From Williamsia sp. CHRR-6 (GTDB taxonomy: Bacteria > Actinomycetota > Actinomycetes > Mycobacteriales > Mycobacteriaceae): 64,000 nt of DNA. The notes beneath the pieces were generated by a model. The model was not told the origin of the DNA. It searched no databases and worked only from the letters and a program-made list of their open reading frames with translations. This document shows, piece after piece, positions 1-64,000 of this stretch. Within the stretch, counting starts at the first letter, position 1. Each line of letters starts with the position of its first letter. A program made the translations under genes and the position numbers. The DNA lies in NCBI RefSeq assembly GCF_018474015.1, contig NZ_JAHCSG010000002.1, positions 124,001-188,000 on the forward strand. The letters are read 5' to 3'.

Positions 1-264
1 GAACGTGGGTTGGTCAACAAGGTGACCCCGGCGGGGCAGGCACTGGCCGGGGCTCGTGAGCTGGCCGCCGAGATCATGGCCGGGTCGCCGACGTCGGTGC
101 GGGTGTCGTTGCAGCTGATGAACGAGACCGAGGGCATCGCCGACACGATCGCCGCGGTCACCCACCGCAGTGGCGCCCTCGATGAGTTGATGATCGCCGA
201 GGACACCATGGAAGGGCTCAGCGCCTTCGGTGAGAAGCGGCCTCCGCAGTGGAAGAACCGCTGA
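1..264 (+). CDS. Enoyl-CoA hydratase/isomerase family protein, C-terminal part (5' end outside window)
   Basis: The frame is open from the first base and ends at TGA 262-264, giving 87 visible residues. The opening ERGLVNKV is the segment that follows the second half of the crotonase core, where many family members read 'GLVN.V'. A helical C-terminus follows, ending in EKRPPQWKNR, the usual family tail. Crotonases hydrate or isomerise acyl-CoA thioesters in beta-oxidation and related pathways. The active-site oxyanion-hole glycines lie upstream of the window, so substrate cannot be judged. Confidence 0.85.
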   Translation, partial: ERGLVNKVTPAGQALAGARELAAEIMAGSPTSVRVSLQLMNETEGIADTIAAVTHRSGALDELMIAEDTMEGLSAFGEKRPPQWKNR

Positions 265-289
265 CCGAGGCGGCGTCGGGGGCATAAAT

Positions 290-1525
290 GTGGCCGTGCG
301 CAGACTTGCACTGCACATGGTGTTACCGAGGACGGCGTCGACCGCCGGGTTGATGGTGGTGCTGGCGATGATCATGCTCGGCACCACCATGCCCACGGCG
401 GTCTACGCCACCTACCAACGCGAGTTCGGGTTCTCGCTGCTCACCGTCACCATCATCTACGCCACCTACGCCGTGGGGGTGTTGGTCGCGCTGCTGGCGT
501 TGGGCACCTGGTCGGATGTGCTCGGTCGGCGGCCGCTGCTACTCGGCGGGATCGGATGCGCCATCGCAAGCGACGTGGTGTTCCTGCTGGCCGACGACAC
601 CGCGATGCTGCTGGTGGGGCGGTTGGTGTCGGGGCTGTCGGCCGGGGTGTTCGTGGGCACCGCATCGGTGGCGATCATCGAGATGGCTCCACGCCACCTG
701 GCCGCTCGGGCGCCGCTGATGGCGTCGATGGCCAACATCGGTGGTCTGGGTCTGGGTCCGGTCACTGCTGCGATGCTCATCACCTGGTTTCCCACGCCCA
801 CCCGCACCCCCTACGCAGTACATCTGGGGCTGATGGTGATCGCCGCGCTCATCGTGTTCGCGGTGCCCGAGACCCGACCGCGCGACCGCGACACCCCGGT
901 CCGGTTGACCGTCATGCCGCTGTCGGTTCCCGCCGAGGTGCGTCCGGTGTTCGTGCGTGCCGCGATCCTGGGCTTCGCCGGGTTCGCGGTGCTGGGACTC
1001 ATCACCGCCGTCACCCCGACGTTGGCGGCGACGGTGGTGGGTGTCCACTCGGTGATCGGGGTGGCGTTCCTCGTCTTCGCGGTGTTCGCCGGTTCCATCG
1101 TGGGACAGAACCTCGGTCGGCGGCTCGACGCCCGCCCCGCCGATGCCGTGGCCATCGCGCTGTTCGTCGTCGGGATGGGGTTGTTGGTGGCGACCGTGCA
1201 CATCGGCCGGTGGGAGGTGTTGGCCGCTGCCGCGGCGATCAGCGGGATGGGCCAGGGGATCGCGTTCGCGCGCGGGCTGGCCGGGATCGCCGCCGCTGCG
1301 CCCGCAGCCACGAAGGCTGCAGTCACCTCGGCCTACTTCGTGGTGATCTATGTGGGCATCAGCCTGCCGGTGGTGGCCGAGGGGGTGTTGTCGAATGCGA
1401 TCGGGATCCGCACGGCCAGTGAGGTCTTCGCCGCCGCGGTGGTGGTGATGGCGGTGGTCGCCGGTGCGTTGGGCGTGGCCGCCGACCGCCGTGGGACACC
1501 TTCTCCAGCCGGCGGTCGCCCATGA
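290..1525 (+). CDS. MFS transporter
   Basis: About 411 residues, almost entirely hydrophobic helices, consistent with a 12-helix major facilitator carrier. The loop after the second helix carries a motif A-like GTWSDVLGRRPLL (about residues 70-82), typical of proton-coupled drug/metabolite antiporters. I chose GTG 290 because the ATG at 230 would overlap the preceding gene; ATG 317 is another option. The end overlaps the next start (ATGA at 1522), so it is translationally coupled to the TrmH-type methylase. The substrate cannot be inferred. Confidence 0.85.
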   Translation: MAVRRLALHMVLPRTASTAGLMVVLAMIMLGTTMPTAVYATYQREFGFSLLTVTIIYATYAVGVLVALLALGTWSDVLGRRPLLLGGIGCAIASDVVFLLADDTAMLLVGRLVSGLSAGVFVGTASVAIIEMAPRHLAARAPLMASMANIGGLGLGPVTAAMLITWFPTPTRTPYAVHLGLMVIAALIVFAVPETRPRDRDTPVRLTVMPLSVPAEVRPVFVRAAILGFAGFAVLGLITAVTPTLAATVVGVHSVIGVAFLVFAVFAGSIVGQNLGRRLDARPADAVAIALFVVGMGLLVATVHIGRWEVLAAAAAISGMGQGIAFARGLAGIAAAAPAATKAAVTSAYFVVIYVGISLPVVAEGVLSNAIGIRTASEVFAAAVVVMAVVAGALGVAADRRGTPSPAGGRP

Positions 1526-2364
1526 GCGTGGTGCAGGTCGTCGACGTCACCGACCCCGATGATCGGCGCGTCGACGATTTCCGTGACCTCAACTCCGTTG
1601 ACCGTCGACCCGACCTGCCGATCCTGCCTGGCGGCACGCCCGGCAGGGGGTTGGTCATCGCCGAGGGAGTGTTGGTGGTGCAGCGGATGATCGCCTCGCG
1701 CTTCACCCCGCATGCCTTTCTCGGGGTGGACAAGCGGCTACGGGAACTCGGTGCGGCGCTGGCTGATCCGTCGGTGGCGGGGGTGCCGTTCTACCGCGCC
1801 AGCGCCGAGGTGATGGCGACGGTGGTCGGGTTCCACCTCAACCGTGGGGTGTTGGCTGTGGCTCGGCGCCCGCAGCCCCTCGACGCCGCCACGGTGGCTG
1901 CCGATGCCCGCACCATCGCTGTGCTCGAAGGCGTCAACGACCACGAGAACATCGGCAGCGTGTTCCGCAACGCCGCGGGACTGGGGGTGGACGCGGTGGT
2001 GTTCGGTGCGGGCTGTGCCGACCCGCTGTACCGGCGGTGCGTGCGGGTGTCGATGGGGCATGCATTGCTGGTGCCGTTTGCCACCGCTACGCAGTGGCCG
2101 GGCGACCTGTCGATGCTGCGAGAGGACGGGTTTCAGATCGTCTCACTCACACCGGATCCGGCGGCGGTGCCGCTGTCGGCGGCGGTCACCGGTGCCAAGG
2201 TGGCGTTCCTGGTGGGGGCGGAGGGGCCGGGTCTGACCGAGACGGCCATGCGGGCGTCGGACATCCGGGCCCGCATCCCGATGTCGCGGGGTACTGATTC
2301 GTTGAACGTGGCGACCGCGGCGGCGATCGCGTTCTACGAGCGGGCGACCGCGCGGGAGCGCTGA
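1522..2364 (+). CDS. TrmH/SpoU-family RNA 2'-O-methyltransferase
   Basis: A 280-residue SPOUT enzyme that transfers a methyl group from S-adenosylmethionine to a ribose 2'-OH of rRNA or tRNA. All three knot motifs are visible: motif 1 NDHENIGSVFRNA (139-151, with the catalytic-type Asn/Arg), motif 2 FLVGAEGPGL (229-238) and motif 3 RIPMSRGTDSLNVATAAAIA (251-270). The N-terminal ~110 residues form the usual substrate-binding domain. It corresponds by context to the methylase that sits near sepH and serC in mycobacteria (Rv0881 from memory). The last codons and stop lie inside a 24-bp tandem repeat. Confidence 0.9.
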   Translation: MSVVQVVDVTDPDDRRVDDFRDLNSVDRRPDLPILPGGTPGRGLVIAEGVLVVQRMIASRFTPHAFLGVDKRLRELGAALADPSVAGVPFYRASAEVMATVVGFHLNRGVLAVARRPQPLDAATVAADARTIAVLEGVNDHENIGSVFRNAAGLGVDAVVFGAGCADPLYRRCVRVSMGHALLVPFATATQWPGDLSMLREDGFQIVSLTPDPAAVPLSAAVTGAKVAFLVGAEGPGLTETAMRASDIRARIPMSRGTDSLNVATAAAIAFYERATARER

Positions 2365-2440
2365 TCGGCTACCGCGCGGGAGCGCTGATCGGCTACCGCG
2401 CGGGAGCGCTGATCGGCTACCGCGCGGGAGCGCTGATCGG
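2347..2440. repeat. 24-bp tandem repeat, about 4 copies, spanning the stop of the TrmH-type gene
   Basis: Copies start at 2347, 2371, 2395 and 2419 (the last is 22 bp before it diverges). The core of each unit is GCGCGGGAGCGCTGATCGG and the copies are identical. Each carries the palindrome AGCGCT and a TGA; the first TGA (2362-2364) is the stop of the upstream methylase. The array fills the gap between two convergent genes. Identical copies imply recent expansion or homogenisation. Confidence 0.95.
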
Positions 2441-2442
2441 GT

Positions 2443-3237
2443 TCAGCGTTTACCGAATCCGAACCAGCGACCCAGTCCCTTGGTCGGGGCGGCCTGGGGG
2501 GCTTCGGGTGGGCTCGCGGTGTCGGCTTGGGGTGCGATGTCGGCTGTGGCGGCTGTGGCTGTGGTGCTCGGGGGTGCGGTGTCGGCTGCGGTGGGCTCGT
2601 AGCCCTGCGGTCGGATCGCCCAGCCGCGCAACGGGAACCGGTCGGGGGTGATGTCGGCGGGATCCCACGGTTGGGTCAACCGGAAGCCGAGCCACCGGCG
2701 GGATACGTGGTCGGCGAACTCGATGGGGTGGAATGGCAACGCCTGTGGATCGAACGGGACCCCGTCGGCGTATCGCAATGGGTGTTCTCCGGCCCAGAAC
2801 TCGCGCTCGAAGACGAACGGCAGGCCGATGTCCTCAAGGATGTCGACCGGGGTGGCCGAGAACGATCGGCGCAGCTTGCCTTGATCCCATTGTGCGAATG
2901 CGCCCAGCGCGGAATCGAACTCGGCGTGGATCAGGTGCGCCACCGCGGTCGGGCGTACGGCCACCACCTCGGAGGCGACGGTGGAGGGCAACCGCGCGGC
3001 CAACCCGCCGCCGGCCACCACGGCCAGGCGTCCGTACACCCCGACGAAGATCTCGTCGACGCCGGCCGCGGCTGCTCGATCCAAGGTGGTGTCGCCGCGC
3101 GGGATCAGAACGTTCTCGGGAAAGATCTTGTGCGCCAGAGCGTCCGCAGATTCATGATCGTTAACCACGCCGAGACGTAGATCGGCGATGAGATCATCAC
3201 TGTCGACCAGCCAGAGCATCGAAGCGGTCGGTGACAC
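2443..3237 (-). CDS. DUF6928 family protein
   Basis: Function unknown. With GTG 3237 as start (after an AAAGGGG-type ribosome site at 3243-3250) the protein is 264 residues and begins VSPTASMLWLVDSDD, matching the short N-terminal strand followed by an acidic turn of DUF6928 proteins. A G-Y/V-Y-G-type segment (VGVYGRLAVV) follows near residue 60. The last ~60 residues are Ala/Thr/Pro-rich and end in a basic tip (GRWFGFGKR), probably disordered. It lies 22 bp after sepH on the same strand, so the two are probably co-transcribed. The family name is assigned by recall. Confidence 0.65.
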   Translation of the reverse strand: MSPTASMLWLVDSDDLIADLRLGVVNDHESADALAHKIFPENVLIPRGDTTLDRAAAAGVDEIFVGVYGRLAVVAGGGLAARLPSTVASEVVAVRPTAVAHLIHAEFDSALGAFAQWDQGKLRRSFSATPVDILEDIGLPFVFEREFWAGEHPLRYADGVPFDPQALPFHPIEFADHVSRRWLGFRLTQPWDPADITPDRFPLRGWAIRPQGYEPTAADTAPPSTTATAATADIAPQADTASPPEAPQAAPTKGLGRWFGFGKR

Positions 3238-3259
3238 CGTCGGCCCCTTTCGATTCGGA

Positions 3260-4276
3260 CTACTGGTGACCGTTGCTGCGGACACCGAGAAGCACATCTT
3301 CCCATGCCGGTACCGCAGGCTTGCGTCCTGCCTTGCGTCGGCGAGCGGGTGTCGTGGTCTCCGATGCCGGTGCGGTGGTGGGCAATCCGGGTTCGGGGGT
3401 GTGGGCGATCGGCTCGGTGGGGGCCTCGTAGGGAGGCGTCGGATCGCGGTGGTGCTCGTCGACGGTCGCGTCTTGGTCGAATTCTGGTTCCGCACTGCCG
3501 ATCTCGAACGGATCGACGTCGGGCTCGCGCTCGACCACCGGCTCGGCGTGCTGGTCGACGAGTTCGAACTGCTCGGGCTCGTGGTGGCGGCGAGCGCGTT
3601 GGGCGCCGATCACCCGGTCGGCGTCGACGGTCACCGTCTCGGTGTGTGGGGTTGGCGTCAGCGACACCACCGACCCGATGCCGCGCAGAGGACGACTCAG
3701 GTCGGGGTCGGTCAACTCGTCGGCCGACTCGTCGAGCGGTTCGACGATGCCGCCGCTGGAGCCGGGCAGGTAGCGCCAGTGGGCATGGTTTTCCGACCGC
3801 CCCGCCCGCCAGTTGACCTGCACCACCCAGCGGTTGTCCTCGCCTTTCCAGGCGTCCCACGTGGTGTCGTCGGGGTTGTGCCCGCGGGCGCCCAGCGCGG
3901 CGGCCACCACCTCTCCCAGGGTGGACAGGGCGGGTCCGTCGTGACGTAACGGGTGGGCTTGGGCGGCCATCTCGGCGGCCCGATCGCGCTCGAGCAGTAC
4001 CGGGTGGGCGAAGCGGGCCACCTTGTCCTGCGGCACGCCGGCCGCCGCGGCCACCTGGGCCACCGATGCACCGGCGCGGATGCGGGCCTGGATCTCGCGG
4101 GGCCGCAGCGCACTCTCCATCTCGATCTCGATCTGACCGAGCCGGGAGATGTCGCCGCGGGCAGCGGCGCGCAGGCGGTCGTCGGCGGGGAGGCTGAACT
4201 TCTCCCCGGAGGAGACGTCTTGGCAGATCACGCACCCGCCGTCGGCATCCACACCGATCACGCGAAGTTCGCGCAT
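3260..4276 (-). CDS. sepH: Septation protein SepH (DUF3071)
   Basis: A 338-residue protein starting MRELRVIGVDADGGCVICQD, the characteristic SepH opening. The conserved N-terminal domain (about 1-165) contains a helix-turn-helix-like stretch (REIQARIRAGASVAQVAAAAGV, about residues 59-80). The rest is acidic and low-complexity, then turns basic at the C-terminus. In Streptomyces and mycobacteria SepH binds FtsZ and promotes its assembly at the division site. It is followed on the same strand by the DUF6928 gene and lies downstream of serC, as in mycobacteria. Confidence 0.9.
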   Translation of the reverse strand: MRELRVIGVDADGGCVICQDVSSGEKFSLPADDRLRAAARGDISRLGQIEIEMESALRPREIQARIRAGASVAQVAAAAGVPQDKVARFAHPVLLERDRAAEMAAQAHPLRHDGPALSTLGEVVAAALGARGHNPDDTTWDAWKGEDNRWVVQVNWRAGRSENHAHWRYLPGSSGGIVEPLDESADELTDPDLSRPLRGIGSVVSLTPTPHTETVTVDADRVIGAQRARRHHEPEQFELVDQHAEPVVEREPDVDPFEIGSAEPEFDQDATVDEHHRDPTPPYEAPTEPIAHTPEPGLPTTAPASETTTPARRRKAGRKPAVPAWEDVLLGVRSNGHQ

Positions 4277-4409
4277 CTGCCCCTCCTCCTCGAGTGAGTG
4301 CGGGATCGCATCAATCCGCTCAGACTAGTGCAGCCGACGCGGTGCACCTCGGTGACACACCGGGGGGTCGACGGTGAAATCGCAGCTCAGGAAGGCCCTT
4401 GCGGGTGGG

Positions 4410-5555
<1,146 letters not shown>

Positions 5556-5590
5556 CTAGAGAGCGACCTGGCCCACACCGTCCCCGCACC

Positions 5591-5734
5591 CGCCCACTGG
5601 GCGGAAAACCCCGCCCACTGGGCGGAAAACCCCGTCCGCTGGGCGGAAATCCCCGTCCGCTGGGCGGAAAACCCCGATCGGTTGGGCGGAAAATCCCGTC
5701 CGCTGGGCGGAAAGCCCCGTCCGCTGGGCGGAAG
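5591..5734. repeat. ~21-bp tandem repeat array, about 7 copies (GGGCGG family)
   Basis: Seven imperfect units of 21 bp (one of 23) with core GGGCGGAAAACCCCGTCC. Each contains a small foldback (TCCGC-TGG-GCGGA in the later units, or CGCCCACTGGGCG in the first two). The array fills the divergent gap between serC and the ABC ATPase gene. The same unit, on the other strand, is present at 31501-31604. One frame reads through as a Pro-Leu-Gly-Gly-Lys peptide repeat, but this lies upstream of the better supported ATG 5789. Confidence 0.95.
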
Positions 5735-5788
5735 GTCGACCAACCGGGGTCATCGGTCGTAGTTTGGGGCAGACAAGAAAGGCACCAC

Positions 5789-6706
5789 ATGGGGAGTGGG
5801 GACGAACTGGTCGTCGAGATCTCGGGTCTCACGAAATCGTTCGGCAGCAAGAAGGTGCTCGACGGGTTGGACCTGAGCATCCCGCGCGGTTCGGTCACAG
5901 GGTTTCTCGGCCCCAACGGCGCCGGTAAGTCGACGACCATCCGGGTGCTGCTGGGAACCTACCGCTGGGATGCCGGCACCGTGCGACTCCTCGGTGGCCA
6001 CCCCGTCGAGGACGCCGTGCGGCTGCATCGCGACATCGCTTACGTGCCCGGCGAGGTCAATCTGTGGCCTGAGCTGACCGGCGGCGAATGCATCGACCTG
6101 CTGCTGTCTTTGCGCGGGGTCACAGTGTCGACGACCAGACGCGCCGAGCTGATCGACCGTTTCGAGCTCGACCCCACCACCCGAGTATCGGCCTACTCCA
6201 AGGGCAATCGACAGAAGGTGGTGCTGGTCGCGGCGTTCGCGGTGCGCCCTCGACTGTTCATCTTCGACGAACCCACATCGGGCCTGGATCCGTTGATGGA
6301 GAACATTTTCGGCGATTGCGTGCGTGAGGCAGCCGCTGCGGGAACGTCGGTGCTGCTGTCGAGTCACATTCTCGGTGAGGTGAGCCGCCTGTGTGATGCG
6401 GTGACCATCATCCGCGCCGGGCGAACCGTGGAGGCGGGTTCCCTGCAGGCCCTCCGCCACCTTGCCCGGTCGCGGGTGTCGGTGGACGTCCTCGGCTCTG
6501 CCGACCGACTCCGCGATATCCCCGGTGTCACCGAATTCGATTCGGTCACAACCACTCCCGAGATCAGCACGGTCAGCTTCGGGGTGGTCGACGACCAGCT
6601 GCCCGCGGTGATCGAAGCGTTGAGCGGGTTGTCGGTGCGGCGATTGTCGGTCACCCCACCCACCCTGGAAGAACTGTTCCTGGCGCACTACACCCGCGGC
6701 GGATGA
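5789..6706 (+). CDS. ABC-2 type exporter, ATP-binding subunit
   Basis: A 305-residue nucleotide-binding subunit. Walker A GPNGAGKST is at 41-49, the Walker B/D-loop reads LFIFDEPTSGLDP, and the switch histidine is in LLSSHILGE. The signature region is SAYSKGNRQKV, a Gly-poor form common in antibiotic-export ATPases of this family. ATG 5789 follows AAAGG (5778-5782) at suitable spacing, so the long upstream extension through the repeats is rejected. The stop overlaps the permease start (ATGA at 6703). It resembles polyketide/tetronasin-type exporters of actinobacteria; the true substrate is unknown. Confidence 0.9.
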   Translation: MGSGDELVVEISGLTKSFGSKKVLDGLDLSIPRGSVTGFLGPNGAGKSTTIRVLLGTYRWDAGTVRLLGGHPVEDAVRLHRDIAYVPGEVNLWPELTGGECIDLLLSLRGVTVSTTRRAELIDRFELDPTTRVSAYSKGNRQKVVLVAAFAVRPRLFIFDEPTSGLDPLMENIFGDCVREAAAAGTSVLLSSHILGEVSRLCDAVTIIRAGRTVEAGSLQALRHLARSRVSVDVLGSADRLRDIPGVTEFDSVTTTPEISTVSFGVVDDQLPAVIEALSGLSVRRLSVTPPTLEELFLAHYTRGG

Positions 6707-8292
6707 CCACGACGGCCGGCGTCGGGGTCCTGTTACGGCTGATCGCCCGACGCGAACGCATCCGGACACCGGCCGCGGTCGTGGTCTGTGTGGGCCTGCT
6801 GGCCATCACCGGGGCCTCCATCGCCTCGCTGTACTCCAAGCAGGCGGATCGAGTTGCGCTGCAGCAACAATCCCGTTCCACTGCGGCGTTCCGGTTGTTG
6901 TTGGGGCCGTTGGACACCATCGACTCCACGGCAGGCATCGCATCCTGGCGCATCGGGCTGTTCCTGATGGTGGTGGTCGGGGTGGTGGTGGCGTTGACGG
7001 TGACCCGCAACCTGCGCGCACCCGAGCAGGCCGGGCAGACCGAGTTGTTGCGAGCGGGTGCGGTGGGCCGTTGCGCGCCGCTGTACGCCGCAGTGATCTG
7101 GGCGGCGGGCACGGCGGCGATCATCGCTGCCGGTGTGGGCGTGGTGACCGCGGCACTCGGTGCACCCGGCGCCGCAGCCGCCGCCGTCACCGGGCAGTAC
7201 CTCATCGTCGGGCTGGGTGCAGTGGGCCTGGCGACGATGTCCAACGAACTGTTGGTCGGGGCGCGCGATGCGTCGCTGGCCGCGGTCGGGGTGATCGTGG
7301 GCGGATACGTGTTGCGTGGGCTCGGAGACATGGAGTCGGGGATGTCCTGGCTGCGGTGGGTGTCGCCGGTGGGGTGGGCGCAGGCGGTGCAGCCGTTCAC
7401 CGAGCGCCGCGCGCTTCCGATGGTGTTGGCCGCGGCATTGATGGTGATCGGGATGCTGGTGGCCGCGCGGGTTTCGGCGCGCCGCGACCTCGGCCAGGGT
7501 GCGTTCCCGACACGGCCTGGACCTGCCGGTTCGACGGTGCTGCGCTCGTATCCGGTGTTCGCGGTGCGCAGCGTCGGCCGTCAGATGGCGCCATGGGTCG
7601 GCGGTGCCTTCGCGTACGCCATCCTGCTGGGCACGGTGCTGGGGTCGGCCACCGATTTGATCGACGACAGTGGTCCGTTGGCCGATGTCATCAAACGACT
7701 CGGCGGTGCCGACACGATCGTCAACGCGTTGGTGGGCACCGTGTTGGGCATCATCGCGATCCTCGCCGGCGTCGCGGCACTCATCGTGATGCTGCGTTCA
7801 CGGTCGGACGAGAACGCCGGTCGTACCGAGCTGATCCTGTCCACTGCGGTGTCGCGGCGCAGGCATCTGCTGACCTCGGCTGCCTTGGCTGCAGGCGCTT
7901 GCACGCTGATACTGCTCGCGGCCGGGGTGGGAATCGTGTTCGGCCACACGCTGTCTCCCGGGTCCGCCGACATCGCCACCAGCTCGGTGCTGGTCCGTGC
8001 GGTGGCGCAGGTGCCGGGAACGCTGGTGATCGCGGCGCTGGCGGTGGCCTTTTACGCCCACAGTGCCCGCGCGGTCGGCTGGATGTGGGTCGTCGTCATC
8101 GCCGACACCGTCGTCGGCCAGCTCGGATCGGTACTGCAGCTGCCCCAGTGGGTGCGAGACATCGCTCCGCACAGTCATATTCGTCCCGACGGGACCATCG
8201 ACACACTGGCTGTGGTGGTGTTGCTGGTCGTCGCGGTGGTGGTCGTCGTGGTGGCCGATCACCGCTTCGCCCGCCGCGACATCCCCGGCTGA
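6703..8292 (+). CDS. ABC-2 type exporter permease (polyketide-antibiotic exporter type)
   Basis: A 529-residue membrane protein with two similar halves of about six helices each. Each half has a cytoplasmic loop of the form 'R..E..G.TELLR' (RAPEQAGQTELLRAG near 105 and DENAGRTELILSTAVSRRR near 372), the duplication typical of the tetronasin/polyketide exporter permease family. It is coupled by a 4-bp overlap to the ATPase gene, and the two should form one exporter. No TetR gene, the usual partner, is adjacent. Confidence 0.85.
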   Translation: MTTTAGVGVLLRLIARRERIRTPAAVVVCVGLLAITGASIASLYSKQADRVALQQQSRSTAAFRLLLGPLDTIDSTAGIASWRIGLFLMVVVGVVVALTVTRNLRAPEQAGQTELLRAGAVGRCAPLYAAVIWAAGTAAIIAAGVGVVTAALGAPGAAAAAVTGQYLIVGLGAVGLATMSNELLVGARDASLAAVGVIVGGYVLRGLGDMESGMSWLRWVSPVGWAQAVQPFTERRALPMVLAAALMVIGMLVAARVSARRDLGQGAFPTRPGPAGSTVLRSYPVFAVRSVGRQMAPWVGGAFAYAILLGTVLGSATDLIDDSGPLADVIKRLGGADTIVNALVGTVLGIIAILAGVAALIVMLRSRSDENAGRTELILSTAVSRRRHLLTSAALAAGACTLILLAAGVGIVFGHTLSPGSADIATSSVLVRAVAQVPGTLVIAALAVAFYAHSARAVGWMWVVVIADTVVGQLGSVLQLPQWVRDIAPHSHIRPDGTIDTLAVVVLLVVAVVVVVVADHRFARRDIPG

Positions 8293-8299
8293 ACACGCC

Positions 8300-8366
8300 G
8301 ACATCGTCCGCCTGGCGCCTGGGCGTGGACGAGGTGTCCACGATCAGCTCGTATTCGGACGATGTC
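8300..8366. terminator. Inverted repeat in a convergent gap, possible bidirectional terminator
   Basis: GACATCGTCCG (8300-8310) pairs perfectly with CGGACGATGTC (8356-8366). The 45-nt interval holds a second small stem, GTGGAC/GTCCAC (8325-8330/8336-8341). It lies between the converging ABC permease and GyrI-like genes. There is no T-tract, so a terminator role rests on position and structure only. Confidence 0.45.
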
Positions 8367-8390
8367 AGTGGCTTACAGTCGGCGGTGCGC

Positions 8391-8843
8391 TCAATCGAGC
8401 ACGGGCTGTTGCAGTTCCACGCGCCAGCGTCCGTCGACCCCGGGGGTGTGGTACACCTCCCGGCACGGGCCGGTGGGGGTGGCCGCCAGACGCTGCACCT
8501 GCAGGACCAACGACTGCCACGCCGCGGCGATCCCGGACAGCTCGGCCCCTTCGTACTCGATGGTCACCGCGCGAGCCACCGCGGGCAGCACCACCTCGTC
8601 GAGGCCAGGCGGGGTGGTGTCGACCTGTTCGCCCGCGGCCACGATCACCCCGTCGCCGGTGTCGAGGTAATGGGCGACACCCGGCCCGCGGCGGGTGAGC
8701 CCAGCGGAGTCGATCAGCCGGTTCACCTCGTCGAACAGCGGTCCCACCGTGGGTCCCACCTCGCCCATCGTGTGCACACGCACAGACTTCTGTGCGAGTC
8801 GCACCGCCGGCAATGCCATCTCCACGAACGTTGCATTGGGCAT
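8391..8843 (-). CDS. GyrI-like/AraC effector-binding domain protein
   Basis: A stand-alone domain of 150 residues starting at ATG 8843. A pattern of alternating strands ends in PTGPCREVYHTPG, the hallmark of GyrI-like effector-binding domains (a small residue, then R-x-VY near the C-terminus). Such domains bind small hydrophobic ligands, as the C-terminal part of Rob/BmrR-type regulators or alone. No DNA-binding domain is present. The substrate and role here are unknown. Confidence 0.65.
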   Translation of the reverse strand: MPNATFVEMALPAVRLAQKSVRVHTMGEVGPTVGPLFDEVNRLIDSAGLTRRGPGVAHYLDTGDGVIVAAGEQVDTTPPGLDEVVLPAVARAVTIEYEGAELSGIAAAWQSLVLQVQRLAATPTGPCREVYHTPGVDGRWRVELQQPVLD

Positions 8844-8898
8844 GTCACATCCCTCCCGATGTGAGACGACGATAGTCGCGAAGTGACAGGATGCCCGG

Positions 8899-10080
8899 GT
8901 GGATGTGGAGACTTTTCGTCGCTTGCTGACCCCGACCGGTCAGACTCTGCTGACGCAGGTGAGCGAGCGCGCCGGGGTGGAGTCGGATTATGCGTTGGGT
9001 TCACGGCTGCGCCGATACCATGACCCGGCTCTGGTGGCTGCGGCGGTGACGCAGAACCATCTGCGCGGGTTGGCGGTCCGCAAGTTCGGAACCGACGCTG
9101 CCCGAATGTATTTCACCCACGATGGGTTGGAACAGGCCACCCGTGGACGGGTGGCGGACTATCGGGCGCAGCGGTTGCGCGCCCTCGGTGCCACCACGGT
9201 GGTCGACCTCGGCTGCGGAATCGGAGCCGATCTCGTGGCGTTCGCCCGCGCGGGGATGTCGGTGCGGGGCGTGGACATCGATCCGGTGCGTGCGCAGATC
9301 GCCCAGGCCAACCTCGAGGCTCTGGGTCTGAGCGGCACCGTGGAGGCCGGCGACGCGACCAAGGCAGACGTCGCCGACGACGAGGTGGTGTTCTGCGACC
9401 CGGCGCGTCGGTCGGCGCGCGGGCGCATCTTCCGTCTCAACGGTCTGGTGCCGTCGTGGGATTTCGTCACCGAGCAGCTCAGCGGACGCGGTCTGGCCAA
9501 GGTGATGCCGGGCGTGGCCCACGACGACATCCCCGAAGGGGTACGGGCCGAATGGATTTCCGACGGCGGCGATCTCGTCGAATGCTGCCTGTGGGGCAAG
9601 GGCCTGGCCCCGGTCAGTTCGTCGACGGGCGACGGGTTGTTGCGGGCCACCCTGTTGCCGTCGGGGGAGACGATGACCGGCTCAGGGGTGATTCCCGACG
9701 ACGGACCGGTGGGACGATTCCTCTACGAGCCCGACGACGCGGTGATCCGTGCGGGACTCGTCGCCGACCTGGCCGAGCAGATCGGCGGTTGGCTTCCGGA
9801 CAAGCAGATCGCATGGATCAGCACCGACGAGCAGGTGGCCACCCCGTTCGCCCACGGGTTCACCGTCGTCGACGAGATCCCGTTTCGCACCAAGCAGATG
9901 CGGGTTGCTTTGCAGGAGCGCGACATCGGGCCGTTGACGATCAAGAAGCGCGGTGTGCAGCAGTCGCCGGAGGATGTGATCGCCAAGCTCAAGCTCACCG
10001 GTTCGCAGGCGGCGACCGTGGTGCTCACCCGCGTGCAGGGGTCGGGTAAGGCGTTCCTCGTGGAGCCGCACGCCCGCTGA
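8899..10080 (+). CDS. SAM-dependent methyltransferase with THUMP-like domain
   Basis: A 393-residue class I methyltransferase. The SAM-binding motif I is VVDLGCGIGADLVAFARAG (101-119), motif II is VRGVDIDP and a post-core FCDPARRSARGR lies near 168. The C-terminal ~80 residues (RTKQMRVALQERDIGPLTIKKRGV and on) match the THUMP-like domain seen in this actinobacterial family, which suggests an RNA substrate. It starts at GTG 8899, with CAGGAT just upstream as a possible -10 for leaderless expression. The true substrate is not known to me. Confidence 0.8.
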   Translation: MDVETFRRLLTPTGQTLLTQVSERAGVESDYALGSRLRRYHDPALVAAAVTQNHLRGLAVRKFGTDAARMYFTHDGLEQATRGRVADYRAQRLRALGATTVVDLGCGIGADLVAFARAGMSVRGVDIDPVRAQIAQANLEALGLSGTVEAGDATKADVADDEVVFCDPARRSARGRIFRLNGLVPSWDFVTEQLSGRGLAKVMPGVAHDDIPEGVRAEWISDGGDLVECCLWGKGLAPVSSSTGDGLLRATLLPSGETMTGSGVIPDDGPVGRFLYEPDDAVIRAGLVADLAEQIGGWLPDKQIAWISTDEQVATPFAHGFTVVDEIPFRTKQMRVALQERDIGPLTIKKRGVQQSPEDVIAKLKLTGSQAATVVLTRVQGSGKAFLVEPHAR

Positions 10081-10081
10081 C

Positions 10082-10109
10082 CCACCCGCACACCTGAGTG
10101 TGCGGGTGG
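10082..10109. terminator. Perfect 12-bp stem-loop terminator
   Basis: CCACCCGCACAC (10082-10093), loop CTGA, GTGTGCGGGTGG (10098-10109). It lies two bases after the THUMP-like gene stop and before the stop of the converging gene at 10121, so it can serve both strands. No T-run follows, as is common in actinobacteria. Confidence 0.8.
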
Positions 10110-10120
10110 ACCGCTGGGGC

Positions 10121-10582
10121 CTACTTGGGGAATTCGGCTTCCGCGCTGGGGCAGATGAGCCACGTGCCGCCCACCTTGCGGAAGTAGGTGGTCTCGAACT
10201 GCGTCTTCGCCCGTGCCACTGAGCCGCTGACGGTGACTTGGGACGCCGAGATCATCGACGCCTTTATCAGGCTGTCGGTTTCGGCGGACTTGGGTCCGAG
10301 GCTGGCTATCGAATCCTTCACGTCCTTCTTGTCTGCGTCACAGACCACCGATACGGCGCGTGTGGTGTCGCGGGCGACGAGTGCGGCGATGAATGTGCCG
10401 GACGCCGCGGCCACCTGGTCGCGATCGGAGCGGGGTGTCTTCTTCCCGGATGTCGAGATCACCACGACGACGACGACGGCGACGACGGCGAGCAGTGCGA
10501 CGGCCGCGAAGATCAGTCCGACGCGCTTGTTCGACGTTGGGCTGTTGGTTTCGGTAGGGCTGTTGGGTGTTGGTGTGGACAT
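10121..10582 (-). CDS. Single-pass membrane protein with NTF2-like extracytoplasmic domain (unknown)
   Basis: 153 residues: a Thr/Pro/Asn-rich cytoplasmic start, one transmembrane segment (about 21-44, very Val-rich), then a ~105-residue outer domain with two cysteines (VVCDADKK and LICPSAEAEF). The pattern of an N-terminal helix and a C-terminal strand with YFRKVGGTWLIC resembles the lumazine/NTF2-like (DUF4878-type) proteins common in mycobacteria. I do not recognise a specific function. A decayed copy of its 3' end is found upstream at 10755-10812. Confidence 0.75.
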   Translation of the reverse strand: MSTPTPNSPTETNSPTSNKRVGLIFAAVALLAVVAVVVVVVISTSGKKTPRSDRDQVAAASGTFIAALVARDTTRAVSVVCDADKKDVKDSIASLGPKSAETDSLIKASMISASQVTVSGSVARAKTQFETTYFRKVGGTWLICPSAEAEFPK

Positions 10583-10754
10583 CGTGGGCTTTCCGTTCTC
10601 GTGTGTACGAGCCGCGCTGTGGTGCGTTGTCCGGATGCCCCGTCCGTGAGCTCGTGCTTGAGACCATCGGTCACACGAGCGAGTCGGGGGATGAGTGAAA
10701 CCGCTTGCTGCGCTTAGTGAAACTACGCGTTTCGGGGCTCACCCTCCGAAGGCA

Positions 10755-10812
10755 GATTCGGCGCTGGGGACACAAGGACCAGGCGCCGCCCGACTTCTCG
10801 AAGTAGAACGGC
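10755..10812 (-). pseudogene. Decayed duplicate of the C-terminus of the neighbouring membrane protein gene
   Basis: Read on the minus strand this piece encodes FYFEKSGGAWSLCPQR, which aligns with TYFRKVGGTWLICPSA near the end of the 10121-10582 gene. After that point an indel changes frame. Nothing upstream of it is recognisable, so it is a short relic of a tandem duplication. The rest of the 10583-11074 gap contains only the degenerate GGGCGG-type repeats and no gene I can support. Confidence 0.5.
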
Positions 10813-10892
10813 GGCCGATCCGGCATGGCTCGGCTGGTGGCACGCGCGCGCCGGGTCCGGGGTATCCGGAGAAGACCGGTCCGTGACCAGGA

Positions 10893-10940
10893 TTCGCCCA
10901 GCGGGAACTATGGTCCGCTGGGCGGGAACCTGCTCGCTGG
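10893..10940. repeat. Degenerate copies of the GGGCGG-type repeat
   Basis: Two or three imperfect units are visible: CGCCCAGCGGGAACTATGG, then TCCGCTGGGCGGGAAC, then TCGCTGGGCCAGGATGG. The middle one matches the TCCGCTGGGCGGAAA core of the 5.6-kb array. It lies in the gap upstream of the relic at 10755-10812. Confidence 0.55.
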
Positions 10941-11074
10941 GCCAGGATGGGCCAGTGTGCTCGGGTGACGGGGGGTGGGGGTTCACTCACGGGTCGCCCC
11001 AGATCGGTCAGCGCAGCCGGGCGCACTCGCCGTACAGAATTACGACATCTGTTGCCGACTGTACCGGCCGTCGC

Positions 11075-12205
11075 TCAGCGTGCGATCTGCGCCCAACCGT
11101 CGACGTCCTCCGGGCGACGCGGGCCGGGGCCGACGTAGAGCGCTGCCGGCCGCACCAGCTTGCCCAGACGTTTCTGCTCCATGATGTGCGCACACCATCC
11201 GGCTGTCCGACCACAGGTGAACATCGCAGGCATCATGTGCGGCGGCACCTCGGCGAAGTCGAGGATGACCGCAGCCCAGAACTCGACGTTGGTCTCGATG
11301 GCCCGGTCGGGGCGGCGTTCGCGCAGCTCGGTCAACGCGGCCTGCTCCAACGCTGAGGCCACCTCGAATCGGGGAACGCCCAGCTCTTGGGCCGTGCGGC
11401 GCAGCACGCGGGCGCGCGGGTCCTCGGCCCGGTACACCCGGTGCCCGAAGCCCATCAGCTTCTCCTTGCGGTCGAGGATGCCCTTGACCAGGGCGCGGGC
11501 GTCACCGTCGCGTTCGACCTCTTCGATCATCGGCAGCACTCGAGCCGGGGCGCCCCCGTGCAGCGGCCCCGACATCGCGCCGATCGCCCCCGACAGCGAC
11601 GCGGCCACATCGGCACCGGTCGAGGCGATCACGCGGGCGGTGAAGGTGGAGGCGTTCATGCCGTGTTCGGCCGCGCTCACCCAGTAGGCGTCGATGGCCC
11701 GGGTGTGCGCCGGATCGGGTTCGCCCTTCCAGCGGGTCATGAAACGCGAAGTGACGGTGTCACATTCGTCGATCACCGACTGCGGCACCGCCGGCTGGTG
11801 GATACCTCGGGCCGATTGCGCGACATAGGACAGCGCCATCACCGAGGCGCGTGCGAGGTTGTTGCGGGCGGTGGCGTCGTCGATGTCGAGCAGGGGACGG
11901 TAGCCCCAGATGGGTGCCAACATGGCCAATCCGGCCTGAACGTCCACGCGCACATCGCCGGTGTGGATGGGCAGCGGGAAGGGTTCGGCGGGCGGCAGTC
12001 CGTCGCCGAAACGGCCGTCGACCAACAACGCCCACACGTCGGAGAACGTCACCCGGTTCTCCACGAGGTCCTCGATGTCGACGCCGCGATAGCGCAGGTT
12101 GCCGCCCGCCTTGTCCGGCTCGGCGATCTGGGTGGTGAACGCGGTGACGCCTTCGAGCCCCTCGACGAAGTCGGCGGGCGCGCCGGTGGTTGCTGACTCG
12201 GTCAT
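11075..12205 (-). CDS. citA: Citrate synthase 2 (CitA type)
   Basis: A 376-residue citrate synthase (oxaloacetate plus acetyl-CoA to citrate). Catalytic histidines are in GPLHGGAP and GFGHRVYR. The third catalytic position, Asp in NVDFYTG of the GltA at 18956-20275, is Glu here (ETNVEFWAAV), as I recall for mycobacterial CitA (Rv0889c). ATG 12205 was chosen because AAGGAG precedes it by about 10 bases; the longer frame adds only basic residues. The protein is shorter than GltA and lacks its N-terminal extension. It may use a different acyl-CoA or have altered kinetics. Confidence 0.9.
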   Translation of the reverse strand: MTESATTGAPADFVEGLEGVTAFTTQIAEPDKAGGNLRYRGVDIEDLVENRVTFSDVWALLVDGRFGDGLPPAEPFPLPIHTGDVRVDVQAGLAMLAPIWGYRPLLDIDDATARNNLARASVMALSYVAQSARGIHQPAVPQSVIDECDTVTSRFMTRWKGEPDPAHTRAIDAYWVSAAEHGMNASTFTARVIASTGADVAASLSGAIGAMSGPLHGGAPARVLPMIEEVERDGDARALVKGILDRKEKLMGFGHRVYRAEDPRARVLRRTAQELGVPRFEVASALEQAALTELRERRPDRAIETNVEFWAAVILDFAEVPPHMMPAMFTCGRTAGWCAHIMEQKRLGKLVRPAALYVGPGPRRPEDVDGWAQIAR

Positions 12206-12348
12206 GGTTCGTCGACTCCTTCGTCGGCACACTGCAGTTGTCGTCGGTGCCGCGTCCGCGTGCGCCCGTACCCACGGACTCTAACGCTCGTCCCGCCAGT
12301 CCTTACCGGTGAGTACGAATTGCGGACGGGGGCGTACCTTGTAACAAC

Positions 12349-13026
12349 GTGAACGGTGAATCTGTCGACGTCGCGGGCCTGCGGGTGGGGTACGGACGCA
12401 CTGGGGACGATGATCTCGAGGCCGACTGGTTGACCGGCGACCCACCCTGGTTGGACCTGTTCACCCGGTGGCTGGCCGACGGGGTGTCTGCTGCGATTCC
12501 CGAACCCAACGCCATGGTGGTGGCCACCGTGGACGCCGACGGGATGCCCTCGACCCGGACCGTGTTGTGCAAGGGCGTCGACGAGCGCGGGATCGTCTTC
12601 TACACCGGCTACGGCTCGGACAAGGGCACCCACCTCGCCGCGCGACCGGTGGCATCGGCCACCTTCCCGTGGATCGCGGTGGAGCGGCAGGTGCACTTTC
12701 GGGGGCCGGTGGTGCGAATCAGTCGTGAGGAGACCGCCGCCTACTGGGCCACTCGCCCGCGCGGGTCGCAGCTGGGTGCGCACGCCTCCGATCAGTCCCG
12801 ACCGATCGCCTCGCGCGCGGAGCTGCTCGCCCAGGCGCAGCGGGTGGCCCAGCGCTTCGGTGGTGAGGACGGCACCGATCCGGTCGAGGTGCCCGAGACG
12901 TGGGGAGGCTTCCGCATCGAGCCGACCGTGGTGGAGTTCTGGCAGGGGCGAGCGAACCGGTTGCACAATCGAATTCGCGCCACCCGGAACGATCGGGGCT
13001 GGGACATCGGCAGATTCCAGCCGTGA
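12349..13026 (+). CDS. pdxH: Pyridoxamine 5'-phosphate oxidase
   Basis: 225 residues from GTG 12349. This FMN enzyme oxidises pyridoxamine- or pyridoxine-phosphate to pyridoxal phosphate. Visible family motifs are PSTRTVLCKGVDERGIVFYTGYGSDKG (FMN phosphate-binding region), the QVHFRGPV strand, the SRPI turn and the C-terminal signature FWQGRANRLHNRI, which closes the active site. It is divergent from citA with a 143-bp gap and is followed closely by an MFS gene on the same strand. Confidence 0.93.
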   Translation: MNGESVDVAGLRVGYGRTGDDDLEADWLTGDPPWLDLFTRWLADGVSAAIPEPNAMVVATVDADGMPSTRTVLCKGVDERGIVFYTGYGSDKGTHLAARPVASATFPWIAVERQVHFRGPVVRISREETAAYWATRPRGSQLGAHASDQSRPIASRAELLAQAQRVAQRFGGEDGTDPVEVPETWGGFRIEPTVVEFWQGRANRLHNRIRATRNDRGWDIGRFQP

Positions 13027-13057
13027 CAGCGGCCACGCTCCGGGCGATGGCGTGCTG

Positions 13058-14326
13058 ATGGCGAGCATCTTCGCCGACACCACACCACTACGCAGCCCGC
13101 ACTTCCGGCGCCTGTGGATCACCCAGATCATCACCGTCATCGGGGCGCAGCTGACTGCGGTCACCGTGCCTGCCCAGCTCTACGAGATCACCGGCAGCTC
13201 AGCCTATGTGGGGCTGGCGGGATTGTTCGGTCTGGTGCCGCTGGTGGTGTTCGGGCTGTGGGGCGGGGCGCTGGCAGACGTGTTCGACCGCCGCATGTTG
13301 TTGATCGTCTCGACTCTGGGCCTGATCGGTACCAGCGCACTGTTCTGGTTGCAGGCGGCCGCCGGTGTGAACAACGTGTGGTTGATCCTGTGCCTGTTCG
13401 CGGTGCAGCAGGCGTTTTTCGCGGTCAACTCGCCCACCCGCTCAGCCATCATCCCCAAAATCGTGGCCACCAAGGATCTGCCTGCGGCGAACTCGTTGAA
13501 CTTCACCGTCTTTCAGGCTGGCTCGATCGGCGGTCCGTTGGTGGGCGGGATCTTGTTGCCGCAGTTGGGTTATTCGTGGCTGTACCTGGCCGACACCTTG
13601 TTCCTGTTCGCCACGCTGTGGGCGGTGGTGTTGCTGCCCTCGCTCAAGCCCGAACCGAGCGCCGACGGCCCCTCGACGGCCGGCTTGCGCTCGGTGATCG
13701 ACGGATTCCGTTACCTCAGTGGACAACCGGTGCTGCTGATGTCGTTCGTCGTCGACCTGATCGCGATGATCTTCGGCATGCCGCGGGCCTTGTTCCCGCA
13801 GATGGCCCACGAGAACTTCGGTGGACCCGACAACGGTGGGTTGGCGTTCGCGTTGCTGTTCGCCGCCATCCCGGCGGGTGCGGTGATCGGTGGGGTGTTC
13901 TCCGGCTGGGTGTCGCAGGTGCAGCGGCAGGGATTGGCGGTCATCGTCTGCATCGTCATCTGGGGTGCGTCGGTGGCGGTGGCCGGGTTCGCACTGTTCT
14001 TCGCCGACGGCGAGGCGATCCCGGTGCTGCCCATCGTGGTGGTGGCGCTGATGGTCGGTGGTGCCGCCGACATGGCGTCGGCGTCGTTTCGGCAGTCGAT
14101 GCTGCAGACGGCGGCCAGCGACGATGTGCGCGGCCGCCTGCAGGGGGTGTTCACCGTGGTGGTGGCGGGCGGCCCGCGGATCGCCGACGTGGCCCACGGC
14201 GGTGCTGCGGCGGTGGCAGGAGTTGCTGCCACCACCGCCGGCGGTGGCGTGGCCGTGGTGATCTTGACCGTCGTGTCGGCATTCCTCGTCCCCGCCTTCG
14301 TACGCTATCGCTTGGTGCAACGCTGA
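13058..14326 (+). CDS. MFS transporter, EntS-like
   Basis: A 422-residue membrane carrier with 10-12 helices. It starts MASIFADTTPLRSPHFRRLWITQIITVIG, the usual opening of enterobactin-exporter-like (EntS) MFS proteins, and has the motif A variant GALADVFDRRMLL. The nearest in-frame starts are GTG 13052 and ATG 13058; ribosome sites are weak for both. It sits 31 bp after pdxH. Relatives export siderophores or drugs, but no siderophore genes are nearby, so the substrate is open. Confidence 0.8.
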   Translation: MASIFADTTPLRSPHFRRLWITQIITVIGAQLTAVTVPAQLYEITGSSAYVGLAGLFGLVPLVVFGLWGGALADVFDRRMLLIVSTLGLIGTSALFWLQAAAGVNNVWLILCLFAVQQAFFAVNSPTRSAIIPKIVATKDLPAANSLNFTVFQAGSIGGPLVGGILLPQLGYSWLYLADTLFLFATLWAVVLLPSLKPEPSADGPSTAGLRSVIDGFRYLSGQPVLLMSFVVDLIAMIFGMPRALFPQMAHENFGGPDNGGLAFALLFAAIPAGAVIGGVFSGWVSQVQRQGLAVIVCIVIWGASVAVAGFALFFADGEAIPVLPIVVVALMVGGAADMASASFRQSMLQTAASDDVRGRLQGVFTVVVAGGPRIADVAHGGAAAVAGVAATTAGGGVAVVILTVVSAFLVPAFVRYRLVQR

Positions 14327-14351
14327 ACGCTCAGGCGGAGAGGGGCAGGCG

Positions 14352-15119
14352 ATGAAGGAAACACACGCGCGTGTCGTCGTCTCGGCTCTGCTGCTGCTCG
14401 CCGGTGTCGTGGTGTATCTGGTCGCGGTGTGGACCACGCGAGGCCAGACCCTGGACCAGCGCGCCTTCGACGGCATGCTGGGCTCCGATTCGTGGCGAAT
14501 GGTGTTGCACCGCTTCGGTTTCTATACCGTCACCGATCCTCGACTGTGGGCGGTGGGCGGATCGGCGGTGATCGTCCTGGGTCTGATCGCGCGCCGAGGT
14601 GCCTCCATCCTGGCCCTGTTGATCCTGCCCGTCGTCGGGGTGGTGGCGGCGCGACTGCTGCGTACGGTCATCCTGCCGCGTCCCGAGCTGATCGAGATCG
14701 TGCGTGCGGGCTTCAACACGTTCCCCAGCGGTCACACCGCCGCGGCGGCGGGCTGTGTGGCTGCAGTGGTGCGTGCCGCGCCCCGGCCGCTGAGTCCGGT
14801 GATCGCCATCGGTGGCGCCATGTGGCTCACGGTGGTCGGTCAGGGGTTGATGGAGGTGGGTGCGCATCGACCCAGCGACATCATCGGATCGCTGCTGCTG
14901 GTGGGTGCGCTGCTCATCCTGCCGCCGGGCACCCGGTTCGACACCGGGTACCGGCCGCTGTCGGTCCTGGTCGTCATCGGTGTCGGTGCGGTGGGTCCGC
15001 TGCTGTGGTGGGCGCACACCGGGCATGCCGTGCTCGCCGTGATCGGGGTGGTGGCGGCCGGGGTCTTCGGTCTGCTGACACTGGGTCCCACCCGCCGATC
15101 CGGGTCACGTAGTCGTTGA
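14352..15119 (+). CDS. PAP2-superfamily membrane phosphatase
   Basis: 255 residues with six predicted helices. The three PAP2 motifs are present: RTVILPRP (104-111), PSGH with H128, and HRPSDIIG with H172 and D176, forming the charge-relay pair at the membrane face. Such enzymes remove phosphate from lipid phosphates such as undecaprenyl pyrophosphate or phosphatidic acid. It lies 25 bp after the MFS gene and may share its transcript. Confidence 0.85.
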   Translation: MKETHARVVVSALLLLAGVVVYLVAVWTTRGQTLDQRAFDGMLGSDSWRMVLHRFGFYTVTDPRLWAVGGSAVIVLGLIARRGASILALLILPVVGVVAARLLRTVILPRPELIEIVRAGFNTFPSGHTAAAAGCVAAVVRAAPRPLSPVIAIGGAMWLTVVGQGLMEVGAHRPSDIIGSLLLVGALLILPPGTRFDTGYRPLSVLVVIGVGAVGPLLWWAHTGHAVLAVIGVVAAGVFGLLTLGPTRRSGSRSR

Positions 15120-15136
15120 CCCCGACGGCGTCGAAC

Positions 15137-15390
15137 GTGCCGAAATAACGCGTCGACAGTGCCGAAATAACGCGTCGACAGTGCCGAAACAGCGTGTCGA
15201 ACGTGCCGAAATAACGCGTCGACAGTGCCGAAATAACGCGTCGAACGTGCCGAAATAACGCGTCGACAGTGCCGAAACAGCGTGTCGACAGTGCCGAACA
15301 AGGCGAAGTTCGATTTGGACACGGTGGATGCCTTACTTCGGCACGGTGGATGCCTTACTTCGGCACGGTGGACGCCTCGTTTCGGCACGG
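15137..15390. repeat. 22-bp tandem repeat array with an inverted arm (GTGCCGA family)
   Basis: Seven direct 22-bp units start at 15137, 15159, 15181, 15203, 15225, 15247 and 15269 with core GTGCCGAAATAACGCGTCGA; a truncated eighth is at 15291. Three units of a diverged version follow in inverted orientation at 15321, 15343 and 15365 (minus-strand core GTGCCGAAGTAAGGCATCCA). The array fills the 285-bp convergent gap between the PAP2 and pxpC genes. Two related units occur at 52091-52140. There are no unique spacers, so this is not a CRISPR array. Confidence 0.95.
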
Positions 15391-15404
15391 TGGATGCACC
15401 TGTG

Positions 15405-16280
15405 TCAGGTGTGCAAGCGCACCTCGGTACCGGGCCGTAGTTGGGCGGCGAGGTCGAGCGAACGGGCGGTGAGCACGGCGACCACCGGGTAGCCGCCCGT
15501 CACGGGATGATCGGCTAGAAAGATCACGGGTTGTCCGCCCGGAGGCATCTGCACCGACCCCAGCGCGATTCCCTCGGAGGCGACGGTGTCGCTGCCAGGG
15601 CGAAGCCGAGGCACGGTGCTGCCGGGGGCGGGGTCGAGCCGCACCCCGATCCGGTCGCTTGCTGCGGCGACCAGCCATCGACCGGCGGTCAGGGCGGCGG
15701 GGTCGAGTAGGGCGTCGGCGCGTGGACCGGGCTCACACCGTAGCGACACGGGCGCGTGGAGGGCAGGTGGGGGAGTGGGCGGTGCGACTGTGACGGCAGG
15801 CCACGCCCCGGCGTCATCGCCGATCGGGAGCACCACGCCCGCCGTCACCGCCGGCGGGCCCAACCCGGAGAGGGTGTCGGTGGATCGTGACCCCAACACC
15901 GGCTGCACACCGATACCGCCGCGCACCGCGAGGTAGCTGCGTACCCCCGATGTAGGCGGGTCGACTGTGATCGAGGAGCCGGCTGGCACCGCGAAACCGG
16001 CGCAGTGTCCCATCGGTGTGCCGTCGCGGTGAACCTGAGCCGGGGCGCCGGTCACCACGACGAACACCTCAGCGTTGGCGGTGAATGCCAGTGCGCCCAT
16101 GGTCATCTCGATGACGGCAGCGCCGATGACGTTGCCCACCAGACGATTGGCCAACGCGAACGCCCCCCGGTCGGCGGCCCCGGATGGTGGTACGCCCAGA
16201 TGTGCCCGACCCGAACGGCCCAGGTCCTGCACAGTGGTCGACCCGCCCGCTGCGATGATCGTCAGGCTGCGTGTCAACAC
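15405..16280 (-). CDS. pxpC: 5-oxoprolinase subunit C, biotin-dependent carboxyltransferase family
   Basis: 291 residues from GTG 16280, which overlaps the end of pxpB. The N-terminus reads GGSTTVQDLGRSGRAHLGVPPSGAADRGA, the diagnostic KipA/PxpC motif. The C-terminus holds the conserved GG.PVIFLADHPVTGGYPVVA segment. With PxpA and PxpB it forms the ATP-dependent 5-oxoprolinase that returns 5-oxoproline to glutamate. No pxpA (LamB/YcsF family) gene is in the window. Confidence 0.88.
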   Translation of the reverse strand: MLTRSLTIIAAGGSTTVQDLGRSGRAHLGVPPSGAADRGAFALANRLVGNVIGAAVIEMTMGALAFTANAEVFVVVTGAPAQVHRDGTPMGHCAGFAVPAGSSITVDPPTSGVRSYLAVRGGIGVQPVLGSRSTDTLSGLGPPAVTAGVVLPIGDDAGAWPAVTVAPPTPPPALHAPVSLRCEPGPRADALLDPAALTAGRWLVAAASDRIGVRLDPAPGSTVPRLRPGSDTVASEGIALGSVQMPPGGQPVIFLADHPVTGGYPVVAVLTARSLDLAAQLRPGTEVRLHT

Positions 16281-16954
16281 GGTTCGAATCGCACGGTGCG
16301 GCCGGGTCCCAGCAGGGCGGGCGGTTGCGCGGTCACATCCCACAGTGGCTCATCGCCTGTGCGGATCACCCTATGTCCCAACAGGTTCCACCCACCAGGA
16401 CTCTCCCGCGGGTACACTGCGCTGTAGCCGGCGGCCACCGCAACCGAGCCGGCAGGTACCGACGGGCGCGCGGTGGCACGGCGCCCCAGGCTGCACAGTG
16501 CCGCCGCCGCCGAGCCGGTCGGCGGGCTGGTGTCGGGGACCAGATATCCGAATCCGGGTGCGAAACCGACGAATTGGACCCTCCAGGTGAGCTGCGAATG
16601 GGCGGAGATCACGTCGTTGACACTGCATCCGATGGCCTGCGCCACCTCCGGTAGGTCGGCTCCTTCATAGGCGACGGCGATGCTCACCGTCTGGCCCACC
16701 TCGAACCCGTCCGCGTCCTCGGCGGGTGTGTCACGCAGCGCGCGGCGCACCCCGAGCCGATCGAGCCCAGCCCCACTCTCGGCCTGCACCAGCACGGTCT
16801 GTGCTGCCGGGATCACGTCGATCACCGCCGGCAGGGCCCCGGCCGCCATCGCCGCGCGTAGCCGCTGCGCTGCCCGCACCGCGCCACGCCACGGCACCTC
16901 GTGATCGCTGAAATCGAGCAGCACTGCGTCGTGTCCGGCCGGGAGTTCACGCAT
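16274..16954 (-). CDS. pxpB: 5-oxoprolinase subunit B (KipI family)
   Basis: 226 residues from ATG 16954. Family signatures are QFVGFAPGFGYL in the middle and PAGSVAVAAGYSAVYPRESPGGWNLLG near the C-terminus. It is the partner of PxpC, with which it overlaps by a few bases. B. subtilis KipI was first known as an inhibitor of the sporulation kinase KinA, but the conserved role is in oxoproline metabolism. It is divergent from galM with a gap of only 48 bp, which must hold both promoters. Confidence 0.88.
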   Translation of the reverse strand: MRELPAGHDAVLLDFSDHEVPWRGAVRAAQRLRAAMAAGALPAVIDVIPAAQTVLVQAESGAGLDRLGVRRALRDTPAEDADGFEVGQTVSIAVAYEGADLPEVAQAIGCSVNDVISAHSQLTWRVQFVGFAPGFGYLVPDTSPPTGSAAAALCSLGRRATARPSVPAGSVAVAAGYSAVYPRESPGGWNLLGHRVIRTGDEPLWDVTAQPPALLGPGRTVRFEPC

Positions 16955-17002
16955 GCCCACAACGCTACGTCCGGCATCGTCGGCGTGTGTCAGACTCGCA
17001 AG

Positions 17003-17944
17003 GTGGCCGAGTACCGGATTACTGCAGGCGATTACAGCGCGATCCTCGTCGGGCGCGGCGCGGCGCTTCGTGAGCTCCGGTTCGGCGACCGCCTGCTGAC
17101 CGAGACCTGGGAGGTGCCCGAGGGCACCAAACCTCCGATGTCGGCCGGGCTGGTCCTGGCACCGTGGCCCAATCGGGTGGCCGACGGCCGCTTCACCTTC
17201 GCCGGGGTCGAGCACCACCTTGAGCTGACTGAACCGGCCCGCGGAAACGCCATCCACGGTTTCGTGCGCACAGTCGACTTCGCCGTCGTCGACGTGGCCA
17301 CCGACGCCGTCGCGTTCACCGTCGACGTGGGGCGCCACCCGGGCTGGCCGTTCGACCTCACCCTCGGAGTGCACTATCAGCTGGCCGCTGACACCGGCCT
17401 CACCGTCACCCTGACCGCCAGCAACGTCGGCGACGGTGCGGCACCGTTCGCGCTGGGACATCACGCCTTCGTGCGCTGCGGCGATGCCCCGATCGACGAC
17501 TGCCTGGTGCATCTGCCCGCGGCCTCGATGCAGCCCGTGGACGCCCAACGGCAACTGCCCCAGGGTGATCCGGTGTCGGTGGCGGGCACCGAGTTCGACT
17601 TTCGCACCCCGCGCGCGCTGGCGGGCACCTGGTTGGACACCCCGCTCACCGACCTGACCGCCACTGACGGTCGCTTTCGGCACCGGGTGAGCGCACCCGA
17701 TGGCGCGACCACCGAGCTGTGGACCGATCTCAACTTCGGCTGGGTTCAGGTGTTCACCGCCGACCCCGCGAAGGGGCAGGAATTTCCCGGCCGGGGTCGC
17801 GCACTGGCCATCGAACCGATGACCGCGCCCCCCGACGCGCTGGCCACCGGTCACGATCTGATCACGATGGAGCCGGGTCAATCATGGACCGGCACATGGG
17901 GATTGGTGCAATTCGAGCGATTCGGACCGGAGACGCCCGCGTGA
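17003..17944 (+). CDS. Aldose 1-epimerase family protein
   Basis: 313 residues from GTG 17003; GTG 16985 is the alternative, and neither has a good ribosome site. The beta-sandwich mutarotase family is recognised from GNAIHGFVR (substrate-binding His), LGHHAFV (second His) and the catalytic Glu in LAIEPMTAPPDAL near the C-terminus. It interconverts alpha and beta anomers of aldoses. It overlaps the sugar kinase gene by GTGA, so the two probably work in one hexose pathway. Confidence 0.85.
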   Translation: MAEYRITAGDYSAILVGRGAALRELRFGDRLLTETWEVPEGTKPPMSAGLVLAPWPNRVADGRFTFAGVEHHLELTEPARGNAIHGFVRTVDFAVVDVATDAVAFTVDVGRHPGWPFDLTLGVHYQLAADTGLTVTLTASNVGDGAAPFALGHHAFVRCGDAPIDDCLVHLPAASMQPVDAQRQLPQGDPVSVAGTEFDFRTPRALAGTWLDTPLTDLTATDGRFRHRVSAPDGATTELWTDLNFGWVQVFTADPAKGQEFPGRGRALAIEPMTAPPDALATGHDLITMEPGQSWTGTWGLVQFERFGPETPA

Positions 17945-18885
17945 AGGAGGTCGTGGTCTGCGGCGAGGCGCTGGTCGACCTCGTCCTCGATGAGCGCCTC
18001 GCCTCGATCGGCTCGCCGCTCCCGCCGCTGGTGCCCGCACTCGGTGGGGGTCCGTTCAACGTCTCGGTGGCGTTGGGCCGACTCGGCTCGGCGGTGTCGT
18101 TCTGCTCGCGGGTCTCCACCGACCGATTCGGTGCCGAGATCATCGCCGCCCTGCGTGCGGCCGGTGTGGATCTGTCTGTGCTGCAACGTGATCCCGCCCC
18201 AACGTCGTTGGCGTTGGCCTCCATCGGGGCCGGGGGTGCGGCCAGCTACAGCTTCTACGTCGAGGGCACCGCAGACCGTCTGGTCACCGATCCGGGGCCG
18301 CTACCGGGAACGGTGGCAGCCCTGTGTTTCGGCACCCTGTCGTTGGTACTCGAACCCGGGGCGTCGGTGTACGAGCAGATGATGCACACCCATCACGCGC
18401 ACGGTCGGTTGATCATGGTCGACCCCAACATCCGGCCGGTGATGATCGCCGACCCTGACGCCTACCGTGCGCGCCTGACAACCTGGCTCCCGGCGATCGA
18501 TGTGATCAAGGTCTCCGATGACGACGCGGACTGGTTGGCCCAGGGCCCATACGGATCCACGCCGGCGGATTGGCTGGCGGCCGGGGTGGGCGCGGTGGTG
18601 CTCACGCGTGGTGCCGGCGGCTTGTCGGTCACCACCGCCCGCGGCGAGACGACTGTGGCGGCACCGCAGGTGAGCACCGTCGACACGATCGGTGCCGGAG
18701 ACACCGTGGTGGGCGCGTTGCTGCACTGGCTGGGCGTCCACGACGCGCTGGGGCAACGTCAGATCCGCGATCTCGAACCCGATCTGTGGGGTGCTGCGTT
18801 GACCTTCGCGGCGCGTGCGGCGGCGGTGACCGTTTCGCGTGCGGGCGCCGACCCTCCGTGGGCACGCGAGCTCGCCAACAGCTAG
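17941..18885 (+). CDS. PfkB-family carbohydrate kinase (fructokinase-like)
   Basis: 314 residues from GTG 17941. N-terminal ribokinase-fold motif GGGPFNVSVALGRLGS (about 35-50), and the C-terminal signature DTIGAGDTVVGALL with the catalytic base Asp in GAGD. It phosphorylates a sugar using ATP; the sequence is closest in style to fructokinases. It is translationally coupled to the aldose epimerase. The exact sugar cannot be read from the sequence. Confidence 0.85.
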   Translation: MKEVVVCGEALVDLVLDERLASIGSPLPPLVPALGGGPFNVSVALGRLGSAVSFCSRVSTDRFGAEIIAALRAAGVDLSVLQRDPAPTSLALASIGAGGAASYSFYVEGTADRLVTDPGPLPGTVAALCFGTLSLVLEPGASVYEQMMHTHHAHGRLIMVDPNIRPVMIADPDAYRARLTTWLPAIDVIKVSDDDADWLAQGPYGSTPADWLAAGVGAVVLTRGAGGLSVTTARGETTVAAPQVSTVDTIGAGDTVVGALLHWLGVHDALGQRQIRDLEPDLWGAALTFAARAAAVTVSRAGADPPWARELANS

Positions 18886-18955
18886 GTTGGGCAAAGGCAA
18901 CAGCACATCTGGATCCGGCCCACCAGGTCATCCAGCCAGTCGAGAAGGGGCCCGC

Positions 18956-20271
<1,316 letters not shown>

Positions 20272-20275
<4 letters not shown>

Positions 20276-20631
20276 GCAAGCCAGAGGTCGAGTTCCAGGA
20301 GGGCCCTGCGCCCACCGAGCTGGTGATCAAGGACGTCATCGTCGGTGACGGTCCTGAGGCGCTGGCGCACGGGATCGTCGACGTGCACTACGTGGGTGTC
20401 GAGTTCGAGACCGGCGAGCAGTTCGACTCGTCGTGGGACCGTGGACAATCCGCCAACTTCCCGTTGGACAACCTGATCGCAGGCTGGCAGCAGGGCATCC
20501 CCGGCATGAAGGTGGGCGGTCGCCGACAGCTGACCGTTCCGCCCGAGTTGGCCTACGGCCCCAAGGGTTCCGGGCATCGACTGTCTGGCAAGACCCTGGT
20601 GTTCGTCATCGACCTGCAGGGTGTCGGCTGA
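20272..20631 (+). CDS. FKBP-type peptidyl-prolyl cis-trans isomerase
   Basis: A single 119-residue FKBP domain with no signal peptide, so cytosolic. Conserved active-site stretches are VHYVGVEFETGEQFDSSWDRG, FPLDNLIAGWQQGIPGMKVGGRRQLTVPPELAYG and TLVFVIDLQGV. ATG 20272 overlaps the gltA stop (ATGA), so translation is coupled to citrate synthase. The same adjacency is known in corynebacteria (fkpA). A role in folding or tuning of GltA is an inference from this coupling. Confidence 0.93.
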
Positions 20632-20661
20632 GCCGACGGAGCTGCCTGATCTGACCGTGAG

Positions 20662-20708
20662 AACGACCCGGTCTGCGAGCCCTGGCGGCTCGGAGATCGG
20701 GTCGTTTT
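20662..20708 (+). terminator. Strong stem-loop terminator after gltA-FKBP
   Basis: Stem from AACGACCCGGTCTGCGAGCC (20662-20681) and its partner ending CGGGTCGTT (to 20706), with a 5-nt loop CTGGC. There is one G:G mismatch and one G:T pair, and TTTT ends the structure at 20708. It is almost the same hairpin as at 23559-23597. Confidence 0.85.
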
Positions 20709-21422
20709 CGTACTCGTGCCTGCGCGGCCCCCGTGCAGTGCGGCGTCAGCCGAACGCGCGTGGCGTCCAATTGCGCGGTTTCACAGGTCGATTGACCTGG
20801 CGCGGCTGGCGTGCTGGGTAAATCGCCCTTTACCGACATTGCGGTCTTTGTCCGGTGGTGGCCCCTGGTGGTGTGTACGGTTCGCTGCGGGGATTGGTTG
20901 GGGGTACGACTGAAAGTGGTTGGCGTGAATCGCGGTCTGCGGTCTGTGTGGTGGTGTGTGTGGGGTTGTCGGTGGGGGTGGGTGTAGCGGGCGCTGATCC
21001 GGTGCCGCCGTCTATAACTGCGTGACACGTTTCAAGGATCGGGCGGGCAACTGGAACAATCTACGTGGTTGTGCCGCAGGCCGCTTCGGCCAGCAGCACT
21101 ACAGAGTCGATCATCATGTCGAGGACCACGCTGTGGAGTTACTTTTGCAAGACTCTGTGCCGGTCCATCAGACCCGGCGAAACCAACCCTCCGGCACCCG
21201 CTATTTTTACGCTAAAAAGTTTCATATCGCCGATATCGACATCATCGGTTTCATGGCGGTCACTGATTGGGGTCCGCGCAATATGCTCCCGACAATACGC
21301 AGTTTGGTAGAGGCACTTCATATTGTTTTGATCCAACCCATGAAACGGTAACCGAATACTGCCCAGATACAATGCTGTCATACAACGTCAGAAGTGGTCG
21401 GTAGTCCGCCGACTCCCCTTAG
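20709..21422. other. Gene-poor gap of lower GC content
   Basis: I see no supportable gene here. The frame at 21022-21351 (plus) and that at 21139-21381 (minus) give compositions unlike proteins of this genome and have no recognisable motif. The interval is noticeably AT-richer than its surroundings (for example near 21200-21260), which suggests foreign or decayed DNA. A TATAAC at 21013-21018 could be a -10 element but lacks a matching -35. Confidence 0.5.
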
Positions 21423-21875
21423 TCATGTCACATCGACGCGGATCATGGCCTGTGGCGCACAGTAGTTGGTAGGCGGCTGGGCTCCGGGCGGCTGGACGAG
21501 CAGCCGGGGACCACTGGTGTATCCACGCTGTCGGCTCCATACTGTGCGCCGCTCGATCACCACCCCGGACATGGTGGGAACCACTGGAGAGAATTCTGGG
21601 AGATATCTATCTTGGAAAGCCAGGCCCGGAAATAAATCTGCGACTTGATTTTTCTGTAGCCCCGTAATTGCGACCGCCTCGAATCGATCGGTGACGGTGG
21701 ACGCGAGGTGAACACCACCAGCGATCGGCGTCATCGTTGCACCCGGAACCGTCGACAACATCTCCTCGGGAACATTGCGAGCGCTGCCCCACTGGCACAC
21801 CAGCTCGACGCAATCGCCAATGTCAGCGTCCATTCCGGGTGCTTCATTCTCGAGCGCCACCCATACTGTAATCAT
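21423..21875 (-). CDS. Hypothetical protein
   Basis: 150 residues from ATG 21875; not recognised. It has no signal peptide or membrane helix. The sequence alternates strands and turns (MITVWVALENEAPGM, then FEAVAITGLQKNQVADLFPG, ending QAMIRVDVT) and has three cysteines. It lies in the lower-GC accessory patch with no same-strand neighbour, between the gene-poor gap and the cold-shock-like gene. It could be a real orphan or part of a decayed insertion. Confidence 0.5.
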   Translation of the reverse strand: MITVWVALENEAPGMDADIGDCVELVCQWGSARNVPEEMLSTVPGATMTPIAGGVHLASTVTDRFEAVAITGLQKNQVADLFPGLAFQDRYLPEFSPVVPTMSGVVIERRTVWSRQRGYTSGPRLLVQPPGAQPPTNYCAPQAMIRVDVT

Positions 21876-22111
21876 GAAGGAAGCCTACCCGATGCTCATC
21901 AAACTTGAGCCAGGCCCTTGGCTGGCGAAATTTCCCTGGCTTGGGGCACGGCGTGCTCGCGAATAGCGTGCTGCCCGAGAGGTGAATTCACCCGATCGAT
22001 AGGGGTAGCTGCCCTCGTTAGGTCGTCATCGACGGGATCTTCACATGGACCTCCGGACCGAACGAGGGTTACGGTGTCTACAACCCCAGCCCGACACGAG
22101 AGGTGCGCTGA

Positions 22112-22357
22112 ATGTCTAGTCATGGTGTGGTCCGCAAGTGGAGGGTGACCAAGGGTTGGGGCGTCATCGACTCTTGTGATGCGCCCGGCGGATGCTGGCC
22201 CTTCTACACAGCAATTGAATTGGGAGAAGAGAACAGTCACTCCCGCATTGAAGGACTCGCGCCCCGTCAGGCCGTCCGCTTTGACTGGGAACCTGCAACT
22301 CAAGATGGGTATCTGTTCAGGGTCATTCGCGCCATCCCTGTCGATACGGCTCCGTGA
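22112..22357 (+). CDS. Cold-shock-domain-like small protein
   Basis: 81 residues. The pattern VVRKWRVTKGWGVIDSCDAPGGCWPFYTAIE followed by LAPRQAVRFDWEPATQDGYLFRVIRAIPV follows the five-strand cold-shock fold: lysine-glycine-tryptophan-glycine in strand 2 in place of the usual KGFGFI, and the final QDGY-F strand. It belongs to a divergent actinobacterial CSD group rather than CspA itself, because the aromatic RNP motifs are changed. GAGAGG lies upstream of ATG 22112. It overlaps the next gene by GTGA. Confidence 0.65.
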   Translation: MSSHGVVRKWRVTKGWGVIDSCDAPGGCWPFYTAIELGEENSHSRIEGLAPRQAVRFDWEPATQDGYLFRVIRAIPVDTAP

Positions 22358-22866
22358 AAGGCGTGACGGCTGCAGGAAATCGGCGAAGACCAGTTCGCGC
22401 AGTGAACTTCATATCGGTCCCCGCTGCTGTGGTGGTACTGGCATCAGCCGCCGCCTGTGGAGTAGTTGACGGTCCGAGCCAAACGGAGCTGGTTGAACAG
22501 GCTGCAGAGTATGGCGCCATGCCTGATCTGACCGCAGCCGATATCGCCAGTGCATCCAAAGGGGGAGGCCGCGACCCGAGCTACGTAGTGGTGGCTGAGA
22601 TCCACCGGGACAGGCTCAGTGGGTTTCTGAGTAGTTCGCGCGCGAATGATTCGGCGGCTCAACCTGTCTCGGTAGGCCTGTTGGACCCGCTCGCAGGGTT
22701 CATGCCAATGGACTGGCTCCGCGCACAGTTGCGGCGACACCTTCCTGGCTATCGTGCCGAGGACTTCCGGGGGATCAACAATCAAGCAGGGCACGCATAC
22801 CGGCACATCAATTTCGCCTGCGGTGCACAGAAGTGCGGTCTACTGGTGTACATCGAGATCTTGTGA
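22354..22866 (+). CDS. Secreted or lipid-anchored hypothetical protein (paralogue of downstream gene)
   Basis: 170 residues from GTG 22354. An N-terminal basic stretch, then a hydrophobic segment VPAAVVVLASAAACGVV, fits a signal peptide with a weak lipobox (cysteine in AAACG, but Ala at -3). The C-terminal half, RRHLPGYRAEDFRG...FACGAQKCGLLVYIEIL, matches RHLPAYVGRNFRS...YACDDLVCGVVVIVATT-like sequence of the gene at 22955-23538, including a paired-cysteine C-x(4)-CG motif. The two are tandem paralogues. Function unknown. Confidence 0.65.
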   Translation: MKGVTAAGNRRRPVRAVNFISVPAAVVVLASAAACGVVDGPSQTELVEQAAEYGAMPDLTAADIASASKGGGRDPSYVVVAEIHRDRLSGFLSSSRANDSAAQPVSVGLLDPLAGFMPMDWLRAQLRRHLPGYRAEDFRGINNQAGHAYRHINFACGAQKCGLLVYIEIL

Positions 22867-22920
22867 AGCTGAGTGACCAGCGACGCGAATCACTGTGAAC
22901 GGCGGGTTCAACACTTCCGT

Positions 22921-22954
22921 TTGCAGCCCGTGCACCGCAGATACACTCTTTCCC
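22921..22954 (+). promoter_or_regulatory. Candidate promoter for a leaderless transcript
   Basis: TTGCAG (22921-22926) and TACACT (22942-22947) resemble -35 and -10 elements with a 15-bp spacer (16 if TTTGCA is taken). The GTG at 22955 lies 7 bases after the -10, exactly where transcription would begin, as in leaderless actinobacterial genes. Confidence 0.4.
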
Positions 22955-23538
22955 GTGAGATCGACCGTTCCGGGTGTGCCGCCGATGCCGGCGCTGGATG
23001 TGGAACGCGAGATGGCGGCACATGCGGCCGATCCGATGCGCAGGCGGCAGCGTTGGGCGGCTCGGCGGCCCTGGCTGATCGTCGCGGGGGCACTGTCGGT
23101 GCTTGTGGTCGTATTCGGCGGGCTCGGTGCGTTCACAGCCGCGATGGGCCAACGCAGCAACAGATCGCAGACGATGGGCTGACGCGCGGCCAGTTCGCGT
23201 CGTTGCCTGCCGGGTCGCTGCGCTGGGCCACTGTGGTGGGAACGCGAGAACCGTTGTGGCGGATGGCCGCTGAACTGACACCTGAACAGCTCAGGAGCTT
23301 CCTCGCAGGCAGCGGCTTCGAGGTGCGGGTTCAGCAGGCAACGACTCGCCCACAGGACCGTGGCCCAACCGCCGACCCGCAGTCCCTCGACCCCCTTGTG
23401 CGCGAGCATCTGCCCGCGTACGTCGGTCGGAACTTCCGCTCGGTTCAGGACACGAAAATCGCACCGGACACCCGAACTGTGTCCTACGCCTGCGACGACC
23501 TGGTGTGCGGCGTTGTGGTCATCGTGGCCACCACATAG
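22955..23538 (+). pseudogene. Membrane-anchored hypothetical protein, frameshifted as read
   Basis: From GTG 22955 one frame encodes VRSTVPGVPPMPALDVEREMAAHA-type cytoplasmic sequence and a clear membrane helix (RRPWLIVAGALSVLVVVFGG), but stops at 23180-23182. The next frame continues with QQQIADDGLTRGQFASLPAG and runs to 23538, ending in the YACDDLVCG domain shared with the upstream paralogue. A single missing base between about 23145 and 23180 would join them. This may be a sequencing error, a true pseudogene or, less likely, programmed shifting. Confidence 0.55.
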
Positions 23539-23558
23539 CCGGATGCGGCGCAGTAGGC

Positions 23559-23597
23559 GACCCGGTCTCCGAGCCCCGACCGCTCGGAGACCGGGTC
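23559..23597. terminator. Perfect 16-bp stem-loop, second copy of the 20665 hairpin
   Basis: GACCCGGTCTCCGAGC (23559-23574), 7-nt loop, GCTCGGAGACCGGGTC (23582-23597). It lies between the converging membrane-protein remnant and universal stress protein genes. No T-run follows. The stem differs at very few positions from the terminator at 20665-20703. Confidence 0.8.
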
Positions 23598-23621
23598 TGC
23601 TCCCTGGTCGTGACTGAAGCG

Positions 23622-24575
23622 TCAGCCGTGCAGTTTCGCGAACACCGAGGCCATCGCTCGACGTGGTCCGTGAGCCGAGTCGACCTCGGGCGGCCGCACG
23701 ATCATCAGTGGGCAGCGCGCCATGCCGAGCAACTCGGCACTCGTCGACCCCAGCAGCATCCCGGTGAAACCGCCGCGTCCCCGGCTGCCGACCACCAGCA
23801 GGGATGCGCCGTGGCTGGCCGCAGCCAGTACATCCACGGCATGTCCCTCTTCGATCACCGTGGTGACCGACAGATCGGGGTAGTCCTGGCGGTAGCCGGC
23901 CATGCACTCGGCGAGCACCGCCTGCTCGGCCTGGCGGTGCCCGATCAGGTCGATGACCGGGAACATCGGATCGGTGTCGATCGACGGCACCTCCCAGGCG
24001 TGGATCGCGGTGAGGCCCACACCCCGGCGGTCGGCTTCGGCGAACGCCACATCGAGCGCTTGGATGCTGATGGGGGAGCTGTCGACACCCACCACCACCG
24101 GGCGGGCCGTGCCGGTGGCGGTGGCCTCGGTGTCGACGAAGGCCACCGGGCAGTGCGCGTGTGACGCCATGACGGTGGTCAGCGAACTGATGCGGGCCAG
24201 CCTGCCTGGATGCCGCGAACCCATGACCATCAGCTGGGCGTCGCGGGACTGTTCGATGAGGCCTGAACGCACCGGCCCGCGCACCATCCGCTTGGTCACC
24301 GTCGGTGTGCGGTCGGCCGATCCGCCGACCATCACCTCGCGGGCCACCGCAGCGCAGCGCTCGAGGCGATGTTCGGCTGCCTCACGCATCGATGCGAAGT
24401 ACTCGGGTGGGATCGGCCACCCCGACATGGCCGGTGTGCTCTCGTCCACCGCAGTCAGCACCCGCAGGTCGCAATGCCGACGCAGCGCTTCGTCGGCGGC
24501 CCAGCGGACCGCCGTGGTGGCGGCCTCGGATTCGTCGACGCACACGACGATCGGTTGGTTGACGTGGGTTGTCAT
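23622..24575 (-). CDS. Universal stress protein, two tandem Usp domains
   Basis: 317 residues with two Usp domains. The C-terminal one has the ATP-binding motif GSRGRGGFTGMLLGSTSAELLGMARCPLMIV; the N-terminal one has a weaker form, GSRHPGRLARISSLTTVMASHAHCPVAFV. Such tandem Usps are part of the hypoxia/dormancy response in mycobacteria. ATG 24575 overlaps the stop of the flavodoxin gene (ATGA), so this is the second gene of a two-gene operon. Confidence 0.9.
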   Translation of the reverse strand: MTTHVNQPIVVCVDESEAATTAVRWAADEALRRHCDLRVLTAVDESTPAMSGWPIPPEYFASMREAAEHRLERCAAVAREVMVGGSADRTPTVTKRMVRGPVRSGLIEQSRDAQLMVMGSRHPGRLARISSLTTVMASHAHCPVAFVDTEATATGTARPVVVGVDSSPISIQALDVAFAEADRRGVGLTAIHAWEVPSIDTDPMFPVIDLIGHRQAEQAVLAECMAGYRQDYPDLSVTTVIEEGHAVDVLAAASHGASLLVVGSRGRGGFTGMLLGSTSAELLGMARCPLMIVRPPEVDSAHGPRRAMASVFAKLHG

Positions 24576-25135
24576 GGCAGTAACTCCTCATCGGTGACAC
24601 CGGGGGCGACGGAGTGCCGACCGCTCGGTGTTGTTGCTGGAAACTCGTGCGCCAGCGTGGCCGCGATGTGTGTCGTCCAATCGGTCACGTCGCCGAGCTG
24701 ACGCAGGTCGACGTCGGAGACCCCCAGTGCGCGGACCACCGTGCGTTCGGACCACGACAGATCCGATGCATGGAGGCGACCACCGAACACGTGGTGGCTG
24801 CGGGCACCCAGGGAATCGGCAGGTGTGGCGACCTCGATGGCGCGCGGGTCGTCGATGGGACCACTGGAGAACAACCACAGCGGACGCAGTGCGAGTTCGG
24901 ATCGATGTTTGTCGACGAAGTGGTGTGCCGAGGACAGCCAGTGCCCGAAGTACACCGCGCTGCCGAGGACCACTGCGTCCACATCCAGCAGTGAGGTCAC
25001 CTCGTCGGCGTCGGCGAGTTCGACGTGCGCTCGGATCCCTGTCCGTGTCAGCGCGCTGTCCAGACATGAGGTCACCAGCTGGGCCAACTCGAACGTGGCA
25101 CCGTGCCGACTGGCCACCACCACCAACACCTTCAT
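24572..25135 (-). CDS. Flavodoxin-domain protein (protoporphyrinogen oxidase-like)
   Basis: 187 residues from ATG 25135. The FMN phosphate loop is ASRHGATFELAQ (8-19), and VVLGSAVYFGHWLSSAHHFVDKH near 55-77 is the second FMN-binding segment of the HemG-like Flavodoxin_5 family. It probably carries electrons or reduces quinones. It is the first gene of the operon with the Usp gene, and a DosR-like palindrome lies about 95 bp upstream. Confidence 0.8.
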   Translation of the reverse strand: MKVLVVVASRHGATFELAQLVTSCLDSALTRTGIRAHVELADADEVTSLLDVDAVVLGSAVYFGHWLSSAHHFVDKHRSELALRPLWLFSSGPIDDPRAIEVATPADSLGARSHHVFGGRLHASDLSWSERTVVRALGVSDVDLRQLGDVTDWTTHIAATLAHEFPATTPSGRHSVAPGVTDEELLP

Positions 25136-25229
25136 GGATCTCCCCGGGTCGTGCTCGGTGAACTCCGAACGACCTCCAGTACAGGCTGGTCACCGCGGGG
25201 AGCGCGCCTGTCGAACATCCCTGATCGTG

Positions 25230-25243
25230 AGGACCAAGGTCAC
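25230..25243. promoter_or_regulatory. Candidate DosR-type operator upstream of the flavodoxin-Usp operon
   Basis: AGGACCAAGGTCAC reads as (G/A)GGAC-NNNN-GTC(C/A)C, close to the outer arms of the mycobacterial DosR box GGGAC..GTCCC, while the centre differs. It lies 95 bp upstream of the ATG at 25135. Both downstream genes are of types often controlled by DosR. This is a motif match by eye only, and no DosR gene is in the window. Confidence 0.35.
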
Positions 25244-25269
25244 GAGCCATCCGCGGCCCAGGGCAGCGT

Positions 25270-26640
25270 TCAGCCGCCGAGGGTCAACACCAGCCGGGTC
25301 CCGCCCATCGGGCTGTCGGTGAGATGAGCTGTGCCACCGTGCAATCGGGCTTGTTGGGCGATGAGAGCCAGGCCCAGGCCGGAGCCGGACTCGCCGGAGG
25401 TGCCACGTTCGAAGCGCGCGAACACTCGCTCCCGATCGGCTGGGGCCACGCCCACGCCGTCGTCGTCCACCCAAATCTCCACCCCGTCGGTGGGCGACGG
25501 TCCGCGTGGGTGTGCGGCCACCACCACGCGGCGGGCCCGGCCGTGGCGCACGGCGTTGGTCACCGCGTTCTCCACCGCCATCCGCAGCCCGGCCTCGTTG
25601 ATCCGACCGGGAACCGATTGCGCGCCGGCCAGTCTCACGTCCACATCTCGATGGCGGGCGGCGCTGTCGGTGACCACCCGTTCGAGCAGATCCACCACAT
25701 CGGCGTGCGCGCGGTGCTGGCCACCGAGATCGCCCTGGGCCAGGTTCTCCAGCGACGACAGCGTCTCCAACACACGGGCATGCGCGCGGCGCAGGTCGGC
25801 GACGATCTCCCGGCGGGCCGCCTCGTCGGGGGCATAGGTGTCCAACACCTCGAGGTCGGTGCGCATCGCGGTCAGCGGGGTCCGTAGCTCGTGCGCCGAG
25901 ACCGATGCGAAGTCACGCGCGGTGGCCAGGGCCTCGCGGGTGCGCTCGCGTTCGGCATCGATACGCGCCAGCAGTGACGTCATCGCCCCGGCCAGGTCCT
26001 CGGCCTCGCGGGCGCCGCGAATCGACTGCAGGGCAATGCGTTCGGGATCGTCGGCGGGTGCATCGACGGCCAGGGCTTCGGTGTGGTGGGCTAGGCGCCG
26101 CAGTGGTCGGATGGCCACGCCGCTGGCCAGCCACGCCAACAGGGCGGTGGCGCCCACGGCGGCGAGTCCGATCAGCAGTAGCGCGTTGCGCTGGCCGTTG
26201 ATGCGGTCGGTGGTGGGCTTCAGCGGGACCGCGACCGAGGCTGCGGCCAGTCCGTTGAGGATCGACTTGTCCAGCACTGACACGGTTTTCACCCGGTAAC
26301 GCACGCCGTTGATGGACAGGTCACGACGGCCCGTCTCCTGCACCGGGATCTGGGTGGGGCTGGAGAAGACGGGCACACCGCCTACTCGTACCGTCGCCAA
26401 CACCCCGTCGGCCACGCTGTCGGCCACGGTGGTGGCGTTCGGGTTGGAGATACTGGGTTGTGCTGCGGCGGAGAGAGTGTCGACGCGGGCGTCGAGTTCC
26501 CGGTACGCGCTGGTGGCCACCTGGGTCCACACGATCGCGCCCACCGACGCGACGATCACCACGGTGACCGCCGCTGCGGCAAGGGTGACTCGGGTTCGCA
26601 GCGACGCCGAACCAGAGGGTCGGGTCGGGCGCCGATTCAC
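25270..26640 (-). CDS. prrB: Sensor histidine kinase PrrB
   Basis: 456 residues: helix 1 (about 18-38), an extracytoplasmic loop, helix 2 (about 152-172), a HAMP linker, a dimerisation domain with H250 in [14 protein letters not shown], and a HATPase domain with N-box [10 protein letters not shown] and G-boxes DDDGVGV and GSGLGLAL. The order and the partner identify it as PrrB. GTG 26640 overlaps the prrA stop (GTGA). In M. tuberculosis PrrAB is essential and responds to nitrogen and macrophage growth. Confidence 0.9.
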
Positions 26641-27383
26641 GACGACCGCCGCAACACGAACCCCACCCCACGCACGGTCTGGATGATGCGTGGCTGCCCG
26701 TGCGCCTCCAACTTGCGGCGCAGGTACCCGATGAACACGTCCACCACGTTGGTATCGGCCACGAAGTCATAGCCCCACACCTGGCTCAGCAGCTGCGTGC
26801 GGCTGAGCACCAGGCCGGGGTGTTCGGCCAGCGTCGCCAACAGTTCGAACTCGCGCCGGGTCAGGTCGACCGGATGTCCGTCGCTGAGCACCAGACGCGC
26901 CCCGAGGTCGATGCGGACGTGTTCGACGACCCGTTCGGCGCCGATCGCACCGGACTCGACCGGTGCGGGTGCGGCAGGGGAGCGTCGGCGCAACAGCGCA
27001 CGTAACCGGGCCACCAGCTCGCCCAGGTCGAACGGTTTGGTCAGATAGTCATCAGCGCCGGCCTCCAGCCCGGTGATCCGGTCGTCGACGCTGGCGCGCG
27101 CCGAGAGCACACACACCGGGATGTCGTCGCCGAGGGCCCGTAGCGCCGTCACCACACCCACGCCGTCGAGGCCGGGCATGTTGATGTCGAGAACCAGCAG
27201 CTCGGGCCGACGATCCCGCATCGCGCGCAACGCCTGCGCGCCGCCGGTTGCGGTGGCCACCTCGAATCCGGCCAACCGCAGGCCGCGCTGCAACGAGTGC
27301 AGGACGTCGGGGTCGTCGTCGACCACCAACACGCTGATCGCACCGCCATCGACCACGCCCGTGTTGCCGCCACCGTCGGTCAT
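26637..27383 (-). CDS. prrA: Response regulator PrrA
   Basis: 248 residues from ATG 27383 (ATG 27392 is possible). The receiver domain has the acidic pocket VDDDPD and phospho-acceptor D66 in [11 protein letters not shown], with K in YLTKPF. The OmpR-type winged helix ends [44 protein letters not shown], almost the same as I recall for mycobacterial PrrA (Rv0903c). It is first in the prrAB operon and divergent from the photolyase gene by only 51 bp. Confidence 0.93.
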
Positions 27384-27434
27384 GCCCCACATTGTGCCCG
27401 CGCCGCGTCGGCGGTGGCTGTGGGCCGTGGTTCC

Positions 27435-28859
27435 ATGGATGGGGTGATCACCTCGCCTGCTGCCGTGCTCTGGTTCCGCCGCGATCTGCGCCTGTCGGAT
27501 CTGCCGCCCCTGATGGAGGCGGCCCAGGCGAGCGATCGGGTGCTGGCCTGCTTCGTCCTCGACGATCATCTGCTGGCCACCTCGGGAGATCGTCGCGCGC
27601 AGTTCCTGTTCGACTCGCTGCGTGAGATCGATGCCAAGCTCGACGGGCGGTTGTTGGTGGTGCGCGGCCGGCCGGCCGAGCAGATCCCGCGGATCGCTGC
27701 GGCGGCCGGAGCCCGCTCGGTGCACATCACCGGCGACCACAGCCCCTACGGCATCGCCCGCGACGCCGAGGTGGCCACGGCGCTAGGCGATATCGAGTTG
27801 TGTTCAGTGGGAACATCATTCGCTGTCGCACCGGGGCGGGTGACCAAGGGTGACGGGGGTCCGTACAAGGTGTTCACCCCGTTCTTCCGGGCCTGGCGTG
27901 AACACGGGTGGCGCGCCCCCGCCGACACCGGGGTCGATTCCGCCGCCTGGATACACCCTGATGACGTTGTGGGCGTGGCTGATTCGGGGCTGCAGCGAGT
28001 CGACATCCCCGATCCCGGCACACCGCTGTCTATTCCGGCGGGCGAGGATGCGGCCATGGCGCGGTGGGCGCAGTTCCTCGAGGGCACCGACGGATATGCC
28101 CAACACAACGTGTCCGACTACGACGACGCCCGCAACCGTCCCGACTTGGACGCGAGCAGCCGGATGTCGGCGTACCTCAAGTTCGGCAACATTCACCCGC
28201 GCACCATGTTGGCCGACCTCACCAGGCTCGAAGAGCACTCACCGACCGCCGACGGGGCCACGGCATATCTGCGCGAGTTGGGTTTTCGCGACTTCTACGC
28301 CTCGGTGTTGGCCCAGTGGCCACACAGTGCTTGGCAGAACTTCAACCGCACCTTCGACGACATCGAGGTGGAGACCGGGGCGTTGGCGCGCAACCACTTC
28401 GACGCCTGGTGTGCGGGTCGCACGGGATATCCGATCGTCGACGCCGGGATGCGGCAGCTACGGGATTCGGGCTTCATGCACAACCGCGTGCGGATGATCG
28501 TGGCGTCGTTTCTCGTCAAGGACCTGCACTTGCCGTGGCAGTGGGGTGCGCGGTGGTTCCTCGATCAGTTGATCGACGGTGACCTGGCCAGCAACGCGCA
28601 CGGGTGGCAGTGGACCGCCGGGTGTGGCACCGACGCCGCGCCGTACTTCCGGGTGTTCAACCCCACCACGCAGGGCATCAAGTTCGATCCCGCCGGCGAC
28701 TATGTGCGGCGCTGGGTGCCCGAACTCGCCGGCGTCGCGGGCAAGGCCGTGCACGAGCTGAAGTCAGGTCGCCCAGACGACTACCCCGCGCCGATCGTCG
28801 ACCATGGTGTCGAACGCGCCGAAGCGCTGCGTCGATACCAGGTGTTGAGTAAGAAATAA
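27435..28859 (+). CDS. phr: Deoxyribodipyrimidine (CPD) photolyase
   Basis: 474 residues from ATG 27435. The N-terminal Rossmann-type antenna domain opens [16 protein letters not shown] (9-24). The C-terminal FAD domain carries [40 protein letters not shown] and the diagnostic [21 protein letters not shown], the catalytic-pocket signature of class I CPD photolyases. It repairs UV cyclobutane dimers using blue light. A second, atypical family member is at 57739-58974. Confidence 0.93.
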
Positions 28860-28876
28860 CGGGTATGAACAGCAGA

Positions 28877-28892
28877 TTTAGGGTGACCGAAA
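28877..28892. promoter_or_regulatory. Candidate MntR/DtxR-type operator upstream of mntH
   Basis: TTTAGG-GTGA-CCGAAA is an imperfect dyad (5 of 6 pairs match, with one G/C-to-A change) with the T-rich/A-rich ends of manganese-dependent MntR and iron-dependent DtxR sites. It lies 34-67 bp before the possible mntH starts. The assignment is by pattern and by the identity of the downstream gene. Confidence 0.45.
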
Positions 28893-28943
28893 CTTTTTCT
28901 TCGTCGGTTTGAAACTGGTCGCGCCGTGTGCCACATTGGTGCG

Positions 28944-30188
28944 ATGGCCGCACCAGTGTTGAACACGCCACCCGTGCGACGCGTCGCCGGGATCACGTTG
29001 CTCGGGCCCGCGTTCGTCGCCGCCATCGCCTACGTCGACCCGGGCAACGTGGCCGCCAACGTCACCGCGGGCGCCCGTTACGGCTTCCTGCTGGTGTGGG
29101 TGTTGGTGATGGCCTGTGCGATGGCGGTGGTCATCCAGTACCAGTCGGCCAAGCTGGGCATCGTCACCGGCAAGACGCTGCCGGGCCTGCTGGGTGAGCG
29201 GCTGTCGACCAAGCGGCGGCTGGGGTTCTGGGTGCAGGCCGAGGTGGTGGCCGCGGCCACCGACATCGCCGAGGTGATCGGTGGAGCCATCGCCCTGCAG
29301 CTGCTGTTCGATCTGCCGCTGTTGCTCGGCGGGATGATCGTCGGCGTGGTTTCCATGGGGCTCTTGGGTTTTCAGTCCCGCAATTCTCAACGCACCTTCG
29401 AGTCGATCATCGGCGGGTTGCTGCTGATCATCGTCATCGGCTTTCTGGCCGGTCTGGTGGTCAACCCGCCGTCGGCCGGCGACGTGTTGGGTGGACTGGT
29501 ACCACGGCTGCAGGGCAGTGACACCGTGTTGTTGGCCGCCAGCATGTTGGGTGCAACGGTGATGCCGCACGCCATCTACCTGCACTCGGCGCTGGTCGTC
29601 GACCGGCACGGGTACAGCGAGGACATCGACCGTCGGCGGCGACTGGTGCGCATCACCCGCTGGGATGTGGTGACCGCGTTGATGATCGCCGGTGCGGTCA
29701 ACATCGCGCTGCTGCTGTTGGCCGCGCAGAACCTGCAGGGCAAAGACGGCACCGACAGCATCGACGGCGCGCACCAGGCGGTCAGCGACGCGATGGGTCC
29801 GGTGATCGCGGCCGTGTTCGCGATCGGACTGCTGGCCTCGGGGTTGGCCTCTACGGCGGTCGGCTGCTACGCCGGCGCCTCGATCATGCAGGGGCTGTTG
29901 AAGTTTCGGGTGCCGCTGTTGGCGCGCCGGACCGCCACGTTGATCCCGGCACTGATCGTGCTGGCCAGCGGCGTGGAACCCACCAACGCCTTGGTCATCA
30001 GTCAGGTGGTGCTCAGCTTCGGGATCCCGTTTGCCATCATCCCACTTGGTCGCCTCACCGCAAACCGTTCTCTGATGGGCGAATTCGCCGATTCACGCAC
30101 CTTGCGGGTGGTGGCCGCAGCCATTGCGACGGTGGTGGTGATCCTCAACGTGGCGCTGATCTTTCTCACCGTCACCGGCGCCAACTAG
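28944..30188 (+). CDS. mntH: Nramp-family divalent metal transporter MntH
   Basis: 414 residues from ATG 28944 (GTG 28926 is possible). The metal-binding motifs are AYVDPGNVAAN in helix 1 and MPHAIYLHSAL in helix 6, as in proton-coupled Mn2+/Fe2+ importers. There are eleven predicted helices. An MntR-like dyad lies just upstream, consistent with repression by manganese. Its stop (30186-30188) overlaps the stop of the converging serpin-like gene. Confidence 0.93.
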   Translation: MAAPVLNTPPVRRVAGITLLGPAFVAAIAYVDPGNVAANVTAGARYGFLLVWVLVMACAMAVVIQYQSAKLGIVTGKTLPGLLGERLSTKRRLGFWVQAEVVAAATDIAEVIGGAIALQLLFDLPLLLGGMIVGVVSMGLLGFQSRNSQRTFESIIGGLLLIIVIGFLAGLVVNPPSAGDVLGGLVPRLQGSDTVLLAASMLGATVMPHAIYLHSALVVDRHGYSEDIDRRRRLVRITRWDVVTALMIAGAVNIALLLLAAQNLQGKDGTDSIDGAHQAVSDAMGPVIAAVFAIGLLASGLASTAVGCYAGASIMQGLLKFRVPLLARRTATLIPALIVLASGVEPTNALVISQVVLSFGIPFAIIPLGRLTANRSLMGEFADSRTLRVVAAAIATVVVILNVALIFLTVTGAN

Positions 30189-31351
30189 CCGTCGGCCTCC
30201 ACCGCTTCGGCGACCCACGCGCACAGCAGCGGCGTCAGATGCCATGGCGACTGGTGGTTCTGCGAAACCGACACCGCGGCAACCGCGAAGGGGTGGGTGA
30301 ACCGCAGTTCCACCGGCAGCCTGACGATCGGCCCGGTGGGCGGTGGAGGTGGGGGATCGGGCAGTCGGAGCGCTGCCAACATGGCGTTCCCCCACACACG
30401 GGTCCCAACGTGGGCGGCACTGACGCTCACACCCCACATGCCGTGGGCGTGGTAGCTCATCGCGCACCACTGTTGGGCATCGGCGGCGGCGTTGTCGTCG
30501 GAGAGTTCGCCCCCGAGTCCGGTCCACATCGCCTCGAAGAACCCCAGTTCGCCGTTGACCAACTCGGTACTCGTCGCCACCGACCATGCAGGGAGAACGG
30601 CAGTGTTCTCGGCGTCGTCGACGTCGGGATCAACGTCGATCACCTGCCACCAGTCGCGTCGGATCTGGCTGGGCACTCCCGGCAGAAGCACTGCCTCATG
30701 TGCGATGAACCGCGCCGCGGTTCGGACCGCGGCGGCCTGGACATGAACCGGGTCGATCTCGGGATCGGCGATGACTGAGGCCATGACCACGCCGTCGGCA
30801 GCATCGATGACCACCCCGATCACGCCCAGCAACGGATCCCAGGCCAGTCCGCATTGAGCACCGTTGGTGCGCAACACGTTCTGCACACCCCAGGTCGAGG
30901 TGAGGGATCGGGATGAGACCACCGACGGGGGAGTGACCCAGCTTGCCAGGGTGAGCGTCGATGTCGCCGCCAGGGCAAGGGTGCCGGCGATGGCGGACGG
31001 CTGCACCGGCAGCGCGTCGAACGAGCCGCCGGTGGTCGCCGACACCCAGCGCGCGATGTCGAGGTCGTGCGGGAGCTCGGTGGACACGGTCACCGTGTCG
31101 CCGTCGGCCAGCGCGTTGATCCGGGCCACGCCACAGGTGCTGTTCATCCAGATCGCCGCACTCAGTCCGATCGCCGGGTGCTCCTGGCGCAGCAGTGTCA
31201 CGGCTGCGGCGTGCGAGCCCGAATCGGTTGGGATACCAACGGTCTCGCGCAGCACCCACGCCGACACCGGCGACACCGCCCGTGAACCTTGCGGCGGGAA
31301 CGCCACCATCGCGTAGCCCAGCTCTGAAACACCCTGTGCCGCTTGTCCCAT
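30185..31351 (-). CDS. Serpin-like protein (tentative)
   Basis: 388 residues from ATG 31351, the normal length of a serpin domain and without a signal peptide. Several positions follow the serpin pattern: SPVSAWVL (27-34) for 'SP.S....L', SAAIWMNST (64-72) for the 'aNalw' strand, IARWVSATTGGSFDALP (99-115) for 'iN.WV...T.gkI..ll', LALAATSTLTLASWVTPP (125-142) for 'l.l.nA.yFkg.W..pF', and ELRFTHPFAVAAVS with PLLCAWVAEAVEA at the end for 'f.adhPFlf' and 'plf.G.V..P'. The Glu-Gly-Thr hinge of inhibitory serpins is not visible, so it is probably non-inhibitory. Confidence 0.5.
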   Translation of the reverse strand: MGQAAQGVSELGYAMVAFPPQGSRAVSPVSAWVLRETVGIPTDSGSHAAAVTLLRQEHPAIGLSAAIWMNSTCGVARINALADGDTVTVSTELPHDLDIARWVSATTGGSFDALPVQPSAIAGTLALAATSTLTLASWVTPPSVVSSRSLTSTWGVQNVLRTNGAQCGLAWDPLLGVIGVVIDAADGVVMASVIADPEIDPVHVQAAAVRTAARFIAHEAVLLPGVPSQIRRDWWQVIDVDPDVDDAENTAVLPAWSVATSTELVNGELGFFEAMWTGLGGELSDDNAAADAQQWCAMSYHAHGMWGVSVSAAHVGTRVWGNAMLAALRLPDPPPPPPTGPIVRLPVELRFTHPFAVAAVSVSQNHQSPWHLTPLLCAWVAEAVEADG

Positions 31352-31500
31352 GCGCCACACGCTACCCAGCATCTGTGTGGATGTCGGGTGGGTCGCTGCC
31401 GGGTGTGTATGTCGGTGGGTCGAAAGCACGAAGTGCGCTGTGGCCCAGCCGACGCAGGAGAAGCCCAGCCCGCTGGGTGCGCACCCCGACGGCGTGGCAA

Positions 31501-31604
31501 GTTTCCGCCCACTCGACGGGGTTTACCGCCCACTCGACGGGGTTTACCGCCCACTCGACGGGGGTTTCCGCCCAGTGGACGGGGTTTACCGCCCACTCGA
31601 CGGG
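31501..31604. repeat. ~21-bp tandem repeat, 5 copies, second locus of the GGGCGG family
   Basis: Units of 20-21 bp start at 31501, 31521, 31542, 31564 and 31584; the plus-strand core is GTTTACCGCCCACTCGACGG. On the minus strand this reads CCGTCGAGTGGGCGGTAAAC, the same layout as the CGTCC..TGGGCGGAAA units of 5591-5734. One unit (31564) even has CCCAGTGGACGGG like that array. It lies in the divergent gap between the serpin-like and HAD genes; the remaining ~190 bp of that gap shows no gene. Confidence 0.93.
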
Positions 31605-31690
31605 TGTCGGGTGAACTCCCTGTGAACAAGTGTTTCATCAACTCCGGGAACTGTGGTCATTGCGTTCATGGATCGGTATGTTCATCGCTC

Positions 31691-32371
31691 GTGAGCACCA
31701 CTGTCCTGTTGGACTTCGACGGCACGGTCTGCGTCGGTGACGCCCCGGTGTGGGCGTACGCCGAGCAGGTGGGGTCGCTGATCGGCGATGAGAAGTTCGG
31801 GCCCATCGCCGATGCACTGTCGCGGTTCCTCGACGGAACCGAGGCCGCCGACCACATCGACGGTTACAGCGCGGTGGCGGCGTTGTCTGACGGGTTGCTC
31901 ACCCCCGCCCAGCGCGACGACTGCTATCGGCGCAGTCGATCGCTGCTCGCTGCCGGTGCGTTGGATGTCACCGCCCCGACCGGGCTCTCGACGTGGCTGG
32001 CCGAACGCCGGTTCCGGGCCGTGTTGGTGACCAACGCTCCCGGAATCGGTGTGGTGCAGACACTGTCGCGGCTGGGCCTCGACGGCGCCTTCGATGAGAT
32101 CGTCACCGATGCAGGCAAGCCGAGTGGACTGCACCGCGTGATCGATGCACACGTGGCCGATGGGCCGTTGGTCTCGATCGGCGACATCTGGGTCAACGAC
32201 CTGGCCCCGGCCCACGAGAAGGGCTGCGCCACCGCCTATGTCGACCGCTTCGGGCTCGGCGACGGGACACCCTCCTGGCGCGCAGCCACCCTGGGTGAGC
32301 TGCTGCCCGACCTCGACGCCTGGCTGGTCGACCCAGCGCACGCCCGCACCCGCCACCCCGCTGCCCACTGA
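31691..32371 (+). CDS. HAD-family hydrolase
   Basis: 226 residues from GTG 31691. The haloacid dehalogenase motifs are intact: LLDFDGTVCVGD (nucleophile D8-type position), VTNAPG (motif II), Lys in DAGKPSG (motif III) and GDIWVNDLAPA (motif IV). These enzymes remove phosphate from small molecules. It is 52 bp upstream of phnD-like and on the same strand, so the likely substrate is a phospho-compound brought in by the ABC importer that follows. Confidence 0.83.
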   Translation: MSTTVLLDFDGTVCVGDAPVWAYAEQVGSLIGDEKFGPIADALSRFLDGTEAADHIDGYSAVAALSDGLLTPAQRDDCYRRSRSLLAAGALDVTAPTGLSTWLAERRFRAVLVTNAPGIGVVQTLSRLGLDGAFDEIVTDAGKPSGLHRVIDAHVADGPLVSIGDIWVNDLAPAHEKGCATAYVDRFGLGDGTPSWRAATLGELLPDLDAWLVDPAHARTRHPAAH

Positions 32372-32423
32372 GCCTTCACCCCCCGACCCGTCCCGCTTCA
32401 CGACACGACATACGAGGAACCCC

Positions 32424-33461
32424 ATGAACATCCGACATCCCCATCGCCGTCGTCTGGCTCGCACCACCTCGGTGCTGGCGGCCGCCCTGCTCGTCGGTGG
32501 GCTGGCCGCCGGATGTGGTGCACGCGACAGCGATTCTTCGAAGTCGACGGACGCATCGGCTCCGTGCACCGGCAAGTCGAGCTCGTCGGCGTCGGCCCCC
32601 AAGGAGTTGACGCTGGCGCTGGTGCCCTCGGGCGACTCCAAGAAGCTCGTCGACACCGTCAAGCCGCTGGAGGCGGCGCTGACCACGAGCCTGGGCATCA
32701 CCGTCAAAGGTGTGATCACCCAGGACTACCAGGCTGCCGTCGAGGCGATCGGGGCCAACCAGGCCCAGATCGGCCTGCTGCCCCCGCTGCAGATGGTGCA
32801 GGCCTGCCAGCGCTACGGCGCGGTGCCCGCCCTGCAGTCGGTGCGAAAAGGCAAGTCCACCTACGCCGCCCAATTCTTCACCAACAAGCCCGACAAGTAC
32901 TGCTCGGACAAGCCTGCCCCCGACTCCAGTGGTCTGCTGTTCTGCAACGGCACCGCCTCGGGTAACGGGCCGGCCGGCCTGGACTCCATCGCCAAGGCCA
33001 AGGGTGCGAAAGTGGTGATGCTGGAATCGGGTTCGTCTGCGGGCTACGTGTTCCCGGCGGCGGCGTGGAAGGCTGACGGCATCTCGGTGAAGTCCGATCT
33101 CGATCTCACCCAGGTCGGTTCGCACCCCGCGTCGGTGCTGGCGGTGGAGAAGGGTGACGCCGAGGTGGGCGTGTCCTACTGGGACGCCCGCAGCACCGTG
33201 GTGGCCGACACCCCAGACGTCAAGGCCAAGCTGGTGGTGTTCGCCCTCACCAAGGAGATCCCCAACGACGGGGTGGCGCTCTCGGGTGGATTGTCCAAGG
33301 AATGGCAGGACCGCATCACCAAGGCGTTGCTCGACTACGCCGCGACGCCGGAAGGTGTGGCGGCACTGAACGCCATCTACCAGATCACCGGCTTGGCCAA
33401 GGCCGACCCCGCCGCCCTTGCGGCCGCCCAGCAGGAAGCAAACCTGGTGGGGGCCAACTGA
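32424..33461 (+). CDS. phnD: PhnD-type phosphate/phosphonate-binding lipoprotein
   Basis: 345 residues from ATG 32424 with GAGGAA at good spacing. The signal peptide ends in the lipobox LAAG-C31. The mature part is a class II binding protein: LTLALVPSGDSKKLVDTVKPLEAALTTSLGI, then IGANQAQIGLLPPLQMV and VGVSYWDARSTV, all PhnD-like. A Ser/Lys-rich linker follows the lipid anchor. Family ligands include phosphonates, phosphite and phosphate esters; the ligand here is unknown. Confidence 0.85.
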   Translation: MNIRHPHRRRLARTTSVLAAALLVGGLAAGCGARDSDSSKSTDASAPCTGKSSSSASAPKELTLALVPSGDSKKLVDTVKPLEAALTTSLGITVKGVITQDYQAAVEAIGANQAQIGLLPPLQMVQACQRYGAVPALQSVRKGKSTYAAQFFTNKPDKYCSDKPAPDSSGLLFCNGTASGNGPAGLDSIAKAKGAKVVMLESGSSAGYVFPAAAWKADGISVKSDLDLTQVGSHPASVLAVEKGDAEVGVSYWDARSTVVADTPDVKAKLVVFALTKEIPNDGVALSGGLSKEWQDRITKALLDYAATPEGVAALNAIYQITGLAKADPAALAAAQQEANLVGAN

Positions 33462-33463
33462 TC

Positions 33464-34297
33464 ATGGCCACCAGCACCGATCCCGCCCGCCCCGATCTGA
33501 CCGCGTCGGTGGTGCCCGCCGACATCGAGCTCGACGACGTCAGCGTGACCTACCCCAACGGGCATCAGGCGTTGAGCCACGTGAGCCTACGCATCCCGGC
33601 CGGGCAGATGGTGGCCGTGGTGGGTCTGTCCGGTGCGGGCAAATCGACCCTGATCCGGGTGCTCAACGGACTGGTGCCCATCACCTCCGGTGCCATCACC
33701 GTGGCGGGCCGCCGCGTCGATCAGCTCGGTTCCTCGGGTCTGCGTGACCTGCGTTCACAGATCGGGATGATTTTTCAGGGGTTCAACCTGTCTGAGCGCA
33801 GCACCGTGATCGACAACGTGCTGATGGGTCGGCTGCATTCAACTCCGTTGTGGCGCAGCCTCACTGGGTCGTTCGCCGCCGCCGATGTCGAGTTGGCGAT
33901 GCAGGCCCTTGAACGGGTAGGCATCGTGGAAAAGGCGTATCAGCGGGCGTCGTCGTTGTCGGGCGGACAGAAGCAGCGTGTGGCCATTGCCCGCGCGTTG
34001 GCCCAGCAACCCCGGGTGATGTTGGCCGACGAGCCGGTGGCCTCCCTCGATCCGCCCACCTCGCACACGGTGATGCGGGACCTGCGCCGCATCAACACCG
34101 ACCTGTCCATCACCGTGATCGTCAACCTGCATTTCCTGGATCTCGCCCGGGAGTACGGATCTCGGCTGATCGGCCTGCGGGGCGGCGAGGTGGTGTTCGA
34201 CGGCACCGGCGCCGACGCCGACGAGACAGTCTTCGAGCGGATCTACGGCCGATCACTGACCGGTGATGATGTGCTCGAGGCTCGGGCGCAACTGTGA
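33464..34297 (+). CDS. phnC: PhnC-type phosphonate ABC importer ATPase
   Basis: 277 residues from ATG 33464, directly after phnD. Walker A GLSGAGKST, signature SSLSGGQKQRVAIARAL, Walker B VMLADEPVASLDP and the switch region IVNLHFLDLAREYGSRLIGLRGGEVVFDG. The NLHFLDLA wording in the switch is the PhnC subgroup mark. It overlaps the first permease by GTGA. Confidence 0.9.
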   Translation: MATSTDPARPDLTASVVPADIELDDVSVTYPNGHQALSHVSLRIPAGQMVAVVGLSGAGKSTLIRVLNGLVPITSGAITVAGRRVDQLGSSGLRDLRSQIGMIFQGFNLSERSTVIDNVLMGRLHSTPLWRSLTGSFAAADVELAMQALERVGIVEKAYQRASSLSGGQKQRVAIARALAQQPRVMLADEPVASLDPPTSHTVMRDLRRINTDLSITVIVNLHFLDLAREYGSRLIGLRGGEVVFDGTGADADETVFERIYGRSLTGDDVLEARAQL

Positions 34298-35106
34298 GCA
34301 CCCGCACGCTGGTCTCGTCGACCACCTCAAACCGACCCACCAAGCCGCGTACCGCGTGGCGTGGCTGGCTGGTGGTCGCGGTGGTCGTCGCGTTGACTGT
34401 GCTGGCGTGGAACGGCGTGGACGGCAACATCGCCGACATCATCGACAACTGGCGTAACGGCGCAGACAAGATCAGCGACCTGCTGGCCCCGGACTACTGG
34501 TTCTTCCCCGACACCGTCGACCCGTTGCTGGAGACCCTCCACATGGCGATCATCGCCACCGCCATCAGCGCAGCGGTGTCGATCCCGTTGATCTTCTTGG
34601 CATCTCGGGTCTCCAACCCCAACGGTCCGGTGCTGCTCGCGGTCCGCAGCGTGATGAACGTGATTCGTGCCATCCCCGACCTGATGTCGGCGGCGGTGTT
34701 GGTCTCGGTGGTGGGAACCGGTGCGCTGCCCGGCATCATGGCGTTGATCCTGTTCAACGTGGGCATCCTGGTGAAGCTGGTGTCCGAGGCGCTCGATGCC
34801 ACCGACACAGGGGGTTTGGAGGCGGCGCTGGCCGCCGGGGCCACCCGCACCAAGGCCAACCGCGCGGCCTTGTGGCCACAGATCGTGCCCGCCTACACTG
34901 CGCAAACCCTCTACGTCCTGGAGCTCAACGTCCGTGCCTCCACGGTGCTGGGTCTGGTCGGGGCCGGTGGACTGGGCGCACTGATCGACGATGTGCGCAA
35001 CTACTACCGCTACCACCAACTCTCGTTGATCATCCTGGAGATCCTGGTGGTCGTGGTCGTCATCGAGACCACCTCCGGCGCGTTGCGAAAGCGGTTGACC
35101 CGATGA
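34294..35106 (+). CDS. phnE: PhnE-type ABC importer permease 1
   Basis: 270 residues from GTG 34294. Six predicted helices and the binding-protein-dependent transport loop EALDATDTGGLEAALAAGATRTKANRAALWPQI, which docks on PhnC. The family-typical IPDLMSAAVLVSVVGTGALPGIMAL precedes it. Coupled to both neighbours by 4-bp overlaps. It pairs with the second, related permease. Confidence 0.9.
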   Translation: MSTRTLVSSTTSNRPTKPRTAWRGWLVVAVVVALTVLAWNGVDGNIADIIDNWRNGADKISDLLAPDYWFFPDTVDPLLETLHMAIIATAISAAVSIPLIFLASRVSNPNGPVLLAVRSVMNVIRAIPDLMSAAVLVSVVGTGALPGIMALILFNVGILVKLVSEALDATDTGGLEAALAAGATRTKANRAALWPQIVPAYTAQTLYVLELNVRASTVLGLVGAGGLGALIDDVRNYYRYHQLSLIILEILVVVVVIETTSGALRKRLTR

Positions 35107-35936
35107 CTACCCTGACCACGCCGGTCGCGGCGCAGACCGCACCCCGCCCCACCCGGCCTCGCAACTGGATGCGCGCCCTCGGGTGGACGATGGTCGTTGC
35201 GGTGCTGGTCATCTCGGTGACCGGCATCGACATCCGCTGGAGTCGGCTCACCACCTTCCCCGCAGATCTGGTCCACTACCTCGGCCTGATGTTCATACCG
35301 CCGGACGTCGACGCGGTGGGCAAGGCGATCCGCGCCACCGGAGAATCGGTCGAGATGGCTTGGCTGGGCACCGTGATCGGGGTGGTCATCTCGTTTCCGC
35401 TCGGTTTCCTCGCCGCCAATTCGATTGTCCCGCTGTGGGTTCGGGCGCCATTGCGGGTGATCTTCGCGTTGTTGCGGGCGGTACCGGAGGTGGTCATCGC
35501 CATCATCATCCTCTCGGTCACCGGGCTCACCCCGTTCACCGGCGCCCTGGCCATCGCGGTGGGTTCGGTGGGCACCCTGTCCAAGTGGGGATACGAGGCG
35601 ATCGAGGGCGCCGACCCCGGCCCCATCGAGGCCGCTCGGGCCTGTGGGGCCGGGCGCATCGGTGTCATCCGGTGGGCCATCTGGCCGTCGGTGTCGCCGG
35701 AGATGTTGGCGTTCTGGCTCTACCGGTTCGAGATCAACGTGCGGGCCTCGGCCATCCTCGGACTCATCGGAGCCGGTGGCATCGGCTCGATGCTCACCCA
35801 GAACGTCCAGTACCGACTGTGGTCGACCGTGGGCACCCTGTTCATCGTGGTCGTCGTGGTCACGGTGATCATCGATCAGGTGTCGGGGCGGCTGCGCCAG
35901 CGCATCATCACCGGCCGATGGAGCGCCCGTGGGTGA
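35103..35936 (+). CDS. phnE: PhnE-type ABC importer permease 2
   Basis: 277 residues from ATG 35103. Same architecture as permease 1, with the docking loop YEAIEGADPGPIEAARACGAGRIGVIRWAIWPSV and ending NVRASAILGLIGAGGIG, the usual PhnE C-terminal motif. The two permeases are paralogues and probably form a heterodimer. It ends 6 bp before the RpiR regulator gene. Confidence 0.9.
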   Translation: MTTLTTPVAAQTAPRPTRPRNWMRALGWTMVVAVLVISVTGIDIRWSRLTTFPADLVHYLGLMFIPPDVDAVGKAIRATGESVEMAWLGTVIGVVISFPLGFLAANSIVPLWVRAPLRVIFALLRAVPEVVIAIIILSVTGLTPFTGALAIAVGSVGTLSKWGYEAIEGADPGPIEAARACGAGRIGVIRWAIWPSVSPEMLAFWLYRFEINVRASAILGLIGAGGIGSMLTQNVQYRLWSTVGTLFIVVVVVTVIIDQVSGRLRQRIITGRWSARG

Positions 35937-35942
35937 GGCGCC

Positions 35943-36821
35943 ATGGCCGAGGTGACTGCCGACCGGCATTGGGCCCCAGGCGAACTCATCGCCCATATCC
36001 GGGCGCTGTTGCCGTCGCTGCTGCCGGCCGAACGGGCGGTGGCGACTGTTATGTTGGAGTCGGCCTCGCGCGTCATCGACATGTCGGCCCAGCAGGTGGC
36101 CGAGCAGGCCGGAGCGTCGCGGGCCACCGTGGTGCGTACCTGTCAGAGTTTCGGACTTCGCGGCTACCAACAACTTCGGGTGCTGCTGGCCCGTGATGCC
36201 GACACGATCACCCCGGCGGTGCCGCCCCCGGCCGGTCCGGCGGCCACCGTGCACGCACTTTTCGATCATGCGGCCACCTCGATGGCCGGGATGTCGGCGC
36301 TGCTCGACGACGACGCGATCACCGCAGCGGTCACCCTGCTGAGCACGGCGTCCACGGTGGTGGTGGTGGGCAACGGGTTGTCCTATTCGCTGGCGCTGGA
36401 TTTCGCGACCCGCCTCATGTCACGTGGGGTGCGGGCAATGGCCCCAGCCGATGTGATCACCCAGCAGATCACCGCCGGGACGTTGGGCGCCGGTGACGCG
36501 GTGGTGGTGATCAGCGGCAGCGGAGCCACCCGACCCAGCCTGCGCGCCGCCGAGCTGGCCCGGCATGGGGGAGCGACCGTCATCGGCGTGACGTCGTTCT
36601 CGCGGTCGGCGCTGGCACACGCCTCCGACGTCACCCTGGTGGTCGGGATGGCCGACTTCAGTTTCCGCGACGAGGTGGCCATCACCTCCCGCATCCCGCA
36701 CGCCATCGTGTTGGAGGGTCTGATCGCGGCCATCACCGCCGAGCGGGGACCCGCTGCCGCCCAGCGGTATTCGCGCAATCTAGCAGTGATCAGCGACCAC
36801 CTCGCCGACGGGTTCGACTGA
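35943..36821 (+). CDS. MurR/RpiR-family transcriptional regulator
   Basis: 292 residues: an N-terminal helix-turn-helix (MSAQQVAEQAGASRATVVRTCQSFGLRGYQQLR, about 48-80) and a C-terminal SIS sugar-phosphate-binding domain with VVVGNGLSYSLALDFATRL and VVVISGSGATRPSLRAAELA. Such proteins sense phosphosugars. As the last gene of the HAD-PhnDCEE cluster it is the probable regulator, suggesting that the imported compound is a phosphorylated sugar-like molecule or is turned into one. Confidence 0.87.
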   Translation: MAEVTADRHWAPGELIAHIRALLPSLLPAERAVATVMLESASRVIDMSAQQVAEQAGASRATVVRTCQSFGLRGYQQLRVLLARDADTITPAVPPPAGPAATVHALFDHAATSMAGMSALLDDDAITAAVTLLSTASTVVVVGNGLSYSLALDFATRLMSRGVRAMAPADVITQQITAGTLGAGDAVVVISGSGATRPSLRAAELARHGGATVIGVTSFSRSALAHASDVTLVVGMADFSFRDEVAITSRIPHAIVLEGLIAAITAERGPAAAQRYSRNLAVISDHLADGFD

Positions 36822-36854
36822 GCTGTTCGGCAGTGACGACGCCCGGTGACGTCG

Positions 36855-37595
36855 CTACTCGGCCGGCTCGCGGTAGGCCTGCACCCGCGCCAACACCGAT
36901 TCGGCCGCCGACTGTGATCCCTGGCCGAGTTCGCCCCGACCGCGCCGGGCAGCGGGGGTGTCGACCACGAGCACGGCGTCGAGCTGCTCGACGGCCTCTG
37001 CCGCCCGGCGCATCGCCGCGGTGCGACGGGTGAACTTCTCACGCCGATCCGCCAGCGGACTTCCCGCTACTCCGGGGGCGAGCACCGTGCTGATACGCAG
37101 ATCGCCGCGTTCGAGACCATCGATCTCCACCGCCAGTCGACAGATCTGGTACATGTCGGCATCGAGGTCCACCTCGCCCAGCAGACCCTCCCGGGCCGCC
37201 CGCGATCCGGCTATCGCCCGCGCGTGATCTTGGGCCTCATAAACCGAGGTTCGCAGCCCCGAGTTCACCTTCCGGATGTGCCGGTGGGAGATCATGTCCA
37301 GGGTCCCGGCCATGCCGCGGCGGGCGTCGTCGCGGGCGGTGAGGCGACGCACGTAGTGGCGGTAGGTTCGCAGCACCAGCCACACCACCCCGGCCAGCGC
37401 CAGGACCGTCACCACGATCCCGACGGGCAGCAACCACAGGCTGCTGAACACGCTGTAGACGCCCACCGCAGCGCCGATCAGCGCGATCACCAGGGCCACC
37501 CCGATACCCCAGAACAACATCGACATGCCGCGGTAGCTCACCGTGGTCGCGGTGCGGTCGGCGCCGGGGCGGAAATACTCGAACGACCGGAACAT
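36855..37595 (-). CDS. Hypothetical membrane protein
   Basis: About 246 residues. Two adjacent helices (about residues 20-65: WGIGVALVIALIGAAVGVYSV and LWLLPVGIVVTVLALAGVVWLVL) are followed by a ~180-residue cytoplasmic, charged, helical domain. I chose ATG 37595, giving MFRSFEYFRPGADR; TAACGT 7 bases upstream could be a leaderless -10. ATG 37619 would add eight residues. Not recognised beyond a family found in related actinobacteria. Confidence 0.65.
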   Translation of the reverse strand: MFRSFEYFRPGADRTATTVSYRGMSMLFWGIGVALVIALIGAAVGVYSVFSSLWLLPVGIVVTVLALAGVVWLVLRTYRHYVRRLTARDDARRGMAGTLDMISHRHIRKVNSGLRTSVYEAQDHARAIAGSRAAREGLLGEVDLDADMYQICRLAVEIDGLERGDLRISTVLAPGVAGSPLADRREKFTRRTAAMRRAAEAVEQLDAVLVVDTPAARRGRGELGQGSQSAAESVLARVQAYREPAE

Positions 37596-37640
37596 TGCCC
37601 CGACGTTACCCAACCCCATCCGGCTGGGGCCACGACATGA

Positions 37641-38684
37641 TCAGGCCTTCAGGTCGGGGTTCTCCTCGTAGACCTCCTTGAGCACCGACAGGTCGAAGAT
37701 GTCGGCACCCTTGAGCGTGTATCCAGCCTTGGCCAGCGCCGCGATGTTCTCCTCGATCAACTGGTCGGTCATCGTCAGCAGCCCGTTGACCTTGGTGTCG
37801 GCCGAGACCACCAGATCGTTCTGGGCGATCGCTTCCTTCTCCTGGTCCTCAACCTTGAGCTTCTGGTCCTTGCCGTACTTGTTGGCGGCCAGCTCGGCAG
37901 ACATCCGGGGGTTGGCCACCGCGTCCTTCCACCCCTGGATCTCGGCCTTGAGGAACTTCTTGAGCTTGTCGCGCTCTTTGTCGATCGTCTCTTGACGCAC
38001 CACCAGCGTCTCAGCCACCAGCGGCAGGTTGTGATCGGCGAACAACAGGGTCTCGGTGGGGAATCCCTGGGCGGCCAAGGTGATCGGCTCGTTGGTGCTG
38101 TAGGCCACCCAGCCGTCCACCTCGCCCTTGGTCAGCGGCGTCGGGTCGTACTGCACGGTGATCTTCTCGACGTCGCTGTCCTTGAGTCCGTTGGCGGTCA
38201 GCAGCGCCTTGAACACGTTCTCGTTGGAGGCCTGCACACCGATCTTGCGGCCCTTCATGTCGGCGGGGGTGGCGATCGGGCTCTTGGCCGAGGACATGAT
38301 GCAGAACGGGTTCTTCTGGTAGGTCGCCGCCACCGTCTTGAGCTTGGCGCCCTGCAGGATCACCGGCGCGGTCAGCTGCGGCGCGGTCATCCCGATCCAC
38401 ACCTTTTTCGCCGTCAGACCTGTCTCCACGCCGGTGCCGGCGCCACCGCCGGTCAGCAGCACCGGGTCGGGGGTGATGCCGGCCGCCTTGTAATAGCCCT
38501 TCTCCAAAGCGAAGTACTCACCGGCGAACTCGATGTTCTTGATCCATGACAACTGCACCTTGATCGCATCAGAACTCGACGACGAGTCCGATCCACAGGC
38601 GGCGAGCAGACTGGAGGCCCCCACCACGCCACCGGCGGCGACGGAGTATCGGAGGAACGAGCGGCGATCGAACGTGGCGGACAT
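37641..38684 (-). CDS. NitT/TauT-type (NMT1/THI5-like) substrate-binding lipoprotein
   Basis: 347 residues. A Tat signal (RRSFLR, Arg 7-8) runs into the lipobox SLLAA-C30, so it is exported folded and lipid-anchored. The mature start VQLSWIKNIEFAGEYFALEKGYYKAAGI is the NMT1/THI5-like motif seen in binding proteins for pyrimidine thiamine precursors or riboflavin. It is last in the minus-strand importer operon, 135 bp after the second permease. No TPP or FMN riboswitch is visible upstream. Confidence 0.85.
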   Translation of the reverse strand: MSATFDRRSFLRYSVAAGGVVGASSLLAACGSDSSSSSDAIKVQLSWIKNIEFAGEYFALEKGYYKAAGITPDPVLLTGGGAGTGVETGLTAKKVWIGMTAPQLTAPVILQGAKLKTVAATYQKNPFCIMSSAKSPIATPADMKGRKIGVQASNENVFKALLTANGLKDSDVEKITVQYDPTPLTKGEVDGWVAYSTNEPITLAAQGFPTETLLFADHNLPLVAETLVVRQETIDKERDKLKKFLKAEIQGWKDAVANPRMSAELAANKYGKDQKLKVEDQEKEAIAQNDLVVSADTKVNGLLTMTDQLIEENIAALAKAGYTLKGADIFDLSVLKEVYEENPDLKA

Positions 38685-38819
38685 GGGTGCTCCTGGGTGG
38701 TCGGTGGTGCTGGGGTCGAATGGGATGAAACGGACGTGGTGGGTGGCGTGAGTTCAGGGTGTGGATGTGATTGTGGGGCAGAACGGTTCGATGCGCAGCG
38801 CATGCGGGAGATGGGGCGT

Positions 38820-39617
38820 TCAGGTGGCCTGACTGCCCATCGCAGACAGCACGATCTTCTCGATCACCCCGACCGCGGCGTAGAGCAGGATGGAGCTGAC
38901 GGTGATCACAGCCACCGACGCCCACAGCTCGTCATATTTCGCGGCGGGCAGCGCCTGCTGCAGCGTGGACCCCAAACCCTGGTTGGTGCCCAACCATTCG
39001 GCCACCGTGGCACCGATCATCGCCCCAGGCACCGACACCTTGGCCGCAGCGAACAGTGACGGCACCGCCGAGGGCAGCTTTGCCATCAGCATCGAGGTGG
39101 CCGGGGTGCCTCCGTAGGCGGTGATGACGTCGTCGATCTGGCGGGGCGCATTGTTCAGCCCGGTCATGATCATCACCAGCGCCGGGAAGAACACGATGAT
39201 GCCTCCCATCACCGCCACGCAGGCCGGTCCACGCCCCACGATGATGGTGATCAGGGGGGTCATCGCCACCAACGGCACCGACCGCAGCAGCATGGCCAAC
39301 GGCATGAACGTCTGGGCGGCGGGTCGGAACATCACGAACACCGCAGCCACCACCACCGCCGCGATCATTCCGGTGGCGAAGCCGATTCCCGTGTCCTGCA
39401 ATGTGATCCCGAGGTTGTGGAAGATGTCCGAGCGGAACGTCTCCGCGGTGGAATCGGTGAACAGGGCCTGATAGACCTCCACCGGGCTGCGGCCGATGAA
39501 GTCGGTGGACGGGAACGCGGCGAGGAAAAGCCACCACAAAGCCAGGATCAAGACGAACGACAGCAGCAGCGAGCCCAGGAAGCGTGCGATGGTGCCGACC
39601 ATCGAGGTGCCGCTCAT
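38820..39617 (-). CDS. NitT/TauT-type ABC importer permease 2
   Basis: 265 residues from ATG 39617, overlapping the previous permease by ATGA. Six predicted helices, with the docking loop ITAYGGTPATSMLMAKLPSAVPSLFAAAKVSVPGAMIGATVAEWLG, typical of the SsuC/TauC/ThiX class. The long upstream extension in the same frame is out-of-frame reading of permease 1 and was rejected. Confidence 0.88.
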   Translation of the reverse strand: MSGTSMVGTIARFLGSLLLSFVLILALWWLFLAAFPSTDFIGRSPVEVYQALFTDSTAETFRSDIFHNLGITLQDTGIGFATGMIAAVVVAAVFVMFRPAAQTFMPLAMLLRSVPLVAMTPLITIIVGRGPACVAVMGGIIVFFPALVMIMTGLNNAPRQIDDVITAYGGTPATSMLMAKLPSAVPSLFAAAKVSVPGAMIGATVAEWLGTNQGLGSTLQQALPAAKYDELWASVAVITVSSILLYAAVGVIEKIVLSAMGSQAT

Positions 39618-40441
39618 CGCGCACCCGACCCGACCCCGGTGAACCACCGGGTGGCCACGGCGGAGATGACCGCCATGATGGCGTAGCCGATGCCAGCCAA
39701 CGCGCCGGTGATCAGGGCAATCGCCCACACCTCGGGGATGGCGGCGCGCTGCTGGGCCAGGATGAGCGCCGGCCCCAACCCGGTTTGGGGGGCGGCGAGG
39801 AACTCGCCCAGGATGGCGCCGAGAACAGCTGCGGGAGCGGCGATCTTGAGGGCACCGAAGATGGCGGGTAGTCCCGCGACAATGCGGACTCGCCACAGTT
39901 GGGCGAAGGCGCCACCACCGTAGACGCGAACGAGATCGAGGCTGGCCTGATGTGGTGAACGCAGCCCGGTGAGCGTGCCGATCATGGTGGTGAAGAAGAC
40001 CGAGATGGCGGCGAGGAACACGATGGAGGTCTTGACCTCGGTGAACGCCACCTGCACGATCGGCGCCACCGCGATCAGCGGCGTGCAGTAGGAGATGATG
40101 GCCAGCTGGGTGGCGACACCTTCCAGCGTCGGCACGATGACCACGACGAGAGCCACGACGATGGCCAGACCGTTGCCCCAGAGGAATCCGGTGAGGGCCG
40201 CCTCCACCGTGGGTCGGGCGTTGGTGGTGTAGAAACCGATGCCCTGATCGCCGATGGCGCTCAGCACCCGCAGCGGGGTGGGGATGGTGCCCTTGAACCA
40301 TTCGAAGACCCCGGCCGCAGTCCACAGGGCGAGAACTGCCGCAAGGCCGATCGCGCCTGCGCCGTAACGGTTTCCGGCTGCACGCACCCCAGACCAGGCG
40401 GTTCCGGGGGCGGGGACCTCGGTCAGCGTCGCCGTGCTCAT
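39614..40441 (-). CDS. NitT/TauT-type ABC importer permease 1
   Basis: 275 residues from ATG 40441. About six helices and the docking loop [44 protein letters not shown]. It overlaps both the ATPase gene upstream and permease 2 downstream. Two distinct permeases, one ATPase and one Thi5-like binding protein together form an importer. Confidence 0.88.
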
Positions 40442-41310
40442 GCCTCGGCTCCGGTGAGATCCGCCCCCGTTGTGCCGATCCCAGTGGTGGCGATCCCGGT
40501 GGCGTCGATTCCAGGTGCCTTGCGGCCGAACAACAGTCCGCTCAGGTGATCGTTCAGCGCGTGGAACTCCGGGGTGCGCATCATCTCCGGGACCCGGGGT
40601 CGGGGTAGGTCGATGGGCAGCACCTCGATGATGCGGCCCGGTCGGGGACTCATCACGGCCACCTCATCGGAGAGGAACACTGCCTCGGCGATGCCGTGGG
40701 TGACCATCAGGGTGGTGGCGGGTTTCTCGGTCCAGATGCGCAACAGCTCGATGTTGAGGCGTTGGCGGGTCATGTCGTCGAGGGCGCCGAACGGTTCGTC
40801 GAGCAGCAGTGCGGTGGGCCGCACCACCAACGCGCGGGCGATCGAGACCCGTTGGCGCATACCGCCGGACAGCGTGGCGGGTTTGGCTTTCTCGAACCCG
40901 GTGAGCCCCACCAACTCGATCAGCTCGGCGATCAGGTCATCATCCACCGGCATCCGGGCCACCTGCAACGGCAGTTTGATGTTCGATTCCACGCTGCGCC
41001 ACGGCAGTAGAGCGGAGTCTTGAAAGGCGATGCCCAGACCGTGATCGCGCTGTAGGTCCTTGGGTGAGCGACCGTTCATCAGCGCGCTGCCGGAGGTGGC
41101 CGTCTCCAGACCGGCCAGGATGCGCAGCACCGTCGACTTGCCGCAGCCCGAGGGCCCCAACAGTGACAGGAAGGAGCCCTCGGGGGTCTGCAACGTGACA
41201 TCGTCGAGCGCGGTGACCGTCGAGCGTCGAGACCCGAACGTCTTGGTCAGCCCGGTGATGTCGACACCTGTTCCCGCTGGTCGCGAGGGGGTTGAGGCAG
41301 CTTCAGCCAT
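40438..41310 (-). CDS. NitT/TauT-type ABC importer ATPase
   Basis: 290 residues from ATG 41310. Walker [11 protein letters not shown]-loop [17 protein letters not shown], signature [17 protein letters not shown], Walker [18 protein letters not shown] and switch [25 protein letters not shown], as in SsuB/TauB proteins. The C-terminus carries a short Thr/Gly/Ile-rich quasi-repeat ([18 protein letters not shown]), which is unusual and probably disordered. First gene of the importer operon. Confidence 0.9.
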
Positions 41311-41373
41311 GGTGGCTGACGCTAGGCTGCGCGCGTTGCTTCTGTGTTACGCGCGTGTTACGCGGACTTCTCC

Positions 41374-42630
41374 TCAGCGCAGTGCGTGGGTCCACTTGAC
41401 CCGCGACCCGGTGCGCAGCACCGAGCGCTGGTAGACCCGCGCCGCCACCCAGGCTGTGACCAGGCAGGCGATCACCATGATCACCAGCGTGCCGACGACC
41501 TGCAGTGGGTAGGTGTTGCCGGTGGCGATGCGCATCGGCATCAGGGTGGCTGAGAACGGCGGGATCCAACTGAGGGTTTTCAGGAACGTGGTGTCCAGCG
41601 CATCGAATCCGAAGATGACGGAGTAGAGCATGCCCAGCGACAACACGGTCAGCGGGGCCGAGGCCGAACCCAGTTCCTCCTGACGCGAGACCAGCGCGCC
41701 GGTAGCCGCGTACAGGGTGGCGAAGAAGATGAAGCCGAGGAGGAACCACACGATGCCAACGGCGAACACCGATATCGCGGTACTGGGCAAGGTCAACAGT
41801 CCGGTGGCCGCGCCGGTGATCAGCGCCGCCCCGCCGAGCACCAGCACCTGCAGCAGGGCGATTGCGCCCACGCCGAGAATCTTGCCCCACATCAGGTGCA
41901 GAGGCTTGATGGTGGCCAGCAGCAGTTCCACGATGCGTGAGGTCTTCTCCTCGACCACACCCGAGGCCACGAGTGCACCACCGATCATGATCGCCATCGA
42001 CAACAGACCCGCACCGGCGAACGCGATGACCAGGCGTTGACCCTCGTCCTTGTTCTGCTTCTTGACGCGTACCTCGGTCACCGTGGAGCGTTGCGCGGCA
42101 GCGGTGGCCACCGCGTTCGCGTCCACGCCGCGCTCACCCAGAGCCTGGGTCAACGCGGTCTGTGACACCGCTGATCGCACTATCGCGGCGAGCGTAGCGT
42201 CCGGTTCGTCCTTGCTGATCAGTTGAAACGCGCTGCCCCCGTTGCCTCCTGGTGCCAGGGCGAGCGCGACCTTGCCGTCGGCCACCTGGGCGCGCGCGGC
42301 GGCCGCATCAGCGATCGGGACGATGGTCACCTTCGTCCCGCCTGCCTTGGCGATGGCGGTGATGGGTTGTGAGAGTGCAGGGTTGCCGACCACGCCGATC
42401 TTCTCCGGCTTGTCGGGACCGATGAACACCGACGCAGCGATCAGCCCGCCCACGATGAGTACCAACAGCAGCGCGATGGTGACGAGGAAGGATCGGGTGC
42501 GTGCCCGGGTGGTGATCTCGCGTCGGGCCACCAGACTGATCGACCGCCAGGCGCTGGGTGCGGTCACTGTCTGGGGTCGATCGGATTCTGTTGCTGGAGC
42601 AGCATTCTGGGTTGGGGTGGTGGTGCTCAT
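41374..42630 (-). CDS. ABC-2 type exporter permease, NatB-like
   Basis: 418 residues from ATG 42630. One helix near residues 45-70, a large outer domain (about 75-195), then five to six helices. The segment GVVEEKTSRIVELLLATIKPLHLMWGKILGVG is the diagnostic NatB/YhaP motif of sodium-efflux-like ABC-2 permeases. It overlaps the ATPase gene by ATGA. Substrate unknown. Confidence 0.85.
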   Translation of the reverse strand: MSTTTPTQNAAPATESDRPQTVTAPSAWRSISLVARREITTRARTRSFLVTIALLLVLIVGGLIAASVFIGPDKPEKIGVVGNPALSQPITAIAKAGGTKVTIVPIADAAAARAQVADGKVALALAPGGNGGSAFQLISKDEPDATLAAIVRSAVSQTALTQALGERGVDANAVATAAAQRSTVTEVRVKKQNKDEGQRLVIAFAGAGLLSMAIMIGGALVASGVVEEKTSRIVELLLATIKPLHLMWGKILGVGAIALLQVLVLGGAALITGAATGLLTLPSTAISVFAVGIVWFLLGFIFFATLYAATGALVSRQEELGSASAPLTVLSLGMLYSVIFGFDALDTTFLKTLSWIPPFSATLMPMRIATGNTYPLQVVGTLVIMVIACLVTAWVAARVYQRSVLRTGSRVKWTHALR

Positions 42631-43523
42631 GCGGAGACAACCTCTCGGAAGAGTTCGGTCAGATGGGGGGTGGAGGTGGCGAACTGCCGGACCGGGCCTG
42701 CGGCCAGGGCTGCGGACAGGATCTGCTGGTCGTCGGCGTCGGGGGCCAGGGTGAGCAGCGTGTCGTCGTCGCGGTAGGTCACCTCCAGCACGCCCGGCAG
42801 GTGATCGGCCCAGCGGGTGGCGGTGTCGGGGCCGCTGACCTGCAGGGTGGCTGGTCCACGCGAGCGCAGTTCGGTGACGGTGCCGATGGCCTTCATCTGG
42901 CCGGCGGCGATGATGCCAACCCGGTCGCAGAGCCGTTGGACCAGGTCGAGTTGATGGCTGGAGAACAGCACCGGGATGCCGTGTCCGGCCTTCTCCACCA
43001 ACACATCTGCCATCACGTCCACCGCAACGGGGTCCAGCCCGGAGAACGGCTCGTCGAGCACCAGCACCGAGGGGTCGTGGACCAGGGCGGCGGCCAACTG
43101 GGCGCGTTGCTGGTTGCCCAGGGACAGATCAGCCACGTTGTCGTCGATCCGCGCGGCCAGCCCCAGCCGATCCACCCAATAGTGCACGGAGTGACGGGCC
43201 GCTGCGGCCGAGAGTCCATGCAGCTCAGCCAGATAGCGCAGCTGCGAGCCGACGCTCATCTTCGGGTACAGCCCACGCTCCTCGGGCATGTACCCGATCT
43301 GGCGCCGGATGTCGCCGTCGATCAGTTTCTCTCCCAGTAGAACTCGACCCGAGTCGGCGGCAAGCACGCCGAGGATGATCCGCATGGTGGTCGACTTGCC
43401 TGCGCCGTTGCTGCCGACGAAACCGAAGATCTCGCCGGTCTCCACTCGAAAGCTCATGTCCTGCAGCGCGATCAGATCGCCATAGCGTTTGTGTAGGGAT
43501 TCGATGATGAGGGGGTCGCTCAT
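42627..43523 (-). CDS. ABC-2 type exporter ATPase, NatA-like
   Basis: 298 residues from ATG 43523, which has GGAG 6 bases upstream; the longer frame was rejected. Walker A GSNGAGKST, signature DLSLGNQQRAQLAAALV, Walker B VLVLDEPFSGLDP and switch FSSHQLDLVQRLCD. The C-terminal ~80 residues form the DUF4162-type tail of this class. Partner of the NatB-like permease; 50 bp after the membrane protein gene. Confidence 0.9.
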   Translation of the reverse strand: MSDPLIIESLHKRYGDLIALQDMSFRVETGEIFGFVGSNGAGKSTTMRIILGVLAADSGRVLLGEKLIDGDIRRQIGYMPEERGLYPKMSVGSQLRYLAELHGLSAAAARHSVHYWVDRLGLAARIDDNVADLSLGNQQRAQLAAALVHDPSVLVLDEPFSGLDPVAVDVMADVLVEKAGHGIPVLFSSHQLDLVQRLCDRVGIIAAGQMKAIGTVTELRSRGPATLQVSGPDTATRWADHLPGVLEVTYRDDDTLLTLAPDADDQQILSAALAAGPVRQFATSTPHLTELFREVVSA

Positions 43524-43573
43524 GGCTGCTCCTTGGTCGCGGGTACGGTTCGGGGTTGTGGCGCCGTGGCAGA

Positions 43574-44308
43574 TCACCATGGCGCGGGTCGTGGCGGATC
43601 GAGGTCGCTGGTCCGGACAGTGCTTGCGGGAGTTGATGATTCACTGTGTAGTGGTGCGGTCTGTGGCGATGCCGGTGGTGACTCGGCCACTGACGGGGCT
43701 GCCGCTGGAGGGCTCGGTGGTTCATCAACGACGATGACGTCGGGCCGGTCTTCGGGGTCGGGGTCGTTGGTCCACCACGCGACCAGCAGGGGAGGCAGTG
43801 CCGCAGCGGCGACCACCAGGCTCACCAGCAGGACCCCGACCCCGTAAACGGTGTCACCACGCACGTAGTCCATCGTCGAGCCCATCCAGATCAACATGAG
43901 GTACGGGAAGAAGATCAGCGAGAAGATGGCCCAGTAGCCGAGCGATCGAGCCGAATTGCGTTGGGCCAGCTGAATCTCGTCCAAGGCGCCAACTGGTGCA
44001 TCGATCACCGACCCGGTCACGGTCCGCACCAGGTGCAGGGTGGCGGCCACCCCGGCCAGCCCCGCCACCCACGGCACGAAAAACCAGGTGCTGCCGAACA
44101 CCGCCAGCGTCGCGCCGAGGAGCATGATGACCACCCAGGTGCCGGCGAGCCCGACGAGGCGGCGAAATGTGCGCTGGTTGCGCAGGCTCGGCCACCGGTG
44201 TGCGTTCTTCGCGACCGCCCTCTCGTAGCGGCGGACCCGCCAATCCTCGTAGCGGCGCCACAGCTCAGGTTTGACGTGTTCGGGGATCGCCGAGTGCGGG
44301 TCGGTCAT
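43574..44308 (-). CDS. Hypothetical four-helix membrane protein linked to an XRE regulator
   Basis: 244 residues from ATG 44308, overlapping the XRE gene by ATGA. A charged N-terminus (RRYEDWRVRRYERAVAKN) is followed by two helix pairs (about 52-95 and 125-175) and a Pro/Ser/Asp-rich cytoplasmic tail of about 60 residues. Not recognised. Lying between an XRE regulator and an ABC exporter, it may be an immunity- or sensor-like membrane partner of the exporter. Confidence 0.7.
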   Translation of the reverse strand: MTDPHSAIPEHVKPELWRRYEDWRVRRYERAVAKNAHRWPSLRNQRTFRRLVGLAGTWVVIMLLGATLAVFGSTWFFVPWVAGLAGVAATLHLVRTVTGSVIDAPVGALDEIQLAQRNSARSLGYWAIFSLIFFPYLMLIWMGSTMDYVRGDTVYGVGVLLVSLVVAAAALPPLLVAWWTNDPDPEDRPDVIVVDEPPSPPAAAPSVAESPPASPQTAPLHSESSTPASTVRTSDLDPPRPAPW

Positions 44309-44583
44309 GACGTTGCTCCATTCCGGTTGGCATACAGCTCGGCGGACATGGCCCCGAACTCGTCGCGGCTGAAGACGGCCTCGATCGGCAACTCGAAGAC
44401 CTCGCAGATCCGCATGGCCAGGTCGAGGCTGGGGTAGTTGTCGCCCCGTTCGAGCGCGCCGACCGACTGCACGTTGATCTCGACGAGGTCGGCGAGTTGC
44501 GCTCGCGTCATCTGACGTTCGGCGCGCAAGACGGCAATCCGGTTGTAGATCGGTCGCTGCGGACCACGTCTGACTGGGCTCAC
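44305..44583 (-). CDS. Small XRE-family transcriptional regulator
   Basis: 92 residues from GTG 44583. A Cro/CI-type helix-turn-helix occupies about residues 14-68: NRIAVLRAERQMTRAQLADLVEINVQSVGALERGDNYPSLDLAMRICEVFELPIEAVF. There is no sensor domain. It heads the operon XRE-membrane protein-NatA-NatB. A perfect 15-bp inverted repeat over its promoter suggests autoregulation. Confidence 0.88.
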   Translation of the reverse strand: MSPVRRGPQRPIYNRIAVLRAERQMTRAQLADLVEINVQSVGALERGDNYPSLDLAMRICEVFELPIEAVFSRDEFGAMSAELYANRNGATS

Positions 44584-44584
44584 G

Positions 44585-44618
44585 TGACATAGTGTTGGGA
44601 AAACCCAACACTATGTCA
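44585..44618 (-). promoter_or_regulatory. Perfect 15-bp inverted repeat over the XRE gene promoter
   Basis: TGACATAGTGTTGGG (44585-44599), AAAA, CCCAACACTATGTCA (44604-44618). On the minus strand the outer arm supplies a consensus -35 TTGACA (44614-44619). After 17 bp comes AACACT as a -10, seven bases before the GTG at 44583, so the message may be leaderless. A repressor dimer bound here would cover both promoter elements. Confidence 0.8.
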
Positions 44619-44623
44619 AGTTT

Positions 44624-45313
44624 TTAGTCGGAAATGTTGTGTAGCCGCCGGATGAGCACTGAGTCGCTCCGAAGCACGGACATGACCTGGGTGGCCATCT
44701 CTTCCAGTGCTGGAAACAGATGAAAGCGGGTGGAGCTGACCGGCCGCAGGGCCCGCGGGAACCGCAGCCGCAGCAGTCCGAACTCGGTGAACATCGCGAT
44801 CAAGGCTGTCGTCGAGGCGAACTGCGGGCCGCCGGCCAGTGCCCGGTCGACAGTGGCCGCCAGGTGGTGGATCGGAGATCCGGGGGGCACCGACCAGCCA
44901 GGCCTGGTGAACCCCAACTGCCGCGAGACGCCGGGGACGAGGTGACCGGCCGCCAGAGCGTGCGCACGTGTGTCGGCAAGCACCCGTGGACCGTAGGAGT
45001 CGATGCGACGGATCCAGGAGTGAGCTGGCTTGGGTGGCGAGCCCATCATCGTCGCGATGACCATGTCGAGGTGAACGTTGCCCGTCGGGCTCGGGTCGGC
45101 GACCCTGATCACGCCGCGGTGGAAGAAACCCCCGGATTCGCGGTGGTCGATCCAGATGCGTTGGCGGATGGCCAGATCCAACATGAGGCAGCACGCAATC
45201 GGCAGCGGCAGGTGAATGTCGCCGATGTAGGGCTGCTGCCGAACGGGATCGATGGTGAGCACGATGAACTGTTCGGCAAGGCCGAGGTCCCCGGTGGGCG
45301 GCGGGCGGTTCAT
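44624..45313 (-). CDS. GPP34-family protein (Golgi phosphoprotein 3-like)
   Basis: 229 residues from ATG 45313. GPP34 features: LAEQFIVLTIDPVRQQPYIGDIHLPLPIACCLMLDLAIRQRIWID at the start, then helices with WIRRIDSYGPRVLADTRAHALAAGHL, and FASTTALIAMFTEFGLLRLRFP late. Eukaryotic GOLPH3 binds PtdIns4P; bacterial members are common in actinobacteria but their role is unclear. It overlaps the monooxygenase gene by ATGA. Confidence 0.75.
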   Translation of the reverse strand: MNRPPPTGDLGLAEQFIVLTIDPVRQQPYIGDIHLPLPIACCLMLDLAIRQRIWIDHRESGGFFHRGVIRVADPSPTGNVHLDMVIATMMGSPPKPAHSWIRRIDSYGPRVLADTRAHALAAGHLVPGVSRQLGFTRPGWSVPPGSPIHHLAATVDRALAGGPQFASTTALIAMFTEFGLLRLRFPRALRPVSSTRFHLFPALEEMATQVMSVLRSDSVLIRRLHNISD

Positions 45314-46425
45314 GACGGGGAGTGGTCGTCGCCGAGCAGCTCGGCGACCACCGTCGCCGCCTCGCGGCCGGCCCGGTTGGCGCCGATGGTCGAGGCTGAC
45401 GGCCCGTACCCCAGCAACTGCACGGCAGGCTGTGCGGCGACAACGGTGGCCAGCCGTCCGGTCATGGTGATCCCGCCGCCGGGAGCACGTAGTCGCAGCG
45501 GCGCGAGATGGTCCAGGGCACTGCGGAATCCGGTGTTCCAGAAGATGGTGTCCAGGGCTAGGTCGGCCCGGGTGCCATCGCGCCAGGCGACGCCGTCGGG
45601 GGTGATCACGTCGAACATGGGCATCCAGGTCAGGATGCCGTCGGCCTGCGCCGCCGCGATCGCCGGGGTGCGGTGCAGGCCCGTCACCGAGACGACGGAT
45701 GCGGGCGGCAGCCCGGCCCGCACCCGCTGTTCCACCAGCGCCACCGCCTGACGGCCCGCGTCGGGTGTGAATGGTTCGTCGGCGAACTCTGGTTTTCGGC
45801 GGCTGCACCAGTATGTGGTGACATCGCTTGCGGTGCGGGCGATCTCGATGAGCAACTGCACCGCCGAGATCCCCGCGCCCACCACCAGGACCCGTTCACC
45901 GTCGAAATCGTGAGGGTCGGCGTAGTCGTGGGTGTGCAGCTGGCGACCGGTGAAGGTGTCGATCCCCGATACGTGCGGGATGAACGGCCGGTCCCAGGTG
46001 CCGGTGGCGTTGATGATGGTTCGGGCGTGGATGGTGCACGGGCCATCAGCGGACACCGCAGCGATGACGAAGTGGTCTGGATTGGTTCGGCGCACCGATC
46101 GCACGTGAACGGGTCGGCGGACGGGCAGCGCGAAGCGTTCCTCGTATCGCCGGAAGTAGTCGGCGACGGCAGTGGCGGCCGGCCACGCATCACATTCGAC
46201 GCCGAGTGCGTCGGTGAGTCCCCACCCCGGGAGGTCGTGGACGTGGTTGGCGCCTGCGAGAGTGAGCGTGGGCCAACGGAACTGCCACGCCCCGCCGGGG
46301 GCGGGTGCGTGATCGAGGATGACGAACCGGCCGTCGAGCCCGCGACGTTGCAAGAAATAGCCCGCCGACAGCCCGGCTTGACCGCCGCCGATCACCACGC
46401 AGTTGAGAACGGTGTCGATGGGCAC
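45310..46425 (-). CDS. Flavin-containing NAD(P)-dependent monooxygenase/oxidoreductase
   Basis: 371 residues from ATG 46425. The FAD motif is CVVIGGGQAGLSAGYFLQ (9-26) and the NADPH motif is VLVVGAGISAVQLLIEIAR near 190. ATGTWDRP precedes it as in CzcO/YhiQ-type proteins. A late NTGFRSAL...LLGYGPSASTIGANRAGREAA closes the fold. Its start is 9 bp after the HNH gene stop. The substrate is unknown. Confidence 0.87.
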   Translation of the reverse strand: MPIDTVLNCVVIGGGQAGLSAGYFLQRRGLDGRFVILDHAPAPGGAWQFRWPTLTLAGANHVHDLPGWGLTDALGVECDAWPAATAVADYFRRYEERFALPVRRPVHVRSVRRTNPDHFVIAAVSADGPCTIHARTIINATGTWDRPFIPHVSGIDTFTGRQLHTHDYADPHDFDGERVLVVGAGISAVQLLIEIARTASDVTTYWCSRRKPEFADEPFTPDAGRQAVALVEQRVRAGLPPASVVSVTGLHRTPAIAAAQADGILTWMPMFDVITPDGVAWRDGTRADLALDTIFWNTGFRSALDHLAPLRLRAPGGGITMTGRLATVVAAQPAVQLLGYGPSASTIGANRAGREAATVVAELLGDDHSPS

Positions 46426-46434
46426 GCGAGAACA

Positions 46435-47925
46435 CTACTCAGTGAGCACCGCGTGCCGGTGGGCCGCAGCGACGGTGCTGGCTTCAGTGGCGAGGAACCT
46501 GAGTCTGCGTTCGGCTGCGGTGCGAACCGTCGCCGATGGGATGTCAGCGGCCAGGATCTGTTCTGGCCGGTGCAGGTGGTTGGCGCGGGGCGGGTCGCTC
46601 GAGCCATTTGGTATCCAGCCGTAGCGTCCGCGGTCGGGTCCGTACTCGATTTTCACGGTTTGGAACTGTCCGGGCCCGGTGCCGACGGCACGGTTGTGGG
46701 GTCCGCAGGCGGGTGCGAGATCGGTGACGTCGGTGACTCCGCCGTAGGCCCAATCGCTTTCGGCGTGGTGGATCTCGACGTGCGCAAAGGGCGTGGGGCA
46801 GCCGGCCTTGCCGCAGCCGCCGTAGTGGGAGAACAGGACGAATCGTTGGGCCTGCGTCGCGAGTCGTTTTGCGCGTCCGTAGAACAGGGGTTCGCCGGTC
46901 ATGTCTTCGAACACCGACAGGTGCATCTGTGCGGTGGCGGCCAGCGCGATGACGTCGGCCATCGGCAGGTCGGATCCGGTAGCAGTGTGGGCGACTCCGG
47001 CTCGCTCGCGCAGTTGCTCGTCGGTGACCGACACGATGATGTGCGGCGGGAGTCCGCGGTGGGAGCGGCCGAGCAGCCCACCGTCGACCGCTGACTGCAG
47101 AAGCGCTTTGAGTGCGTCGTGGTTGCGCTGGGATTGCGATCGACAGTCGCGGTCAGCCGCCTCGCGCAGCAGTGCGGGGTCGATGCTGTCGTCGTCCCGG
47201 CCCCCGTGGGGAGAGTGTTCGTCGTCGGGGTTGTTCATGCCGGGTGCGGCCCATGCGGCGAGGACGACGTCGAAAAGTGCGCGGGTCACGGGGTCGAGGT
47301 GGCCGGTGAGTTTGGACATCAGCAGCGAATCCTGGGCCCCCAGACCCAGGCTGCGGTTGCGGGCGCGATCACGGTCCGACGGCGGCTCGCCGTCTGGGTC
47401 GAGGTGGGCGAGGATGCGTACGCCGGCGCGGGTGATCTCGCGGGGGCTGAAGCGGCGTGCGATGTCGGCGAGTTGCGCTTCGGCGCGCTCACGCACGTCC
47501 GGTTGGGTGGCGCCGGGGATCTTGGCGAGGACATCGAGCACCGCGCTGACGTGCTCATGCGACAGGTCGCCATCGGCCATCGCCGCAGCGGTGTCGGGGC
47601 AACGCGGGGGTAGCTGCTCACCCGTCATGGACCGCATGGTCGACAGTTCCGACACCTCGCGGAGCCGCCTTTTCGGGGTTGCGACCCGGAGTCGATCGGC
47701 GACGAACTCGATGAGGTTGCGGCACTGCACGGTTCGATACGCCTCGCGCTCAGACACCTCGGCGATGCGATGCAGGCCGATGGAGCCCATCCGGCGAGTG
47801 AGGCGCTCATGCATGATGGCCAGCTCGGCCACCTGCGACTCGGTGCACGCGTCGGATGATTCGTCGGCGATCTCGCCCAGAAGAGTCTGCAGCGCAGCAT
47901 ATTTGGCGATCAACGAAGTCGACAC
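46435..47925 (-). CDS. DUF222 / 13E12-repeat family protein with HNH domain
   Basis: 496 residues from GTG 47925, six bases after a GGGGAGGGG ribosome site. The N-terminal ~350 residues are DUF222 (13E12 REP): SLIAKYAALQTLLGEIADE through LGLGAQDSLLMSKLTGHLDPVTRALFDVVL. The C-terminal HNH region is CGKAGCPTPFAHVEIHHAESDWAYGG...LAPACGPHNRAVG, with Cys pairs that may bind zinc and the His-His/His-Asn motif. These multicopy genes spread in Mycobacteriales genomes. The biological role is unproven. Confidence 0.9.
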   Translation of the reverse strand: MSTSLIAKYAALQTLLGEIADESSDACTESQVAELAIMHERLTRRMGSIGLHRIAEVSEREAYRTVQCRNLIEFVADRLRVATPKRRLREVSELSTMRSMTGEQLPPRCPDTAAAMADGDLSHEHVSAVLDVLAKIPGATQPDVRERAEAQLADIARRFSPREITRAGVRILAHLDPDGEPPSDRDRARNRSLGLGAQDSLLMSKLTGHLDPVTRALFDVVLAAWAAPGMNNPDDEHSPHGGRDDDSIDPALLREAADRDCRSQSQRNHDALKALLQSAVDGGLLGRSHRGLPPHIIVSVTDEQLRERAGVAHTATGSDLPMADVIALAATAQMHLSVFEDMTGEPLFYGRAKRLATQAQRFVLFSHYGGCGKAGCPTPFAHVEIHHAESDWAYGGVTDVTDLAPACGPHNRAVGTGPGQFQTVKIEYGPDRGRYGWIPNGSSDPPRANHLHRPEQILAADIPSATVRTAAERRLRFLATEASTVAAAHRHAVLTE

Positions 47926-47955
47926 GTGCACCCCCTCCCCGCGCGCTGTACTCTC

Positions 47956-47984
47956 ATTGTAGATCATATGTTCGAATAGTGCAA
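47956..47984 (-). promoter_or_regulatory. Promoter of the DUF222-HNH gene
   Basis: On the minus strand TTGCAC (47979-47984) and TACAAT (47956-47961) are separated by exactly 17 bp, close to the sigma-70-type consensus and unusually clear for this window. The spacer contains CATATG and TTCGAA palindromes. Transcription would start about 24 bases before the GTG. Confidence 0.75.
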
Positions 47985-48023
47985 CAACACTAGAACACAT
48001 ACTGCAGCGTTAGGCTGACGCGC

Positions 48024-48755
48024 ATGATCGACAGCACGTCAGACGGGCCGGTGACCACGATCGAATTGCGCCGCGCCGAGAAGCGCAACGCACTCGATCA
48101 CGACATGGTCCACGGGTTGGTGGCCGCCGTGGAGTCTGCCGTCGACGCGGGGGCGCGCGCCATCGTGCTCACCGGTCAGGGGCCGGTGTTCTGCGCGGGC
48201 GCGGACCTGTCGGGCCCGGTGTACGACCCCGAGTTCCTGACCACGCTGGTGTCGGCGCTGCAGCGGATCGAGGCGGTCCCGGTTCCGGTGATCGCGGCGT
48301 TGAACGGCAGTGCGCTGGGCGCAGGCCTGCAGTTGGCGATGGTCGCCGATCTGCGCGTCATGGCACCCGGTGCGACCTGCGGGATACCGGCGGCCAAGAT
48401 CGGTGTGGCCGTGGATGAATGGACTATTCGACGTCTGATCTCTCTGGTGGGGGCGGGAATTGCCCGCGGCATGCTCATCGGGTGCGACCCGCTTACCGCC
48501 GAACACGCATTGTCGGTGGGTTTCGCGAATCGCATCGGCGATCTGGCGGTGGCCCAGGAGTGGGCGGCGAGCATCGCCGAACTGGCCCCGCTCACCCTCG
48601 CCCACTACAAACTGGTGTTCACCGGCGACGGCGCCCGCGACGAGCCCGCCCCAGCACACACCGAGGCCATGCGAGCCGCCTGGCGTAGCTCGGACGTCGC
48701 CGAGGCCCGGGCGGCCAGGATCGAGAAGCGCCCACCGCGGTTCACCGGTCGGTGA
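48024..48755 (+). CDS. echA6: Enoyl-CoA hydratase-like protein EchA6
   Basis: 243 residues from ATG 48024. Crotonase fold with oxyanion-hole segments FCAGADLSGPV and LNGSALGAGLQLAMVADLRVMAP. The C-terminal RIEKRPPRFTGR is near the mycobacterial EchA6 ending as I recall it (Rv0905). The usual catalytic Glu pair is absent (GIPAAKIGVAVDEWTIRRL), as in EchA6, which binds long acyl-CoA and feeds mycolic acid synthesis rather than hydrating. Near accD3 as in M. tuberculosis, but separated by a permease gene. Confidence 0.85.
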   Translation: MIDSTSDGPVTTIELRRAEKRNALDHDMVHGLVAAVESAVDAGARAIVLTGQGPVFCAGADLSGPVYDPEFLTTLVSALQRIEAVPVPVIAALNGSALGAGLQLAMVADLRVMAPGATCGIPAAKIGVAVDEWTIRRLISLVGAGIARGMLIGCDPLTAEHALSVGFANRIGDLAVAQEWAASIAELAPLTLAHYKLVFTGDGARDEPAPAHTEAMRAAWRSSDVAEARAARIEKRPPRFTGR

Positions 48756-48877
48756 CGCAGGCACCCGTCCCGGCGGCGAGTGTCTGAGTTTTCCTGCGTG
48801 AAACACGAACGCGCACCCACTGATACACGACGTCTCTAGGTTTCTGGCATTCCCGATCCTTTCACCGAGGAGTGCAC

Positions 48878-50575
48878 ATGTCGTCGGACACCGTCGCCGA
48901 TCCCCCCGTCAGCGCCACCGCACCGGCCTCAGGCGCCAATGCGATGGCAGCCGCGGCGACCCGGGAAACGTTGGAGGACTACACCCTTCGGTTTGCTCCG
49001 CGCAGCTATCGCCGTTGGGGCCCGGCCGTGGTGGCCACCTCTGCGCTGGGCGGCATCGCCTACCTCGCCGACTTCGCCATCGGCGCCAACATCGGCATCG
49101 CCAACGGCACCGGCAACGCCCTGTGGGGCATCCTCGTCTTCGCCGTGGTCATCGTGCTGTCGGGTTATCCGTTGGCCTACTACGCGGCTCGCTACAACAT
49201 CGACCTCGACTTGATCACCCGCGGAAGCGGTTTCGGATACTACGGCTCGGTCCTGACCAACATCATCTTCGCCTCGTTCACCTTCATCTTCTTCGCGCTC
49301 GAGGGCTCGATCATGGCCCAGGGCCTCAAGCTCGGGTTGGGGATCCCCCTGTGGGCGGGCTACCTCATCTCCTCGGTGATGGTCATCCCACTGGTCATCT
49401 ACGGCATGAACACGCTGGCCAAGCTGCAGGTGTGGACCACCCCGCTGTGGCTGGTGATGATGGTGTTGCCGTTCACATACCTGCTGTTGCGCCACCCCGA
49501 GACCGTCGGAGACTTCTTGGCCTACAGCGGCGGCACCGATGCGACAGGCGGAAACAACGTCAACTTCGCCGGGATCATGTTGGCGGCAGGTGTCTGTCTG
49601 TCGCTGATCGCCCAGATCGCCGAACAGATCGACTATCTGAGGTTCATGCCGCCGAAAACGCCTGAGAACAAGCGTCGGTGGTGGACCGCGGTCATCGTCG
49701 CGGGCCCGGGGTGGGTGTTCTTCGGCGCCATCAAGCAGGTCGTCGGGCTGTTCCTGGCGGTCTACCTGATCCTCAACTTCACGGCGCAGGCCGGCGTGGC
49801 CAACCAGCCGGTCGAACAGTTCCTGGCCATCTACGACGACTTCATGCCGCACTGGTTGGCGCTGACGCTGGCGGTGATCCTCGTGGTCATCAGTCAGATC
49901 AAGATCAACGTCACCAACGCCTACTCAGGGTCGCTGGCCTGGACCAACAGCTTCACCCGCGTCACCAAGACCTACCCCGGGCGGCTGGTGTTCCTCGGGT
50001 TCAACGTCCTCATCGCACTGGTGTTGATGGAGGCCGACATGTTCAGCTTCCTGTCGGATCTGCTGAACTTCTACGCCAACTGCGGCATCGCCTGGATCGT
50101 GGCGGTGGCTTCTGACATCGCGATCAACAAATATCTGCTGGGGTTGTCGCCCAAGCAGCCGGAGTTCCGACGCGGAATGCTCTACAGCGTCAACCCGGTC
50201 GGATTCGGCAGCGTGGTGTTGGCCGGCGGATTGTCGATCATGACTTACTTCCACGTTTTCGGCGACGCCATCCAGCCCTACTCGCCGATCGTGGCTGCGG
50301 TGCTCGCGCTGGTGTTGCCACCGGTGATCGCGATCGCCACGCGAGGTCGGTACTACCTGCGGCGCACCGACGACGGGATCGATCTTCCGATGCTCGACGA
50401 ACACGGCAACCCCTCAGACGCGCTGCTGATGTGCTGCGTCACCGGCATCGAGTTCGAGCGTCCCGACATGATCGCCTCGGCCAAGCCGGGACCGAACGGG
50501 GAGAAGCAGTACATCTCCTCGCTGGCGTTGTCCTGCGACAAGACCGGCGAACACGTGTTGCCTGCACAGAAGTGA
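48878..50575 (+). CDS. NCS1-family purine/cytosine permease
   Basis: 565 residues from ATG 48878, which GAGGAG (48866-48871) favours over GTG 48872. Twelve predicted helices; the N-terminal LEDYTLRFAPRSYRRWGPAVVATSALGGIAYLADFAIG is the NCS1 opening. The family imports nucleobases, allantoin or related compounds with Na+ or H+. The last ~65 residues form an unusual soluble tail with cysteines (ALLMCCVTGIEF..SLALSCDKTGEH). It lies between echA6 and accD3. Confidence 0.83.
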   Translation: MSSDTVADPPVSATAPASGANAMAAAATRETLEDYTLRFAPRSYRRWGPAVVATSALGGIAYLADFAIGANIGIANGTGNALWGILVFAVVIVLSGYPLAYYAARYNIDLDLITRGSGFGYYGSVLTNIIFASFTFIFFALEGSIMAQGLKLGLGIPLWAGYLISSVMVIPLVIYGMNTLAKLQVWTTPLWLVMMVLPFTYLLLRHPETVGDFLAYSGGTDATGGNNVNFAGIMLAAGVCLSLIAQIAEQIDYLRFMPPKTPENKRRWWTAVIVAGPGWVFFGAIKQVVGLFLAVYLILNFTAQAGVANQPVEQFLAIYDDFMPHWLALTLAVILVVISQIKINVTNAYSGSLAWTNSFTRVTKTYPGRLVFLGFNVLIALVLMEADMFSFLSDLLNFYANCGIAWIVAVASDIAINKYLLGLSPKQPEFRRGMLYSVNPVGFGSVVLAGGLSIMTYFHVFGDAIQPYSPIVAAVLALVLPPVIAIATRGRYYLRRTDDGIDLPMLDEHGNPSDALLMCCVTGIEFERPDMIASAKPGPNGEKQYISSLALSCDKTGEHVLPAQK

Positions 50576-50599
50576 GGCGACGGCTGCGACGATGAGAGC

Positions 50600-52081
50600 G
50601 TGACCCGACGCACCGCGCGTGACATCCTCGCCCTGCTGATCGACGCCGAGAGTTGGCGGTCCTGGGACGGGCCACCGCAGATGCCCGCGGTGATCAGCGC
50701 CGAATACGCCGCCGAGCTGGCGGCCGCGCGCACAGCGGCCGGGGTCGATGAGTCGGTGCTCACCGGCGCTGCCACCATCGCCGGGCGGCCGGTGGCGATC
50801 GTGGTGAGCGAGTTCGGTTTCCTCGCCGGTTCCATCGGCCGCGCCGCCGGCCACCGCATCGTGGCCGCGATCCGACGGGCCACCGCAGCGCGGTTGCCGT
50901 TGGTGGCGTTACCGGCATCGGGCGGCACCCGCATGCAGGAGGGCACCGCCGCCTTTCTGCAGATGGTCGCGATCACCGCCGCCGTGGTCGACCACAAGGC
51001 CGCACGGTTGCCCTACCTGGTGTATCTGCGTCATCCGACCACCGGTGGGGTACTGGCGTCGTGGGGTTCGCTCGGTCACGTCACCCTGGCCCAACCCGAC
51101 GCGCTGATCGGCTTCCTGGGCCCCCGGGTGTACGAGGGCCTCTACGGTGAGCCGTTCGCTGAGGGTGTCCAGCGTGCGGAAAACCTGCGGGCGCAGGGGA
51201 TCATCGACATCGTCACCCCGCCGGACAACCTGGCCGAGTTCGTCGACGCGGTGCTGGCCGTCGTCGACCACGACCGGCCCGTGGCCCCGGCGGCGGTCGC
51301 GACACCATCGGCGTTCGCCTCCAGGGGCGAGGTGTGGTCCTCGGTGCTGCGCTCACGCGACCCGCGGCGGCCGGGAATTCGGGATCTGTTGACGCAGATC
51401 GCATCTCCCGTCGTGTACCTCAACGGCACCGGGGAAGGGGAAAGTGACCGGGCCATGGTCGTCGCCCTGGCCACCATCGGCGGGCGCGGTGTGGTGGTGA
51501 TCGGTCAGGACCGGCGGCGACAACGTCCAGGCTCGTGGCTGGGTCCGGCAGCGCTGCGGGTGGCTCGGCGGGGCATGTCCCTGGCCGCCGAGCTGAACCT
51601 GCCGCTGGTGACCGTGGTGGACACCCCCGGCGCCGAACTGTCGGCGGCCGCCGAGGAAGGGGGCCTGGCCGCAGAGATCGCCCGCTGCCTGGCCGATCTG
51701 ATCGCATTGCCGGTGCCCACGGTGTCGGTGCTACTCGGTGAGGGGGCCGGGGGGGCGGCGTTGGCGTTGCTCCCGGCCGATCGGCTGGTGGCCGCCGAAC
51801 ATGCGTGGCTGTCGCCGCTGCCGCCCGAGGGGGCGAGCATCATCGTGCACCGCGACGTCGACCACGCCGCGCAGATGGCTGCCGCGCAGGGCATCCGCGC
51901 CGACACGCTGCGGGAGAACGGTTTCGTCGACCTGGTGGTCGCAGAAGCACCGGACTCGTCTGCACCCGAGCAGTTCTGTGCCGCGATGGCCGATGCCGTG
52001 GTCAGTGCCTTGGCGCAGGCCTGCGCGCAGACCGATCGCACGCAGGCCATCATGACCCGGACTGCCCGCTTCGGCGCCTGA
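50600..52081 (+). CDS. accD3: Acyl-CoA carboxylase carboxyltransferase (AccD3-like)
   Basis: 493 residues from GTG 50600. A fused carboxyltransferase with an AccD-like half (VALPASGGTRMQEGTAAFLQM and GGVLASWGSLGHVTLAQPDALIGFLGPRV) and an AccA-like half (PLVTVVDTPGAELSAAAEEGGLAAEIARCLADL and LLGEGAGGAALALLPADR). It would transfer CO2 from carboxybiotin to an acyl-CoA. Gene neighbourhood with EchA6 supports AccD3. No biotin-carrier subunit is adjacent. Confidence 0.85.
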   Translation: MTRRTARDILALLIDAESWRSWDGPPQMPAVISAEYAAELAAARTAAGVDESVLTGAATIAGRPVAIVVSEFGFLAGSIGRAAGHRIVAAIRRATAARLPLVALPASGGTRMQEGTAAFLQMVAITAAVVDHKAARLPYLVYLRHPTTGGVLASWGSLGHVTLAQPDALIGFLGPRVYEGLYGEPFAEGVQRAENLRAQGIIDIVTPPDNLAEFVDAVLAVVDHDRPVAPAAVATPSAFASRGEVWSSVLRSRDPRRPGIRDLLTQIASPVVYLNGTGEGESDRAMVVALATIGGRGVVVIGQDRRRQRPGSWLGPAALRVARRGMSLAAELNLPLVTVVDTPGAELSAAAEEGGLAAEIARCLADLIALPVPTVSVLLGEGAGGAALALLPADRLVAAEHAWLSPLPPEGASIIVHRDVDHAAQMAAAQGIRADTLRENGFVDLVVAEAPDSSAPEQFCAAMADAVVSALAQACAQTDRTQAIMTRTARFGA

Positions 52082-52090
52082 ACGTCGACC

Positions 52091-52140
52091 GTGCCGATAT
52101 CACCCGTCGAGCGTGCCGATATTACCCGTCGAGCGTGCCG
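52091..52140. repeat. 22-bp repeat, 2.3 copies, second locus of the GTGCCGA family
   Basis: Units at 52091 and 52113 with core GTGCCGATATCACCCGTCGA and a partial third at 52135. They match the GTGCCGAAATAACGCGTCGA unit of 15137-15290 at most positions and have the same 22-bp period. They sit in the convergent gap between accD3 and the LGFP gene. Confidence 0.85.
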
Positions 52141-52162
52141 AACAGCTCAGGTGACGCGCTGA

Positions 52163-52744
52163 TCAGGGCCAGAACAGGGTGCCGCCGGAGAAGTCCTGCG
52201 CCCATTTCTTGCCCACGCGGTACTCGTCGCTGACCGGCATCCCGAAGAAGCCGCCGGGTCCGCCCTTGCGCGCCCACACACCGAGCAGCATGCCCCACAC
52301 CACGAAGGTGCCGTTGTTCTTGGAGTAGTAGACGTTTCCGCCCTGGAACTGCTGGCGCTTGCCCTTGCCTGCGGCGTCCTGTTCGTCGGTCAGCGGGTAG
52401 CCCAGCGGCCCGCGCTCCCAGCGCTTGGTGCCCCACTTGCGTAGGATCGCACCGCCCACCTGGTGTGCGGTGCCACCGGCGACCGAGGCTTTCCAGTAGA
52501 ACGATGTGTCCTTCTCGAACCGCTGGAAGCGGCCGCCCAGTCCCGCCGACAGCTCGGGTCCGGTCGGGTTTCCCCAGGTCGCGGCGCCACCGGTGGCGAG
52601 ATACGCCTCCTCGATCTTGCCGCCGACCAGGAACTCTCCGTATGTGTTGTCTGCGCTCGCCGCCCCGGCGAACTGCGAAGATGCCACGACGGCCACGGAT
52701 ACCGTGGTCACGATCGCCGCCACGAGTCGCTCTCTGATGCGCAT
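52163..52744 (-). CDS. Secreted LGFP-repeat protein
   Basis: 193 residues from ATG 52744. A Sec signal peptide (about 1-31, ending AGAASA). The mature part has three to four LGFP-type units: YLATGGAATWGNPTG, GAILRKWGTKRWERGPLGYPLTDEQ and WARKGGPGGFFGMPVSDEY. LGFP repeats are proposed to anchor proteins to the mycolic-acid cell wall. No catalytic domain is attached, so it is likely a wall-associated structural or binding protein. Confidence 0.88.
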   Translation of the reverse strand: MRIRERLVAAIVTTVSVAVVASSQFAGAASADNTYGEFLVGGKIEEAYLATGGAATWGNPTGPELSAGLGGRFQRFEKDTSFYWKASVAGGTAHQVGGAILRKWGTKRWERGPLGYPLTDEQDAAGKGKRQQFQGGNVYYSKNNGTFVVWGMLLGVWARKGGPGGFFGMPVSDEYRVGKKWAQDFSGGTLFWP

Positions 52745-52893
52745 GGGTTCCTAACGTTGTCGTGTGTGTCTGTCCCCCGACCCGCCGCCGATTGTTCGTC
52801 ATGCTGTGCGAATTCTCAATCTCGCAGCGCCCGGTCGACCGCCCGATTGGTACTGTTAGCCCGTCTCATCAGCTCGCCGAAAGTAGAGCCCAC

Positions 52894-54627
52894 GTGCTCG
52901 TTCGTCTACTCCGGACCTACCTGCAGCGCTATCGCACCGAGCTGGTGGCGATCGTCTTCCTTCAGGTCATCTCGACCATCGCGATGCTCTACCTGCCCAC
53001 CCTCAACGCCGAGATCATCGACAAGGGAATCGCCCGCGGCGACACCGACTACATCACCGACCGAGGGATGTGGATGCTGGCGGTCTCGCTGGTGCAGGTG
53101 GTGTGCAGCATCGCCTCGGCGTGGTTCGGCGCGCGGGCGGCGTTGGGCGCCGGACGCGACATCCGCCGCGACCTGATGACCCGCGTCGGTACGTTCTCGG
53201 CCCGTGAGATGGGGACCTTCGGGGCGCCGTCGTTGATCACCCGCACCACCAACGACGTGCAGCAGGTGCAGATGCTGGGCGTGATGGCGGCGACCATCCT
53301 GGTGACCGCGCCCATCATGTGTGTGGGCGGCATCGTGATGGGTCTGCGGGTGGGCGGCACCCTGGCCTGGGTGCTGGTGGTGGCCGTACCGGTCCTCGGC
53401 GGGGCGATGGCGCTGATCATCGCGCGGATGGTGCCGCAGTTCCGCGCCATGCAGACCCGCATCGACAATGTCAATCGTGTTCTGCGCGAACAGATCACCG
53501 GTATCCGAGTGGTGCGCGCTTTCGTCCGTGAGCCCTATGAGCGCACTCGCTTCGGGGTTGCCAACGACGACCTGACCGAGGCGTCGTTGCGGGTGGGACG
53601 CCTGGTCGCACTGATGTTCCCGGTGGTCACCGTCATCACCAACCTCACCATCGTGGCCATCATCTGGATCGGCGGCTACCTCATCTCCGGTGGCAGCGTG
53701 GAGATCGGGGCACTGACCGCGCTGATGAACTACGTGATGCAGATCCTGATGGCGGTGATGATGGCCTCGTTCCTGGCCATGATGGCGCCGCGCGCCGCCG
53801 TCTGCGCCGAACGGATCACCGAGGTCCTCGACACCGAGACGTCGGTGATCCCGGCTGCCGCCCCGATCGGGTTCGCGGCGCCGGCGGCGAAGGTGGAGTT
53901 CGCAGGCGTCGAGTTCCGTTACCCCGGAGCGCAATCGCCGGTGCTGGCCGACGTGTCGTTCACCGCCCGACCGGGCACCACCACCGCCATCGTCGGTTCC
54001 ACCGGATCAGGTAAGACCACCCTGCTCGGCCTCATCCCGCGGTTGATCGACGTGACCGAGGGGACGGTGTCGGTCGGCGACACCGACGTACGTCAGCTCG
54101 ATCTCGACGAGCTACGGCGGGTGATCGGACTGGTGCCGCAGAAGCCGTACCTGTTCTCTGGCACCATCAGAACCAATCTGCAGCACGGTAAGCCCGACGC
54201 CACCGACGACGAGATCTGGGATGCGTTGACCATCGCCCAGGCGGCCGACTTCGTGCGCGCCATGCCCGATGGCCTCGACACCCCGGTGGCACAGGGGGGC
54301 ACCACCGTCTCCGGTGGGCAGCGGCAACGGTTGGCCATCGCGCGCGCGGTGATCCGCCGTCCCGACATCTACCTGTTCGACGACTCCTTCTCCGCCCTCG
54401 ACCTCACCACCGACGCCCAGCTGCGCGCCGCGTTGGCGCCGGTGACCGCGCAGGCCTGTGTGATCATCGTGGCCCAGCGGGTGTCGACGATCATCGAGGC
54501 CGACTCGATCGTGGTCCTCGAGCACGGCCGGGTGGTGGGGGTGGGCACCCACGAGGAGCTGTTGGCCTCGGGGTGTCGCACCTACGCCGAGATCGTCGAA
54601 TCGCAACTGTCGGTGGAGGTCTCGTGA
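52894..54627 (+). CDS. ABC exporter half-transporter, subunit 1 (degenerate ATP site)
   Basis: 577 residues from GTG 52894: six helices, then a nucleotide-binding domain with Walker A GSTGSGKTT and signature TVSGGQRQRLAIARAV. In Walker B, YLFDDSFSALD, the catalytic Glu is Asp, and the switch is Q in IVAQRVSTI where His is usual. These changes mark the non-hydrolytic site of a heterodimeric exporter. The stop overlaps the partner's start. Confidence 0.9.
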   Translation: MLVRLLRTYLQRYRTELVAIVFLQVISTIAMLYLPTLNAEIIDKGIARGDTDYITDRGMWMLAVSLVQVVCSIASAWFGARAALGAGRDIRRDLMTRVGTFSAREMGTFGAPSLITRTTNDVQQVQMLGVMAATILVTAPIMCVGGIVMGLRVGGTLAWVLVVAVPVLGGAMALIIARMVPQFRAMQTRIDNVNRVLREQITGIRVVRAFVREPYERTRFGVANDDLTEASLRVGRLVALMFPVVTVITNLTIVAIIWIGGYLISGGSVEIGALTALMNYVMQILMAVMMASFLAMMAPRAAVCAERITEVLDTETSVIPAAAPIGFAAPAAKVEFAGVEFRYPGAQSPVLADVSFTARPGTTTAIVGSTGSGKTTLLGLIPRLIDVTEGTVSVGDTDVRQLDLDELRRVIGLVPQKPYLFSGTIRTNLQHGKPDATDDEIWDALTIAQAADFVRAMPDGLDTPVAQGGTTVSGGQRQRLAIARAVIRRPDIYLFDDSFSALDLTTDAQLRAALAPVTAQACVIIVAQRVSTIIEADSIVVLEHGRVVGVGTHEELLASGCRTYAEIVESQLSVEVS

Positions 54628-56579
54628 TGACCGGGCCGATGGGGGCGGGTCCGCCCGGACAGCGGGCGAAGTCGTTCACCCCGTCGGTGGCGCGGCTGCT
54701 GCGCCGGTTGGGCGTGCACCGGATCGCGCTGATCGTGGTGGCCGCCTCGGCGATCGGGTCGGTGGTGCTCACCGCGCTGGCACCCAAGATCCTCGGTCAC
54801 GCCACCGACATCATCTTCGCCGGGGTGATCGGTAAGACGTTGCCCGAGGGGGTGAGCAAGCAGGAGGCGGTGCAGCGGCTCCGCGAGGGCGGCAACGGCA
54901 CCTACGCCGACATGGTGTCGTCGATGGATGTGCGGCCCGGCTCGGGCGTGGATTTCCCGGCGCTCACCCACACCATGATCACGGTGCTCATCCTCTATCT
55001 GGTGGCCGCCCTGCTGGCCTGGTTGATGAGCCTGCTGCTCAACGTGGTGGTGCAGGCCACGGTGCGTTCACTGCGCCGTGAGGTCGAGGACAAGATCCAC
55101 CGACTTCCATTGCGCTACTTCGACACCACGCCGCGTGGAGAGTTGCTCAGTCGGGTGACCAACGACATCGACAACCTGTCGCAGTCGATGCAACAGACCC
55201 TGCAGCAGCTCCTCAACTCGGTGTTCATGATCATCGGCATCCTGGTCATGATGCTCGTCATCTCGCCGCTGCTGTCGTTGATCGCGCTGGCCACGGTGCC
55301 CGTGGCGGTGGTGGTCACCACCATGGTGGCCAAGCGTTCCAAACCGCACTTCCTGTCGCAGTGGAAGAGCACCGGTCAGCTCGACGCCGAGGTGGAAGAA
55401 GCGTTCACCGGACACGAGGTGATCAAGGTCTTCGGGCGTCAGGCCGATGTCCAGCAACGCTTCGACACTCGCAATGAGGCTCTGTACCAATCGAGTTGGC
55501 GGGCCCAGTTCATCTCCGGGATCATCATGCCCGCCATCATGTTCCTCGGGAACCTCAACTATGTGGCCATTGCGGTGGTCGGTGGGCTGCGGGTGGCCTC
55601 GGGTTCGTTGAGCCTTGGTGACGTGCAGGCGTTCATCCAGTACTCGCGGCAGTTCACCCAACCGCTCACCCAGATCGGGGCGATGTTCAACCTGATGCAG
55701 AGCGGGGTGGCCTCAGCCGAGCGCATCTTCGAGATCCTCGACGAGGACGTCGAAACCCCCGATCCCACCGGCACCTCGGTGATCGACGGGCCCGGCGAGG
55801 TGGTGTTCGACGATGTGTCGTTCCGCTACCGGCCGGACCGACCCCTGATCGACGGACTCGATCTCGCGGCCCATCCGGGTGCGATGATCGCCATCGTCGG
55901 ACCCACCGGCGCCGGTAAGACGACGGTGGTGAACCTGTTGATGCGGTTCTACGACATCGATTCCGGGGCCATCACCGTCGACGGGACCGAGACGCGCGAG
56001 ATGCCGCGCGCCCAGCTGCGGGAACGTACCGGGATGGTGTTGCAGGACTCGTGGCTGTTCGGTGGGACCATCCGCGACAACATCGCCTACGGCGATCCCG
56101 AGGCCACCGAGGAGGAGATCCTCGAGGCGGCCCGTGCCGGCCACGTCGACCATTTCGTGTCGATCCTGCCCGACGGCTACGACACGGTGATCGACGAGGA
56201 AGGTGGCGGGGTGAGTGCGGGGGAGAAGCAGCTCATCACCATCGCTCGGGCGTTCCTGGCCAAGCCGACCATCCTCATCCTCGACGAGGCGACGAGTTCG
56301 GTGGACACCCGGACCGAGTTGCTGATCCAGAAGGCGATGGCCACGCTGCGGGCCGACCGCACCAGTTTCGTGATCGCCCATCGGCTTTCGACCATCCGCG
56401 ATGCCGACGTGATCCTGGTGATGGAAAACGGCGCAATCGTGGAGCAGGGCAACCATGATCAGCTGCTGGCCGCCCAGGGTGCCTATCACCGGCTCTACAA
56501 CAGCCAGTTCGTGGGACCGATCGGGGAGCCGGACAGTCCGGAGGCGGGGGCCGACCCCGCCGCGGTCGGCGTCGGCTAG
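54627..56579 (+). CDS. ABC exporter half-transporter, subunit 2 (canonical ATP site)
   Basis: 650 residues from ATG 54627, with GGAGG 7 bases upstream. Six helices with an insertion of about 50 residues between the first two (IIFAGVIGKTLPEGVSKQEAVQRLREG...). Walker A GPTGAGKTT, signature GVSAGEKQL (Gly-Gly-Gln changed to Ala-Gly-Glu), Walker B LILDEATSSVD with intact Glu, and switch IAHRLSTI. With subunit 1 it resembles lipid or drug exporters of the Rv1272c-1273c type. Confidence 0.9.
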   Translation: MTGPMGAGPPGQRAKSFTPSVARLLRRLGVHRIALIVVAASAIGSVVLTALAPKILGHATDIIFAGVIGKTLPEGVSKQEAVQRLREGGNGTYADMVSSMDVRPGSGVDFPALTHTMITVLILYLVAALLAWLMSLLLNVVVQATVRSLRREVEDKIHRLPLRYFDTTPRGELLSRVTNDIDNLSQSMQQTLQQLLNSVFMIIGILVMMLVISPLLSLIALATVPVAVVVTTMVAKRSKPHFLSQWKSTGQLDAEVEEAFTGHEVIKVFGRQADVQQRFDTRNEALYQSSWRAQFISGIIMPAIMFLGNLNYVAIAVVGGLRVASGSLSLGDVQAFIQYSRQFTQPLTQIGAMFNLMQSGVASAERIFEILDEDVETPDPTGTSVIDGPGEVVFDDVSFRYRPDRPLIDGLDLAAHPGAMIAIVGPTGAGKTTVVNLLMRFYDIDSGAITVDGTETREMPRAQLRERTGMVLQDSWLFGGTIRDNIAYGDPEATEEEILEAARAGHVDHFVSILPDGYDTVIDEEGGGVSAGEKQLITIARAFLAKPTILILDEATSSVDTRTELLIQKAMATLRADRTSFVIAHRLSTIRDADVILVMENGAIVEQGNHDQLLAAQGAYHRLYNSQFVGPIGEPDSPEAGADPAAVGVG

Positions 56580-56679
56580 AGATTCTGGCGCGAGCCGGAT
56601 CACACGCCTACCCTCGGGTCGGGCCGCCCGCACCACCCCCGGGGGCGGCCGCGAACCACCCGGAACGGAAGGCGAGACA

Positions 56680-57684
56680 ATGGCGTATCGGTACCTCGGC
56701 AACAGCGGTCTGAAGATCTCGGAGATCACCTACGGCAACTGGTTGACTCACGGTTCGCAGGTCGAGAACGACACTGCCACAGCATGTGTCAAGGCCGCGC
56801 TGGACGCCGGGATCACCACCTTCGACACCGCTGACGTCTACGCGAACGGCGCGGCCGAATCGGTGCTCGGTGCCGCGTTGGCCGGGCTTCGGCGCGAGTC
56901 GCTGGAGATCTTCACCAAGGTCTACTGGCCGGTGGGACCCAAGGGCCCCAACGACACCGGGCTCTCGCGCAAGCACATCATGGAGGGCATCAACGCCTCG
57001 CTCACCCGGCTCGGTACCGACTACGTCGACCTGTATCAGGCGCATCGCTACGACTACGAGACGCCGCTGGAGGAGACCATCTCGGCGTTCGCCGACGTGG
57101 TGCGCGCGGGTAAGGCGCTCTACATCGGGGTGTCGGAGTGGACCGCCGATCAACTGCGCGCCGGACAGGCGTTGGCGCGTCAGGCCGGTTTCTCCATCAT
57201 CTCCAACCAGCCGCAGTACTCGGCGCTGTGGCGGGTCATCGAAGACAGGGTGATCCCCACCTCCAAGGAGCTGGGCATCTCCCAGATCGTGTGGTCGCCC
57301 ATCGCCCAGGGTGTGTTGACCGGCAAGTACAAGCCAGGCGAGCAGCCGCCGGCCGGGTCGCGCGCCACCGACACCAAGGGTGGCGAGGCGATGATCAAGC
57401 GGTGGATGAGCGACGAGATCCTCACTCGTGTACAGCAACTCGCGCCCATCGCCGACGGGCTGGGAATCACCATGTCGCAGTTGGCCATCGCGTGGGTGCT
57501 GGCCAACGACAACATCGCCGCCGCGCTGGTCGGGGCGTCGCGTCCCGAACAGATCACCGAGAACATCAAGGCCTCCGAGGTCACCCTCGACGCCGACGTC
57601 CTCGCCGCGATCGACGCCGCCCTCGGCGACGCGGTCATCAGCGATCCGGCGCTCACCCAGAGCCCGGAGAAGCGCGTCGTCTGA
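56680..57684 (+). CDS. Aldo/keto reductase
   Basis: 334 residues from ATG 56680. The catalytic tetrad is visible: D49 and Y54 (FDTADVYANG), K80 (IFTKVYW) and H122 (YQAHRYD). The NADPH-binding end reads VGASRPEQITENIKA. The opening MAYRYLGNSGLKISEITYGNWLTHG and GNW wording place it in the Kv-beta/YghZ-like AKR group. NADPH-dependent carbonyl reduction; substrate unknown. Confidence 0.92.
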   Translation: MAYRYLGNSGLKISEITYGNWLTHGSQVENDTATACVKAALDAGITTFDTADVYANGAAESVLGAALAGLRRESLEIFTKVYWPVGPKGPNDTGLSRKHIMEGINASLTRLGTDYVDLYQAHRYDYETPLEETISAFADVVRAGKALYIGVSEWTADQLRAGQALARQAGFSIISNQPQYSALWRVIEDRVIPTSKELGISQIVWSPIAQGVLTGKYKPGEQPPAGSRATDTKGGEAMIKRWMSDEILTRVQQLAPIADGLGITMSQLAIAWVLANDNIAAALVGASRPEQITENIKASEVTLDADVLAAIDAALGDAVISDPALTQSPEKRVV

Positions 57685-57738
57685 CGCCGTCTCGACTGAG
57701 CCGGTGGGGGTGACGCCGGGCGCGCCTACTGTGGAGGC

Positions 57739-58974
57739 ATGCAGCTGCCCACACCGCCCGCGCCGCAGATCGACGACCACTCGGAGGTGATCGCGTGGGT
57801 CGCCGAGCATCTCGGTGACCTCACCCGCGAGGGTGCCGACGGGGTGTCGGCCGGGGCGTTCACCGGCGGACAGACCGCTGCCGACACCGCGCTGGCCGCT
57901 CTCGACATCACCGGATACGCCCGCGATCGCAACGAGGTGCTGCCGGTACGTCGTCGCGGGGCCAGCCGCATGTCGCCCTACATCCGCCACGGTTTGTTGT
58001 CGTTGCCGACGGTGTGGGAGGCCGTGGGCGACGCCCCCTACCGCGACCGGACCAAGTATCGCGACGAGTTGATGTGGCAGGAGTATGCCCGGCACCTCTA
58101 CGCCCGCGTAGGGGTTGAGACGGGTCACGCGCTGCGCTACGAACAGCCTCGGGTACCCGCGGGATCGTGGGGCGCCGACCCGTGGCCGCGCGAGATGGCC
58201 TGTATGGATCTTGTTGTCGACGAACTGCATTCGAACGGGTGGCTGGTGAACCAGACCCGCATGTGGGCGGCCTCGCAGTGGGCGGTGCGGGCTGGGGCCA
58301 CCTGGCGCGACGGTGAGGACGAGATGTTCGCACACCTGCTCGACGGGTCACGCGCGGCCAACCGGTTGGGCTGGCAGTGGACGGTGGGCACCGGGTCGGG
58401 CAAACCGTATGGATTCAGCCGCTGGCAGGTGACCAAGCGGTCGCCGGAGCTGTGTCGCCGATGCGAGCTGGCCTCGCAGTGCCCGATCGAGGACTGGCCG
58501 TCGGATCAGATGGGTCCTGCGGTGGACGGGCCGTACCTGGCCGCCGACGACATCCCCACCGGCCCACTTGAGACGCCCGATGGCGATGTGGCCGAAGCAG
58601 TCTGGTTGACCGCAGAGTCCCTCGGCGACACCGATCCGGCGATGGACGCTGACCCCGATCGCCCCGCGGTGTTCGTTTTCGACGAACCACTGTTGGCACG
58701 ACTGAGGTTGTCGGGCAAGCGATTGGTGTTCCTGGCCGAATGTCTCGGCGACCTGGCGCAGCGTCGGGCCGTCGAGGTGCGCCGCGGCGTGGTGTCCGAC
58801 GAGTTGGCCGGACGTTCGCTGGCCACCACCTGGGCACCGGTGCCAGGCTTCGGGCGCATCGCCGCGCGGGTACATCCCGTCGAGGTGCATCCCTGGCCGT
58901 GGCTGGTGGTGCCCACCCGCGCCCCGGTCCGCTCCTACACGGCGTGGCGCAAGAAGGTCGGCGACCCGAGCTGA
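57739..58974 (+). CDS. Photolyase-like FAD-binding protein with C-terminal domain and Cys cluster
   Basis: 411 residues from ATG 57739. There is no N-terminal antenna domain: the protein opens almost directly with the photolyase FAD domain (SRMSPYIRHGLLSLPTVW, DELMWQEYARHLYARVG, NGWLVNQTRMWAASQWAVRAG, NRLGWQWTVGTGSGKPYGFSRW). C155, C239, C242 and C248 are spaced much like the four [4Fe-4S] ligands of FeS-BCP photolyases. Residues about 305-345 (AVFVFDEPLLARLRLSGKRLVFLAECLGDL) look like part of an alpha/beta antenna domain placed after, not before, the FAD domain. Repair activity is unproven. Confidence 0.75.
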   Translation: MQLPTPPAPQIDDHSEVIAWVAEHLGDLTREGADGVSAGAFTGGQTAADTALAALDITGYARDRNEVLPVRRRGASRMSPYIRHGLLSLPTVWEAVGDAPYRDRTKYRDELMWQEYARHLYARVGVETGHALRYEQPRVPAGSWGADPWPREMACMDLVVDELHSNGWLVNQTRMWAASQWAVRAGATWRDGEDEMFAHLLDGSRAANRLGWQWTVGTGSGKPYGFSRWQVTKRSPELCRRCELASQCPIEDWPSDQMGPAVDGPYLAADDIPTGPLETPDGDVAEAVWLTAESLGDTDPAMDADPDRPAVFVFDEPLLARLRLSGKRLVFLAECLGDLAQRRAVEVRRGVVSDELAGRSLATTWAPVPGFGRIAARVHPVEVHPWPWLVVPTRAPVRSYTAWRKKVGDPS

Positions 58975-59014
58975 GGTCCCACACGGGTGACGGTGCAGTC
59001 CTTAGGCTCACTGC

Positions 59015-59869
59015 ATGCCCGCGGTGATCGCGACGATCAGCCTCAAGGGAGGCGTCGGCAAGACGACGGTGACCGCCGGACTCGCCGACCTGTTGGCCGG
59101 GGAGTTCGGCAGGCGAGTGCTGCTCATCGACCTCGACTCGCAGATCAACCTGACCACGATGATGATCGGCGAAGATGCCTGGCTGCGGCTCAACGCCGCC
59201 GGGCACACCCTGGCCACCCTGTTCGCCGACGCCGTCGATGGCACGGCCGAGTTCTCGTTGGCCGACACGCTGGTGCACAACGTGTCCACCGTGACCGGGC
59301 TGGGCGGCATCGATCTCATCCCGTCTTCGCTCGACCTCATCGAGGTGACCGAGGAGCTCAGTGCGTTGCGGGTGCGACGCGACGACACCGGCGCCGCGGT
59401 CGGGGTGCTGCGGGATGCGGTGGCGCCCATCGCCGGTGAGTACGACTTCATCCTCATCGACTGCCCACCCACGATGGGCCCCATCACGCTCAACGGGCTG
59501 GCGATGGCCGACGGCTATCTCATCCCGACCATCCCGGATGTGTTGTCCACCTATGGCATCCCACAGGTGCAGCGCTACGTGCGGCGCTTCTGCGACGAGA
59601 TCGACCGGCCCATCGTCGAACTGGGTGTGGTCATCACCAAATACCGGGCCGCCTCAGCGTTGCACCGCGACACCGTGCACCGCCTGCGTCGCGATCCCAC
59701 CATCGCCCACGTGTTGCCCGGCTACATCGCCGAGTCCACCACGGTGGCCGCGGCAGCCGGTCACAGCCGCCATGCCTCCCTGCGCGCGAAGTACGGCACC
59801 CACGGACAGTTCGACCAGTTCCGGGAGTTGGCGCGCACGGTGCTCACCGAGGCGGCCGACAAACTGTGA
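59015..59869 (+). CDS. ParA/Soj-family ATPase without ParB
   Basis: 284 residues from ATG 59015. Deviant Walker A KGGVGKTT (10-17), switch I LIDLDSQINLTTMM and Walker B FILIDCPPTMG as in ParA/MinD-type ATPases. The C-terminal ~60 residues lack a recognisable DNA-binding extension. No parB or parS-like clusters are near, so this is an orphan that may position a protein complex rather than DNA. Confidence 0.88.
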   Translation: MPAVIATISLKGGVGKTTVTAGLADLLAGEFGRRVLLIDLDSQINLTTMMIGEDAWLRLNAAGHTLATLFADAVDGTAEFSLADTLVHNVSTVTGLGGIDLIPSSLDLIEVTEELSALRVRRDDTGAAVGVLRDAVAPIAGEYDFILIDCPPTMGPITLNGLAMADGYLIPTIPDVLSTYGIPQVQRYVRRFCDEIDRPIVELGVVITKYRAASALHRDTVHRLRRDPTIAHVLPGYIAESTTVAAAAGHSRHASLRAKYGTHGQFDQFRELARTVLTEAADKL

Positions 59870-59902
59870 CCCCACCTCGGGCAGGTGTGGCAGCGTGGGG
59901 GA

Positions 59903-61114
59903 GTGACCACCTCGATGCCAGCGTGCGACCTCGACGCCGCCGATCCGCTCGCCGGATACGTGGATCGGTTCGTCACCGGTGGAGACGTGCAGGCCTACCT
60001 AGACGGCAACTCGCTGGGCCGACCGCTGCGGGTGACTGCCGACCGAGTACGCGACTTCGTCACCGACGAGTGGGGTGGGCGGCTCATCCGTGGCTGGGAC
60101 GAACGGTGGTTCGACCTGCCGCGCACCCTCGGTGACCGCATCGCCTCGCTGACCCTCGGTGCCGGGCCGGGCCAGACGGTGGTGGGGGAGTCGACCACGG
60201 TGTGGATCTACAAGTTGGTGCGGGCAGCACTGGCCCTACACCCCGGTCGCACCGAGATCGTCATCGACCGCAGCAACTTTCCCACCGACCGATATCTGGT
60301 GGAAGGCATCGCGGCCGAGACCGGCGCGGTGGTGCGGTGGGTGGAGCCGGACTTCGGGTCGGGGGTCACCGTCGATCTGCTCGACGACGTGGTCGGTGAG
60401 TCGACGGCGGTGGTGGTGGTCACCCACGTCGACTATCGCTCGGGCTTTCTGTTGGACGCCCCGGCCGTTGCCGCGCTGGTTCGCGACCGTGGGGCGCTGC
60501 TGTTGTTGGATGTGTGCCACTCGGCGGGGTCGGTACCCATCGAACTCGAGGACTGGGGTGTCGATCTCGCGGTGGGCTGCACCTACAAGTACCTCAACGG
60601 TGGTCCGGGCTCGCCCGCTTTTGCCTATGTGGCGCAACGACTTCTGGGCCACATCGTCCAGCCCATCTGGGGGTGGATGGGTGCTGCGGCGCCGTTCGAG
60701 ATGGGTCAGGGCTATGTGCCCGCCGCCGGCGTGCAGCGGATGATCAGTGGCACCCCGCCGGTGTTCGGGATGCTGCCGATGATGGACATGCTCGATCTCG
60801 TCGCCGAGGTGGGTGTGCCGGCGATCCGGGCGAAGTCGTTGGCGCTCACTTCATTTGCGCTCGACCTCGTCGACTCCGACCTCGCGCCGCGCGGTGTCAC
60901 GGTCTCCAGTCCGCGCGATTCCCGGCGCCGCGGCGGTCACATCACCATTGACCATCCCGACTTCCAGGTGATCACCGCGCGGTTGTGGACCCAGGGCATC
61001 ATCCCCGATTTCCGTCGTCCCCACGGGATCCGGCTGGGCCTGAGCCCGCTGAGCACCACCTTCGACGAGGTGGCGCGCGGGGTGGCGGCGATCGCAGCCG
61101 AGATCGCCGGCTAG
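59903..61114 (+). CDS. kynU: Kynureninase-like class V aminotransferase
   Basis: 403 residues from GTG 59903 (ATG 59915 is possible). Kynureninase features: YLDGNSLGRPL at the start, the GGRLIRGWDERWFDLP segment, the PLP lysine in CTYKYLNGGPGSPAFAYV and PIWGWMGAAAPFEMGQGYVPAAGVQRMISGTPPVF. It cleaves kynurenine to anthranilate and alanine. No kynA or kynB is in the window. It ends 1 bp before the stop of the converging nitroreductase gene. Confidence 0.88.
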   Translation: MTTSMPACDLDAADPLAGYVDRFVTGGDVQAYLDGNSLGRPLRVTADRVRDFVTDEWGGRLIRGWDERWFDLPRTLGDRIASLTLGAGPGQTVVGESTTVWIYKLVRAALALHPGRTEIVIDRSNFPTDRYLVEGIAAETGAVVRWVEPDFGSGVTVDLLDDVVGESTAVVVVTHVDYRSGFLLDAPAVAALVRDRGALLLLDVCHSAGSVPIELEDWGVDLAVGCTYKYLNGGPGSPAFAYVAQRLLGHIVQPIWGWMGAAAPFEMGQGYVPAAGVQRMISGTPPVFGMLPMMDMLDLVAEVGVPAIRAKSLALTSFALDLVDSDLAPRGVTVSSPRDSRRRGGHITIDHPDFQVITARLWTQGIIPDFRRPHGIRLGLSPLSTTFDEVARGVAAIAAEIAG

Positions 61115-61115
61115 G

Positions 61116-61541
61116 TCACGCCACCGGGACAAGTCGGAAGATCGGGAACCGTCGGCCCTCGGCGGTCGCGGTGTATTCGACGAAACCTGGTGAGGCAGCA
61201 GTGAATCGCGCCCATTCGGTCTCCCAGTCCGCCTCGTCCACCTCGACGGCGTCGACCGTCATGGTGGCCACGGCACCGTCGTGAGGCACCTCGACCTCGA
61301 TGCGGGGGTGCGCGCGCAGATTGTGTACCCAGGCCGGGTGCTTGGGCGAACCGGCCGCCGAACCGACCACCAGGTGGTGTCCATCGGCGTCGGTGACGCT
61401 GTAGAGCGGGTTGAGGCGCAGTTGGCCGCTCTTGGTGCCGATGGTGTGCAGCACCACCAGGTTGTCGCCGAACCCGGCGGTGGCGACGTGTCCACCGTTG
61501 TTCCGGAACTCGGCGATGATCGTGGAGTTGAAGTCACTCAT
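61116..61541 (-). CDS. Deazaflavin (F420)-dependent nitroreductase family protein
   Basis: 141 residues from ATG 61541; the longer frame upstream was rejected. A DDN-like split-barrel: FNSTIIAEFRNNGGHVATAGFGDNLVVLHTIGTKSGQLRLNPLYSV, then HHLVVGSAAGSPKHPAWVHNLRAHPRIEVEVPHDG. TKSG..R.NPL and the GS..G.P.HP.W motif bind F420. F420H2-dependent quinone or nitro-compound reduction, common in Mycobacteriales. Confidence 0.87.
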   Translation of the reverse strand: MSDFNSTIIAEFRNNGGHVATAGFGDNLVVLHTIGTKSGQLRLNPLYSVTDADGHHLVVGSAAGSPKHPAWVHNLRAHPRIEVEVPHDGAVATMTVDAVEVDEADWETEWARFTAASPGFVEYTATAEGRRFPIFRLVPVA

Positions 61542-61793
61542 CGGATGATCGTGCGCCCCAGTCAGCCAGGTTTCAAGAGTCCCTGGGGTCAGGGTCGAGG
61601 TCGGAGGGTCAGTCGGCGCAGCGTGAAGAAATCCGACAAAACGGCAAAAACGAGTAGCGGCAAAGTGTTTCGGCATTCTTCCGCTAGAGTCCAGAGTCGA
61701 GCCGACGTTGTCGGCTGAAGATCTTGGGGGGCGTCGGCACCGTGCACATCCGGGTGTCCGGTGTGCGTGCGGGCGCCCGGAAAGGCGTATGTG

Positions 61794-63629
61794 ATGTCCT
61801 ACTCGTCTCGTCGACTCGCCGTCGGCCTACTTGGAGTCGTGACGCCGGTTGTCGTCGCGGCGTTGCTACCGGCTCCGGCCACGGCCGCTCCGGCTGCTCC
61901 CGAGCCCGACACCATGAAGCTTGCCGGCGCGTTGGCCAAGCAAAAACTGGTGTGGGGGCCGTGTTTCGACCTGCCGCCGGGTACGCCACCGCCGCCCAAG
62001 CTCGCCGGCGTCACGTGTACCAAGGTGCAGGTGCCGCGCGACTGGAAGAACCCGGGCAACGGCAAGATCTGGAACGTCAAGATCTCCTACGTTTCCAACA
62101 TCAGCACTGATGACCCGCGGCACAAGGGCACGATCTTCACCAACCCCGGCGGGCCGGGAAGTGCGGGAATTCAGCTGCCCATCATGCTGCAAGAAGGAAC
62201 CGTTGACCTCAAGCCGTACTACAACTTCCTTGGTATGGATCCGCGCGGCGTCGGGGAATCAGATCCGGCGACCTGCCGCGTGACCACCACGGAGCCCGGC
62301 TCGATCGAGGCCCTCAACAAGATCGTGGCACCGATCTGCGCGGCAAACGAGGACGTCAAGACCATCAACTCCCAGCAGACGGCCTACGACATGGACTTCA
62401 TCCGCGGCCTGCTCAAGGAGCCGAAGATGAACTACATCGGCTACTCGTACGGCACCTGGCTGGGTTCGACCTACGCGAGCCTGTTCCCGAGCAAGGTCGA
62501 GCACATGTACCTCGACTCGGCGGCCGACGTGACCAAGCCGACGCTGCAGAGCACCCAGGAGTTCCAGTACGTCGCGCGGGATCGTTCGTTCGCGCTGCAT
62601 CTGGCCAACTACATCTCGCGTCACGACGACCTCTACAAGCTCGGCACCATTCGCGAGGACATCGTCAAGCGATACTTTGCGGCCACCGCCAAGCTGGATC
62701 CTGCTGTGGTGAAGACGATGTGGACCCTTGATGGCGGGCTGTCGGGGTTGGCCAACAACAACTTCATCAAGGTCTCCGCCAACACGGTGGCCACGCTGGT
62801 CCGGATGGGCGAGCAACCGGCCCCCGCGGCCACCGGGTCGAGCTCGGACACCGCGCAGGCGCTGATCGCCTCGCTGGATGCGGTCAAGGCCGATCCTGAG
62901 ACCCCGCCCTCGGTCAAACAGACTGCCGCAGATGCGAGCGCGGCCGCTGCACCGCTGGTCGGGACGGCACCGGATGAGCCCAAGACCTTCGATTTCACCG
63001 ATTCGCAGAACTTCATCCGGTGCGGGGACGGGCAGTGGACCCAGGGCGCGGGCTACTACGCGAGCTTGGCCACGCGGATGCGAACCCTGGCGCCGCTGAA
63101 CACTCAGATCGGATTGGTGGAGAATCCGCCGTTCTGTGCGTTCTTCCCCACTTCGAACCTCAATCCTGTTGCCCCGAAGAACTTTCCCAAGGTGCTCTTC
63201 GGGCAGTCGGAGTTCGATGCGCAGGTGGGTTACGAGTCGGGTCTGGCCAGTGTCAAGGGCCTACCGGGCGCAAAACTCCTCGCCATCGACAACGAGGGCA
63301 CGCATGGGTTGTTCCCTTATGGAACCGAGTGTTTCGACCGTCCGATCATCGACTTCTTCCTCACCGGCAAGCTGCCGAGCAAGAAGGTGACGGTGTGTCA
63401 GGCCAAGCCACTGCCGGGCGAGACCACCACCTACGAATCGGGTAACCAGCTCGATGCGCGGGGACGGGGTTCGGTGACTCTCCTGCCGAGGACTCCCAGC
63501 CAAACCGAAGCTCTGTCGGCTCTGCGTAAACAGCTCGACCTGGCGATCTTCGACACCACGATTGCACCGCAGGTGCGGCAGAAGTTCGGCGACAAGGGCG
63601 TGGAGATCGCGCGCAAGAACGTGGAGTGA
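61794..63629 (+). CDS. Secreted alpha/beta hydrolase, tripeptidyl aminopeptidase (TAP) family
   Basis: 611 residues from ATG 61794 (GTG 61791 is possible). A Sec signal peptide, with cleavage near PATAA-PA (30-34). The oxyanion/Gly-rich segment NPGGPGSAG is near 117-125. Nucleophile S218 in GYSYGTWLG, Asp probably in FGQSEFDAQV and His in DNEGTHGLF complete the triad. The C-terminal TAP-type domain carries a cysteine pair. Relatives cleave N-terminal tripeptides or act as cell-wall esterases. Confidence 0.87.
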   Translation: MSYSSRRLAVGLLGVVTPVVVAALLPAPATAAPAAPEPDTMKLAGALAKQKLVWGPCFDLPPGTPPPPKLAGVTCTKVQVPRDWKNPGNGKIWNVKISYVSNISTDDPRHKGTIFTNPGGPGSAGIQLPIMLQEGTVDLKPYYNFLGMDPRGVGESDPATCRVTTTEPGSIEALNKIVAPICAANEDVKTINSQQTAYDMDFIRGLLKEPKMNYIGYSYGTWLGSTYASLFPSKVEHMYLDSAADVTKPTLQSTQEFQYVARDRSFALHLANYISRHDDLYKLGTIREDIVKRYFAATAKLDPAVVKTMWTLDGGLSGLANNNFIKVSANTVATLVRMGEQPAPAATGSSSDTAQALIASLDAVKADPETPPSVKQTAADASAAAAPLVGTAPDEPKTFDFTDSQNFIRCGDGQWTQGAGYYASLATRMRTLAPLNTQIGLVENPPFCAFFPTSNLNPVAPKNFPKVLFGQSEFDAQVGYESGLASVKGLPGAKLLAIDNEGTHGLFPYGTECFDRPIIDFFLTGKLPSKKVTVCQAKPLPGETTTYESGNQLDARGRGSVTLLPRTPSQTEALSALRKQLDLAIFDTTIAPQVRQKFGDKGVEIARKNVE

Positions 63630-63665
63630 TCGACAGTTGCGGGTACCCGCGCGCGCACCCAGGCA

Positions 63666-64000
63666 TCAGATCGGTCGCAGGATGGGTGGCCGCAGAACGG
63701 TGGCCGGTCCCCTGCGGTAGACCTGAGCCGGTTTGCCTCGGGGGCCGGTGGGTACGGTGATGCCGTCGACCGCGACGACAAATCCCGGCGTGCCGAGCAC
63801 CTTGCGTCGAAAGTTGGCGCGGTCCAGGGTGATCCCCCACACCACCTCGTACACCGTCTGTAGATCCCGGATCGTGAACTGTTCGGACACGAAGGTCACC
63901 GCCAACGTGGTGTATTCGAGTTTCGCGCGGATGCGTTCCAGCCCGTCGGCAACGACCTGATCGTGGTCGAACGCCAGCGCGGGCAGGTCGTCGGCCCGAC
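63666..64000 (-). CDS. NrtR-type Nudix regulator, C-terminal part (5' end outside window)
   Basis: The frame runs past the window edge; 110 residues are visible. DGLERIRAKLEYTTLAVTFV followed by FTIRDLQTVYEVVWGITLDRANFRRKVLGTPGFV is the winged-helix end of Nudix-related regulators (NrtR), which repress NAD-biosynthesis genes. The C-terminus has PRGKPAQVYRR. The Nudix domain is upstream of the window. Kynureninase lies nearby but no NAD-synthesis operon is seen. Confidence 0.83.
   Translation of the reverse strand, partial: RADDLPALAFDHDQVVADGLERIRAKLEYTTLAVTFVSEQFTIRDLQTVYEVVWGITLDRANFRRKVLGTPGFVVAVDGITVPTGPRGKPAQVYRRGPATVLRPPILRPI

Follow-up and report, generated by a model that had tools for sequence, protein, structure and literature searches.

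Xu et al. reportedly showed in 2021 that the short photolyase-like (SPL) protein of Rhodococcus fascians bound FAD and an FeS cluster and repaired cyclobutane pyrimidine dimers (CPDs), and the abstract of that paper is said to mention four conserved cysteines in some SPLs. NewPHL was reportedly described by Emmerich et al. in 2020. The available part of one further paper treats NewPHL and SPL as one, that is, as short enzymes of inverted domain topology that repair CPDs in single-stranded DNA (PMC13274461), and that of another places SPL among eight main groups and mentions a member from Synechococcus elongatus, a species that has an FeS-BCP gene as well (PMC9178010). Named sequences of the class include UniProt A8LJA9, M7YZC8, Q2N8F4 and B6IPR5 and SePhrC of S. 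elongatus. SPLs are described in a citing paper, as far as its text is available, as lacking the N-terminal alpha/beta domain, repairing CPDs and carrying an iron-sulfur cluster. The protein analysed here is encoded in a 64,000-nucleotide stretch of the Williamsia sp. CHRR-6 genome (hereafter the window), and very probably is an SPL enzyme of this kind, performing blue-light, FADH--dependent repair of CPDs and containing a likely structural [4Fe-4S] cluster and a permuted antenna remnant.

The SPL-type photolyase gene lies at positions 57739–58974 of the window on the forward strand and is an open frame of 411 amino acids plus stop. A Pfam scan of the 411-residue ORF returned a single family, FAD_binding_7 (PF03441, E 6.5e-8, residues 155–222), with no N-terminal photolyase domain and no match to the DPRP domain (PF04244), the N-terminal domain of FeS-BCP proteins. 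The FAD-binding catalytic domain (57856–58488, forward strand, approximately residues 40–250) was delimited by PF03441 and by hhalign, which aligned residues 41–223 with class I photolyases (E 1e-23) and, using the SPL profile, residues 75–251 with 13 FeS-BCP proteins (E 3.8e-9). The NCBIfam models for class I and DASH photolyases matched the ORF over their catalytic part, far under their cut-offs. A phmmer search of PDB sequences gave the Thermus thermophilus photolyase 1iqr as top match (E 2.5e-13, catalytic half only), other matches being 1owl from Anacystis (8.9e-11) and 1dnp from E. coli (1.3e-9). In all 12 matches, query residues within 5–237 aligned with the part of the known protein beyond approximately residue 190; as the matches are confined to the catalytic half, the N-terminal antenna domain is missing from its usual place. 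Pfam, phmmer and the structure model thus bear out the sequence-only reading of this ORF as a photolyase-like protein without an N-terminal antenna domain.

The structure model was built from 46 aligned sequences, comprising the window protein and 45 of 80 related loci (L084, whose reference ran across a stop codon, was omitted, and others were left out for size), and had a mean pLDDT of 92.1 and a pTM of 0.92. Past the FAD domain it contains strands at residues 287–291, 310–315, 345–350, 361–364 and 382–384, in line with the strand-helix segment that had been suspected to follow that domain. Foldseek searches of the PDB with the whole model gave 32 matches at E≤0.001, and 50/50 listed rows were photolyases or cryptochromes; the FeS protein PhrB appeared at ranks 4, 7 and 11 (5lfa at rank 4, 4dja at rank 7), and among the matches listed none was labelled NewPHL or SPL. 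PhrB was also reached by sequence, using a profile of the 46-row alignment (E 3e-4). A viral structure library yielded three matches at E≤0.001; two of these bear the label photo-lyase, and the third has no name.

The C-terminal alpha/beta domain (residues 284–411, 58588–58971, forward strand) was defined by the model strands and by hhalign to class I photolyases. With E-values referring to one comparison each and class I numbering starting from residue 2 of the gene product, residues 284–357 aligned with class I residues 7–84 (E 7.3e-7) and residues 41–223 with class I residues 199–401, so that the two regions occur in reversed order. Since residues 284–357 correspond to the antenna domain at the N-terminus of class I enzymes, the domain order is circularly permuted, and the C-terminal domain is a permuted, reduced relative of that antenna domain. 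When the SPL profile was run against genomes, its C-terminal part matched the N-terminal side of five frames (G187, G304, G315, G318 and G209; E 2e-6 to 7e-4) that were matched further on by its catalytic part, and these frames are class I as judged by blastp to the class I protein of the window. Blastp of the latter protein against a Deinococcus SPL (L111) gave two pieces, residues 232–404 with 66–235 and residues 7–116 with 307–404 (numbered by open frame; E 1e-6 for the second piece, from a small local set), and L113 and L122 gave likewise reversed two-piece matches (1e-4 and 1e-3, small local set). The C-terminal domain by itself had no fold match in the PDB by Foldseek at E≤0.001, its top row being an unrelated structure; photolyases were returned at a probability of up to 0.99 but with E≥0.04, and a profile of the domain, run against the sequences of the PDB, brought up no photolyase at E≤10. 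As judged by the profile and blastp alignments, the catalytic domain comes first here and is followed by a homologue of the class I N-terminal domain.

A Deinococcus sp. QL22 plasmid encodes the two SPL domains as two overlapping genes (ATGA; 1405–2696 of locus L112), apparently a natural split, with a sequencing error being possible. The second QL22 gene alone matched two domains, the C-terminal one of SPLs (3.5e-20) and the N-terminal one of class I enzymes (1.8e-4; a small local set of four subject proteins). Two results count against permutation: the weak fold matches of the isolated C-terminal domain, and the failure of five relatives from Alphaproteobacteria and Bacteroidota, which lack the cysteine set, to match the N-terminal domain of class I directly, although they align along their length with the Deinococcus SPLs.

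The four cysteines singled out in the sequence-only reading were found in the translation at C155 (codon 58201–58203), C239 and C242 (C-x2-C, 58453–58464) and C248 (C-x5-CP, 58480–58482), all on the forward strand. The cluster ligands of PhrB that had been named for comparison, Cys350, 438, 441 and 454, are those given in the available text of PMC3204975, which puts Cys1 and Cys2 of FeS-BCP proteins 86–89 residues apart, followed by Cys2-x2-Cys3 and Cys3-x12–15-Cys4. In a profile-profile alignment with 13 FeS-BCP proteins, C155 falls on Cys1 (PhrB Cys350), C239 and C242 on Cys2 and Cys3, and C248 on Cys4 with shorter spacing. The proposed likeness to the FeS-BCP ligands therefore holds for their order and for Cys2-x2-Cys3 and fails for the two other intervals, which are 84 residues between Cys1 and Cys2 and x5 between Cys3 and Cys4. 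Lack of conservation among homologues had been named as one outcome that would refute an FeS photolyase; instead, cysteine occupies all four positions in 81/81 rows (the window protein and the best 80 of 418 relatives), compared with 19/81 for the fifth cysteine, C335.

A mixed alignment extended this comparison to 15 rows from whole genomes, 6 of them the same genes as in the 81-row alignment, and to other photolyases. The four cysteines were present in 16/16 actinobacterial rows (the window protein and these 15) and in 3/3 full-length Deinococcus plasmid proteins, and the set was missing from 3/3 class I rows and from 5/5 of the alphaproteobacterial and Bacteroidota relatives, one of which (L118) retains the first cysteine. 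The split Deinococcus protein (L112) has four cysteines too, with x2 and x3 spacing. In the structure model a helix starts at residue 154, beside C155, and C239, C242 and C248 lie in a helix/loop region at 236–248. Together, invariant cysteines, profile alignment and C-terminal homology support the suggestion of a photolyase that is circularly permuted or minimal and has an FeS-type set of cysteines, and C155, C239, C242 and C248 most likely bind a predicted [4Fe-4S] cluster.

A C-x2-C-x5-C motif with a distant cysteine could in principle hold other metals, so that the four residues might form a zinc site or a redox switch instead. We consider this very unlikely, as they align one-to-one with a proven 4Fe-4S ligand set and an FeS cluster is stated for the SPL class in the available text describing it; the loop containing C239–C248 also resembles, weakly and without significance (E 0.04–0.4), the FeS families EndIII_4Fe-2S (3/46 members) and WhiB (1/46). 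For the predicted [4Fe-4S] cluster, a structural rather than catalytic role is most likely; this is favoured because the available part of PMC9852545 places the homologous cluster of the Vibrio cholerae enzyme at a distance of 17 A from FAD and calls its function unknown.

The catalytic domain was compared with the E. coli enzyme using an alignment to 1dnp. This placed E110 and W113 at E. coli positions 274 and 277, and N171, M175 and W214 at 341, 345 and 384, all of which we take to be CPD contacts; W189 and W212 fell on 359 and 382, and N208 on 378. Each of these eight residues is conserved in at least 80/81 rows, and in the mixed alignment M175 is replaced by Thr in one row (L137). The E. 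coli electron chain is given as W382-W359-W306 in the available text of PMC3204975. As the W306 position falls in a gap of the window protein in the 1dnp alignment, the chain either lacks its third Trp or has another residue for it; a candidate, W149, gives way to Ile in row L147 and is not Trp in Deinococcus. S204 (58348–58350), at the position of E. coli D374, is Ser in 16/16 actinobacterial rows; 3/3 Deinococcus SPLs keep Asp. These residues suggest a CPD photolyase in which the outer part of the electron path is altered.

Both the Ser at the D374 position and the missing W306 could also be read as signs of a photoreceptor or cryptochrome without repair, in which blue light would be sensed by the FAD domain and the signal relayed by the C-terminal domain together with the cluster, the more so as an FeS relative, CryB of Rhodobacter sphaeroides, is described in the available text as a blue-light photoreceptor affecting gene expression. 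Such a role is highly unlikely in view of the conservation of the CPD contact positions and of the description of the SPL class, in the available text, as repairing CPDs; moreover, the neighbouring genes match aldo/keto reductases, ParA-like ATPases and a kynureninase-like family, none of which is a signalling protein.

For the favoured reading, an SPL that repairs CPDs, the following mechanism is proposed. The N-terminal catalytic domain would bind FAD, and C155, C239, C242 and C248 would hold the likely [4Fe-4S] cluster. Blue light would excite FADH-, and the excited FADH- would pass an electron to a CPD held by E110, W113, N171, M175 and W214, after which the cyclobutane pyrimidine dimer would split. 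The cluster would pin the helix starting at residue 154 to the loop at 239–248, most likely as a structural element. The C-terminal domain, as permuted antenna remnant, most likely forms a cover over the FAD pocket, probably carrying no antenna pigment. The enzyme may also prefer single-stranded DNA.

Phylogenetic analysis of the catalytic domain was carried out on 51 rows using IQ-TREE with LG+C20+F+G4 by PMSF. The rows comprised 16 of the 81 SPL sequences, 13 of 24 class I sequences, 13 FeS-BCP sequences (12 loci of the 19 matching genomes, the window's included, and the window genome's own), four Deinococcus proteins and five other relatives; DASH proteins are outside the tree, the sole DASH row (L119) having fallen below the motif cut. 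Three groups held together in 100% of the bootstrap trees, namely the 16 SPL rows, the 13 rows of class I and the 13 of FeS-BCP, so that within this sample the SPLs are a separate group, and a comparison with FeS-BCP and class I that had been suggested beforehand places the window protein with neither. No order was resolved among SPL, Deinococcus, the relatives lacking the cysteine set and class I, and the program gave a long-branch warning.

These results bear on whether the window protein could belong, in permuted form, to the FeS-BCP (6-4) photolyases, with which it shares the same cysteine set in the same order. This was rejected as extremely improbable: the protein has no DPRP domain, there are x5 rather than x12–15 residues between Cys3 and Cys4, and its catalytic domain, like those of the other SPL rows and of class I, lies on the opposite side of a 100/100 branch that isolates all 13 FeS-BCP rows. 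In addition, the genome already carries a true FeS-BCP of its own. The class I pattern is likewise absent from the SPL studied here, which has neither an antenna domain before the FAD domain nor a place in the class I group.

An SPL match was present in 8/8 Williamsia genomes, the window's own included (the copy in G004 is interrupted by an N run), in 13/61 genomes of the relatives set, its own included (the match in G041 lies at a contig end and that in G044 has a broken frame), and in 20/296 sampled genomes of the phylum. The three loci with an N run, contig end or frame break (L011, L012 and L013) were excluded from alignments. A search of the genome collection gave 418 candidate SPL stretches, and the best 80 of the 418 were kept. 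Judged by genus names, 79 of these 80 loci are presumably actinobacterial; the remaining one (L094) comes from a metagenome bin that carries the label Myxococcota. The literature searched contained no SPL paper dealing with Actinobacteria. A viral relative was considered and rejected, as none of the 39 stretches in the viral collection that fitted a pattern encoded a relative.

Downstream of the SPL gene, the window contains genes for a ParA-like ATPase (59015–59869) and a kynureninase-like protein (59885–61114). Among five Williamsia loci, the adjacent aldo/keto reductase gene was found in all, the kynureninase-like gene in four and the ParA-like gene in two. In 16 other loci the reductase and the ParA-like gene were each found in 0/16, and the kynureninase-like gene in two from Nocardioides (L043 and L044). 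A conserved operon with the window neighbours was rejected, since they are rarely kept past Williamsia (21 of the 80 loci examined).

The Williamsia genome encodes at least three photolyases, namely the SPL, a class I enzyme and an FeS-BCP. The gene for the class I CPD photolyase is located at 27435–28859 of the window (forward strand), 29 kb from the SPL gene. The FeS-BCP gene is on another contig (L139; contig C3 of G000, 56000–60000) and is an open frame with cysteines at 365, 453, 456 and 469, which have the classical spacing. In the phylum sample, FeS-BCP (PF04244) was detected in 18/20 SPL-positive and 19/276 SPL-negative genomes (Fisher p 1e-16, a test that ignores shared ancestry; with one row per genus, p 1e-11), and in the relatives set of 61 genomes in 13/13 SPL-positive and 9/48 SPL-negative genomes. 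Another photolyase-type match was found in 19/20 SPL-positive and 56/276 SPL-negative genomes; among the genomes with such a match, FeS-BCP was present in 17/19 that were SPL-positive and 16/56 that were SPL-negative (p 5e-6, likewise ignoring shared ancestry).

The SPL and FeS-BCP genes are seldom neighbours: of the 18 genomes carrying both, two (G155 and G220) have them side by side on the same strand, and an FeS-BCP gene on the opposite strand lies in the examined flank of the SPL gene in 3/80 loci (L072, L074 and L094). These three loci, with L148 and L149, are those listed for co-occurrence of the two genes and their occasional adjacency. A possible, if rather doubtful, explanation is that in Actinomycetota the FeS-type SPL and FeS-BCP form a functional pair whose members are retained jointly and may also be acquired and lost jointly; the two would cover CPD and (6-4) repair, might share FeS or redox control and would form a second photorepair set beside class I. 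No discussion of this pairing was found in the literature searched, which did not include the main SPL paper, and it may have been reported. The window protein places an SPL with the full FeS cysteine set in Williamsia, and both the sequence evidence for permutation and the joint occurrence of SPL and FeS-BCP are relevant to the origins of photolyases and to the question of why a repair enzyme keeps an iron-sulfur cluster.

Compared with known systems, the window protein resembles FeS-BCP or prokaryotic (6-4) photolyases (PhrB, CryB) in the profile positions of its cysteines and in catalytic fold; those enzymes differ in their DPRP N-terminal domain, Cys3-x12–15-Cys4 spacing, (6-4) specificity and own tree group. 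With class I CPD photolyases it shares the lesion contacts, two Trp-chain positions and homologous catalytic and alpha/beta domains, whereas its domain order is reversed, the alpha/beta domain is reduced and it has the four cysteines (found in 0/3 class I rows). Five alphaproteobacterial and Bacteroidota relatives that resemble the NewPHL branch differ from it in lacking the four-cysteine set. NewPHL as described in the available part of PMC13274461 has an inverted topology, as does the window protein, and the SPL of Xu et al. (2021), compared through descriptions in the available text of citing papers, showed no difference from it. Sequence features described for SPL/NewPHL proteins are found here, namely no N-terminal alpha/beta domain, a catalytic domain that comes first and CPD-type lesion residues, and so are the four conserved cysteines of the FeS branch of SPLs (81/81 rows). 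Loci labelled Rhodococcus or Rhodococcoides among the best 80 of 418 are 68–74% identical to the window protein. The class was in print by 2021 as SPL/NewPHL, with membership here assigned by described features and the tree built without named SPL/NewPHL sequences; as the published class matches the window protein, the latter belongs to a known class and is not a discovery.
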